This document shows, one piece after another, positions 1 to 41,938 of a DNA stretch of 41,938 nucleotides. A program made the translations under genes and the position numbers. Origin of the DNA: a bacterium (lineage in GTDB: Bacteria > Electryoneota > RPQS01 > DYHQ01). The notes below the pieces were generated by a model, which saw only the letters and a list, made by a program, of their open reading frames with translations, had not been told where the DNA came from and made no database searches. The stretch lies in contig JAUXGA010000017.1 of assembly GCA_030622545.1 (NCBI GenBank), forward strand, positions 1-41,938. Direction: 5' to 3'. The stretch's first letter is position 1; every line of letters begins with the position of its first letter.

Positions 1-1
1 C

Positions 2-1468
2 CGGATTTTCTACCGTTCCAACGAAGAAAACGGGCGCGACTTTTTTATCTATGAAATGAACATCTCTTCCGGAGATACTCGCCTTGTCTTCCCGAAGAAT
101 AAAAAGGTCAAAGGGTATAACGCTCTCGCGGATATTTCTCAGGACGGTATGAAGCTCATCGTTTACAATTTTATCAGCAACGTAACCAATGATCTTTATT
201 TGTTAAATCTGGAGAACCTCAAGTACCAAAAACTTAACAAGGACGAAGGCGACATCGCTTACTACAGTCCTACACTCATGCCAGATAATGAAACCATCTA
301 CCTGACCTGCAACGACAACGACGACGGAATGCAGCGACTGGCGACGATGACTGTTGGCTCGCCGGATTTGACTTTCGTCGATGATGGCTGGCTTGATCCG
401 TGCTGGGAATGTGAAGGCATCGGTTTCTCTCGCGACTATAAAAACATGGGCGCGATTATGAACGAGGACGGCTATGCTCGGCTTAAGATGCGCGAAGTGG
501 AAACGAAACGCGAAATTCCCAATCCGCCTCTCGACGGCATCCTCGGCTTCGGAGGTAGCGACAAACACGGCAACGTCCTGCTCTCGTTTTACAGCCCCAC
601 GCGCGCGCCGGATGTTTGGAAGTGGAATCCGGCGACACACGAACTCAAACAGTTGACTTTCTCGATTTACGCCGGTATTGACCGCGAGATGTTCCGCGAT
701 CCGAAGCTGATACGCTACAAAACTTTCGACGATATCGAAATTCCGGCGTTTCTCTATCTGCCCCCCGACTACAAAGAAGGGCAACCGATTCCGTTTATCA
801 TTCACGCCCACGGCGGACCCGAAAGTCAGTTCCGTCCTTATTTCATCCGCAATTTCCAATACATGATGCTCAACGGCTACGGCGTTCTGGCTCCAAATCC
901 GCGCGGCTCCTCCGGCTACGGCATCGATTACATGAACCTCGACAACTACAAGAACCGCAAGAATTCACTGAAGGATTACAAAGCCGCGGTGGACTGGCTT
1001 ATCGAAAAAGGCTACACCAAGAAGGGTATGATCGGTGTTCGCGGAGGCAGTTACGGCGGCTATGTCGTGCTCGGCATGGTTACCGAATATCCGAATTTGT
1101 TCAACGCGGCTGTGGATGTCGTCGGCATTGCCAATTTCAAAACCTTCCTCGAAAACACAGCGGACTACCGGCGGCATCTGCGCGAAACCGAATACGGGCC
1201 GTTGTCAGATCCGAAATTCTTAAAAGATGTCTCACCGATTCACAAATCACACTTGATTAAGACTCCGTTGTTGGTCGTACATGGTGAAAACGACCCTCGC
1301 GTACCGGTCGGTGAAGCGCGTCAGATTCTCGCTGCGGTAATTTCCGGCGGCGGCATCGCTGATTCTTTAATCTTCCCCGACGAAGGCCACGGCGCTTCCA
1401 AACGCGTTAATGTCATCGCCGAATACCGCAAGCAAGTCGAATTCTTCGACAAGCATTTGAAACCTTAA
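2..1468 (+). CDS. S9 (prolyl oligopeptidase-type) serine peptidase, 5' end outside window
   Basis: A serine peptidase of the prolyl oligopeptidase / acylaminoacyl-peptidase kind, which releases short peptides or acylated residues. The reading frame is already open at the first bases of the window, so the gene starts to the left; the Met codon at 56 is internal. The visible first half has the repeating beta-strand look of the family's beta-propeller. The second half is an alpha/beta hydrolase: an HGGPESQ oxyanion-region motif, the nucleophile elbow GGSYGG (Ser codon near 1049), the acid Asp in ENDPRVP near 1290 and the His in DEGHGAS near 1388. All three catalytic residues are present, so the enzyme should be active. 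It is followed by a hairpin terminator and a convergent C69 dipeptidase gene. Because the N-terminus is missing I cannot say whether it is exported. Confidence 0.9.
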   Translation, partial: RIFYRSNEENGRDFFIYEMNISSGDTRLVFPKNKKVKGYNALADISQDGMKLIVYNFISNVTNDLYLLNLENLKYQKLNKDEGDIAYYSPTLMPDNETIYLTCNDNDDGMQRLATMTVGSPDLTFVDDGWLDPCWECEGIGFSRDYKNMGAIMNEDGYARLKMREVETKREIPNPPLDGILGFGGSDKHGNVLLSFYSPTRAPDVWKWNPATHELKQLTFSIYAGIDREMFRDPKLIRYKTFDDIEIPAFLYLPPDYKEGQPIPFIIHAHGGPESQFRPYFIRNFQYMMLNGYGVLAPNPRGSSGYGIDYMNLDNYKNRKNSLKDYKAAVDWLIEKGYTKKGMIGVRGGSYGGYVVLGMVTEYPNLFNAAVDVVGIANFKTFLENTADYRRHLRETEYGPLSDPKFLKDVSPIHKSHLIKTPLLVVHGENDPRVPVGEARQILAAVISGGGIADSLIFPDEGHGASKRVNVIAEYRKQVEFFDKHLKP

Positions 1469-1496
1469 ATTGTAATAACTCATCTTCCTTTTAAAC

Positions 1497-1523
1497 AAAG
1501 GCCGCGAAAAAATCGCGGCCTTT
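1497..1523 (+). terminator. Intrinsic terminator after the S9 peptidase gene
   Basis: An 11-bp perfect stem (AAAGGCCGCGA paired with TCGCGGCCTTT) around an AAAAA loop, followed by a pyrimidine-rich CTCTTTCCC tract. It lies 29 bp after the stop codon, between two convergent genes, and may serve both directions. Confidence 0.75.
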
Positions 1524-1586
1524 CTCTTTCCCTCCGCCTGCAGGGGGGAATTAAAGGGGGGTATCGATCACCTTTTCGAAATCGTT

Positions 1587-3230
1587 CTAATCCAGCAATT
1601 TCGATTCCGGCACGTCCTCCGGTTTTTCCTTTAGACGAAACTGTTCCGGGCGGGATTTCACCACCCTTTCGAGCCATTCGTCAGGATAACTCAACTCCTG
1701 CGCTTTACCGCTGTCATCCCGGACGTAGCCGTCATTGTATGTCGTAATCAGATACTCGCCCAATTCCCGCCACCTCGCCACGATATGTTCGCCGCGCTCG
1801 ACCGAGTAATCCGTCAGGTAGCGTGTCATCAATTCCGGATTCGTTTTGGCAAGCTCGACGGCTGTTTTCTCCACCGATGGCTGAAGCGCAAACGATGTTT
1901 CTTCTAATTCTCGCTGCACTTTCTGAATATCCGGCAGCATGTACGAATATTTCAGGTTGGCGTAGTTGGCGGCGAAGTTGAAGACCCACCATGCCGATTC
2001 CCACGAGAATTTTCCTAAGCTGCCCGTTGTGAATGATTTTGGAACGTCATTGATGCCACAATACAACGGCACATAGCATGTCGTGTACGTATCATCGACG
2101 CCATACCACAAAACACCGCCGACAGCGTCCGGCAGCCATGAGCGCGATTGCGAAACAAACGAGAGACCAGTCTGCTGAGTCGATACCGGACGTTCCCATG
2201 CGTACTCAATGCTGTCCACCGTCCATGTAATCGGTCGCCAGCGATTCGGAGTTCCGTAAGGTCCCGCATCCATTCCTTTCGTCATATCGAAATCGGTGCC
2301 TTCGTAATGATCGCGCATCAAAGAGAACACATCTGCGACAGACAATTTTTCATCCGGCTTTATCCATAACGGATACGGCTCGGCTCCTTCGACAGCGCGA
2401 TGGTAATCCGGTGATAACTTTTTCGATGGCGCCGCTCGCCGAAAAATACTCCACACGCGGGTCGCGGCGTAGCGCTGATTCTTGGGTGTGGCCGGACAAT
2501 AAACATCACAAAACCGGAACGGCTCACCCGAACCCGGATCATAGTATCCTTTCTCAATCGCAAGAGAAATCACATTGTCGGAATACAGACAACTCTTCGC
2601 ATCATGCAAAGGGAATTCTCCGATACGCGCTTTGTTTGCATGGCTGCAAATCATGCCGTTGGGAATGCGCCGCGCCACCCAGACAGCTCCCTGCCCGCCG
2701 GGACCGGGACCAATCATCTCCATTATCCACACTTCCTTTGTATCCCCTATGGAAAACGTTTCGCCCGTGGAACGATAACCGTATTCAGCGACGAGTTCCG
2801 TCATCACCGTAATCGCTTCGCGGGCGGTTCGCGCTCGCTTCAGCGCGAGTATCATCAAATCCCAGTAGTGTAAAACACCTTCGGGATTCTGCAATTCCTC
2901 GCGACCGTCGAATGTCGTTTCGCTGATGACAAGCTGGTGCTCATTCATCAGACGCACAACCGCATACGTATGCGGAACCTGAGCGATCTTCCCTTTATTA
3001 TTCCCATACCAATCGGTAATGTCCAGCGAATCTCCCGGCTCAAAATCAGCGGCAGGTGTATAGGTTAAGCGAGGATGAAACACGCCATCGCATGTATAGG
3101 TGATGATAACCGAACCGTCCGCCGACGCTCCCTTTGTGATTAAAAGATTCGTGCACGCATTTACTGGCGCGCCGCCTATCAGGACGCTGCAGCACACGCA
3201 GAATACGGCTAAAAATAAATGGCGTTTCAT
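1587..3230 (-). CDS. Secreted C69 (PepD-type) dipeptidase
   Basis: A 547-residue dipeptidase of peptidase family C69. These are N-terminal-nucleophile hydrolases that expose a catalytic Cys by removing a leader. Residues 1-25 form a signal peptide (basic start, hydrophobic core, APVNA) and Cys26 opens the motif CTNLLITKGASADGS, the family's nucleophile region, so export and maturation would leave the Cys at the N-terminus. Further family signs are the motifs YGYRSTGETFSIGD and EVWIMEMIGPG near residue 160-175, and the SCLYSDNVISLA segment. The product is probably periplasmic or secreted and digests dipeptides, which suits a window rich in exported peptidases (S9, oligoendopeptidase F, C25). 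The ATG at 3230 is the natural start because it begins the signal peptide. The gene is transcribed alone, divergently from the efflux operon. Confidence 0.9.
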   Translation of the reverse strand: MKRHLFLAVFCVCCSVLIGGAPVNACTNLLITKGASADGSVIITYTCDGVFHPRLTYTPAADFEPGDSLDITDWYGNNKGKIAQVPHTYAVVRLMNEHQLVISETTFDGREELQNPEGVLHYWDLMILALKRARTAREAITVMTELVAEYGYRSTGETFSIGDTKEVWIMEMIGPGPGGQGAVWVARRIPNGMICSHANKARIGEFPLHDAKSCLYSDNVISLAIEKGYYDPGSGEPFRFCDVYCPATPKNQRYAATRVWSIFRRAAPSKKLSPDYHRAVEGAEPYPLWIKPDEKLSVADVFSLMRDHYEGTDFDMTKGMDAGPYGTPNRWRPITWTVDSIEYAWERPVSTQQTGLSFVSQSRSWLPDAVGGVLWYGVDDTYTTCYVPLYCGINDVPKSFTTGSLGKFSWESAWWVFNFAANYANLKYSYMLPDIQKVQRELEETSFALQPSVEKTAVELAKTNPELMTRYLTDYSVERGEHIVARWRELGEYLITTYNDGYVRDDSGKAQELSYPDEWLERVVKSRPEQFRLKEKPEDVPESKLLD

Positions 3231-3324
3231 ATCTTATCCCTTAAATGTTTTTCAACCTGCTTATAAGCTAAGGGAATAAATGCAGATTTTCAAACGTCAA
3301 AGATATGATAGAACTTCAGCCCCA

Positions 3325-3348
3325 CGGCAACGAACGGACAAGGCAGGC
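3325..3348 (+). repeat. Dispersed intergenic repeat fragment (CGGACAAGGCAGGC module)
   Basis: About 24 bp here match 10051-10075 almost exactly, sharing ACGGACAAGGCAGGC and a preceding CGG-CAAC. The rest of the 270-bp gap between the dipeptidase gene and the efflux operon holds the promoter-operator candidate listed next and nothing else I recognise. Confidence 0.6.
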
Positions 3349-3441
3349 AGGTTATTCTCTCAAAAACATTCCCTGCTTAATCCCATCTTCATGAAATCCA
3401 ATGATATAGACTTCCGACTACCTGGAACACTGGTACGGATT

Positions 3442-3470
3442 TTGTAGTTAAGTAGTTAGCATGCTACATT
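3442..3470 (+). promoter_or_regulatory. Candidate promoter with MarR-type operator for the efflux operon
   Basis: A sigma70-like pair, TTGTAG (3442-3447) and TACATT (3465-3470), separated by 17 bp. The perfect 10-bp palindrome TAGCATGCTA (3457-3466) sits in the spacer and overlaps the -10 element, 36 bp before the regulator's start codon. A repressor bound there would block polymerase. Autoregulation by the first gene of the operon is the usual MarR arrangement; here it is inferred from position only. Confidence 0.5.
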
Positions 3471-3501
3471 GTATCATTCAACCTTTCTATGAAGTTACCC
3501 C

Positions 3502-3945
3502 ATGAAAACAGCACATGAAAAGAATTTAGGGCATTTATGCTCACGCGTTAGTCAGGCATTCCGAACGGAAATGGAGAAGCGAACCCAAGAAATGGGGTTG
3601 CACTTCGCGGAAGCCCTTGTATTTCTGTATCTCAACAGTCGCGGCCCCAGTTCGCTCGCAGAGATGGCTCGTGAGATGCGATTCGCGCACCCATCCGTCC
3701 TCCGGCATATTGACGGACTGGAGAAAGCCGGTTACGTATCGAGAAAACCTCATCCGAAGGATCGCCGCGTGAAAGTGATTCATTTGACAGCGAAAGGCAA
3801 AGCTCAAGTAAAAACCGTGATGGATATCGCCAAGAGCATTCATAAAAAAGCCACGACAGGATTCAGCCCGAAAAAAACTGAACAATTAGGAGCGGACTTG
3901 ATGCACCTAATCCGGAATCTTGATGGAAGCAAGAATGACACTTAG
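3502..3945 (+). CDS. MarR-family transcriptional regulator
   Basis: A 147-residue MarR-type regulator of normal length. The winged helix-turn-helix runs over residues 50-100: SLAEMAREM is the first helix of the motif, HPSVLRHIDGLEKAGYV the recognition helix, and RKPHPKDRRVKVIHLTAKG the wing with the characteristic DxR pattern and LTxKG end. The flanking helices provide dimerisation and the ligand pocket. It opens a four-gene operon with an RND efflux system and overlaps the next gene, so it is probably the local repressor, released by a pump substrate. The ATG at 3502 gives a complete first helix; the Shine-Dalgarno signal is weak. The ligand cannot be predicted. Confidence 0.9.
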   Translation: MKTAHEKNLGHLCSRVSQAFRTEMEKRTQEMGLHFAEALVFLYLNSRGPSSLAEMAREMRFAHPSVLRHIDGLEKAGYVSRKPHPKDRRVKVIHLTAKGKAQVKTVMDIAKSIHKKATTGFSPKKTEQLGADLMHLIRNLDGSKNDT

Positions 3946-5395
3946 ACGAATCTGTTTTGTGATGCTTCTTTCGGGAGTATCCGCGCTGACATGGACAAGC
4001 TGCGGTTATTTTCAGCGTCACAACGCGCCGAAAGTGGAGCCGATGCCGGAAACGTTTCTCAGTGCTCGACAGTCCGGCGTGTTTGATGATAGTCCGTGGT
4101 GGATTGCTTTCAATGACACCACGTTGAATCTCCTAATGACAGAAGCGTTTACGTCGAATCTGACACTCGAACAGGCGGCGGCAAGGTTGGATCAATTCCG
4201 TGCTTTGAGCGATGTGGCGCGTGCGACCTATTTCCCGAGTGTTTCGGCGCAGGGGAGCATTCAGGAGGGCGAGAGAGCTATCAGCGGAATGCCCGCCGGA
4301 TTCAAACCCACGTTGCCGAAGTATGACGCTGGCGCAACCGCTTCTTATGAAGTGGATTTATGGGGCAAACTTTCTGCCCGGCGAGGAGCGGCCTATGCGG
4401 ATTTTCTTGCGTCGGAAAATGATTTACTCGCCACGGTTCTTTCCATTTCTTCGCAGCTTGCCAACAGCTATTTTCAAAACATCGAATTCCGCGCGCAACT
4501 CGAATTACTCGAGCAGACGATTCAATCTTACGAGTCCTACTTGGAGCTTGTCCACAAACGCTACTCGCTTGGTGTGACTCCGTCTCTGGATGTCTATCAA
4601 GCGCAAATCGCGCTGGCGCAGGCGCGCGGACAAAAAGTTCTCTACGAGGCAAACGTGGCTTCGGCGGAGCATGGGCTTTCCGTGCTGCTCGGTCGTTATC
4701 CTGAAACGGATAAAATTAGTTTCTCTCAAACATTGCCGGACTCGCTTGCCGAAATCCAGCCCGGACTTCCGTCGGAACTTCTTGAGCGGAGACCAGATGT
4801 GCGCGCAAGCTACCAGAGATTGCGCGCGGCGGATCGGCGATGGGCGGAAGCGGTTGCGAATCGGTTCCCCAGTATTACGCTCACCGGCTCGGCGGGAGCC
4901 AACAGCAACGACCTCGCGGATATCGTAGATCCGGAACACATCGCATGGAACATCATCGGCGGAATCACGCTTCCCATCTTCGAGGGAGGGAGACGTAAAG
5001 CCGAAGCTGATCGCAATGCAGCAGTATTCCGCGAGCGCGCCGCCCAACACAAAGACGTGCTGCTGAATGCGTTTCGCGAAGTGGAAGATGCGCTTGTGCG
5101 CGGGGAAACGCAGAAGCAATATGTCCATGAATTGAAAGCGCAGAAACTCGCCGCCGGTAATTCACTGCGCTTGGCGACTGACCGCTATATGCAAGGTGTT
5201 TCGGATTACCTGCCCGTGCTGCAGGCGCAGACCAATTACTATACGGCGCGGCGGAATCTGATTACCGCCCGGCGCGAGCTTGCCTCGACGCGCGTAAATC
5301 TCGTCACCGCGTTAGGAGGCGGCTGGTCAGAAGATATTGTTGAAAAGTATGTAACCACTCGTCACATTCGGAGCTCTCAAAGCAATGAACGATAA
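3935..5395 (+). CDS. Outer-membrane efflux factor (TolC/OprM/NodT-type lipoprotein)
   Basis: The outer-membrane channel of a tripartite efflux system, about 486 residues. An N-terminal signal with a Cys in TWTSCGYF suggests a lipoprotein, although the residues before the Cys are not an ideal lipobox. Two outer-membrane efflux repeats follow; landmarks are PWWIAFND, LDQFRALSDVARATYFPSV, AQIALAQARGQ and LPSELLERRPDVRA, the last diagnostic of the NodT/OprM branch, and in the second repeat LRLATDRYMQGVSDYLPVLQAQ. I prefer the ATG at 3935 because GGAAG lies five bases before it; ATG at 3923 is possible. The gene overlaps marR by 11 bp and the next gene by 11 bp, so the operon is translationally coupled. 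Confidence 0.92.
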   Translation: MTLRRICFVMLLSGVSALTWTSCGYFQRHNAPKVEPMPETFLSARQSGVFDDSPWWIAFNDTTLNLLMTEAFTSNLTLEQAAARLDQFRALSDVARATYFPSVSAQGSIQEGERAISGMPAGFKPTLPKYDAGATASYEVDLWGKLSARRGAAYADFLASENDLLATVLSISSQLANSYFQNIEFRAQLELLEQTIQSYESYLELVHKRYSLGVTPSLDVYQAQIALAQARGQKVLYEANVASAEHGLSVLLGRYPETDKISFSQTLPDSLAEIQPGLPSELLERRPDVRASYQRLRAADRRWAEAVANRFPSITLTGSAGANSNDLADIVDPEHIAWNIIGGITLPIFEGGRRKAEADRNAAVFRERAAQHKDVLLNAFREVEDALVRGETQKQYVHELKAQKLAAGNSLRLATDRYMQGVSDYLPVLQAQTNYYTARRNLITARRELASTRVNLVTALGGGWSEDIVEKYVTTRHIRSSQSNER

Positions 5396-6578
5396 GAAAG
5401 CCAAGTCGCGCAAGCGAGCCCTTGTCCCTCACATCATCATCATCGTAGGGTTACTTATTTTGATTGGCATGACCGTCAGCCGACGCAAACCTCCAAGGAG
5501 CCAACCTATCTTTCCAAGAGTCTTGGTACAGGTCACCGAAGCGACGGTTGAAACGCGGCAGATTTCGATACGCGGACACGGTACCGTGAAACCCTTCCAA
5601 GAAATCAGCCTTAGCCCGCAGGTTTCCGGGCGTGTGGAATGGGTGTCTCCGGATTTCGCTGCTGGCGGACATTTCAAAAAAGGCGACGTCTTGCTGCGTA
5701 TCGAACAGACCGATTACCTACTCGCTGCTGAGCAGGCTCACGCCACGGTTGCCGGAGCCGAGTACGCTTTAGCGGTTGCCAAAGCTAACGCAAATATCGC
5801 TCAGGAAGAATGGCAAACGATGCAGGCGGCTCAGGAGCAGCTTTCCGGCATTGCGATAGACACGAATCAAATTCCGGACGCGCTGGTATTGCACGAACCG
5901 CAATTGCGCCGTGCAGAGGCAGATTTTGCTTCAGCGCAAGCGGCTCTAAAAATGGCTGAGCTTAGGCTTAGCCGCACAGTGATTACAGCGCCTTTCAATT
6001 GCAGAATTAAAAACGAATCAGCGGATCCCGGACAACTCATCAACACCGGCGCGCCCATCGCGACGCTCTATGCCACGGACAAAGTGGAAATCGAAGTTGG
6101 CTTGCCGATGTCGGAATTGCTCTGGCTGGAAATCCCCGGCGCTCCAGCCACTGTAAAATTGAATCTTGATGACAATGTCTTCGTTTGGAACGGCGTTGTC
6201 GTTCGGAGTTTAGGTGTGATGAATGAAACGGAACGACTGGCGCGGCTCGTTGTGCAAGTCGAAAATCCTTTCGTGCGCCTGTCGAAATACAGCCCCGAAT
6301 TGAATATCGGGACATTCGTCGAAGTGGAAATAGAAGGGCGGCGACTCGAAGAAATCATTCCTCTGCCCCGCCGCGCCTTGCGGGAGAATTCGAATGTATG
6401 GGTCGCGAGCGAAGACAGCACGCTGGACATTCGCCCGGTAACCATTGAGCGCATGACCCCCACGGAAGTGCTTATCTCATCCGGATTGACATCGGGAGAA
6501 AAGATTATCTTGTCCTCCATTTCCGGTGCGGCGCCCGGATTGAAGCTTCGCCCGGTTCACAAAGGAGCGACACCATGA
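5385..6578 (+). CDS. RND efflux membrane fusion protein (periplasmic adaptor)
   Basis: The 397-residue adaptor that joins the inner-membrane pump to the outer-membrane channel. One membrane anchor lies near residues 14-35 (HIIIIVGLLILIGMTV). It is followed by the lipoyl half-motif GTVKPFQEISLSPQVSGRVEWVSP with FKKGDVLLRIEQTDY, an alpha-helical hairpin rich in Ala and Gln (AEQAHATVAG to AALKMAELRLSRT), the second lipoyl half (VITAPFNCRI) and beta-barrel and membrane-proximal domains. The ATG at 5385 lies inside the end of the preceding gene. The stop overlaps the pump's start by four bases (ATGA), so pump and adaptor are made together. Confidence 0.93.
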   Translation: MNDKKAKSRKRALVPHIIIIVGLLILIGMTVSRRKPPRSQPIFPRVLVQVTEATVETRQISIRGHGTVKPFQEISLSPQVSGRVEWVSPDFAAGGHFKKGDVLLRIEQTDYLLAAEQAHATVAGAEYALAVAKANANIAQEEWQTMQAAQEQLSGIAIDTNQIPDALVLHEPQLRRAEADFASAQAALKMAELRLSRTVITAPFNCRIKNESADPGQLINTGAPIATLYATDKVEIEVGLPMSELLWLEIPGAPATVKLNLDDNVFVWNGVVVRSLGVMNETERLARLVVQVENPFVRLSKYSPELNIGTFVEVEIEGRRLEEIIPLPRRALRENSNVWVASEDSTLDIRPVTIERMTPTEVLISSGLTSGEKIILSSISGAAPGLKLRPVHKGATP

Positions 6579-9500
6579 AGGGACCCGTCCAGTGGATGGC
6601 CGCCAATCATGTCGCGTCCAATATCCTGATGATGGTCTTCATCGTTGGAGGATTAATTGTCGGACGATCTATCCAACAGGAAGTCTTCCCGGAATTTGAG
6701 CTGGACACCATCACAGTCACCGTCGCCTATCCCGGCGCGAGCCCGATTGATGTGGAAGACGGAATTATCCAGCCGATTGAACGCGCTGTCAGCGGCGTTG
6801 ATAACGTCAAACGCGTAACCGCATCCGCTCGCGAAGGTTCCGGTACCGTTGTCCTCGAAATCATCGAGGGGAGCAACACGGATGTCGCTCTAAACGATAT
6901 CAAATCGGAAGTGGACCGCATTCTCATCTTCCCGGAAGAAGCGGAAGAGCCGGTGGTTTCGAAAGTGACTAATCGACGTCAAGTGATGGAACTGGTCGTC
7001 TATGGAGATGTCTCTGAACGAGCACTCTTCGAAGAAACCGAGCGCATTCAGGATGATTTACTCGCCAAGCCCAATATTACTCAGGTTGACATCATCGCCG
7101 TCAGGCCGCAGGAGATTTCGATTGAAGTCAGCGAGGAAAATCTCCAGCGGTACAACCTTACGCTGAGTAAAGTAGCTTCGATTGTCCGAAGAGCTTCGCT
7201 GGATCTTCCCGGAGGTTCGGTAAAAACGCGCGGGGGAGAAGTTCTCATTCGAACGAATGAAAAGCGGACGACCGGCAGTGAATTCGATTCGATTGCCGTC
7301 ATTGTTTCCCCTCACGGCGGGCGAGTTTTACTCAAGGATATCGCGACCATCAACGACGGCTTCGCCGAATGGGATATGGAAGCGCGCTTCGACCAGAAAC
7401 GCGCGGCGATGGTCCGGGTTTACCGGGTCGGAGATCAAACCCCAAAAGATATATCGAAAACCGTCAACGAATACATCGAGGAGAGAAATCTTCAACTGCC
7501 GCCGAGCATGCAGATTGCCGTTTGGAAAGACTGGTCGCTGCACCTTGCAGACCGCTTCAATCTTCTAATACGCAACGGTCTCTTAGGCTACCTGTTAGTC
7601 ATTATCATATTAGCGCTCTTTCTGGAAATTCGCCTTGCTTTTTTCGTAGCACTGGGCATCGGGATTTCGTTCGCCGGTGCGCTTCTGTTTATGCCTGCTT
7701 TTGGTGTTACAATTAACATGGTTTCCCTGTTTGGATTTCTCATCGTTCTGGGGGTAGTTGTGGACGATGCAATTATCGTGGGCGAAAACATCTTCGTACA
7801 CTACCGGAAAGGGAAGTCGCTGTATCAGGCTGCTGTGGATGGCACGACCGAAATCATGCGCGCCGTCGTTTTTGCTATTCTAACGTCCGTGGCCGCTTTT
7901 TCACCGCTGCTTTTCGTATCCGGAACGATGGGGAAATTCCTGAATGTCATTCCCATTATCGTCATCAGTGTCCTTTTGATTTCCCTCATAGAGTCTCTCT
8001 TCATTCTTCCATCTCATCTATCCGGCGGAATTCTTCAAAGCCGCACGCCGATTTGGGAACATATTGAAAATCGCCGCAAGAAATTCGACGGAGTTATCGC
8101 GTGGCTTGTCAACCACACCTACAAGGGAACCCTGAAGTGGGTCGCGCACAATCGTTACACGACTATCGCCATCGCCGGCGCGGTGCTTCTGATAACAACG
8201 GGATTTATCACCGGCGGCTATATCAAGTTTGTCTTTCGACCGATCATCAAAGCGGATCACATCAACGTTTTCCTCACCATGACACCCGGGACTCCATTTG
8301 AGGAAACTCAATCCGTGGCACAGAAAATTCAGCGAGTCGGAATGAATCTGAGCGCGGAATATGACAGCGCGCGTGCGAATGGAAAGAGCGATTTGCTTCA
8401 CACATTCACGCAAATCGGTTCCCAGTCCTTTCGGGGAAGTCATTCGAGAACGTCCATCTCCGCGGCTTCCAATTTAGCTCAAATCAGCATGCTGTTTACT
8501 CCCGCGGACGAACGCGCGATTGATCTAAGCGATTTTACTCGGAAGTGGCGCAAACGATTGGGACCGATTCCAAATGTCGAGCAGCTTACGTTTCAATCTC
8601 AGCTCATCGGGCAGGCAAATGACATTGATATTCAACTCGCTCATGATGATTACGATGCGCTGCTCGTCGCCGTCCGGCGCGCCAAGCAGGAACTTTCCGA
8701 ATATGCCGGCGTTGCGGACGTCAATGACAGTTACAGCGAAGGGAAACGCGAGCTGAAACTCCGCCTGAAACCCGAAGCCGCTTCGCTTGGGATTACGGAA
8801 ACCGATTTAGCGTCTCAAGTTCGGGGAGCTTTTTACGGTGCGGAAGCGCTAAGACTGCAGCGAGGCCGCGATGAAGTGAAGGTGATGGTGCGTTATCCGG
8901 AGGAGGCTCGCCGGGCGATGGCTTCTGTGGAAAATATGCATCTGCGCACTCCATCCGGAGGAGAAGTTCCGTTTGAACAGGCGGCTTTTGTCGAGGAGTC
9001 CCGAGGTTACAGCGTGATTGACCGCGCGGACAGGAAACGAGTTATCAACGTCACCGCTAAAATCGATAACCGCATCACGAATGCGGATGAAGTTCTTTCA
9101 GAGATGACAGATGGAATCCTGAAGCAATTGGTTTTCGAATACCCCGGACTTTCGTACGACCTTGAAGGCAGCAGCAGGGATCGTCGCGAATCCATGGGAA
9201 GCTTGTTCACAGGTTTTGCGATTGCCCTGCTTCTCATTTACAGTCTTTTAGCCGTGCCTTTCCGCAGTTTCACACAGCCGTTCGTAGTGATGAGCGCGAT
9301 TCCTTTCGGAATCGTCGGAGCCGTTATCGGTCATATGCTGCTTGGATACAACCTGAGTCTGATTTCGACATTCGGCATTCTGGCTCTCACGGGGATCGTC
9401 GTCAATGATTCGCTGGTGATGATTGACTTCATCAACCGCGCGAAAGACGCCGGCACGCCAATTCGCCAAGCGGTTATGGAAGCAGGCGTTCGGCGCTTCC

Positions 9501-9712
9501 GTCCGATTATTCTGACCTCGCTCACCACCTTTTTCGGTTTGACGCCGATGCTTCTTGAAACCGCCATTCAAGCACGTTTTCTGATTCCGATGGTCATCAG
9601 CCTCGCTTTCGGCGTACTTTTTTCGACGGTGATAACACTGGTGCTTGTCCCAGCGCTTTACCTCATCCTCGAAGACATTCACTCACTTTTCCGACCAAAA
9701 TCTTCGGTGTAA
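6575..9712 (+). CDS. RND multidrug efflux pump (HAE-type inner-membrane transporter)
   Basis: A 1,045-residue proton-driven exporter of the AcrB superfamily. A first membrane helix (NILMMVFIVGGLIVG) is followed by a large periplasmic porter loop, a central block of helices and a second copy of the same layout, twelve helices in all. The proton-relay aspartates D397-D398 are present in VVVDDAIIVGENIF on helix 4. On helix 10, AcrB has a Lys in a GLSAKN motif; here the equivalent is GIVVNDSLVMIDF with Asn near residue 943. This is seen in several non-AcrB branches, so the substrate is probably not the classical AcrB set. Start by ATGA overlap with the adaptor gene. It closes the efflux operon. 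No convincing intrinsic terminator follows, only repeat hairpins. Confidence 0.95.
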   Translation: MKGPVQWMAANHVASNILMMVFIVGGLIVGRSIQQEVFPEFELDTITVTVAYPGASPIDVEDGIIQPIERAVSGVDNVKRVTASAREGSGTVVLEIIEGSNTDVALNDIKSEVDRILIFPEEAEEPVVSKVTNRRQVMELVVYGDVSERALFEETERIQDDLLAKPNITQVDIIAVRPQEISIEVSEENLQRYNLTLSKVASIVRRASLDLPGGSVKTRGGEVLIRTNEKRTTGSEFDSIAVIVSPHGGRVLLKDIATINDGFAEWDMEARFDQKRAAMVRVYRVGDQTPKDISKTVNEYIEERNLQLPPSMQIAVWKDWSLHLADRFNLLIRNGLLGYLLVIIILALFLEIRLAFFVALGIGISFAGALLFMPAFGVTINMVSLFGFLIVLGVVVDDAIIVGENIFVHYRKGKSLYQAAVDGTTEIMRAVVFAILTSVAAFSPLLFVSGTMGKFLNVIPIIVISVLLISLIESLFILPSHLSGGILQSRTPIWEHIENRRKKFDGVIAWLVNHTYKGTLKWVAHNRYTTIAIAGAVLLITTGFITGGYIKFVFRPIIKADHINVFLTMTPGTPFEETQSVAQKIQRVGMNLSAEYDSARANGKSDLLHTFTQIGSQSFRGSHSRTSISAASNLAQISMLFTPADERAIDLSDFTRKWRKRLGPIPNVEQLTFQSQLIGQANDIDIQLAHDDYDALLVAVRRAKQELSEYAGVADVNDSYSEGKRELKLRLKPEAASLGITETDLASQVRGAFYGAEALRLQRGRDEVKVMVRYPEEARRAMASVENMHLRTPSGGEVPFEQAAFVEESRGYSVIDRADRKRVINVTAKIDNRITNADEVLSEMTDGILKQLVFEYPGLSYDLEGSSRDRRESMGSLFTGFAIALLLIYSLLAVPFRSFTQPFVVMSAIPFGIVGAVIGHMLLGYNLSLISTFGILALTGIVVNDSLVMIDFINRAKDAGTPIRQAVMEAGVRRFRPIILTSLTTFFGLTPMLLETAIQARFLIPMVISLAFGVLFSTVITLVLVPALYLILEDIHSLFRPKSSV

Positions 9713-9717
9713 ACACC

Positions 9718-9781
9718 CGCCCGACCTGTATTCAACGATATTCTGCAGGGTCGGCGTCTGTGACCAGACCGTAAATATTAC
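9718..9781 (+). repeat. Intergenic hairpin repeat, copy 1 of the GTCGGCGTCTGTGAC type
   Basis: About 60 bp matching 9980-10043: both have an AACGATA block, then GGTCGGCGTCTGTGAC, then GACCG and an AAA-TATTA tail. The core (9749-9770) folds as GGTCGG plus GTC closing on GAC plus agACC with a small TGT tip; pairing is imperfect here. Confidence 0.65.
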
Positions 9782-9966
9782 ATCTTCCTCTGCGGTACAT
9801 CGTTATAATATTTTTTACAAATCGTGTCTTATATCTCTTCTTGCTTTTTCGGAAAAGCTACGCTATATTATTCTCATCTAAATTAATCTTCTGCCCTGTT
9901 CAAGTCGATAAATAGAGAGTCGGAGGCTCCAACATGAATGAGCGGTTTTCTCAAACCTTCTGGGGT
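9782..9966. other. AT-rich gap between the efflux operon and gpmA
   Basis: No gene recognised. It contains one short hairpin (GCTTTT, loop TCGG, AAAAGC, around 9850) and a 22-codon open frame at 9934-10002 with a good CGGAGG upstream; that frame runs into the intergenic repeat, so I do not call it a gene. Confidence 0.5.
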
Positions 9967-10115
9967 ATGACGTTAGCGTACCCGGCTTTCATCCAACGAT
10001 AGACGCGTAGGGTCGGCGTCTGTGACCCGACCGCGAAAATTATTTCAGGACGGGCAACAGACGGACAAGGCAGGCCTACGACTCGCCGCGGCATGGCGTT
10101 AGCGTACCCGGTACT
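9967..10115 (+). repeat. Cluster of intergenic repeat modules before gpmA
   Basis: Three modules lie in a row. GACGTTAGCGTACCCGG occurs at 9969-9985 and again as GGCGTTAGCGTACCCGG at 10095-10111, where it is preceded by CGCCGCGGCATG; a third relative is at 15476-15503. The second hairpin copy GGTCGGCGTCTGTGACCCGA starts at 10011 and folds fully, ending CCGACC at 10032. The CGGACAAGGCAGGC module of 3325-3348 recurs at 10051-10075. None encodes a protein; they read as a mosaic of one repeat family. Confidence 0.7.
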
Positions 10116-10163
10116 AAGAAAACTAAGCTGCCTCGATAGCATCTAAAAACGAAGGATTATACT

Positions 10164-10910
10164 ATGCACAAATTAGTTCTGCTCCGACACGGTCAAAGCA
10201 TTTGGAATAAGAAAAATCTCTTTACGGGATGGGTGGATGTGGATCTGTCCGAGAAAGGCGTCGCCGAAGCGAAAAAAGCGGCGATTTTGCTGCAGGAAGA
10301 AGGCTACACGTTCGACATCGCCTTTACATCGCTGCTCAAAAGAGCGATTCGAACATTATGGATTGCGCTCGATGAAATGGATCTTATGTGGATTCCTATT
10401 GAGCGTTCGTGGCGACTGAACGAGCGCCACTATGGAGGATTGCAGGGTTTGGATAAGATAGAAACGGTCAAGAAATTCGGGGAAGAACAGGTGCAAATCT
10501 GGCGGAGAAGTTATGACACTCGACCGCCGGAGTTGAAAGTCACTGATGTGCTGTATCCCGGAAATGATCCGCGTTACAAACACCTCTCTAAAGATGAACT
10601 CCCACTCGCCGAATGTTTGAAAGACACGAAAGCGCGGTTCCTGCCGTACTGGCACGACGTCATCGCGCCTGCCATTAAGCAGGGAAAGAAGACGATTATC
10701 GTCGCGCATGGCAACAGCCTGAGAGCCTTGATAAAACACCTCGACAATGTCCCTGATGATGAGATCGTCAAATTCAACATCCCGACAGCCGTCCCTCTGG
10801 TTTATGAGCTGCAGGACGACCTCGCGCCGATAAAACACTACTATCTCGGCGACCCGGAAGAGATCCGAAAAGCCGCCGAAGCTGTCGCCAATCAGACGAA
10901 ACTGAAATAG
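10164..10910 (+). CDS. gpmA: 2,3-bisphosphoglycerate-dependent phosphoglycerate mutase
   Basis: This enzyme interconverts 3-phosphoglycerate and 2-phosphoglycerate in glycolysis and gluconeogenesis, using a phosphohistidine intermediate. At 248 residues it has the normal length of the cofactor-dependent family. The catalytic His is in [12 protein letters not shown] at the N-terminus. The second His is in [12 protein letters not shown] near residue 180. The substrate and cofactor loops [15 protein letters not shown] and [15 protein letters not shown] are intact. One small oddity is [33 protein letters not shown], a typical bacterial dPGM segment with a Met-rich middle. GAAGGA lies eight bases before the ATG. 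It is a cytoplasmic single-gene unit with no functional link to its neighbours. Confidence 0.96.
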
Positions 10911-10925
10911 ACTTTTTCTAAAAAA

Positions 10926-10999
10926 CTCGCCGTTGTGGGTCTCCTGACCCGGCCGGAATAAAACCTCGCCGTTGTGGCTCTCCAGAAGCCGCAATGGCA
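10926..10999 (+). repeat. Two tandem intergenic hairpin repeats (CTCGCCGTTGTGG type)
   Basis: CTCGCCGTTGTGG starts at 10926 and again at 10964. In the first the stem is GGGTC with loop TCCT and GACCC; in the second it is GGCT with loop CTCCAGA and AGCC. The flanks are the same while both sides of the stem changed together. They lie just after gpmA and may act as its transcript end. Confidence 0.65.
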
Positions 11000-11060
11000 T
11001 AAAATTCGGAATAATACGCATAACAACCTGTTTTTATTAAAATAGAAAATTATCAAGTTT

Positions 11061-11089
11061 TTGCTTGCTTTTCTTTCTATTTTTAATAT
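11061..11089 (+). promoter_or_regulatory. Candidate promoter of the small lipoprotein gene
   Basis: TTGCTT (11061-11066), a 17-bp spacer and TAATAT (11084-11089) in a very AT-rich stretch, about 97 bp before the lipoprotein start codon. Confidence 0.45.
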
Positions 11090-11185
11090 CTTTTATAAAC
11101 AATAAACATATTATACCAATTTGGCATTTTACGCCCTCGTTTCTCAATAGCTTCAACTCACACAAACTACAAGGAAAATATTCCA

Positions 11186-11560
11186 ATGAGGTCCAGATCG
11201 GTTTTTGTATTCATTCTTGCAGTGTTTTCGGTTTGCCTGCTTACTTCTTGCGCTCGTCCGCCATCCAAGACTGTTATTAAAAGTGCCATTACAGATTACT
11301 TGCATCTGCAAGTTCCAATATCTTGGTCGGGAAGTTTGATGGGAGGGAAGAATGCCAAGATTGAACTCATCGAGATAAAAGCGATTGGGAGGTTCAACAA
11401 GCAAGGCAACTATTGGCCAGTGAAAGCAAGAGTAAAAGGAACATGTGAGGCAAAACTTATTCTAACGACAGAGACACGCCGTTTTGATAAAGTTGGTGAT
11501 TTCGAATTATCTCAAGACGATTACGGTAACTGGAAGGCGTCTATTGGGATGTTCGAGTAA
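11186..11560 (+). CDS. Small lipoprotein of unknown function
   Basis: A 124-residue protein. Residues 1-22 are a lipoprotein signal peptide: basic MRSRS, a hydrophobic run, and the lipobox LLTSC with the lipidated Cys at about position 23. The mature part (ARPPSKTVIKS and onward) alternates short strands and charged turns, with GRFNKQGNYWPVKARVKGTCEAKL and KVGDFELSQDDYGNWKASIGMFE, the look of a small all-beta fold. I do not recognise the family. AAGGAAA lies about ten bases before the ATG. It is only 79 bp from the beta-propeller protein gene in the same direction, so the two may be cotranscribed. Codon use is more AT-rich than in the operon to the left. Confidence 0.75.
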   Translation: MRSRSVFVFILAVFSVCLLTSCARPPSKTVIKSAITDYLHLQVPISWSGSLMGGKNAKIELIEIKAIGRFNKQGNYWPVKARVKGTCEAKLILTTETRRFDKVGDFELSQDDYGNWKASIGMFE

Positions 11561-11639
11561 GGATACTTTTTTGACATCGAGGACGCCAAGGTATTTTGAG
11601 CACAAGAGACCCACCTGCATTTGGGATTGGAGGAAATCC

Positions 11640-12806
11640 ATGCGTTGTTATCTGATGTTTTTGCTGGTGTTGATATTGCCGGTTCTGACATTTGCACAAT
11701 CCCCACCGGACAGCCTTTGGAGCCGTACCTACGGGGGGAGTGTTTTTGATTATTGCCATTCAGTTCAGCAGACGGCTGACGGCGGCTATTTCCTTGGGGG
11801 GTATACCGAGTCCTTCCGGAGGGGCGCTGTTGGTTTCTGGCTAGTGAAGACGGATACCAGTGGCACAGAGGAGTGGAGCCGCACCTTCGGGGGAAGCAGT
11901 TATAATAGGTGCTATTCGGTTCAGCTGACTACCGACGGTGGCTATATCCTTACGGGGAAAACCTCTTCCTTCGGAGCGGGCCGTTATGATTTCTGGCTGG
12001 TTCGGGCGGATGCGAACGGAGACAGCTTGTGGAGCAGAACTTTTGGAGGAACCAGCGATGAGGAATGCTATTCTGTTCAGCAGACTACCGACGGCGGCCA
12101 TATCCTTGGGGGGTGGACCGAATCCTACGGGGCGGGCGGTAAAGATTTCTGGCTGGTGAAAACGGATGCGAACGGAGACAGCTTGTGGAGTCGCACCTTC
12201 GGGGGAAGCAATTATGATGGTTGTCAGTCGGTTCAGCAGACCACCGACGGTGGCTATATCCTTGGGGGATATACCGATTCCTACGGAGCTGGCTCTTGGG
12301 ATTTCTGGCTGGTGAAGACTGATGTTAGTGGCATAGAGGAGTGGAGCCGTACCTTCGGGGGAAGCAGTGGGGATGGTTGCATGTCGGTTCAGCAAACTAC
12401 CGACGGGGGCTATATCCTTGGAGGGCTTACCCAGTCCTACGGGGTAGGCTCAAATGATTTCTGGCTGGTTCGGGCGGATGCTAACGGTGACACCCTCTGG
12501 ACACGCACTTTTGGGGGGAGCGGTATGGATGGATGCAATTCGGTTCAGCAGACCACCGACGGCGGCTATATACTTGGAGGGCTTACCCAGTCCTACGGAG
12601 CGGGCTCTTCTGATTTCTGGCTCGTGAAGACAGACGCCAGTGGCACAGAGGAGTGGAGCCGCACCTTCGGGGGAAGCGGTGAGGATGAATGCTATTCGGT
12701 TCAGCAGACTTCGGGCGGCGGCTATATCCTTGGGGGGCATACCAGGTCCTTCGGGGCGGGCGGTTGGGATTTCTGGCTGGTGAAGATGGGGCCGGAAAGG
12801 CCATAA
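11640..12806 (+). CDS. Secreted seven-repeat beta-propeller protein, interrupted by a stop
   Basis: A 388-residue exported protein. The ATG at 11640 has GGAGGA five bases upstream and begins a clear signal peptide (MRCYLMFLLVLILPVLTFAQ). After SPPDSL come exactly seven units of 52 residues, consensus WSRTFGGS, then D-x-C-x-SVQQTTDGGYILGG and SYGAGSxDFWLVKTDASG. Seven four-strand units of this kind suggest a closed seven-bladed propeller at the cell surface or in the periplasm. The frame is ended by TAA at 12804-12806, but it then remains open without a frameshift to 13049 and encodes a plausible further domain (next entry but one). So the gene is either recently nonsense-mutated, read through, or truncated by design. 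Function of the propeller is unknown. Confidence 0.85.
   Translation: MRCYLMFLLVLILPVLTFAQSPPDSLWSRTYGGSVFDYCHSVQQTADGGYFLGGYTESFRRGAVGFWLVKTDTSGTEEWSRTFGGSSYNRCYSVQLTTDGGYILTGKTSSFGAGRYDFWLVRADANGDSLWSRTFGGTSDEECYSVQQTTDGGHILGGWTESYGAGGKDFWLVKTDANGDSLWSRTFGGSNYDGCQSVQQTTDGGYILGGYTDSYGAGSWDFWLVKTDVSGIEEWSRTFGGSSGDGCMSVQQTTDGGYILGGLTQSYGVGSNDFWLVRADANGDTLWTRTFGGSGMDGCNSVQQTTDGGYILGGLTQSYGAGSSDFWLVKTDASGTEEWSRTFGGSGEDECYSVQQTSGGGYILGGHTRSFGAGGWDFWLVKMGPERP
11718..12803 (+). repeat. Seven tandem 156-bp coding repeats
   Basis: Units begin at the TGG codons of WSRT/WTRT at 11718, 11874, 12030, 12186, 12342, 12498 and 12654. The last is two residues short. The repeats are alike enough at DNA level to recombine, so copy number could vary between strains. 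Confidence 0.85.
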
Positions 12807-13049
12807 TACACAACGATATATCCAGACAGCGTAGCAGGTAATCCTATCATCCGCTGGATGGCGCCGCAAACCTGCAACTACCTGATCTACTCGACAACCA
12901 ATCCTAATCACGATGGCAGTCCTCCCAGCCCGGATTGGACTCTGGAGGTGACGCTGCCAAGTGTTCCCGCTTGTTCCATCGAATGGGAAGATGTTGATGG
13001 CTTAGTTGAGTCCCACCGCAACTATGTGGTTGTCACGAGCTGTCCATAG
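12807..13049 (+). pseudogene. In-frame C-terminal extension of the propeller protein beyond the TAA
   Basis: Eighty codons in the same frame as the propeller gene, uninterrupted until TAG at 13047-13049. The segment reads YPDSVAGNPIIRWMAPQ, NYLIYSTTNPNHDG, PDWTLEVTL, and ends RNYVVVTSCP. That is the pattern of a fibronectin-III-like module (IxRWxxP, YxIYxSTxP, hydrophobic YxV end) often found behind repeat regions in secreted proteins of this group. It has no start codon with a ribosome site of its own. It therefore most probably belonged, or still belongs through readthrough, to the upstream protein. Confidence 0.6.
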
Positions 13050-13074
13050 AATCTGTTTAAACAAAGAATATCCT

Positions 13075-13105
13075 AAAAAACCCCACCATAATTTGGCGGG
13101 GCTTT
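13075..13105 (+). terminator. Weak terminator hairpin after the propeller gene
   Basis: CCCCACC pairs with GGCGGGG across ATAATTT with one mismatch; a CTTTCGTTTTC tract follows. It lies 25 bp after the end of the extended frame rather than after the TAA at 12806, in keeping with the transcript covering the extension. Confidence 0.5.
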
Positions 13106-13205
13106 CGTTTTCACCGTATGGAAACAACTCGCTGTAAACGGCTCGGCGAAAATATCCGTAGATTTATAATATTTATAGGATATGCTCAATATTTCAAATA
13201 CAACG

Positions 13206-13240
13206 GCGCCCATGATTATAAAATCATGGGCGCTGCTTTT
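13206..13240. terminator. Strong bidirectional terminator between convergent genes
   Basis: A perfect 12-bp stem, GCGCCCATGATT with AATCATGGGCGC, around ATAA, followed by TGCTTTTTATTT on the plus strand. It lies 28 bp beyond the stop of the minus-strand oligoendopeptidase gene and so separates it from the propeller gene. Confidence 0.8.
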
Positions 13241-13268
13241 TATTTAAAAATGCGTTTCGTGAAAATAC

Positions 13269-15212
13269 CTACCGCGTCAGCTTGTCCATTTCATCAACCA
13301 AGTCCGAGAAGTATTTAATGAATGATTCAATCGGCGCGGGCGTTGCCATATCGACTCCTGCATCCGCGAGGAGCTCCACCGGATGTTTGGAGCTTCCGCT
13401 CTTGAGGTAATCCAGATAGCGGGCCGTAACGCCCTTCTTCAATGCATCGCCCATCGCCTCGGCGCGAATATCTTTTGCTAAAGCCACCGCCGCCGCATAG
13501 CTGGTTGCATAAGTGTACACATAGTAGCCGCGATAGTAATGCGGAATCCGAGACCAAGAATAGTTCGACAGGTCTTCGTATTCGGCAGCAGGTCCATGGA
13601 ATTCCTGAAGCAGCTTCTTATAAATCTCATTGAAGCTTTCCGATGTCATGGGCTGGCTCTGTTCGCCCAATTTATTCGCTTCCCATTCCCATGCGGCGAA
13701 CATGGTTTGACGATAGAACGTGCCCCGGCATGAATTGATATTCTGCTCCAACAGAGAAATGAGATAGTTCTTGGCGGCTGCCTTATCTTTGCCTTTTGCA
13801 TCTTTGTAAGCGGCGCGCGCTTCATCGAGCAGTTTCATCGACATAAGCGCTTCATTGACGGTGGAAGCCACTTCCGCATTGAAAATCACATAGTCCTTTG
13901 TCGGATACGGTTGAGTCTTCTCGGAATAGAACGTGTGCATCGAATGACCGCCTTCGTGCGCGATCGTGCTGACATCTTCCAGCGTCAAACCCTTCTCATA
14001 ATCAAAGTTGTACAGCATATAGGGATGGATTTGATAGCAGGAGCTGGAATACGCTCCTCCACGCTTGCCGGCGCTGGCAAACGCATCACACCAGCCGTTT
14101 TTCGGGTCCAGGCCATGAGCAATATCCCGGACATACTCGCTGCCAAGAGGCGCAACCGCTTCCGTGACCATTTTCACGCCTTCTTCCCAAGTATAGCGCG
14201 GTTCTTCCGCATCAATCAGGCTGACGTAGTAATCCCAATGACGGTAGTGATCAAGTCCGAGCATTCGCTTGCGGATTTCGTTGTATTTGTGAAGCGGCGC
14301 TGTATTCTTGCGCGTCGTTTCAACGAGGTTGATATACACATCTTCCGGGACAAACGTGTAGCTCAATGCCCGTTCGAGAGTGTTGTCATACTTGCGAGCC
14401 TTTGTCAAATAAACATTCTTCTTGATATTCCCCGCCATCAAAGCGGCGATACTCGTCTTGTATCGCTTGTATTTCTCCCACACCGTTTTGAAATAATCTT
14501 CCCGGACGCGGCGATCTGAGTTTGTCCGCCAGCTTACCCAACCAGCGTCGGTCACTTCAACCGAATCTCCGTTCTCATCGAGAATGTATCCAAAATCCAA
14601 ATCAACATCAGTAAGCTTTCGATAGACATCTGAAGCCGTTCCGGTGATATTCCCGGAAAGCGCTAAAATCTCCTCTTCCGCTTCAGAGAGAACATGTTCC
14701 TGCAGCAGATACATATCATCGTAGGTCTTGCGGTAGGATTCCAACTCAGGATTTTCGTCAATATATTTGTGTAGCGTCTCCTGAGGAATCTGCAGTAATT
14801 CCGGCTCCACCCAAGCTGTCTTTTGACTTAAATCTGTCGAGAGAAATTCCAACTGCTGCATCCGACCGCCCCATTCCGAACTTCCCATGTCAACATGGAA
14901 GTTGAACATCGCATAGGTCCAAGCTCTCTCAAGTCTGCCTATAATACTTTCAGTTAGTTTGTTCATTGCAATGAGACTCTTCGGCGGGTCAGTTGCTTTA
15001 TCTCCCGCGAATGTCCCCTTGAATGACGGCAATTTCTCTACGTTCGCTCGAATGCCATCCATGTCTGCCTCCCAGTCCTTGACGCTGGCATAGACATGCT
15101 CGGGCTTCCACTTGTACTTATCGTCGATTTCAGATCGCTCTGTGGCGAAAACAGACGTGCCCAAGGCTGCGAACAGCAGCAAGGCAGCGATGAAAATGTT
15201 TCGGTAGTGCAT
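13269..15212 (-). CDS. pepF: Secreted oligoendopeptidase F (M3B zinc peptidase)
   Basis: A 647-residue zinc metallopeptidase of the M3B family, which cuts short peptides inside the chain. The zinc site is intact: HEGGHSMHTFYSE near residue 415 supplies HExxH, and the third ligand Glu comes in the downstream NAEVASTVNEALMSMKLL segment. The substrate-binding signature SRIPHYYRGYYVYTYATSYAAA near residue 575 is also present, with the YYRGYYVY run typical of oligoendopeptidase F. Unlike most PepF proteins, which are cytoplasmic, this one starts with a signal peptide (MHYRNIFIAALLLFAALGTSVFA), so it acts in the periplasm or outside. It fits the secreted-peptidase theme of the window. AAGGAAG precedes the ATG. 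A palindrome at the predicted transcript start suggests repression. Confidence 0.93.
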   Translation of the reverse strand: MHYRNIFIAALLLFAALGTSVFATERSEIDDKYKWKPEHVYASVKDWEADMDGIRANVEKLPSFKGTFAGDKATDPPKSLIAMNKLTESIIGRLERAWTYAMFNFHVDMGSSEWGGRMQQLEFLSTDLSQKTAWVEPELLQIPQETLHKYIDENPELESYRKTYDDMYLLQEHVLSEAEEEILALSGNITGTASDVYRKLTDVDLDFGYILDENGDSVEVTDAGWVSWRTNSDRRVREDYFKTVWEKYKRYKTSIAALMAGNIKKNVYLTKARKYDNTLERALSYTFVPEDVYINLVETTRKNTAPLHKYNEIRKRMLGLDHYRHWDYYVSLIDAEEPRYTWEEGVKMVTEAVAPLGSEYVRDIAHGLDPKNGWCDAFASAGKRGGAYSSSCYQIHPYMLYNFDYEKGLTLEDVSTIAHEGGHSMHTFYSEKTQPYPTKDYVIFNAEVASTVNEALMSMKLLDEARAAYKDAKGKDKAAAKNYLISLLEQNINSCRGTFYRQTMFAAWEWEANKLGEQSQPMTSESFNEIYKKLLQEFHGPAAEYEDLSNYSWSRIPHYYRGYYVYTYATSYAAAVALAKDIRAEAMGDALKKGVTARYLDYLKSGSSKHPVELLADAGVDMATPAPIESFIKYFSDLVDEMDKLTR

Positions 15213-15230
15213 GATGTCTTCCTTTGTGGT

Positions 15231-15253
15231 TGGTATATACCAGAATGATTATA
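15231..15253 (-). promoter_or_regulatory. Promoter -10 element and palindromic operator candidate of pepF
   Basis: On the minus strand a perfect TATAAT (15253-15248) is followed, at the expected start of the transcript, by the perfect 12-bp palindrome TGGTATATACCA (15242-15231), 18 bp before the start codon. No good -35 element is visible, which often goes with activator-dependent or extended promoters. Confidence 0.5.
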
Positions 15254-15424
15254 TCTAAGTTTTATAGTGCTTTAGAAAAAGAATCTCCGATGGTTCAGCA
15301 GCAGAAACCGCTTCTTGTCAAATCCGCATCTAAGCCTACAATATAGCTTTATGAAGATAATAAGTCAAGTTTTCTGTTATATAATGGCATATCAGACGCT
15401 CTCGCGGGCACGGCTCCAGGCCGC

Positions 15425-15461
15425 TTGCATAAAGAGTCCGCGAAGTGTTATATTATAACAC
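15425..15461 (+). promoter_or_regulatory. Promoter candidate with 17-bp palindrome before the DUF3795 gene
   Basis: TTGCAT (15425-15430), 18 bp, and TATATT (15449-15454). The -10 element lies inside a perfect inverted repeat, GTGTTATA and TATAACAC around one T (15445-15461). About 100 bp separate it from the DUF3795 start codon. Confidence 0.45.
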
Positions 15462-15475
15462 CACAAGAAGACATC

Positions 15476-15503
15476 CGCCGCGGCATGCGTCCCGCGTACC
15501 CGG
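15476..15503 (+). repeat. Dispersed intergenic repeat (CGCCGCGGCATG ... CGTACCCGG)
   Basis: Matches 10084-10111 at both ends, CGCCGCGGCATG and GCGTACCCGG, with a small internal change. It lies between the promoter candidate and the DUF3795 gene. Confidence 0.6.
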
Positions 15504-15561
15504 CATAAACTAATTTCGATCCTCAAAATTGACTTCTTCTATTAATAAAAAGGAGACCCTC

Positions 15562-15906
15562 ATGGAAAATTTGATTGCTTTCTGCGGTATATGTTGCAAC
15601 GATTGCGATGCTTACATCGCCACACAAAACAATGACGATACCGAGCGAGTCCGGATTGCCGCTGACTGGTCAAAACAGTGGAAAGCCGATATCAAACCCG
15701 AAGACATCAACTGCGACGGTTGTACTGCGGAGAGTAGCAGGCACTTTTCTTATTGCAATGCCTGCGAAGTTCGCGCATGTGGAACAGCACGGGAAGTTAT
15801 CAATTGCGCGTATTGCATGGATTACCCTTGTGATAAACTGGACGTCGTTTTTCGTGTCGCTCCAAAAGCCAAAGAAATGCTGGACGGAATACATGGAACG
15901 TTATAA
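15562..15906 (+). CDS. DUF3795 cysteine-rich protein
   Basis: A 114-residue protein of the DUF3795 family, whose biochemical role is unknown. It is full of paired cysteines: FCGICCNDCDAY at the N-terminus, INCDGCT, YCNACEVRACG and INCAYCMDYPC, a pattern that suggests zinc or an iron-sulfur cluster. AAGGAG about seven bases upstream fixes the ATG at 15562 (an upstream in-frame start would add eleven residues and has no ribosome site). Its last 14 bp overlap the start of the metallophosphoesterase gene, so the two are translationally coupled; a joint function is inferred only from that. Confidence 0.85.
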   Translation: MENLIAFCGICCNDCDAYIATQNNDDTERVRIAADWSKQWKADIKPEDINCDGCTAESSRHFSYCNACEVRACGTAREVINCAYCMDYPCDKLDVVFRVAPKAKEMLDGIHGTL

Positions 15907-17728
15907 GCATTTCCGCGGGCAAAAATCCGCCCTTTCAGTGATTCTCATCATCCTGACAGCGGTTATTGTCTTCGCACCCGCGCCCAGCTTCTCCTCTGGG
16001 AGAGGCCGAGTCGGGCAGGCGCCGAACTACCCGACCCAGTTTCCCCTGATAGAAGATACCAAGCTGGTCATGGTTGGGGAACCTGTCGTGACTTTGACCG
16101 GAGAACAAAAGGCGATTATCTCCTTCAAAACAGCCATGCCATGTCCGGCCACTCGAATTTATGTTGGCATCTTCGAACCTGACCAGCAACTGCCGCTGCC
16201 CCGCTATCGCCACCTGTCGAAAGAAGACCTCAAGGAATACAGCACCCAGCATCAAGTCACCATCGACCTTAAAAGGCTGATGCGAAAAAGCGTTGATGTG
16301 TCAGGCCTGAAAGAAAAAGGCGGCGGTATCGTCGCGTATCGCATCGAAATCTACAACCCTAACAAAGCCACAGCTTGTTTCTACGATCGGCGTTTCGCAT
16401 TCCGTGACATATCAATCGTTCCCACGATTATCGAAGGCCCGTTCGTGGATATGATTTCAGAAACCAGCGCGATGATTTCTTGGGACACGGATTTGCCTGT
16501 CTCCGGAAGTGTGCATATTGATGGCCGCGTCATTCCCGCAGGCAACAACACGCCAACAACGCACTTCGAGGTTGATGTTACTAATCTTGAACCCGGCAAG
16601 GTCTATCCGTATCACGCGGAAATCAGCGCGGACGCATTCGCGACATCAAGCCGCGACTATTCCTTCCGCACTCCCGAACGTGATGCGACTTCTTTCACCT
16701 TCGCGGTTATGGGTGATTGCAGACAGGGAATCGGCGGCGGCGAGAGAGATTTTGGCGGCGTTAATCTGAAAACATTGCGCAAATTCCTGATAGATACCTA
16801 CCATGACGATTCCGATTTCATCATCATCACCGGCGACCTCGTGGACGGCTACACCACCAGCGTATTGGATTTCCGAATGCAATTGAAATCCTTCAAAAAT
16901 GCCTGCGAACCCGTAGGGCATTACCTTACCATCTACGAAGTCATGGGCAACCACGATGTGGTTGTTGACAAATACGACGATGGAAGTAAATGGAGCATTC
17001 GATTCGACAAGCAAGGTGATGTCAGCAGTGAAGCGATTTTTGCGGATGTTTTTGTCAATCCGACAAACGGCCCGATGCCGCGAGTAACCGGAGCGCCCAC
17101 TTACAAGGAAAATGTTTACTATTTTGACTACGGCAATAGCCGCTTCGTCGTCATGAACAATAATTACTGGTGGGCAGACAGACCCGAAGATTTGGGCGGC
17201 AATTTAGAAGGCTACGTTTTGGATGATCAGTTTGAATGGCTGAAAAAAATCTTCACCGAAACGGCCGCGAATCCATCGGTGCAGCATCTGTTCCTCGCAG
17301 CGCAGGAACCCATGTTTCCCAACAGCGGACACACAAAAGATGCCATGTGGTATCACGGCGGCGACCCGGACAAAAATTGGGGGCACGACCGCACCTATGT
17401 CGTCGAGCGCCGCGATGAAATCTGGCAGGCGTTCGTCGAAACAGGAAAAGCGGTTGCAGGATTTTTCGGAGATGAGCATGGTTATTGCCGCATGCTTGTC
17501 TCGCCGGATTATGATTCAAGATTCGCGCACGAAGCATGGCATATCGTTTCCGCCGGAGCGGGCGCGCCCTACTATGCCCAATCAAAAGATGTTCCGTGGA
17601 CGAACTGGGTGAAAGCTTTTAGCACGCAGCTCAATTACGCTCTTATCAAAGTTTACGGTCAGAGAGTCTCACTCGAAGCGCGCAACTTCACCGGCGAAAT
17701 CATCGACGAGGCGGTTCTGGTCGAGTAA
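15893..17728 (+). CDS. Exported calcineurin-like metallophosphoesterase with Fn3-like domain
   Basis: A 611-residue phosphoesterase. The start at 15893 gives a signal peptide or anchor (SVILIILTAVIVFAPAPSFS after a basic MERYKHFRGQKS). Around residue 175-265 lies an Fn3-like module (TSAMISWDTDLPVSGSVHIDG ... LEPGKVYPYHAEI), as found in front of purple acid phosphatase-type enzymes. Then the two-metal catalytic domain: FAVMGDCRQG, IIITGDLVDG and VMGNHDVV give the usual D, D and N-H ligands; AAQEPMFPNSGH and GFFGDEHGYCRM stand where the later His ligands come. Q in AAQEP replaces the more usual H, so one ligand may differ. It acts outside the cytoplasm on an unknown phosphoester. It is coupled to the DUF3795 gene by overlap. 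Confidence 0.88.
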   Translation: MERYKHFRGQKSALSVILIILTAVIVFAPAPSFSSGRGRVGQAPNYPTQFPLIEDTKLVMVGEPVVTLTGEQKAIISFKTAMPCPATRIYVGIFEPDQQLPLPRYRHLSKEDLKEYSTQHQVTIDLKRLMRKSVDVSGLKEKGGGIVAYRIEIYNPNKATACFYDRRFAFRDISIVPTIIEGPFVDMISETSAMISWDTDLPVSGSVHIDGRVIPAGNNTPTTHFEVDVTNLEPGKVYPYHAEISADAFATSSRDYSFRTPERDATSFTFAVMGDCRQGIGGGERDFGGVNLKTLRKFLIDTYHDDSDFIIITGDLVDGYTTSVLDFRMQLKSFKNACEPVGHYLTIYEVMGNHDVVVDKYDDGSKWSIRFDKQGDVSSEAIFADVFVNPTNGPMPRVTGAPTYKENVYYFDYGNSRFVVMNNNYWWADRPEDLGGNLEGYVLDDQFEWLKKIFTETAANPSVQHLFLAAQEPMFPNSGHTKDAMWYHGGDPDKNWGHDRTYVVERRDEIWQAFVETGKAVAGFFGDEHGYCRMLVSPDYDSRFAHEAWHIVSAGAGAPYYAQSKDVPWTNWVKAFSTQLNYALIKVYGQRVSLEARNFTGEIIDEAVLVE

Positions 17729-17812
17729 CGGCCATCTCTTAAATGAAACATTTCCCGAAACAGCCGCTCTGATTCATAAGGAAAGGGTTATTTCTCACTG
17801 CGGAGGATAGAT

Positions 17813-18709
17813 ATGAAAAAGGGTCTGTTTATCGTTTTTCTCGTGGCTATGTTGGCCGCGCCAGCTTGGGCACACACCGAACGTTTCGACAAGGTGATTG
17901 ACAAGGCGTTCGACGCTTCCGGGCTGAGCCGGGTCAGTATCAAAGCCGAGAACTTGCGGGTAGAGGGTTGGGATATCGATTCGGTCGTCATTCATGCCGA
18001 GTACCACGTCAAACGAACCGGTTGGTTCCTGTCTGGGACTGAATCCTACGATCTCGATATTCGAAAATCAGGTTCGACACTCCGAATCTGGGAAGAGCAA
18101 GAAGGCTCCGGCATCTTCGGCATTATGATGAACCGCACCTCCCGCAATCGAGTCGTGGTTCGGGTGCCTCATAGCATCACGGTGGACGTAAAGGGAGACG
18201 ACTGTTCTCTTAGTCTCTTGGATTTGAGCGGCTCTGTCCGTGTGGAATTTGATGATGGCCGCCTGCGCGCCGAAAATATCACTGGGCCGGAATTCCGCGT
18301 ACACTTCTCGGACGGCAGCGCGAAACTTTATCAGATTCAAACGTCATTGGACGTCGAATTCGATGACGGTCGATTTCAACTTCGTGACGGCGAGCTTTCG
18401 TGCTTAAGATTACACTTCTCAGACGGGCGCGCGGAGTTAGATGCAGGCATCTCCGGCGAAGGACCTTACCGGGTGCGCTTCGATGACGGACGGTTCGATT
18501 GGACTTTCCCCGAAGGCACCGCCGCTGACATTGAAGCTAAAATGTCGGACGGCGCTATCACGACCGATTTTCCGGGCTTGAAACGGAATCGCCATCGCGA
18601 CAATTTCTATTATTCTTTGGGCGGCGGCGGGCCATCGATCAACATCCGGGGAGAAGACGGCCACATTTATCTCGAAGCCTACCCGGAAATGAAAAAGCGA
18701 GTCGATTAA
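17813..18709 (+). CDS. Secreted DUF4097-like repeat protein
   Basis: A 298-residue exported protein with a signal peptide ending AAPAWA. The remainder is a series of short beta strands in which FDDGR (four times with small changes) and FSDG (three times) alternate about every 25 residues, e.g. VEFDDGRLRAENI, VHFSDGSAKLYQI, VEFDDGRFQLRDG, LHFSDGRAELDAG. This is the right-handed beta-helix style of DUF4097/adhesin-like proteins, which are often found with envelope-stress genes, but no regulatory partner is present here. CGGAGGATAGAT before the ATG gives a good ribosome site. It has 84 bp between it and the phosphoesterase gene and may be in the same transcript. A terminator overlaps its stop. 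Confidence 0.8.
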   Translation: MKKGLFIVFLVAMLAAPAWAHTERFDKVIDKAFDASGLSRVSIKAENLRVEGWDIDSVVIHAEYHVKRTGWFLSGTESYDLDIRKSGSTLRIWEEQEGSGIFGIMMNRTSRNRVVVRVPHSITVDVKGDDCSLSLLDLSGSVRVEFDDGRLRAENITGPEFRVHFSDGSAKLYQIQTSLDVEFDDGRFQLRDGELSCLRLHFSDGRAELDAGISGEGPYRVRFDDGRFDWTFPEGTAADIEAKMSDGAITTDFPGLKRNRHRDNFYYSLGGGGPSINIRGEDGHIYLEAYPEMKKRVD

Positions 18710-18725
18710 ACTCGCTTCCATTTTA
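18695..18725 (+). terminator. Terminator overlapping the stop codon of the DUF4097-like gene
   Basis: AAGCGAGT pairs with ACTCGCTT around CGATTAA, which contains the end of the coding frame; TCCATTTTAT follows. Last codons and terminator share sequence. Confidence 0.65.
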
Positions 18726-18729
18726 TATT

Positions 18730-18756
18730 GCGGTGTTGGCTGCTTGCAGCCGACCC
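18730..18756 (+). repeat. 27-bp hairpin repeat, left copy beside the GNAT gene
   Basis: Identical over 27 bp to 19522-19548. Its core TTGGCTGCTTGCAGCCGACC folds back on itself with a two-base tip and one G-T pair. The two copies are direct repeats around the acetyltransferase gene. Confidence 0.8.
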
Positions 18757-18760
18757 ATTT

Positions 18761-18926
18761 CTCGCCGCGAGTGAGTGCCTTGAGCCTCTCGCGCAAAACC
18801 ACCCCTCGCCGAGCCGGGTTCAGCGCAAAATACTGTCCAACACACCGATGAAGTCTCCGCGCGTAACCCGGCCGGAATCTCTCACGTCGCCTCGCCGCGA
18901 GTGGGTGCCCTCACCTCTCGCGCAAA
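18761..18926 (+). repeat. Three-part block of GC-rich intergenic repeats
   Basis: Two similar elements, 18761-18797 and 18891-18926 (both CTCGCCGCGAGTG then GTGCC, ending CTCTCGCGCAAA), flank a 74-bp element, 18805-18878. That element starts GCCGAGCCGGGTTCAGCGC and ends GCGCGTAACCCGGCCGGAAT; the two ends are inverted copies of each other, and its match lies at 27751-27822. The block fills the gap between the DUF4097-like gene and the stop of the GNAT gene. Confidence 0.75.
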
Positions 18927-18931
18927 CCAAC

Positions 18932-19498
18932 TCAATTCTTAATCACATACCTCATAATCGGCCTCGTTGGAGAGCGCCGCAGAACTTGTTTGAAACCCGC
19001 CTTGCGATACGCCGCCGCTAAACCGTGATACGCAAACACATCAGGCGTCGAACCTTTTTTCGGTTCAATCGCATAACCTTCGACGATTTTGCCGCCCTGC
19101 TTCCGAACGTATTGGATTGCGGCTTTCAAAAGCTTCACTGAAACTCCCTGATGGCGAAATGGTTTTGCGATGAAAAAGCAGACGACTGACCAGACCGGTT
19201 TATCATCCACAGGCTTCAAAATCCGTGAGCGCTGCAACAACGTAAAAACTTCCCTCGGCGCGACCGAACACCATCCCACCGGTTCATCATCCGCGTAAGC
19301 GATTATCCCCGGAACCTCACCTGAGTTCACGATTTTTTTTATCGCTCGCTTATTGCCAGCGCCCTTTTGCTTCTCGAACTCAGCACGCGTCAATCGAAAC
19401 CACATGCACCAGCACCCCCCGCACGCCCCCTTCGGCCCAAAAAGCTTCTCAAAATCTTTCCAATTTTCTGCTGTCAGTGGATGAAAAGTCAACTTCAT
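18932..19498 (-). CDS. GNAT-family N-acetyltransferase
   Basis: A 188-residue acetyl-CoA-dependent acetyltransferase. The central motif A of the GNAT fold is SVVCFFIAKPFRHQGVSVKLLKAAIQYV, where the RHQGVS turn is the pyrophosphate-binding loop (usual form R/Q-x-x-G-x-G/A). A GWCSVAPREVF strand precedes it, and YAIEPKKGSTPDVFAYHGLAAAYRKAGF is the C-terminal part with the YRKAGF signature. The N-terminal stretch GACGGCWCMWFRL is Cys- and Trp-rich and typical of one GNAT subgroup often annotated only as acetyltransferase. GAGG lies six bases before the ATG. The substrate cannot be predicted. The gene sits alone, bracketed by identical 27-bp repeats. Confidence 0.85.
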   Translation of the reverse strand: MKLTFHPLTAENWKDFEKLFGPKGACGGCWCMWFRLTRAEFEKQKGAGNKRAIKKIVNSGEVPGIIAYADDEPVGWCSVAPREVFTLLQRSRILKPVDDKPVWSVVCFFIAKPFRHQGVSVKLLKAAIQYVRKQGGKIVEGYAIEPKKGSTPDVFAYHGLAAAYRKAGFKQVLRRSPTRPIMRYVIKN

Positions 19499-19521
19499 CT
19501 TCTACCTCATAATAAATACTC

Positions 19522-19548
19522 GCGGTGTTGGCTGCTTGCAGCCGACCC
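19522..19548 (+). repeat. 27-bp hairpin repeat, right copy beside the GNAT gene
   Basis: Exact copy of 18730-18756 in the same orientation, 24 bp before the GNAT start codon on the other strand, so it lies in that gene's leader or promoter. Confidence 0.8.
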
Positions 19549-19584
19549 TAAAAATACTAGGCAATACGCTCCCGCGTATTGTAC

Positions 19585-20634
19585 CTATAAAGGAGAAGGA
19601 CGAAGAAGAATGATGAGAATGAACGCGAAAACAACTATTAGAATCACTTGAAGTGGTTTTAGCAGTCTAAGAACAACAAGAGCACCCAACAATATTGCTA
19701 TGAAGATTCCTGCAAAGGTGAGATAATCTAAAGAAAAAGCATTGCGACCGATTATGAAGAGAAAGAAGATGAGACCGACAGAAAAATACTGGAAAAGTAC
19801 TCCGAATACTTTTCTAAAAAATCTGCGTTGCGATTCTCGTTTTTTCTTTTTACTGGAATCCGCACTCTTCATTTCTTCAAAGGAGCCTAAGTGTTCCATT
19901 AGCGTGAAAAGTCGCCCTATTTTCTCCGTTACAATTCCCCTAAAATTCCTGATTCGGTCATCCCAATTGCCTTCTTCACCGAATAGAGCATCTGCCTCTT
20001 CAATAACTGTTGGTGCGCCATATTGTTCAGACATTTCGGATGCGTTAAAAATGTCCTTCAGCATTTTAAAACTGTCGGCGTCCCACAGACGATATTCAGC
20101 TTTTGCTTCTTCCAACAATTCTAAAGAATCAACTCGAGTATCTCTGATACTCCTTCCCTTCTCAACTTGATTAGAAATCTTTTCCCTAGCCTCTGCTTGA
20201 GAGATGGTCAATTTCAGTTGTTTAGCGCCTATAACCTTTGCCTCATCATCGTGTCGACCTTCTTCCTGCTCTTGGTCTACATAGAGTTCTAAACGATTTC
20301 TTATTGATTCAAGTTTATCTATTCTTTCTTGTGCAAATTTGCGGAAATCTTGTATAAATTCTGCTAAAGTTGGCCTTTTGAGTTGACTAGAAACTGAACC
20401 ATAAACTGCTCCAATTCCTTGGTATTTGTTTGATACCTCGATTGAATTAAAGATTTTATCCAATAGTGTGGCATTAAACTCACTCCACTTGGTGAGCTCG
20501 GCTCGAGTTCTATCCAAGGATTCCTGCGAATTAATAGGAGCATCCTTTATTTCTTTTCCTTTCTGAATTTGAATATTGATTTTCTTTTCTGCTTCTTCAA
20601 GTGGAATCGTTAACTTTATTTGATTACGTTCCAT
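19585..20634 (-). CDS. Membrane protein with tandemly duplicated soluble domain
   Basis: A 349-residue protein I cannot assign with certainty. The first 250 residues are two copies of one helical domain, about 6-117 and 139-251. Paired landmarks are IKLTIPLEEAEKKI / LKLTISQAEAREKI, QIQKGKEIKD / QVEKGRSIRD, AELTKWSEFN / AEYRLWDADS, and LLDKIFNSIEVSNKY / MLKDIFNASEMSEQY. I know similar domains (EAxxxI, KGxxI, KWxxxN, IFxxxExxxxY) from N-termini of bacterial proteins with TIR-like or nucleotide-binding domains, a recollection I could not check. After a Lys/Arg-rich stretch (257-274) come three close hydrophobic helices (about 278-296, 303-322, 328-345). Sensor-like domains joined to a small membrane block resemble membrane effectors of immune systems. 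The gene is clearly more AT-rich than its neighbours, a sign of transfer. GAGG lies about nine bases before the ATG. Confidence 0.75.
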   Translation of the reverse strand: MERNQIKLTIPLEEAEKKINIQIQKGKEIKDAPINSQESLDRTRAELTKWSEFNATLLDKIFNSIEVSNKYQGIGAVYGSVSSQLKRPTLAEFIQDFRKFAQERIDKLESIRNRLELYVDQEQEEGRHDDEAKVIGAKQLKLTISQAEAREKISNQVEKGRSIRDTRVDSLELLEEAKAEYRLWDADSFKMLKDIFNASEMSEQYGAPTVIEEADALFGEEGNWDDRIRNFRGIVTEKIGRLFTLMEHLGSFEEMKSADSSKKKKRESQRRFFRKVFGVLFQYFSVGLIFFLFIIGRNAFSLDYLTFAGIFIAILLGALVVLRLLKPLQVILIVVFAFILIILLRPSPL

Positions 20635-20676
20635 TAGTTTCTACCTCGTTCTCTATGGTGTGAATATAATCTCATC

Positions 20677-23151
20677 TCACGATATCGCTACCGGATCGAC
20701 ATCAATTTCAATCTCAACGCCCGGTTCTCCGCGGGTGCGGCGGAATTCGTCGCGGGCTTGTTTGACCGCCCGGCGAAGATTTGCACCACTTTCATCTATC
20801 GCGCGCGCCGAACGCACAAGCAAGTGATACCGAATTTTGCCGCGCAGTTTATACAGAATCGCCGGAGCAGGGCCCAATGTTTCGACGCCGTTCCCTTGCT
20901 TAATCAGCGAACGGAAACGCAGCGCGGCTTTTGCAACTTTGCTTTCTTCTTTCCCCGCAAACTTCACCAACACAAACCGCGCATAGGGAGGAAAATTCGC
21001 CGCTTCGCGTCTATGCAGTTCTTCCTCGGCCAGCTTCAGCCAGTCCTGTTCAATAACAGACTGCAACACCGGATGTTCCGGCGCGAGTGTTTGCAGCAGC
21101 ACCTTCCCCATGCGCCCTCGACGACCCGCGCGACCGGACGCTTGAATCAGCAACGCCGCGCCGCGCTCCGCCGCCCTGAAATCCGGATAAAAAAGTTCCG
21201 TGTCCGCCGACACCACACCGACTAATTGCACGCCCGGAAAATCCAATCCCTTCGCCACCATCTGCGTACCGAGCAAAATATCATAGTCGCCCGCTGCGAA
21301 TGCCGCTATCATTTTTCCATGCGCGCCTTGGCGGGACGTCGTGTCCAAATCCATGCGCAACAGTCGCGCGTCCGGAAAGTGGAGCGCGAGTTCTTCTTCT
21401 AACCGCTGCGTGCCGATGCCTTCATAGACGAATTCCGGCGCACTGCATCGCGGGCACGTGTCCGGCACTTCTTCGCGGCGGTCGCAATAATGACAGCGAA
21501 GGTTGCGACCTTTTCGGTGATAGGTTAAACTGACCGCGCAATCATCACACTCGGGGATAAATCCGCAACGGCGACAGATTAAAAACGGCGCGTACCCCCG
21601 GCGATTTTGAAGCAGTATCGCTTGAGCTCCATTCGAAAGAATCGTTTGAATTTCAGCGACCAATTCACCCGAAAGCGGCTCCAGTTTTTTATCTTCCTCT
21701 TGCTGGCGGGAAATGATATGTATCTCCGGCAACACCGACCCGCCGACTCTGTCGGGAAGTGTCAGCTGTTCGTATTTCCCTTGCCGCACTTGATAAAGCG
21801 ACTCCATACTGGGCGTGGCGCTGCCTAAAAGCGCGACCGCTCCTTCGAAATGCGCACGCACAAGCGCGGCATCGCGAGCGTGATAATGCGGCGCCGGTTC
21901 TTCCTGTTTGTAGCTCGCTTCCTGTTCTTCGTCAATGACGACAAGCCCGAGATTTTTCAGCGGTGCGAACACAGCGCTGCGCGCGCCAATCACGATCGGA
22001 TAGTCGCCGCGCAAAATTCCTCGCCATAAATCATAACGCACCGCCGGAGATTGCCCGCTGTGCTGAATCGCAACGCGATTACCGAATGCCGCGTGAAAAC
22101 GCGCCCACACGTGCGGCGTTAACGCAATTTCCGGTACTAACACGAGCGCAGTTCGCCCGGCTTGAAGCACGTCCTTTATCGCTTCGATATAGACCTGCGT
22201 CTTGCCGCTGCCGGTAACTCCATAGAGCAGAAACGCTTTGAATTTTTCGCTTGACAACGCAGGCTTGATTTTGGAAAGCGCATTTTCCTGCGCTTCGGTC
22301 AGTCGTTCCGGCGAAGAAATTTCGGGCGCTTTCTCACGCGACGGCTCCCACCGCGAGACTTCTTCGAGTCGCAACTGAAGAATTCCGGCGTTCAAAAGAA
22401 AGCCCAACGCTTGACGGCGTGCGGTCGAAGCTCCGCGCAGCAGTTCGACTCGCAGAATACCATCAGGTCCGGCTTCCATGACATCCCTAAGAACGCGCTG
22501 CTGACTGCGCTTGTCAAGACTCGCCAAAAGCGCGCTGGAGTCTTCGGATGCTTTATCCTCAGCGAGCGTAATGAACGCTTCCATCTTCGACTTGATGCGC
22601 GGCGGCAGAAGCACCGGTCGCAGTGAAATTATTCCGGCCTCTTTCAGACGGCGAACTTCCGGCAGCAAGCGCGAAACCCCAAGAGCTCGCCGAAGCGCCT
22701 GCGGCGTCAGCGACCCGGATTTCAGAGCGTCAATGACACGCTCGGCGTCCGCATGCCGGCTGCAATAGTCCCGCCATTTCTCTCCTGCCGGGTGCTTCTC
22801 AAGAATGAAACGCTGCTGCTCATCCAATGTGATTCCCGCCGGAAGAGCAGCCTTTAAAACATCCCCCCACGGACAAAGATAATAATCCGCCATCCAGCGC
22901 GTAAATCGTAAAAGCCCCGCGCTAAAAACCGGCTTGCCGTCCAAAATTTCCGAGACAGGTTTTGTGGCGCGTGCGTCAGGTGTTTTGTGTATTCCCACAA
23001 TAAAACCGGTGACGCGACGGTGCCCGAATGAAACAAGCACGCGCTGACCCGGCTGGGCGCGCGCGATAATTTCCTCCTTCAGGCCATAACTGAAAGAGCC
23101 CGGCACCGCCGGGACAACAACCTCCGCAGTCGCTGGATAATTTGCGGTTAT
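20677..23151 (-). CDS. priA: Primosomal protein N' / replication restart helicase PriA
   Basis: The 3'-5' helicase that reloads the replisome at collapsed forks. The sequence has the N-terminal DNA-binding region, Walker A GVTGSGKTQVYIE (about residue 311), Walker B DEEQ (DEEH in E. coli), the helicase motifs GSATPSMES, GTQMVAKGLDFP and QASGRAGRRGR, and the zinc-binding insert with eight Cys (CRRCGF ... CDDC ... CHYCDRR ... CPRC). Start problem: the first usual start codon is GTG at 23106, but homology continues upstream through ANYPATAEVVVPA, the standard PriA N-terminus. The only in-frame place to begin is an ATA at 23151-23149, which overlaps the der stop as ATAA. I extend the gene to it. 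Translation is coupled to der. About 824 residues. Confidence 0.93.
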   Translation of the reverse strand: MTANYPATAEVVVPAVPGSFSYGLKEEIIARAQPGQRVLVSFGHRRVTGFIVGIHKTPDARATKPVSEILDGKPVFSAGLLRFTRWMADYYLCPWGDVLKAALPAGITLDEQQRFILEKHPAGEKWRDYCSRHADAERVIDALKSGSLTPQALRRALGVSRLLPEVRRLKEAGIISLRPVLLPPRIKSKMEAFITLAEDKASEDSSALLASLDKRSQQRVLRDVMEAGPDGILRVELLRGASTARRQALGFLLNAGILQLRLEEVSRWEPSREKAPEISSPERLTEAQENALSKIKPALSSEKFKAFLLYGVTGSGKTQVYIEAIKDVLQAGRTALVLVPEIALTPHVWARFHAAFGNRVAIQHSGQSPAVRYDLWRGILRGDYPIVIGARSAVFAPLKNLGLVVIDEEQEASYKQEEPAPHYHARDAALVRAHFEGAVALLGSATPSMESLYQVRQGKYEQLTLPDRVGGSVLPEIHIISRQQEEDKKLEPLSGELVAEIQTILSNGAQAILLQNRRGYAPFLICRRCGFIPECDDCAVSLTYHRKGRNLRCHYCDRREEVPDTCPRCSAPEFVYEGIGTQRLEEELALHFPDARLLRMDLDTTSRQGAHGKMIAAFAAGDYDILLGTQMVAKGLDFPGVQLVGVVSADTELFYPDFRAAERGAALLIQASGRAGRRGRMGKVLLQTLAPEHPVLQSVIEQDWLKLAEEELHRREAANFPPYARFVLVKFAGKEESKVAKAALRFRSLIKQGNGVETLGPAPAILYKLRGKIRYHLLVRSARAIDESGANLRRAVKQARDEFRRTRGEPGVEIEIDVDPVAIS

Positions 23152-24464
23152 TTGTTTCGAAATCTCAGGCGTAGCGGCACTCCTTCGAATCCGTAAGCTT
23201 CACGCAGCCTGCGGGAAAGAAAACGCTTGTACGGCTCATAGACAAGTTCGGGATGGTGGGAGAAGAAAGCGAATGTCGGCGGTTCAATCTCGACTTGCGT
23301 CATGTAAGTCTGTCGCATGTCTTTGCCTTTCGTCGAGGGCGGTGGGCGATGCTTCATGACGGCTTCAAGGAAACGGTTCAATTCGGCGGTCGAAATGCGT
23401 TTCTGTCGTTCTTCAAAAACGCGAATGGCGGTTTCCAAAAGGCGGTGAATGCGCGTCTTTTTCAACGCGGAAATAAAAAGAATCGGTATATAACTGTAGG
23501 TAGCAAGGCGTTCGCGCAGATCTTTCTCGAAACGAATCGCTGTGTGTTCATCTTTTTTCACTAAATCCCATTTATTCAAAGCGAAAATTAAACCTTTACC
23601 GAGCACCGCCGCCTGTTCGAGTACTTCAACATCCTGCGCGACAACCCCGTCAACCGCGTCAATCATAATCACCGTGACATCGCATTCGCGAATAGCGCGC
23701 TTGCTTCGCAGCGTGCAGAAAAATTCGACCGCTTCTTTTATTTTCGTGCGTCGCCGCAAACCTGCCGTGTCAATTAGCGTCATTTTCTGACCGTAGTAGG
23801 TCAAGATAGAATCCAAGCTGTCGCGCGTCGTTCCGGCGACAGGTGTGACAACTCGTTCCGGCCGACCTAAAAGCGCATTCACCAGCGACGACTTGCCGAC
23901 ATTCGGGCGACCGACAACCGCGATACGCGGGCGAGGCCGAGCGACTTCCTCGCCGGAACCGGCTTTAGGCAGCTTTTCCACAATCGCATCGAGAAACTCA
24001 GCGACCCCTCGGCCTCCGACCGCGCTGCATGCGAAAGGTTCGCCCATCCCCAAGGAATAAAAGCCGGCAACTTCGGGTTCGAGTTTCGCGCCGTCCACTT
24101 TATTGACGACGAAAATCACCGGCTTATTGCCGCGCTGCAAAATCCGCGCGATGTCGATATCCACATCCGAAACACCGATGTGTGCATCAGCAACGAACAT
24201 CACAATAGCGCATTCATCAAGCGCAAACATCACCTGCTCTCGGATAGCCTGTTCGAAAATGTTGCCCGAGGACGGCACCCATCCACCGGTATCCATCACC
24301 AGAAAATTTCGACCGTTCCATTCGGCTTCAGCTAAATGGCGGTCGCGGGTCACGCCGGATTCGGCGGCGGTCACAGCTTTGCGGCTACCGATTATGCGAT
24401 TGAAAAGCGTGGATTTGCCCACATTCGGGCGTCCCACGATAGCGACAACAGGAAGAGACATCAT
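23148..24464 (-). CDS. der: Ribosome-associated GTPase Der (EngA)
   Basis: An essential GTPase with two G domains that helps mature the 50S subunit. At 438 residues it is the normal length. The first G domain starts VAIVGRPNVGKSTLFNRI with DTGGW as G3 and NKVD as G4. The second has IAVVGRPNVGKSSLVNALLG, DTAGLRRR and NKWD. The C-terminal KH-like domain carries KGKDMRQTYMTQVEIEPPTFAFFSHHPELV and ends RLRFRNK. Two adjacent ATG codons (24464 and 24461) are both possible starts. The gene is first in a der-priA operon with a near-consensus promoter 24 bp upstream. Confidence 0.97.
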   Translation of the reverse strand: MMSLPVVAIVGRPNVGKSTLFNRIIGSRKAVTAAESGVTRDRHLAEAEWNGRNFLVMDTGGWVPSSGNIFEQAIREQVMFALDECAIVMFVADAHIGVSDVDIDIARILQRGNKPVIFVVNKVDGAKLEPEVAGFYSLGMGEPFACSAVGGRGVAEFLDAIVEKLPKAGSGEEVARPRPRIAVVGRPNVGKSSLVNALLGRPERVVTPVAGTTRDSLDSILTYYGQKMTLIDTAGLRRRTKIKEAVEFFCTLRSKRAIRECDVTVIMIDAVDGVVAQDVEVLEQAAVLGKGLIFALNKWDLVKKDEHTAIRFEKDLRERLATYSYIPILFISALKKTRIHRLLETAIRVFEERQKRISTAELNRFLEAVMKHRPPPSTKGKDMRQTYMTQVEIEPPTFAFFSHHPELVYEPYKRFLSRRLREAYGFEGVPLRLRFRNK

Positions 24465-24487
24465 TTCTCACAGTTTAAGTATGGCTC

Positions 24488-24516
24488 AATATACAATAAC
24501 GAATGGTGCTTGTCAA
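24488..24516 (-). promoter_or_regulatory. Near-consensus sigma70-type promoter of der-priA
   Basis: On the minus strand: a perfect TTGACA (24516-24511), a 17-bp spacer, and TATATT (24493-24488). The predicted start lies about 15 bp before the der start codon, so the leader is very short. Confidence 0.8.
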
Positions 24517-24540
24517 ACAATTCTCTTCGCCCGGAAAAAG

Positions 24541-24562
24541 GCAAGGGGCTGAAGCCCCTTGC
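24541..24562 (-). terminator. Second hairpin of a tandem terminator
   Basis: A perfect 10-bp inverted repeat, GCAAGGGGCT with AGCCCCTTGC, followed on the minus strand by TTTTTCC. It lies 16 bp beyond the first terminator hairpin of the kinase operon and upstream of the der promoter. Confidence 0.7.
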
Positions 24563-24577
24563 CAAAACAAAGAAAAA

Positions 24578-24602
24578 CCGCGTGGTAAGCGAACCACGCG
24601 GC
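24578..24602 (-). terminator. Terminator of the two-component operon
   Basis: CCGCGTGGT pairs with ACCACGCGG around a six-base loop; on the minus strand it is followed by TTTTTCTTTGTTTTGG. It lies about 40 bp after the histidine kinase stop codon. Confidence 0.8.
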
Positions 24603-24642
24603 TTGTTGTTTTATAATAATCAGGAAGCTCAGCTTTTGAGCC

Positions 24643-26265
24643 TTAAGATGACGTTGGTTTTTTCACCGGGATGTGCAATGTAAACTTCGTTCCTTTATCG
24701 ACTACGCTGTCCACCTTGAAGGTGACGCTGTAAGGTTCGAGAAGGCGGTGCGCGGTGGAAAGTCCGAGTCCTGTTCCGGTCGGTTCGTTCTCTTTTTCTT
24801 TACCCAAAACAGGTTTCGTCGTAAAGAACGGCGCAAAAATATGATCCAATTTCTCTTCCGGAATTCCACAGCCTGTATCTTCGATTTCGACAGCGATTCC
24901 TTCCCCGTCCCGCGCGGTCGCTATTCGCAGCTTGCGCGAGTCTCTGTCCCACATCGCATCCAAAGCGTTGCGAACGATGTTCATAATAGACTGAGAAAAA
25001 TCGCTGTAGATTCCTCGAACCGTCGGGAGGTCTGTCGCTAATTGGAATTCTTTCTTGACGTTATGTTTGAATTCCAAATCCGCTTCCAAGAATTTCAACT
25101 CTTCCAGCAAAAGTTCGCTGAGGTTCAGCTCCTGTGCCGTCTTATCCTGATCCTGACGACTCTTCCACATCATATTCTGAATAATCTGATGAACTCGCTC
25201 CGTCTGGACCAGAATATCATCCACTTCCGCCATAGTGGAGTATTTCATTTTCATAATCTGAGCGAGACCATAGATGCCCATCAAAGGCGTATTGATATTA
25301 TGCGCGATACCCGAAGCCAATAGCCCGATGGATGCAAGGCGCTGCTCGGAAAGAAATTCTATCTCCATCTGCCGTTGCCGCTCAATCAGAGCAACTTTAT
25401 CGGTGATGTCTTGACAGATAACCTGCAGGATTTTTTGATACTGGAAATCAATCGCGCCGATGGAGAGCTGCACGCGGCGAACTTCTTTGTCAATGCGATG
25501 AAGCTGCACGTAATCCAGATGCCATGCTTCGCGCTTGCCGCTGGCTATGTCACTGAATACTTCGTCGAGTTGTCTTCCGACAAAGCGCTTGATAGGCTGT
25601 CCGATAAGTTTTTCCGTGGGTACGCCGATGAGCCGCGATGCCGCAAGATTGACATCGCGAATCGTCCCGGTGGGGATATCTAAAAGACAAATCGCGTCGA
25701 TAGCATGATGAAAAAGCACCCGGTAGCGTTCTTCGCTCTCGCGAAGCTGACTTGTCCTGTGTTCGACAAGCTGCTCGAGTGCTTGTTGATAAAGTTCGTT
25801 CTCTTTTTCGAGGTGCTGTTTCTCGTCAAAAAGACGATACCGTGCCAGCGCCCGTTCGACAACCGTCAGCAGTTCCGCGCTTTTAAACGGCTTCGAAATA
25901 TAGTCATAGGCTCCAAGGCGGATGGCTTCCCGGGCGGTCTCAATCGTCGGATCCCCGGTGATGATGATGACCTGCGTATTGTTGTGAAGCCCTTGAATGT
26001 AGCTCAGCAGCGCAATCCCGTTCGTGCCCGGAAGATAGATATCCACAATCGCGACCGGGAAAAATCGCTGATTCAGACTTTGGGTTGCGGAATCAAAATC
26101 CAGACTACTCCGGGGTGCGTAGCCTTCGTGCTTGAGCACCTCTGAAATTGACTCGCAAACCGCGGCTTCATCATCAACAATCAGAATTTCTACTGCATCG
26201 CCGGACGGGTGCCCGTGTTCCAAGGTAGATGTATCCGATGAAAACTCCCCTTGCTGCAAGCCCAT
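24643..26265 (-). CDS. Hybrid sensor: REC-PAS-histidine kinase
   Basis: A 540-residue soluble kinase with no membrane segment. A receiver domain comes first (about 26-140; phosphoacceptor Asp75 in VAIVDIYLPG, Lys in ISKPF), then a coiled-coil linker (150-178), a PAS domain (178-295), a HisKA dimerisation domain and a HATPase. The phosphoacceptor is His322 in LASGIAHNINTPLMG, with N rather than E after the His. Kinase boxes are NIVRNALDAMWD, DTGCGIPEE and TGTGLGLSTAHRLLE. The usual end, VDSVVDKGTKFTLHIPV, is complete. Starting with a receiver suggests that it is switched by phosphate from another protein, for which the upstream neighbour is the obvious candidate. AAGGAG six bases before the ATG at 26265 decides the start. 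It is 13 bp downstream of the other gene. Confidence 0.92.
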   Translation of the reverse strand: MGLQQGEFSSDTSTLEHGHPSGDAVEILIVDDEAAVCESISEVLKHEGYAPRSSLDFDSATQSLNQRFFPVAIVDIYLPGTNGIALLSYIQGLHNNTQVIIITGDPTIETAREAIRLGAYDYISKPFKSAELLTVVERALARYRLFDEKQHLEKENELYQQALEQLVEHRTSQLRESEERYRVLFHHAIDAICLLDIPTGTIRDVNLAASRLIGVPTEKLIGQPIKRFVGRQLDEVFSDIASGKREAWHLDYVQLHRIDKEVRRVQLSIGAIDFQYQKILQVICQDITDKVALIERQRQMEIEFLSEQRLASIGLLASGIAHNINTPLMGIYGLAQIMKMKYSTMAEVDDILVQTERVHQIIQNMMWKSRQDQDKTAQELNLSELLLEELKFLEADLEFKHNVKKEFQLATDLPTVRGIYSDFSQSIMNIVRNALDAMWDRDSRKLRIATARDGEGIAVEIEDTGCGIPEEKLDHIFAPFFTTKPVLGKEKENEPTGTGLGLSTAHRLLEPYSVTFKVDSVVDKGTKFTLHIPVKKPTSS

Positions 26266-26278
26266 AGTTTCTCCTTGA

Positions 26279-27409
26279 CTAAAGGGCGGTGGACTCGGCA
26301 TAGGAAACTCCTACGCCCAACGCATTGTCAATCGCCCTTTTTAAATCGGCGATTTTGAAAGGTTTGCTGAGCAAAGCACTGGCCTGCCCCCTGCGCTGAT
26401 CCCCATTACCCGTGTCACCACCGTAACCGGTGATCAGGACGACCGGCACCTGAGGCTTCTCGCGCTTAACCGTTTCCAGAAGCTCCAACCCATTCATTTC
26501 GGGCATATGAATATCCGAAAGTATCAAATCAACAGACTCCCGATGAAAAATATCCAGCGCTTGTTGTCCGTTGAACGCTCCGAAAGTTTCATAACCCAGC
26601 AGCCTCAAAATTCGAGACAGCATGTGCACCATAAATTGCTCATCATCCACCACTAATATGCGTTTCTTTCTCCGTTCGTTCAGTTCATCCACTTCGCTCG
26701 CGCTCTTCATCACCGAGGCATCAACATCAACCATAAAAATCTTCCCAAGCGCATATTCCTTAATCTTTGGATCTGCAATACGCGCCAGCTTTTGAATCAC
26801 TCCCTTGATTTTCGCAACTTCCTGCCGTATGTAGTCCAAAGACTGCAAAACTTCAACATCGGTTGATTTCAACTTGAGCTGCAAGTATTCGGTACTGCTC
26901 AGGATAACATTAAGAGGAGTATTGACCTGATCATTTAGAGCAACAGCCGTCTGGACAATCGCTTTTAGCTTTTCTTCTTCTAATTCGCTCGTCTGTAAAT
27001 CACGCTGCAACTGCACCTTTTCCAAACCACGCCGGACCCGAAGTATCAGCTCCGAATCCTCGCAGGGTTTCATCAAATAGTCGTACGCGCCCAGACGGAG
27101 CGCTTCAATCGCAGACCCAATAGAAGCAAAACCCGTGATCACAATGACCACGGTGTCTGGTTGACACTCCTGAGCTTTCCTTAGTATGACCAATCCATGG
27201 ACATCCCGCATGACCAAATCGGTCAAAACAAGATCAAACGTGGCCGTTTCAAGAAGCCGGAGCGCTTCCTGTCCATTGTCGATAGATACAACATCGAATC
27301 CTTCCCGCTCAAGGATTTCTTCAAATCCACGCAGTACCAAATGGTCATCGTCTACCAGTAAAATTCTCACGCGCTCTTCCATCATCACACTTTCTTCCTC
27401 TTTATTCAT
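26279..27409 (-). CDS. Double-receiver regulator REC - degenerate HisKA - REC
   Basis: A 376-residue protein with receiver domains at both ends. REC1 is about 14-130 (Asp64 in LVLTDLVM, Lys in LMKPC). REC2 is about 249-365 (Asp299 in LILSDIHMPEMNG, Lys in LSKPF). Between them, residues 145-215 look like a HisKA four-helix dimerisation domain, but the H-box reads ALNDQVNTPLNVI: the phospho-His is replaced by Asp160. No ATPase domain follows and no DNA-binding or output domain is present. So it is probably a phosphate relay or scaffold that pairs with kinases through the HisKA-like dimer. Its partner is presumably the REC-PAS kinase encoded 13 bp downstream in the same operon, whose own box (AHNINTPL) shares the unusual NTPL end. 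Confidence 0.88.
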   Translation of the reverse strand: MNKEEESVMMEERVRILLVDDDHLVLRGFEEILEREGFDVVSIDNGQEALRLLETATFDLVLTDLVMRDVHGLVILRKAQECQPDTVVIVITGFASIGSAIEALRLGAYDYLMKPCEDSELILRVRRGLEKVQLQRDLQTSELEEEKLKAIVQTAVALNDQVNTPLNVILSSTEYLQLKLKSTDVEVLQSLDYIRQEVAKIKGVIQKLARIADPKIKEYALGKIFMVDVDASVMKSASEVDELNERRKKRILVVDDEQFMVHMLSRILRLLGYETFGAFNGQQALDIFHRESVDLILSDIHMPEMNGLELLETVKREKPQVPVVLITGYGGDTGNGDQRRGQASALLSKPFKIADLKRAIDNALGVGVSYAESTAL

Positions 27410-27528
27410 ATCTTCTCTCTCAATGGCATTCTGGCTGTTGCCCTCCTTTGGAACCCCGAACTCTTGTCCGTCCGCTATTTCTCTTCCTAAATTCCTTCAA
27501 AAGAATTATCATCAAACAAAAGCTTTTT

Positions 27529-27557
27529 AAGTTAGCCCTTTTCCTTCTGAATTTCAA
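27529..27557 (-). promoter_or_regulatory. Candidate promoter of the two-component operon
   Basis: On the minus strand TTGAAA (27557-27552), 17 bp, TAACTT (27534-27529), about 120 bp before the start codon. The -35 element is good and the -10 element weak. Confidence 0.35.
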
Positions 27558-27750
27558 GCCTTCGGATTAAAATATTTCAACAACTTTCTAAGAAACTATA
27601 CTTATTACACCGCTTCTAAGAGCCATACATAGTTGCCAATAAAGAGTGCAAACCTTGCCAGTGTTCCCTGAAGTTCCTCGAAATAAGTCCACAACGAGCA
27701 TGGCATTTTCCCGACCGTTAGAGGCAACCCCTTCGAGGGAGAGCTGATAC
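27558..27750. other. Gap with no recognised gene between the regulator and peptidase genes
   Basis: I see no convincing coding sequence, RNA gene or repeat in these 190 bp. The short open frames on the minus strand lack ribosome sites and run into the repeat at 27751. Confidence 0.5.
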
Positions 27751-27822
27751 CTCGCCGAGCCGGGTTCAGCGCAGGTTCCCGCAGGCCAACCGACAAGCTG
27801 TCGCGCGTAACCCGGCCGGAAT
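27751..27822 (+). repeat. 72-bp intergenic inverted-end repeat, second copy
   Basis: Same ends as 18805-18878: GCCGAGCCGGGTTCAGCGC at the left, CGCGCGTAACCCGGCCGGAA at the right. The middle about 28 bp is different. The ends are inverted copies of each other, so the element would fold into a long hairpin with a variable loop. Confidence 0.75.
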
Positions 27823-27862
27823 TTCTCGTGGTGTTCGCACCCCAAACGCACGGCAGTGCACC

Positions 27863-27895
27863 AAAAAAAAGAGACTCACCGCCGTGAGCCTCTTT
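27863..27895 (-). terminator. Terminator of the C25 peptidase gene
   Basis: AAAGAGACTCAC pairs with GTGAGCCTCTTT with one mismatch around CGCC; a run of eight T follows on the minus strand. It lies about 35 bp beyond the peptidase stop codon. Confidence 0.75.
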
Positions 27896-27929
27896 GAAAA
27901 TTCACACAAACTAAATCGCGTAAGAAATC

Positions 27930-30900
27930 CTATTTAAGCAAGAGCATCTTCCGCGTTTGTCGCGCTGTTCCGGCTTCAAGTCGCGCAAAATAAATGCCGG
28001 ACGCAAGTCTTTCCGGTTTCCAGTAAACATCGAATACTCCGGCACTGCGTTCTTCATCTAAAAGCAAGGCAACTTGACGCCCCAAAATATCATAGACAGC
28101 TATGCGTACTCTATCGCGCGAAGGCAGACTGAAGCGGATTTTCGTTTCGCCGTTAAACGGATTCGGCCAATTCTGTTCCAATGTTACCTCGCCGGGAACC
28201 ACAACAACACGCTCCTCTTCCACACTGGAAATCACATCATCCAGAACGATGACGTCATCCAGATAGAATCCCTCATCATTGACCGATGCATCCGAAAAAA
28301 ACGTAAACCGCAGACGCGTACTCGAAAATGCTGGGAAGCCTTCTAATGGAATCGTCATCTGAATCCATTCGTCTTGATGGCCGGTCAGTGTATCGACAGG
28401 CATCCAGTTGCCCATACTCACTTGAATATCAATACGGCAGTTATCACGGCCTTCCTGCATATGATAACGCGTCTTGAATTGCAGCGTTCCGTCACCATCG
28501 AAAGGAAACGCTGTGGAGAAAAGGCTGCCATCCGACAGCTCAGGATACGTTGGATATTCCCCGAAATAGAAGGCGTGAGTCGGAGATGCGGAATGTCGCG
28601 TCTGCAAATGCCAGTAGTCTTGGCGACCGTAATGCCCCCAGTTGTTGGTCATCGGATTTTCGAAGTCATTAAAGAAATAGGCATTGCCCAATATCAAGTA
28701 AATATCTCCCTCGCCGGTCGCGTCATCATCGCCATAAAGGGTAACACGCATATGCGCCGTCGCGGGAACGTCCGCGGTCTCGCTGACGGATACGACAAAC
28801 GGATCCTGACTGGCAACCTCCGCGTGACCGGAAACCGTTCCAATCACGATTTCATCATCCAAAACCGTTACGTTAGGGTCCATGCTTTCGATAAAAGCGT
28901 GAACATTCGTCGCGGTTCCCAAGCCTTCATTAGCGACGCGAAGGTACAACTCTCCGATCTCTCCCGCCAAGAGGAAGCCGTCGCCGTCGCCTCCCGGAGG
29001 CGGATCCATAATTTCAAATTCCACTGGATAAAGCTCCGGTTCGGCGACCACATAAGTTTCCTCAAGCTCCCAGGCCGTTCCATACTGATCCTCGACCACA
29101 AACCGAAGCACAATCTCATCGCCATCTTCAGCAGAACTCCACACGCGAACGACGGCGGGATCGCTGGCATACATATCTTCACCAATAGGGACGTCTCCGA
29201 AATCCGCTTGAGAATCCTCCATCGTTGCGGGGCCGCTGACGCGCTGAACCATTGCAGAAACTCCAAAAGCGGGACTACCGCCTGAATTGGACACACCCGG
29301 AGTGAGTTCGATTCGTTCGCTGGCGTTGAATTCCGAGTTGCCGTTGCCCTGACTCTGTCCGCTGTTATCGTCATCAATCTGCACGTCAAGCATCGTCAGC
29401 TCCGGCCCGACAACTTGCAATGTCGGCAGCATCACGCACGGCTGAAGATCACCATCTGATGTCAAAAGAAAACCGACCCCTCGTCCGTTCGGGCAGGTAG
29501 GTGAAATCTGCAGCCGCAGCGGCGGCGTGGTTGTAATCGTTTCTCCCGGATGGATGGAAGGAATCGTTACCGCACTATCGAGCAGCGTCACATACGAATC
29601 ATCTTCACTCAAAATTCCTATAACCGCAGGTGAATTCACCAAGCCAAGATTTTGCAGTTGAAGCGTCAGTTCGATGGTTTCACCGTTTTGTGCAATGCCA
29701 TCTCCATTGCCGCTGCTGCCTCCCTGAGTATCATCATCGATTTCAAAACTGACCCACTGCACATAAGCCTGTTCACCACTGCGGCCTGTCGTAAAGAGAA
29801 TCGCTTTATTAGCGCGCATCATTCCCGTGCCGGGTGCTCGGATGCTGGCATGTGTAATCTGACAAGCTGTGGTTAAATCCGGTTTCTGAATTCCGACCGT
29901 CGCGAAGTTCTCATAGGTATCGGAATTGCTGAGCGCTTCATATTGAAAAAGGATTTCTCCGTCTCCGGTCGCGGTCGGCCAGCAAGCAGGATCATAAAGA
30001 ATCACCTGAAACGTCTGTTCTTCGCTGCGATGAAGCAATGTCAGGTTGTTCCATTCGATAATAAAACGGTGTCCCACGTCATCATGCCAGGTACAGATTC
30101 GGCCATGCGACTCCGTTACTAAATCATCCCAGAAAGGAGCGATTAAAGTCAACGGCGATAGTGGCGCGGGTAAAGCGTAATTGCGAAAATCTGTCCGGTT
30201 AGTATTCCCCATCGCAATCCAGCCGTTCGTGCAAATCGTGACTTGTGTGTAGGTTTGGCCGTAGTACTTAAACGGGAACGGCAAATCAACCGTTCGCGAT
30301 TTATCATCGCCCTCCGCATCATCTGTCAAACCCCAAATCACCGAACCGGGCCCTCCATCATTCGGATTGATTTCAACCCACGATAGAGCAGGAGCTTCGC
30401 GGTAGCCAATGTCCGTGTCTTCATACGCGCGGTAGCCATAAGCATCCTTCGGTGTCGGGTCGTCGCTGGTCAATTCGCCGATGGACACAGAGAACGGCAC
30501 ATGAATCTCATCATCGTTCACCTGCAGTACAAGCAGCAAGTCCGCCACATCGCCGGGAATCAAATCGCTCGAAACAGTAAGCTGAAAACCATCATCCGTG
30601 CAATAAGAAGAATCTCCCGGTAAGATTTCAGCGAAGGTTGCCGTGCTGTCAATGACATCCACTCCGCTTGTCAAAGCTCGCAGTGTTACGCTGACCAGCG
30701 GCAGAGAAGCACGTCCCATGTTTCCCAGACTGAAATCAACAATGGCTGTCTCGCCGGGATTCGCAAACCGGTATTCCCCGCCAATAAGCGTAGATTGAAT
30801 CCATAGAACAGGGCTCATCACATCCACATCCTGAACCCAGGAAACATCACTGGGTTCAATGCGCCACTCGAGATGTAACAGCGCTCCATCCGACGTCGCT

Positions 30901-33107
30901 TCAAGAATTTTAAAACGCACATATCCCGGCAGCGCATCCGCGCCGGACGCAAGCGACGGCACGGTCAGAACGCTGTCGAGAATCGTAACGGAAACCTGAG
31001 ACGTTTGCAGAATAAGCTCTCCTCCTCCATAAGCCGCGCCGCCAAAATTATACAGGTGCGGCTGCAGAGCAATTATTTCTCCCGGATTGGCAAATTCATC
31101 GCCGTTGCCTGAGCTTCCGTTGGAGCCGTCATCAACGAAATCCGTCACCGTCGCGCCGACGAAACTCTCCGCGGATGACAATAGAACCACCGTCTCGATA
31201 ATCGGCTCATAGAGAGGCTTCGTAATCGTAACCGTCACATCACTCGCATCTGATTGCGGAAGAGGAAGGCTGAGGCGACCATCCGTATCGGCAACTCCCC
31301 GACTGAAAACTTCATCACCCACCGACACCGTCGCCCATGTCTCTGCAAGCGGTTCCTCTTCGCTCATCGTGATGATTTCAAGAGCCGGCTGGCCGAGCGC
31401 AACTTCCGCGTCGAAATCCGCACTCAACTCACGCGGCGCGCCAACAAAGTAGGTGAGACCCGGATCGCCGAGAATGTTGTAAGTATGAAAGTAAAAATGA
31501 ACGGAATTAAAAGACTCTCCCGGTGCAAGATTATTCGGGAACTGCCGCATGACTTCCATTTTGCCGCGCAACTGTGCCGCACCGAATGTATTGATACCTT
31601 CGTATAGAATTCCCAAGTACATTCCCGCATCCAGCGTGTTGTTCCACCGCGTCTTCGTATCATGTTCCGACGGGCCGCAAAAAGCGACAGCGCCTTTAGG
31701 ATTGTTGGGTGTGCCTTCACGGATCCATGCTTCACCAAAACATGGATCAGTATAGGATACAAAATCGCCGCCGCCGCAAACGATACCGGTTACAATAGGC
31801 AGCTTCCAGCCATTGCTAAGGTTCTGGACGTCTTCTACTTCGAAACTTGGCGGCCACCAGCCCGATGGCGAACCGAAACCGCGATAATTGACAAAGCTGA
31901 CGCCATTATTAATTCTCTGGCTAATCTGACCGGGGCTACCGCCCGGATAGCGAACCGTGTCAACAACTGTATATCCATGATCCAGCAGACGGTCGCGAAT
32001 CCACAGCTTCGTTTCCCAGGCGGAAGTCAAATTCGGGTAGTAGCGATACGCTCCAATCATCAAAGCACGTGTCCGCCAAGCACCGTCAGGTTCGTAAGGT
32101 GTCTTCTCATAATAAACGGTCTTGGCAACCACCGTGCGAAGTTCCGTTTCTGTATCGACGGACAACCTACCTATAAGAACATCGGGCAAATAATCTTCAC
32201 CGTCTATCATCGTATAGGGATGGTCCGTACACATCAGAGGTGTATAGGTTGCACTAACCATAAACGTCGGAATCGCATAGCTGCCATTATTATCACCAAC
32301 CAACACGACAAAAACCGGCGGTTCATCCCATGTGTCGTAGGCGTTTTGAATATAATCACGGATATCCTCTTTAGTCGTGCCGCCAATATCATCTGTGGAA
32401 ACAACCGTCACCGTATGACCGCGCTGGCGTTTCCAGTCGGCAAAATCCTGCAGCGCATCCACACTCGAACCGGCTTTATGGATAACAAGGTACGGCTCAG
32501 GATGGCGTTCCGGCACAGGCGGCAATTCATCCAAATTCCCCGCGACAGACGCGATGACATCCATAAACGTCGGTGATAAATTACGCGTAGATGCCGCACT
32601 GCCAGAGCGCGTATAAGTCATCTGCACACGGTAATCCGTACAGATGCGCACGTTCTGTCCATCTTCCGATGGCTGCAGAGCGTTGAAGCTGAATGTCGAA
32701 AGGGGGATTCCGCGCATCATCGCAACTTGCCCGGCCGTGCCGAGTGGCAACGGTTCATCCCGGACAACCTGCCTGAGCGAATCGCTGATTTCTCCCGGCG
32801 CGGCTTCCCGCCAAGCGTAAGGAATCACATCAACCGTCACCGCTTCGGTTCCGGCAGGCAAAACCCACAACAGCCCCGCCGAAAACGGGCGAGCCTGAGT
32901 ATCCGCGCGGGGATCAAGCGGCGCATCGAGCGCAGGCAGCTCTTCCCGAACAGCGAATTCCGCTCCGGAGCTGGAGCTGTAAACTTCAGAAATAGAAAGC
33001 TGTTTTGAGGCAACAGGTGTTTCGTCGCTCATAACCGTCGCATATAGAGGCAAAATTCCTGAACCAATCATACATAAAGCAATAATAAATCGTAAAGAGT
33101 TCAACAT
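27930..33107 (-). CDS. Giant secreted C25 (gingipain-type) peptidase with T9SS sorting domain
   Basis: A 1,725-residue exported protein. A signal peptide (to about 24) and a pro-region (25-200) precede a C25 caspase-fold domain (about 205-560; landmarks YLVIHKAGSS, VVLVGDNNGSYAIPT, LPDVLIGRLSV, VNYRGFGSPSGWW, GIVCGGGDF, CFGEAWIREG). The catalytic Cys region is kept (about Cys444), but the His expected in the family's G-H-G position is Phe411. Behind it come at least four Ig-like modules, each opening with a G-x-G-N-G-D/E stretch and N-x-GE, a possible Ca site, and a lectin-like region with WGHYGRQDYWHLQT. The last 85 residues (LEQNWPNPFNGETKIRFSLP ... GIYFARLEAG ... KMLLLK) are a type A FlgD-like sorting domain that sends cargo out through type IX secretion. 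AAAGGA seven bases before the ATG at 33107 decides the start. Confidence 0.92.
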   Translation of the reverse strand: MLNSLRFIIALCMIGSGILPLYATVMSDETPVASKQLSISEVYSSSSGAEFAVREELPALDAPLDPRADTQARPFSAGLLWVLPAGTEAVTVDVIPYAWREAAPGEISDSLRQVVRDEPLPLGTAGQVAMMRGIPLSTFSFNALQPSEDGQNVRICTDYRVQMTYTRSGSAASTRNLSPTFMDVIASVAGNLDELPPVPERHPEPYLVIHKAGSSVDALQDFADWKRQRGHTVTVVSTDDIGGTTKEDIRDYIQNAYDTWDEPPVFVVLVGDNNGSYAIPTFMVSATYTPLMCTDHPYTMIDGEDYLPDVLIGRLSVDTETELRTVVAKTVYYEKTPYEPDGAWRTRALMIGAYRYYPNLTSAWETKLWIRDRLLDHGYTVVDTVRYPGGSPGQISQRINNGVSFVNYRGFGSPSGWWPPSFEVEDVQNLSNGWKLPIVTGIVCGGGDFVSYTDPCFGEAWIREGTPNNPKGAVAFCGPSEHDTKTRWNNTLDAGMYLGILYEGINTFGAAQLRGKMEVMRQFPNNLAPGESFNSVHFYFHTYNILGDPGLTYFVGAPRELSADFDAEVALGQPALEIITMSEEEPLAETWATVSVGDEVFSRGVADTDGRLSLPLPQSDASDVTVTITKPLYEPIIETVVLLSSAESFVGATVTDFVDDGSNGSSGNGDEFANPGEIIALQPHLYNFGGAAYGGGELILQTSQVSVTILDSVLTVPSLASGADALPGYVRFKILEATSDGALLHLEWRIEPSDVSWVQDVDVMSPVLWIQSTLIGGEYRFANPGETAIVDFSLGNMGRASLPLVSVTLRALTSGVDVIDSTATFAEILPGDSSYCTDDGFQLTVSSDLIPGDVADLLLVLQVNDDEIHVPFSVSIGELTSDDPTPKDAYGYRAYEDTDIGYREAPALSWVEINPNDGGPGSVIWGLTDDAEGDDKSRTVDLPFPFKYYGQTYTQVTICTNGWIAMGNTNRTDFRNYALPAPLSPLTLIAPFWDDLVTESHGRICTWHDDVGHRFIIEWNNLTLLHRSEEQTFQVILYDPACWPTATGDGEILFQYEALSNSDTYENFATVGIQKPDLTTACQITHASIRAPGTGMMRANKAILFTTGRSGEQAYVQWVSFEIDDDTQGGSSGNGDGIAQNGETIELTLQLQNLGLVNSPAVIGILSEDDSYVTLLDSAVTIPSIHPGETITTTPPLRLQISPTCPNGRGVGFLLTSDGDLQPCVMLPTLQVVGPELTMLDVQIDDDNSGQSQGNGNSEFNASERIELTPGVSNSGGSPAFGVSAMVQRVSGPATMEDSQADFGDVPIGEDMYASDPAVVRVWSSAEDGDEIVLRFVVEDQYGTAWELEETYVVAEPELYPVEFEIMDPPPGGDGDGFLLAGEIGELYLRVANEGLGTATNVHAFIESMDPNVTVLDDEIVIGTVSGHAEVASQDPFVVSVSETADVPATAHMRVTLYGDDDATGEGDIYLILGNAYFFNDFENPMTNNWGHYGRQDYWHLQTRHSASPTHAFYFGEYPTYPELSDGSLFSTAFPFDGDGTLQFKTRYHMQEGRDNCRIDIQVSMGNWMPVDTLTGHQDEWIQMTIPLEGFPAFSSTRLRFTFFSDASVNDEGFYLDDVIVLDDVISSVEEERVVVVPGEVTLEQNWPNPFNGETKIRFSLPSRDRVRIAVYDILGRQVALLLDEERSAGVFDVYWKPERLASGIYFARLEAGTARQTRKMLLLK

Positions 33108-33204
33108 CACATAGTCCTTTTGAGTATCTCGCAGTCCATATTTTTTTGGTGGTTTGTCTCGCAGTTCTTGTGAAGGATTACAATGGAGATTCTGCTGATT
33201 CTAC

Positions 33205-33300
33205 TACCCGCGACCTCTGGTCGCGGATGAACTTTCACTCGCCGAGCCGGATCGCCTGATACGGTCGTAATTCCCGCCGTGGTGGGTGTCACCCGCCCGA
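33205..33300 (+). repeat. Intergenic hairpin repeats upstream of the C25 gene
   Basis: A perfect hairpin, CGCGACC with loop TCT and GGTCGCG (33210-33226), then an element that starts CTCGCCGAGCCGG at 33239, like those at 18805 and 27751, and ends in GGGTG and CACCC at about 33284-33295. This occupies the leader region of the C25 gene. Confidence 0.6.
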
Positions 33301-33405
33301 AACACAGGAAACCCAACTTTCAATGGGTCATTTTTATTCAAAAAGCCGATACTTTTTCTTATTCTAAACCCTGTTAATGAGCAAAAAACACGCCTTACTT
33401 ACCTG

Positions 33406-34011
33406 TCATGCTAAACCACTATCCTGCGAAGAGCTAACCGGCTTAGGAACCGTCATTCGGTGATATTCCAGCGCATCGCGAAGCTGACAAAGCGCAAGAA
33501 ATGCACGCTCATGCGCGGCTTTCACCGATGTCCATTCACTGACGAACTCAGGATAAGCCTCTTCAAGAGCGACACACAGAAGGATTCCCGTCTTCTCGAG
33601 CGCGCAGGCTTCGCCCAACGCATTCTCGACTGAAATCACGCGCCGAGCTGTGATAACTCCGATGTCATCCTTTTTGAGCCACTTTTCAAGCTTTAATGCG
33701 GAAAGCAACGGTGTTTCAGTCTGCGTAGAGATGACCTCTTCTATGGCCTGTTCAGGTTCGGACAAATCTCCTATGGCGCTCTCTAATGCCTGCCGCAATT
33801 CATCCCACTCGATTCGCTGAAAAAGCTCCCGATAGAATGCGGCGCGGTTCCGAAGGAGTCGTGTAATTAGAGGATGAATCATGTTTATGGTTTGCAGATA
33901 ACTCGCCCAACCGTAGGGGCGCCCCCACGTGTACGCCCGCTTTTCGCGTAAAATCCAAATTTTCCATAGCTTACTATTATACCGAAATTTCTGCAAACTT
34001 TCAACTCTCAT
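33406..34011 (-). CDS. Hypothetical protein, helical, cytoplasmic
   Basis: A 201-residue protein of no family I recognise. The first 43 residues (MRVESLQKFRYNSKLWKIW ...) are basic and poorly conserved in look; a second start at 33882 (MIHPLITRLLRNRAAFYRELFQRIEWDELRQ) would give 158 residues and may be the true one, though neither has a strong ribosome site. The rest is predicted helical, with acidic and Leu-rich helices (LESAIGDLSEPEQAIEEVI, LSALKLEKWLKKDDIG, EACALEKTGILLCVALEEAYPEFV, HERAFLALCQLRDALEYH). No signal peptide, membrane helix or catalytic motif. It is transcribed away from the tRNA and towards the C25 gene, with 295 bp of repeats between. Confidence 0.6.
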   Translation of the reverse strand: MRVESLQKFRYNSKLWKIWILREKRAYTWGRPYGWASYLQTINMIHPLITRLLRNRAAFYRELFQRIEWDELRQALESAIGDLSEPEQAIEEVISTQTETPLLSALKLEKWLKKDDIGVITARRVISVENALGEACALEKTGILLCVALEEAYPEFVSEWTSVKAAHERAFLALCQLRDALEYHRMTVPKPVSSSQDSGLA

Positions 34012-34065
34012 TTACAATAGTTTAGGAACAAATTCCAGGTTTCCTCGCTCAATTTGCGTTTTCTC

Positions 34066-34094
34066 TTGACTTTTTCAAGGAAGTTTCCTATGTT
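34066..34094 (+). promoter_or_regulatory. Promoter of the tRNA-Gly gene
   Basis: TTGACT (34066-34071), 17 bp, TATGTT (34089-34094); the tRNA starts 73 bp further on, room for a normal 5' leader removed by RNase P. Confidence 0.7.
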
Positions 34095-34167
34095 CCATTT
34101 GCCCGGACGAATCGTTCCCTGGACGCCACGCACGGACCAGAACTCGGTTCGTTTTCCGGGCAACTCT

Positions 34168-34239
34168 GCGGCTGTGACGCAATGGTAGCGTATCAGCTTC
34201 CCAAGCTGGGTGTTGCGGGTTCGAGTCCCGTCAGCCGCT
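34168..34239 (+). tRNA. tRNA-Gly (anticodon CCC)
   Basis: A complete 72-base cloverleaf. The acceptor arms GCGGCTG and CAGCCGC pair over seven bases. The D arm is ACGC-AATGGTA-GCGT. The anticodon arm is CAGC-TTCCCAA-GCTG with CCC in the middle of the loop. The T arm is GCGGG-TTCGAGT-CCCGT, and the discriminator base is T. CCA is not encoded (the next bases are CAAT). It reads the GGG codon. tRNA genes are common targets for integrating elements, and a recombinase remnant follows within 250 bp. Confidence 0.95.
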
Positions 34240-34340
34240 CAATGTAAGTATCTGTGTATTATCTAATAAGTGGCGGCAAAGATGGTTTATTGCGGTTGTT
34301 GCGTGTAGTCGTAAGTTCAATATTTTGGGCGGAAATTGAC

Positions 34341-34366
34341 CGAAAGTGTCTACGGTAGACACTTCG
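34341..34366. repeat. Near-perfect inverted repeat downstream of tRNA-Gly
   Basis: GTGTCTAC and GTAGACAC lie around a single G; outer bases CGAAA and TTCG extend it to about 12 bp per arm with one bulged A. It sits between the tRNA and the recombinase remnant. It could be a recombinase or regulator binding site, or a cruciform. No partner copy is seen in the window. Confidence 0.55.
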
Positions 34367-34380
34367 TAAGTTGTGAATAG

Positions 34381-34405
34381 GCGAACCTTTTCGGTTCGCT
34401 TTTTT
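34381..34405 (+). terminator. Intrinsic terminator downstream of tRNA-Gly
   Basis: GCGAACC with loop TTTTC and GGTTCGC, directly followed by six T. A textbook rho-independent terminator about 140 bp after the tRNA. Confidence 0.85.
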
Positions 34406-34470
34406 ATGGGCTGTGTTGGAGCCCCGGGAGGGAAGTTATGTAGGAAATTCGGTTGGGCTCTCTGGGGAAA

Positions 34471-34587
34471 CTAACTTTTTGTCGGGGGGTAGGCCGCTTC
34501 CCGCAGATGTGCCGGATCCAATGCCAGATAGTGCCTCTCGGTCACTTTGACGCTGCTGCTGCCCAGAAGGCTACTGACATATAGATG
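34471..34587 (-). pseudogene. C-terminal remnant of a tyrosine recombinase (phage-type integrase)
   Basis: Thirty-nine codons open on the minus strand, from just after a TGA (34590-34588) to TAG at 34473-34471. They read SSLLGSSSVKVTERHY and then LALDPAHLREAAYPPTKS. LLGHSSVKVTERHY is the classic end of the catalytic domain of tyrosine recombinases; the Tyr of RHY is the DNA-attacking residue. The His of LGH is Ser here. All upstream parts of the enzyme are absent, so this is a relic. Its position next to a tRNA gene suggests that an integrating element once entered here. Confidence 0.8.
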
Positions 34588-34695
34588 TCAACACCTCTTA
34601 CGAATGATTATGCTGGAGATGGAATCTTTCGATTTTTTTTCCTATATTTATAGAGACGATCACGTCGTAAGGATATACAAAGCCTGGATCGACCC
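34588..34695 (+). promoter_or_regulatory. Leader of the glycan cluster with weak promoter candidate
   Basis: TTTCGA (34627-34632), 16 bp, TATAGA (34649-34654) is the best promoter-like pair, about 40 bp before the first start codon. It is embedded in a T-rich stretch. The first gene has no strong ribosome site. Confidence 0.3.
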
Positions 34696-35736
34696 ATGCG
34701 CATTGCTATGTTGTCTCCGATTGCCTGGCGGACTCCGCCCCGGCATTACGGTCCGTGGGAGCGCGTCGCTTCCCTGCTCACGGAAGGGCTGGTACGCTCG
34801 GGTGTGGACGTGACGATGTTTGCGACGGCGGATTCCGTTACGCGCGCTAAGCTGTGTTCGGTGACCAAACGAGGGTACGAAGAGGAAGACACCATCCTCC
34901 CCAAGGTGGTGGAGTGCCTGCACATCTCGGAGGTGTTCGAGCGTTCGGCGGAGTTCGACTTGATTCACAATCACTTTGACTTTCTACCGCTTACTTACAG
35001 CCGGCTGGTTGACACGCCAGTTGTCACCACGATCCACGGGTTCTCATCACCGAAGATCCTGCCCGTCTATCGGAAGTACAACAACACGGCGTACTACGTA
35101 TCGATCAGCGACGCCCACCGCGCCGAAGATTTGGACTACGTCGCCACCGTGCATCACGGCATTGACATCGAGAACTTCACGTTTCGGTCCAAGCCGGGTG
35201 GTGACTACCTCCTGTTCTTCGGCCGGATTCATCACGACAAGGGCGCAAAGGAGGCCATCGAAATCGCCCGGCGTTCCGGTCGCCGGTTGATCATGGCCGG
35301 AATCGTTCAGGACGAAGAATACTACGACCAGTTCGTCAGGCCGCATCTGAACGATCCGGATATTGAGTATGTCGGCAGTGTGGGGCCGAAGGACCGGGAT
35401 TGCATTCTCGGAGACGCCTGTGCGCTGCTGCACCCGATCAACTTCGCCGAGCCGTTCGGTCTGTCAGTTGTGGAGTCCATGGCCTGCGGCACTCCCGTGA
35501 TTGCATTCAACCGGGGCAGCATGCCGGAGATCATCGTGAATGGCCGTAATGGGTTTCTCGTGAACGACGTGGACGGTGCCGTGGAGGCCGTGGCCAGGAT
35601 CAATCGGTTAGATCGAGCCGTCAGTCGGCGGATCGTTGAAGAACGTTTCACAGTCGATGCGATGGTAACCAAGTACATCAAGGTCTACGAAGCTATTCTT
35701 GAAAGGCGGGTCCATCCCGATTCGACCGATGAGTAA
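34696..35736 (+). CDS. GT4-family glycosyltransferase
   Basis: A 346-residue retaining glycosyltransferase with the GT-B fold, which transfers a sugar from a nucleotide donor. It opens with the N-terminal Rossmann motif RIAMLSPIAWRTPPRHYGPWE and includes LIHNHFDFLP, VTTIHGF and VSISDAHR. The C-terminal donor domain starts YLLFFGRIHHDKGAKEAIEIA and contains the E-x7-E motif in full (E252 and E260 in EPFGLSVVESMACGTPVIA). No membrane anchor, so it works in the cytoplasm. It is first in a cluster with two GH130 proteins and a second glycosyltransferase and overlaps the next gene by 8 bp. The donor sugar is not readable from sequence; GDP-mannose is a guess from the GH130 neighbours. Codon use is more GC-rich than to the left of the tRNA. 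Confidence 0.9.
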   Translation: MRIAMLSPIAWRTPPRHYGPWERVASLLTEGLVRSGVDVTMFATADSVTRAKLCSVTKRGYEEEDTILPKVVECLHISEVFERSAEFDLIHNHFDFLPLTYSRLVDTPVVTTIHGFSSPKILPVYRKYNNTAYYVSISDAHRAEDLDYVATVHHGIDIENFTFRSKPGGDYLLFFGRIHHDKGAKEAIEIARRSGRRLIMAGIVQDEEYYDQFVRPHLNDPDIEYVGSVGPKDRDCILGDACALLHPINFAEPFGLSVVESMACGTPVIAFNRGSMPEIIVNGRNGFLVNDVDGAVEAVARINRLDRAVSRRIVEERFTVDAMVTKYIKVYEAILERRVHPDSTDE

Positions 35737-36676
35737 GTCACCTGTTGTTAAGCGATACAAACGCAATCCCATTCTGACAAAGGACGACGTACCTTACCCC
35801 GTGGCGACGGTGCACAACGCGGGGGTGGTGAAGCACAACGGGCAATACGTCATGCTCTTCCGGTCTCACCGGCACAACGGCCGCTCGATCATCGGGAAAG
35901 CTGTGAGCACGGACGGGATTCACTTCAAGGTAGTTGCGGAACCATTCCTGACTCCGGCGACGGAAGGAATCTTCGCCGAGTATGAAGCTTTCGGAGTAGA
36001 GGACTTACGCATCTGTCCTATGCCCGAAGAAGGATACCTGCTGACCTACAGCGGCTACTCACCTCACGGCGTGCGCATCATACTCGCGCGGACCTACGAT
36101 TTTAAGAAGGTAGAACGCATTGCTCCCATCAGTCAAGCGGATATGCGAAACGTGATCATCTTCCCGCAGAAGTTCAATGGCAAGTACGTACGCCTAGACC
36201 GGCCGCATTCGGAGATCTCTCCCTGGTCGATCTGGATCTCCTTTTCGCCGGATCTCGTTCACTGGGGGAACTCCCGGGTCATCATGAAGCCAGCGAAGTA
36301 TCACTGGGACGAAATGAAGGTCGGCCCAGGGGCGACTCCGATTCGTACGGATGACGGCTGGCTGCACATCTTCCACGGGGTGTATTCAACGATGGATGGT
36401 TCCGTCTATCGCCTCGGAGTCGCGCTGCATGACCTCAATGATCCCTCCAGAATCCTCGGCGTGGCCGACGACTGGATCCTGCAGCCCGAGGATCCATGGG
36501 AAATCGCAGGATACGTTCACAATGTGGTCTTCACCTGTGGCGCCATCCCCGAGGAAAATGGCACCGTCAGGATCTACTGGGGAGGAGCGGATACCGTGAT
36601 GTGTACGGGCGTGGCAGATATCTCGCGACTCGTCGAGCTTTGTCTTCATCATTCCCGGCCACCCATGCCAAACTAA
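35729..36676 (+). CDS. GH130-family glycoside phosphorylase or hydrolase, short form
   Basis: A 315-residue five-bladed beta-propeller enzyme of family GH130, most members of which split beta-mannosides with phosphate and release mannose 1-phosphate, reversibly. Family signs: NPILTKDDVPYPVATVHNAG at the N-terminus; FGVEDLRI with the general-acid Asp92; RLDRPH (157-160); the sequence MKVGPGATPIRTDDGWLHIFHG (196-217); VALHDLNDPSRIL; and HNVVFTCGAIPEENGTVRIYWGGAD. Basic residues typical of phosphate binding are present (R158, K197, H216), which favours a phosphorylase over a hydrolase, but I cannot prove this. The ATG at 35729 overlaps the preceding gene by 8 bp. Confidence 0.9.
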   Translation: MSKSPVVKRYKRNPILTKDDVPYPVATVHNAGVVKHNGQYVMLFRSHRHNGRSIIGKAVSTDGIHFKVVAEPFLTPATEGIFAEYEAFGVEDLRICPMPEEGYLLTYSGYSPHGVRIILARTYDFKKVERIAPISQADMRNVIIFPQKFNGKYVRLDRPHSEISPWSIWISFSPDLVHWGNSRVIMKPAKYHWDEMKVGPGATPIRTDDGWLHIFHGVYSTMDGSVYRLGVALHDLNDPSRILGVADDWILQPEDPWEIAGYVHNVVFTCGAIPEENGTVRIYWGGADTVMCTGVADISRLVELCLHHSRPPMPN

Positions 36677-36707
36677 TCATACGACAACGATAACAAACGA
36701 TAAGCCG

Positions 36708-38993
36708 GTGTATTCAAAACCCAAACTCAATTCCATTGCCGTGATCGGCAACTATCTTCCGCGGCGATGCGGCATCGCGACCTTCACAACCGATCTGTGT
36801 GAAGCGCTGGCGGCCGAGCTGCCAAGCGCTGATAAGGTGATTGCGATTGCAATGAACGACATCGATGAAGGATATCCATATCCCGATCGCGTGAAGTTCG
36901 AGGTTCGTGACCAAGACCCATCCGACTATCTGCGCGCGGCGGAGTTTCTGAATCTCAGCGGAACTGATGTGGTAATCCTCCAGCACGAATATGGGATCTT
37001 TGGAGGACCGAGTGGTTCCAACATCTTTCAGCTTCTGAACAACCTGAGAATGCCAATCTTGACCACATTGCACACGATTGGTCTGGACCCCACGCAGGAT
37101 CAGAAGTGGATACTTTCGGAGCTCGGACGGATCTCCGATCAACTAATCGTGATGAACCGCAAATCCATTGAAGTACTGAAGGATGTCTACGGGGTTCCGG
37201 AACACAAGGTTACCTTCATTCCCCACGGTATTCCTGATGTTCCCTTCACAGATCTGATCTCCTGCAAGGGCCGGTTTGAAATTGAAGGCCGTAAGGTCCT
37301 GCTGACGTTCGGATTGCTGGGGCCGGGGAAGGGGATCGAAAGTGTGATCAGGGCGATGCCGCACATCACGAAGCACCATAAGGACGTCCTATACGTTATT
37401 CTGGGTGCCACCCATCCGCATGTCATGAAAACCGTGGGCGAAGGATATCGCCACAACCTGCAGCAACTGGCTCGGGATCTCGCTGTCGACAGCAATGTGA
37501 GATTCTACGACCAATTCCTGGATCTGCAGTCATTGGCTCAGTTTATCAGGGCGGCCGACGTTTACGTAACCCCGTATCCATCGAGAAATCAGATTGTGTC
37601 CGGCACGCTGAGTTACGCACTTGGAATCGGGGCAGCGGTCGTCTCTACTCCGTACTTGTATGCGGAGGAGATGCTTGCCGACGGCCGTGGAGTCTTGGTT
37701 CCGTTTGACGATCCGGGCGCTATGGGCCAGGCGATTGCCAAGTTGCTGTCCGACGACGCGGCCCGCAACACGATGCGTAAGAAGGCATACCAGTACTGCC
37801 GATCCATGGTATGGAAAGAGGTCGCTCGTACCTACATGAAAACTATCCGCGAGACTCTGCACCACAACGCTGCCGTTCCCCGTTCCCCGGCCAAGATATT
37901 GCGAACTCGCGAGCCGGAGGCCCTGCCCACGATAAAACTGGACCACCTGCGAGTGTTGACCGACGATACCGGTATCCTGCAGCATGCCTTCTTTTCCATG
38001 TCTGACCCGGACCACGGCTACTGTGTAGACGACAACGCGCGGGCATTGATCGTCAGCTGCAAGTATTATCGGCGGACACTGGACGATACGGTTGTTCCAT
38101 TGATTAAAACCTATCTCGCATTCCTCCGGCACGCTCTCAATCGCGAGCGCGGGCGTTATCACAATTTCCTGTCCTATGGTCGTCAGTGGATGGACGCGGC
38201 GGGCGACGACGATTGCCACGGCCGGGCGCTCTGGGGCTTGGGTGTGGCGACGGCGATGGCGCCGGATGAGCTGACTCGCGCCGGGAGTGCAGCTCTGTTC
38301 ATTGAGAGCATGTATGCCGTGGTGGAATTCACCTCACCACGAGGCATGGCTTTTGCGCTCCTCGGGTTGCATTTCTACTTGAATGTCTATTCGGGCAATA
38401 CGACGGCACGAAAACTGCAACAGGATCTGGCGATGAAGCTCCTCGAATTGTTCCAGATAAACACAACTGATGACTGGCCATGGTGCGAAGACATGCTGGC
38501 CTACGCCAACGGCCGCCTCCCGGAAGCGCTAATGTTGTCCGGTCAGGATCTGGGCGAGTCGGAAATGGTGGAGACCGGGAGGAAATCGTTGACATGGCTT
38601 CTTGACATCCAGACGAACGAGCGGGGTCAGTTGTCCGTAATCGGCAATGATGGATGGATGACGCGTGGAGGTCACCGGGCGCATTTCGGTCAACAGCCCA
38701 TCGAGATAACGGCTCTGATTGATGCGTGTGCTGCGGCGTATCGCGTTACGGACGATGGCGAGTTTGTGCAGGAAGCCCGGCGCTGTCTTGACTGGTTCTT
38801 CGGCCGCAACGAATTGTGCCTGCCGCTGTATGATTCCAAGACCGGCGGCTGCTGTGACGGCCTCGAGCAGCATGGCGTGAATCAGAACATGGGAGCCGAG
38901 TCCACTCTCGCGGGATTGATGTCACTGCTTACAGTCCAAGACTTATTGAGGCAGGAGGTACGGTTGAAAGATCAGCAGGATATCGTCACGTAG
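36708..38993 (+). CDS. GT4-like glycosyltransferase fused to a helical (alpha/alpha)-type domain
   Basis: A 761-residue two-part protein. Residues 1-390 are a GT-B glycosyltransferase (IAVIGNYLPRRCGIATFTTDL, VVILQHEYGIFGG, ILTTLHTIG, VTFIPHGIPDVPF, LLTFGLLGPGKGIESVI). The place of the usual E-x7-E motif reads TPYPSRNQIVSGTLSYALGI, without either acidic residue. Residues about 410-750 form a helix-rich domain resembling an (alpha/alpha)6 barrel, with conserved-looking GYCVDDNARALI, DDCHGRALWGLG, HFGQQPIEITALIDAC and NQNMGAESTLAGLMSL. Asp and Glu in these motifs could be catalytic. I do not know a biochemical function for this fusion. The start is a GTG with no good ribosome site, 31 bp after the GH130 gene; the next gene starts 8 bp after the stop. 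Confidence 0.85.
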   Translation: MYSKPKLNSIAVIGNYLPRRCGIATFTTDLCEALAAELPSADKVIAIAMNDIDEGYPYPDRVKFEVRDQDPSDYLRAAEFLNLSGTDVVILQHEYGIFGGPSGSNIFQLLNNLRMPILTTLHTIGLDPTQDQKWILSELGRISDQLIVMNRKSIEVLKDVYGVPEHKVTFIPHGIPDVPFTDLISCKGRFEIEGRKVLLTFGLLGPGKGIESVIRAMPHITKHHKDVLYVILGATHPHVMKTVGEGYRHNLQQLARDLAVDSNVRFYDQFLDLQSLAQFIRAADVYVTPYPSRNQIVSGTLSYALGIGAAVVSTPYLYAEEMLADGRGVLVPFDDPGAMGQAIAKLLSDDAARNTMRKKAYQYCRSMVWKEVARTYMKTIRETLHHNAAVPRSPAKILRTREPEALPTIKLDHLRVLTDDTGILQHAFFSMSDPDHGYCVDDNARALIVSCKYYRRTLDDTVVPLIKTYLAFLRHALNRERGRYHNFLSYGRQWMDAAGDDDCHGRALWGLGVATAMAPDELTRAGSAALFIESMYAVVEFTSPRGMAFALLGLHFYLNVYSGNTTARKLQQDLAMKLLELFQINTTDDWPWCEDMLAYANGRLPEALMLSGQDLGESEMVETGRKSLTWLLDIQTNERGQLSVIGNDGWMTRGGHRAHFGQQPIEITALIDACAAAYRVTDDGEFVQEARRCLDWFFGRNELCLPLYDSKTGGCCDGLEQHGVNQNMGAESTLAGLMSLLTVQDLLRQEVRLKDQQDIVT

Positions 38994-39001
38994 GTGGAAG
39001 C

Positions 39002-40459
39002 ATGAGTCCAATCACTCTATCCAGAATGCGGCGGTCCTTGACCAGCGACCCGTCGCGAGTCATTACACGCTTCTACTACCCGAGCGGTCAGAAGCACGCG
39101 GAGCGTGTGGTGCAGCGCGTGCTGTCCCTGAATAGTGAGCAGCGACAGCAGACTATGCAATCGGTGCTGGAGGAGTTCGCTGCACGACACCACAACATCG
39201 AGCGCGTTCTCCGTACCAATTTCCGCAGAGTCGCCGATCTGCACGATCTGGACGGCAAGGTGCCATCCGATGCCCAGCTCTTGATTGGTGCGTACTTCAC
39301 GCACGAATACTCGGTGGAGTCCACCGCGCTGTTCAACCCGTCGATCGTGCCTCACCCGGACCAGTCCAACCTGCCGACGGGGGCGATACGGTTTGTCATG
39401 AGTCTGCGCGCAGTAGGGGAAGGTCACATCTCGTCGATTGTCTTTCGCAGCGGTACCCTGCATGAGGACGGCCCTATGATCTATGATGCTGTCAGCCCCA
39501 TCGCCGAGATTCCGATTCCGGAGTTCGACCCCTACTATGATAAGCACACGTTTACTCTCAAGCTGGATGAGATGCGTGCCCACAATAAGACCAGCGAGCG
39601 GATCTTCGCTGGCCTTCCTGATCACTTTCCGTCACAAGACCTCATTGCACGGCTCGAGGAAGAAAAGAATAGGGGAGAACATACGCAGGCGGAGCGTGAA
39701 ACCATCGAAACCATCGAGACGATCGCCGAGTCGAACTACACGCTGACCTTTCGCAAAGACACGGACCTCGCGGAGCGAGTAATCTTTCCCGTGGCCCGCG
39801 GGGAAAGCAACGGCATCGAAGATGCGCGCTTTGTGCGCTTCGTGGAAGAGTCAGGCGAAGTTCGCTATCTCGCTACCTATACCGCCTTTGATGGCCATTC
39901 CATATTCCCGATGCTGCTAGAGACCCGGGATTTTCTGGTGTTTGACATGCGCACACTAAACGGCAAGGCAGCGGTCGGAAAAGACCTGGCTCTCTTCCCG
40001 CGCAAGCTCAACGGGAACTACTGCATGATCTCGCGGCAAGACGGCGAAAACCTGTTCATCATGCATTCGAACAATCTGCATTTCTGGCATGAATGTGAGC
40101 AGATTCAGGTACCGAAGTACAGTTGGGAGTTTATGCAGATCGGCAACTGTGGTGCACCCATTGAAACAGAGCAGGGCTGGCTGTTGTTGACACACGGCGT
40201 CGGACCCATGCGAAAATACAGCATCGGAGCAGAGCTGCTGGACATAGAGAAACCTTCCCGGGTGATCAGGCGACTGGGAGAACCGCTGATCGTACCGAAT
40301 GAGTATCAGCGCGAGGGCTATGTCCCTAATGTCGTGTACACCTGCGGTGCGATGGTGCATGGCGATAACCTGATCATTCCGTACTCTGTATCCGATACCT
40401 ACACGGGAGTTGTAACCACGAAGCTGAACATGTTGCTGGACAGCATGAAACAGGTCTGA
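39002..40459 (+). CDS. GH130-family glycoside phosphorylase or hydrolase, long form
   Basis: A 485-residue GH130 protein with an N-terminal helical extension of about 90 residues (QKHAERVVQRVLSLNSEQRQQTMQSVL ...) that the short form lacks, and a charged insert near 185-245. Core motifs are GAYFTHEYSVESTALFNPSIV, NGIEDARF with general-acid Asp274, FPRKLNGNYCMISRQDGEN, MQIGNCGAPIETEQGWLLLTHGVG, SIGAELLDIEKPSRVIRRL and GYVPNVVYTCGAMVHGDNLIIPYSVSD. The ATG at 39002 has GTGGAAG close upstream. Paired GH130 genes of different type are known for beta-1,2-oligomannan and beta-1,2-mannobiose phosphorylases in Thermoanaerobacter; that parallel suggests a polymer-acting and a disaccharide-acting pair here. 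It is the last gene of the cluster. Confidence 0.9.
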   Translation: MSPITLSRMRRSLTSDPSRVITRFYYPSGQKHAERVVQRVLSLNSEQRQQTMQSVLEEFAARHHNIERVLRTNFRRVADLHDLDGKVPSDAQLLIGAYFTHEYSVESTALFNPSIVPHPDQSNLPTGAIRFVMSLRAVGEGHISSIVFRSGTLHEDGPMIYDAVSPIAEIPIPEFDPYYDKHTFTLKLDEMRAHNKTSERIFAGLPDHFPSQDLIARLEEEKNRGEHTQAERETIETIETIAESNYTLTFRKDTDLAERVIFPVARGESNGIEDARFVRFVEESGEVRYLATYTAFDGHSIFPMLLETRDFLVFDMRTLNGKAAVGKDLALFPRKLNGNYCMISRQDGENLFIMHSNNLHFWHECEQIQVPKYSWEFMQIGNCGAPIETEQGWLLLTHGVGPMRKYSIGAELLDIEKPSRVIRRLGEPLIVPNEYQREGYVPNVVYTCGAMVHGDNLIIPYSVSDTYTGVVTTKLNMLLDSMKQV

Positions 40460-40572
40460 GCTGCCTTACCTATTGCATCATTGTGCCGATCACCTAACGT
40501 GATCACGGGTATACTATCCAGCCCCCGGTAAGATTAGCCTCTGACATTCAAACCGCCCCAAATCGTTGTTCT
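40460..40572. other. Gap after the glycan cluster, no gene seen
   Basis: I see no coding frame, terminator or RNA gene in these 113 bp. Confidence 0.5.
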
Positions 40573-40621
40573 TGGAGCCGCTGGCCAGAGTTGAACTGCT
40601 GACCCACCCCGATTACGAATC
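40573..40621 (-). other. Degenerate tRNA-Thr(CGT)-like 3' half
   Basis: Read on the minus strand, the segment begins GATTCGTAATC (an anticodon loop TTCGTAA with anticodon CGT), continues to GTTCAACTC (T loop) and ends CAGCGGCTCCA, an acceptor strand with discriminator and CCA. The T stem has two mismatches, the variable loop is two bases too long and no 5' half can pair with the acceptor, so it is not a working tRNA. 3' tRNA halves are typical footprints of integrated elements. Confidence 0.45.
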
Positions 40622-40835
40622 AACCTCAGTCCCTCGGCATTCACCCTATCGCAGATGCGAAATCGCATCAATCACGGTGTCTAACCCTAATCCGTAACAC
40701 TTACCGAAAAACAAGCGCTTCCGATCCCAATTTCTCGTCCTGGGTCCCCACTTTGGCTGTCACTTGCGCTTGCTTGCTTCCATATGCATTCACTTGGGAC
40801 AGCGGCAGACGTTGCGCCTGATCACACAAGACAAG
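40622..40835. other. Gap between tRNA-like fragment and terminator
   Basis: No gene recognised. One short hairpin, GATGCGA with TCGCATC (around 40654-40669), lies in the middle. Confidence 0.45.
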
Positions 40836-40873
40836 AAAAAAGGGCTGAACCCATACGATGGGACAGCCCTTTT
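40836..40873 (-). terminator. Terminator of the RRM protein gene
   Basis: AAAAGGGCTG pairs with CAGCCCTTTT; an inner CCAT/ATGG extends the stem. On the minus strand six T end the hairpin. It starts about 20 bp after the stop codon. Confidence 0.85.
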
Positions 40874-40893
40874 ACATTCACCATAAGAACGAT

Positions 40894-41169
40894 TTAGTAG
40901 CGTTCGCGACGAGCCGGACGCTCTCCCTTGGGCTTCGCTTCGTTGACCGTCATTTTGCGGCCTTGCGTCTCGCTCTCGTTCAATGCGCCGATAGCTGCAC
41001 GGGCTTCGGAGTCATTGGGCATTTCCACAAACCCAAAACCCTTGCTGCGGTTTGACATCCGATCCATGACCACGCTTGCGCGGTCTACCGTGCCATACTC
41101 TTCGAACATGGTGCGGAGATCGTTTTCCGATGTCTCGTAAGACAGATTGCCGACATAAATGTTTACCAT
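40894..41169 (-). CDS. RRM-domain RNA-binding protein
   Basis: A 91-residue protein with one RNA recognition motif, covering residues 1-78. RNP2 is IYVGNL (4-9) and RNP1 is KGFGFVEM (44-51) with its aromatic residues; LRTMFEEYGTVDRASVVMDR lies between. A short basic tail (PKGERPARRERY) replaces the Gly-rich tail of longer relatives. Such proteins in bacteria are often cold-induced RNA chaperones. AAAGG lies about eight bases before the ATG. A stem-loop (TGGGGA with TCCCCA, 41191-41207) sits just above the ribosome site. The unassigned leader suggests post-transcriptional control, as usual for cold-shock RNA binders. It has its own terminator and no operon partners. Confidence 0.93.
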   Translation of the reverse strand: MVNIYVGNLSYETSENDLRTMFEEYGTVDRASVVMDRMSNRSKGFGFVEMPNDSEARAAIGALNESETQGRKMTVNEAKPKGERPARRERY

Positions 41170-41190
41170 TGCTTAAGCCTTTTCAACTTG

Positions 41191-41207
41191 TGGGGATGGT
41201 GTCCCCA
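41191..41207 (-). promoter_or_regulatory. Stem-loop in the leader of the RRM protein gene
   Basis: TGGGGA and TCCCCA pair around a five-base loop, 22 bp before the start codon and about 10 bp upstream of the ribosome site. It could tune translation. Confidence 0.4.
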
Positions 41208-41822
41208 AACTGCCACCTACTGACCTATCGACAAGCCGAAAAAGGACATACAAACCATACCTTCCCGTGACCCAGGCCTGCGAAGAGCTCCGTATGGAGC
41301 AACTGTTTAAGCATGTGGTCGAGGAGTGTACTTTCCGAAAACACATGTCAAACCAAACTACACAAATAAAACATAAGATGCAACTGTGAAGTGGAAATAC
41401 CGGGAACAAACAGTGCAGTTAACTGCTTACACGGCACTTGCATTTTAACCTTCGCGCGCAGTCGATCTGTACTATGATCGCCCGTTTCAGCATATCTCTT
41501 TGAAATCAAATTCTATCACGGTAGCAACTGATTGTTGCAGACTCAATAGATTCCGAAACATCATCTATCGACCTTTGCACAATGTGGAAACCGCTAGCAT
41601 TCCCATAAGCGACGTATCACCGGGCTTCAAAAAGGCCATCAAATCAGAGACTTGCTGACGACGTACAGAGTTATTGACTCTGGCGGGTTATTTTATTAAT
41701 TTGGAATCAAAGAACTTCGGCTGGAGATTCATCTCTGCCACGCACCTTTAGACGAGCGAATTCTCCGCTGATTCAGTGGCAGGATTTGCTCGTTTTCTTG
41801 CTGCGGGCGCGACCCACAGTGA
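41208..41822. other. 600-bp region with no recognised gene
   Basis: I find no credible coding frame, tRNA or known RNA family. It should contain the promoter of the RRM protein gene on the minus strand, but I cannot pick one. Its right edge is the IS end. Composition is mixed, without the GC-rich repeats of the left part. Confidence 0.45.
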
Positions 41823-41938
41823 CTAGAGCGTATCTTAAAAACATCGTAGGAGAATGATCATACATCCGAGGTGCAGGAAGCCGATGTAGTTTTCGACGAA
41901 GTGGTCGTAGCGCGTGGCAATGCGGCGGAACTGCCCCA
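41823..41938 (-). mobile_element. IS5-family insertion sequence, 3' end, cut by the window edge
   Basis: The last 34 codons of a DDE transposase on the minus strand, ending at TAA 41837-41835: GQFRRIATRYDHFVENYIGF then LHLGCMIILLRCF. QFRRIATRYDK-type motifs, with Tyr and Asp following RIAT, and the hydrophobic end are characteristic of the IS5 family (IS427-like groups). The frame is open to the edge of the window, so the element may be complete outside it. The terminal inverted repeat probably begins at AGAGCGTATCTTAAAAAC (from 41827, or 41825) right after a CTAG (41823-41826), a common IS5-family target. The element is inserted to the right of the RRM protein gene. Confidence 0.75.

Follow-up and report, generated by a model that had tools for sequence, protein, structure and literature searches.

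The question raised by this locus is what two GT4 glycosyltransferases and two proteins of family GH130 do side by side in a single operon. GT4 enzymes are retaining and give alpha products from GDP-Man or UDP-Glc and GH130 enzymes act on beta-mannosides, so that the two kinds of enzyme cannot share one bond. The reading to which we give about even chances is that the operon consists of two matched GT4-GH130 pairs which would make and turn over a cytoplasmic mannose-containing oligosaccharide or small glycoside. The window, i.e. the whole stretch of DNA that was analysed (41,938 nucleotides), contains the following features:

34696-35736, + strand: GT4a, GT4 glycosyltransferase of 346 amino acids with the motif EPFGLSVVE and Pfam GT4 domains
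35729-36676, + strand: GH130a, predicted mannoside phosphorylase of the GT4a-paired GH130 clade (PF04041, active-site residues, clade support)
36708-38993, + strand: GT4b, GT4-like glycosyltransferase fused to a putative C-terminal (alpha/alpha) domain, GTG start, 761 amino acids; the hub of the module
37860-38990, + strand: C-terminal putative (alpha/alpha) domain of GT4b, without a Pfam family, with strictly conserved acidic residues
39002-40459, + strand: GH130b, long GH130 protein of 485 amino acids (PF04041), partner of GT4b, with a helical N-terminal extension and an insert

All four open reading frames are intact and lie on the + strand between 34696 and 40459, and Pfam supports the earlier note's description of them as two glycosyltransferase and two GH130 genes, adjacent and in the same orientation. 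The listed start of GH130a is the TTG at 35699; more likely is the ATG at 35729, from which the gene overlaps the end of GT4a, stop codon included, by 8 nt. A strongly hydrophobic N-terminus was absent from all four proteins on inspection of hydrophobicity, in agreement with the claim that they have no signal peptides, and no membrane or signal segment was seen in them. Nor was a transporter, polymerase or export gene found adjoining the operon in the window, again as claimed, the flanking genes being of other kinds and on the opposite strand. Upstream, one of them encodes a protein of unknown kind and another a C25 peptidase bearing a secretion tail; downstream, a small RRM protein is encoded.

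The search for the same gene set in other genomes, which the earlier note had proposed, was run on a sample of 386 genomes. GT4b homologues were present in 62 of them (about one in six), on chromosomes and on conjugative plasmids. Eight loci carry all four genes together, one of them being that of the window and another lying on an Ilyobacter plasmid. Many bacterial phyla have the set, with significant pairwise co-occurrence of its genes (p from 1.6e-5 to 1e-21 in the 386 genomes), and chance adjacency is therefore ruled out: the four genes are a conserved module and not a local accident. No relatives were found on viral contigs. Of the 54 fused GT4b loci, 45 have a GH130 gene at a distance of 3.5 kb or less. 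Close GT4a homologues (at least 54 % identity) adjoin GH130a in all 15 genomes that have one; among these 15, one lacks GT4b and two carry the pair on a contig other than that of GT4b. The partner of GT4b is GH130b at 23 loci and a third type, GH130c, at another 23, never both. There are thus two cognate pairs, GT4a with GH130a and GT4b with either GH130b or GH130c.

Both GH130 proteins match PF04041 (3.7e-52 for GH130a, 1.7e-30 for GH130b), and the trees place them in separate clades, each with support 100/100. Their scores with the NCBIfam models of characterised GH130 types (beta-1,2-mannobiose phosphorylase and others) were below the curated cut-offs, at 223/550 and 201/450 bits for GH130a and 140 and 137 bits for GH130b. 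The catalytic Asp is present in GH130a, GH130b and all 63 aligned homologues. With the phosphate-site columns, the Lys212-equivalent among them, presumptively placed in part by the Uhgb_MP numbering, GH130a keeps all of the phosphate-binding R/R/K/H, and 17 of 17 members of its clade keep all five residues (Asp included). With this complete set of residues, GH130a is predicted to be a mannoside phosphorylase. GH130b keeps K/R/H, and on the same mapping it has Gln at the Lys212-equivalent, as do 20 of 23 homologues. GH130 hydrolases have Glu where phosphorylases have basic phosphate-binding residues (PMC4599007); the Gln of GH130b is neither this Glu nor the usual Lys. A hydrolase-only role is ruled out for GH130a by its phosphate-site residues, and GH130b retains most of them, so that the two do not both fall in hydrolase-only subfamilies, an outcome that the earlier note had regarded as fatal to its proposal. 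GH130b and GH130c also carry the Lys common to beta-1,2-acting enzymes, and the best PDB score of the GH130b profile was with the 1,2-beta-oligomannan phosphorylase 9fj8. The AlphaFold2 model of GH130b (pLDDT 41.5) was too poor for use.

The nearest solved relative of GT4a, which carries the E-x7-E motif as EPFGLSVVE, is the cyanobacterial glucosylsucrose synthase TeGSS (7fg9, 273 bits), the product of which is an alpha-1,2-linked stress oligosaccharide (PMC9909042). On inspection of the alignment against PMC9909042, Tyr18 and the Arg/Lys/Glu diphosphate residues of TeGSS are conserved in GT4a, including the catalytic Tyr and Arg. The likeness is one of homology and catalytic residues, whereas GT4a itself belongs to a group (54-69 % identity) that goes together with GH130a; relatives further removed, at about 42 %, adjoin a different protein of ~720 amino acids.

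In GT4b, Pfam GT4 domains cover residues 22-365 and residues ~400-761 match no Pfam family. The AlphaFold2 model, of moderate quality (pLDDT 69.9), is all-helical over residues ~400-761. Since the Foldseek matches listed for GT4b were GT-B folds throughout, the nearest including PimB', PimA and MshA, the probable (alpha/alpha) class of the C-terminal domain is taken from helix content and its only PDB relative, the weak match 7TEM (YPO2471). The domain contains strictly conserved acidic residues, and in many other genomes it is encoded next door by a gene of its own. The usual E-x7-E motif is absent from GT4b and replaced by Q-x7-Y in nearly all of 51 aligned sequences; for this reason GT4b may depart from the standard type of nucleotide-sugar transferase, and by its motifs it is classed as GT4-like with an unusual donor site.

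Among the 78 same-strand neighbours of GT4b loci, the top non-transferase Pfam families were NTP_transferase, mannose-6-P isomerase/ManC and PGM_PMM, and gene orders in plasmid loci include manA-GT4b-GH130b, GMP-manA-GT4b-GH130b-PMM and GT4b-GH130b-AGE epimerase. Genes of GDP-mannose supply are thus linked to the module in part of the loci. In the host genome of the window no mannose gene lies next to the operon, a mannose-1-P guanylyltransferase candidate is found elsewhere, and the C-terminal domain of type I mannose-6-P isomerase (the only type searched) gave no match. The host probably already stores glycogen, as it has two glgC-type genes. In Sphingomonas melonis Fr1, an adjacent 'Glycosyltransferase' (#1750) and 'Glycosidases' (#1751) are among the strongest EcfG-dependent genes (PMC6599016), and may be a candidate lead to stress regulation of a pair of the GT4b-GH130b type; an EcfG-type motif was looked for ahead of the core genes at six plasmid loci and not found.

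The earlier note had held that a bacterial counterpart of this layout would be new. This does not wholly stand, as Thermoanaerobacter groups a GT4 (Teth514_1786), a mannose-1-P guanylyltransferase (_1787) and two GH130 beta-1,2-mannoside phosphorylases (_1788 and _1789) (PMC4264767), and the cluster described here is a variant of that layout. The Thermoanaerobacter cluster was the only such gene set found in a literature search that covered largely journals open without subscription. The two systems share a GT4, alike at family level, two dissimilar cytoplasmic GH130 proteins and, in part of the loci, the link to GDP-mannose supply. The Thermoanaerobacter cluster differs in having an ABC importer, a GH5 and a single GT4, and was interpreted as serving uptake and salvage (PMC4264767), whereas in the window there are two GT4s, one of them with a fused (alpha/alpha) domain, and no ABC importer adjoins. 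Salvage of imported beta-mannosides, with the GH130 pair phosphorolysing uptake products and the GT4s only consuming the resulting GDP-mannose as proposed for Thermoanaerobacter, is the best placed of the alternatives, albeit unlikely. Besides that single cluster, close relatives of GH130a and GH130b occur beside ABC importers, once with a GH2-like mannosidase, at three loci without glycosyltransferase genes (L100, L101 and L109), and can therefore serve plain uptake and catabolism. Those importer loci, however, lack GT4a and GT4b, no importer adjoins the operon or belongs to a family recurrent among the 78 neighbours, and salvage leaves the strict GT4-GH130 pairing unexplained.

Less probable again is that the module makes a surface glycan or glycoconjugate, be it capsule, LPS, glycolipid or glycoprotein, and that the GH130s serve to trim or recycle its precursors. 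Such loci often contain GT4 enzymes and PimB', PimA and MshA are among the nearest folds of GT4b, but the four proteins lack membrane or signal segments and the GT4b loci, from many phyla, have no recurrent polymerase, flippase, export or capsule gene, their remaining neighbours being unrelated housekeeping genes with Alginate_exp seen once. The neighbourhood census thereby rules out the capsule or LPS context that the earlier note had named as one of two findings that would refute it.

We know of no paired GT4 genes alongside the GT108 enzymes of Leishmania. These mannosyltransferase-phosphorylases, responsible for mannogen turnover (reviewed in PMC8950772), resemble the GH130 role proposed here in being beta-propeller enzymes that make and break a cytosolic beta-mannoside. 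GT108 (Leishmania MTP, 6q50) was absent among the 18 PDB matches of the GH130b profile at E <= 1, and on this search membership of GH130b in that family was rejected. Least probable of all is that the cells keep a genuine store of cytosolic beta-mannan comparable to mannogen, with the GH130s polymerising beta-mannose and the GT4s making only a primer: the beta-1,2-type Lys of GH130b and GH130c, the 9fj8 match and the beta-1,2-oligomannan made in vitro by the Thermoanaerobacter relatives (PMC4264767) speak for it, but the GH130b profile did not match the Leishmania family, and two specialised glycosyltransferases with two specialised GH130s suit a hetero-oligosaccharide better than a homopolymer.

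A precedent for a GH130 enzyme mannosylating an alpha-linked acceptor with mannose 1-phosphate is the mixed-linkage mannoside synthase Uhgb_MS (9eqq, 9erg, 9erh), which uses mannose and alpha-1,2-mannobiose as acceptors, its listed products including beta-1,2-mannobiose and beta-Man-(1->2)-alpha-1,2-mannotriose (PMC8950772, Table 1). It differs in being a gut metagenome enzyme, and its scores are about 150 bits with GH130a and 145 with the GH130b profile. The product favoured for the two matched pairs would be an oligosaccharide of the cytosol in which beta-mannosyl caps are placed reversibly on an alpha-linked core. Each GT4 would make the core from a nucleotide sugar, most likely GDP-mannose in the case of GT4b and either UDP-glucose or GDP-mannose in that of GT4a, and on this core the paired GH130 would add or remove a beta-mannosyl unit, reversibly with mannose 1-phosphate. 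Recovered mannose 1-phosphate could return to GDP-mannose, the (alpha/alpha) domain of GT4b may be a further enzyme that works on this molecule too, and the cell might use the product as a compatible solute or a small store. Of the 'make-and-recycle' system first suggested, an intracellular, mannose-linked module is supported by the pairing, the GDP-mannose genes and the phosphorylase residues, and the idea of transferase and phosphorylase working on one bond is abandoned, alpha and beta linkages being distinct.

To our knowledge, GH130 phosphorylases have almost always been assigned to the breakdown of mannans from plants, yeast or a host. In the present module each GH130 type is coupled to a particular glycosyltransferase, and recurrent importers are absent, which points to a common, as yet unnamed cytosolic mannose compound, and since the paired set recurs across phyla, often near mannose-supply genes, it probably serves to make and recover such a compound inside the cell. 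GT4b adds a conserved, enzyme-like domain to which no Pfam family corresponds. Because the pairing is strict, four proteins and a small number of substrates would suffice to test the question, and some carriers, Ilyobacter polytropus and sphingomonads among them, are culturable. We propose, tentatively, a phylum-crossing pathway to a cytosolic alpha/beta-mannosylated oligosaccharide, in which GT4s build the core and GH130s add beta-mannose from mannose 1-phosphate and later recover it; if this is true, these bacteria would form beta-mannosyl bonds with no classical beta-mannosyltransferase involved.

The four adjacent genes of the window described in the earlier note, encoding two glycosyltransferases and two dissimilar GH130 proteins, were all present on the + strand, and a Pfam scan of the four ORFs confirmed two GT4 and two GH130 proteins:

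34696-35736, + strand, GT4a, intact ORF
35729-36676, + strand, GH130a, intact ORF, most likely start ATG 35729 (8-nt overlap with the GT4a stop)
36708-38993, + strand, GT4b, intact ORF
39002-40459, + strand, GH130b, intact ORF
Upstream neighbours, opposite strand, unknown protein and C25 peptidase with secretion tail
Downstream neighbour, opposite strand, small RRM protein

With gaps of 31 nt (GH130a-GT4b) and 8 nt (GT4b-GH130b), the layout is, judged from sequence, that of one operon. None of the four proteins had a strongly hydrophobic N-terminus. The Por secretion tail of the C25 (gingipain-type) peptidase (1726 aa, 27933-33110) suggests that the host has a type IX secretion system.

Homologues of GT4b were found in 62 of 386 sampled genomes (E <= 1e-60). 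Flanks were read for most of these 62, together with six loci from named genomes and eight plasmid loci. Where GT4b is fused, its GT and C-terminal (alpha/alpha) parts forming one gene, 45 of 54 loci had a GH130 gene within 3.5 kb; where the parts were separate or partial, 5 of 19 did. Many census loci come from metagenome bins, some are near-duplicates, and ORF calling simply took the longest reading frame. Among the named carriers are Ilyobacter, Rhizobium, Sinorhizobium, Neorhizobium, Devosia, Sphingomonas, Sphingobium, Novosphingobium, Deinococcus, Syntrophaceae and Phycisphaerales. The complete set occurs in eight loci and in several orders, plasmid pILYOP02 of Ilyobacter polytropus having GT4a-GH130a-GH130b-GT4b, and five further, otherwise complete loci contain a third GH130 type, GH130c, instead of GH130b. 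The four genes are a conserved module.

The module consists of two cognate pairs. GT4a was found at >= 54% identity in 15 genomes, with GH130a immediately adjacent in all 15; one of these pairs (L099) is in a genome without GT4b, and in two cases (L103, L104) the pair and GT4b are on different contigs. The partner of GT4b was GH130b in 23 loci, GH130c in 23 and both in none. Maximum-likelihood analysis placed the 17 GH130a rows in one clade and the 24 GH130b rows in another (support 100/100 for each); GH130c was mixed. Genome-level co-occurrence was strongly beyond chance for GT4b with GH130a (p=9e-12), GT4b with GH130b (p=1e-10) and GT4a with GH130a (p=1e-21), values which ignore kinship among genomes and are to be read as strong, not exact. 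More distant GT4a relatives (41-43%; L112-L116) mostly adjoin a protein of ~720-750 aa, a separate recurring two-gene pair.

GT4a is nearest to the cyanobacterial glucosylsucrose synthase TeGSS, whose catalytic Tyr and Arg are kept. GT4 enzymes normally carry E-x7-E; GT4b has Q-x7-Y in its place (residues 295-303; window 36708-37860), as do nearly all of its homologues from the various phyla, which would make the donor site unusual. No Pfam family matched GT4b beyond residue ~400. The (alpha/alpha) domain (window 37860-38990) has invariant acidic residues D441, D442, D717 and E731, a single, weak PDB relative (Yersinia YPO2471, 7TEM), and in many genomes is a stand-alone gene adjoining a GT.

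GH130 alignment columns were provisionally assigned by Uhgb_MP numbering. In 17/17 GH130a members the catalytic Asp and the phosphate-site R, R, K and H are retained; the first-position Arg of GH130a resembles that of beta-1,4-acting enzymes, but the Glu next to the catalytic Asp that of beta-1,2-acting ones, which gives conflicting cues to the acceptor. GH130b and GH130c have Lys at the first position, as in beta-1,2 enzymes, and the GH130b profile scored highest against 1,2-beta-oligomannan phosphorylase. One basic phosphate-site residue of GH130b is Gln in 20/23, whereas hydrolases have Glu there (Cuskin et al., PMC4599007). Gln is neither Glu nor basic, and since GH130c with an intact phosphate site fills the same slot, GH130b probably binds phosphate in an altered way and acts as a phosphorylase or synthase. 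Some relatives of GH130a and GH130b lie beside ABC importers in loci that lack the GT4 genes (L100, L101, L109), together with another GH130 and, in L109, a GH2-like mannosidase, so these enzymes can also work in plain catabolism. A very distant third GH130-like protein of the host (L003 1012-2271, G000 contig C4) has a signal-like N-terminal segment and ends in a sorting-type tail.

GT4 enzymes are retaining, and GH130 enzymes are inverting, with beta-mannosides as substrates. Retention has been argued for TeGSS (PMC9909042); with GDP-Man or UDP-Glc as donors, retaining GT4s would therefore form alpha bonds. The proposal that the transferases build a glycan which the phosphorylases recover thus fails for one and the same bond, alpha as made and beta as cleaved, but holds if the GT4s make an alpha-linked core on which the GH130s would handle beta-mannosyl units. 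A precedent for such beta-mannosyl addition is the GH130 mannoside synthase Uhgb_MS, which with Man1P mannosylates mannose and alpha-1,2-mannobiose, beta-Man-(1->2)-alpha-1,2-mannotriose being one listed product (PMC8950772 Table 1).

In several plasmid loci mannose genes immediately adjoin the GT4b-GH130b pair, in the orders manA-GT4b-GH130b, GMP-manA-GT4b-GH130b-PMM and GT4b-GH130b-AGE epimerase. In an unseeded Pfam scan of 78 genes lying close to GT4b loci on the same strand, the commonest families after glycosyltransferases were NTP_transferase (5), PGM_PMM (3) and mannose-6-P isomerase/ManC (3); no family of importers, flippases or polymerases was represented more than once. Seeded counts of mannose-type genes were 17 near vs 2 far, or 11 vs 2 with seeds removed (p=0.016); most GT4b loci are without such a neighbour. 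The host's mannose genes, including a candidate mannose-1-P guanylyltransferase, lie away from the operon.

Direction in vivo, product and role, as solute or reserve, are what we infer. Two glgC-type genes in the host suggest that glycogen is already available, and the balance therefore leans towards a solute. Adjacent genes 1750 ('Glycosyltransferase') and 1751 ('Glycosidases') of Sphingomonas melonis Fr1, among the strongest EcfG-dependent general-stress genes (PMC6599016), may be a GT4b-GH130b pair. Two sphingomonad conjugative plasmids (L041, L042) carry this pair, one copy near groES-groEL and usg, the other near pentose-phosphate and HAD genes, surroundings that look like a stress or carbon-storage island.

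According to the earlier note a bacterial counterpart would be new; a Thermoanaerobacter cluster already joins a GT4 and two GH130 phosphorylases, with a mannose-1-P guanylyltransferase, in a genus with no known substrate source according to its authors (PMC4264767), whereas the form in the window has two GT4s. New are this four-gene form, its two cognate pairs, the GH130b/GH130c exchange, the (alpha/alpha) domain, and the spread over phyla and plasmids without importers.
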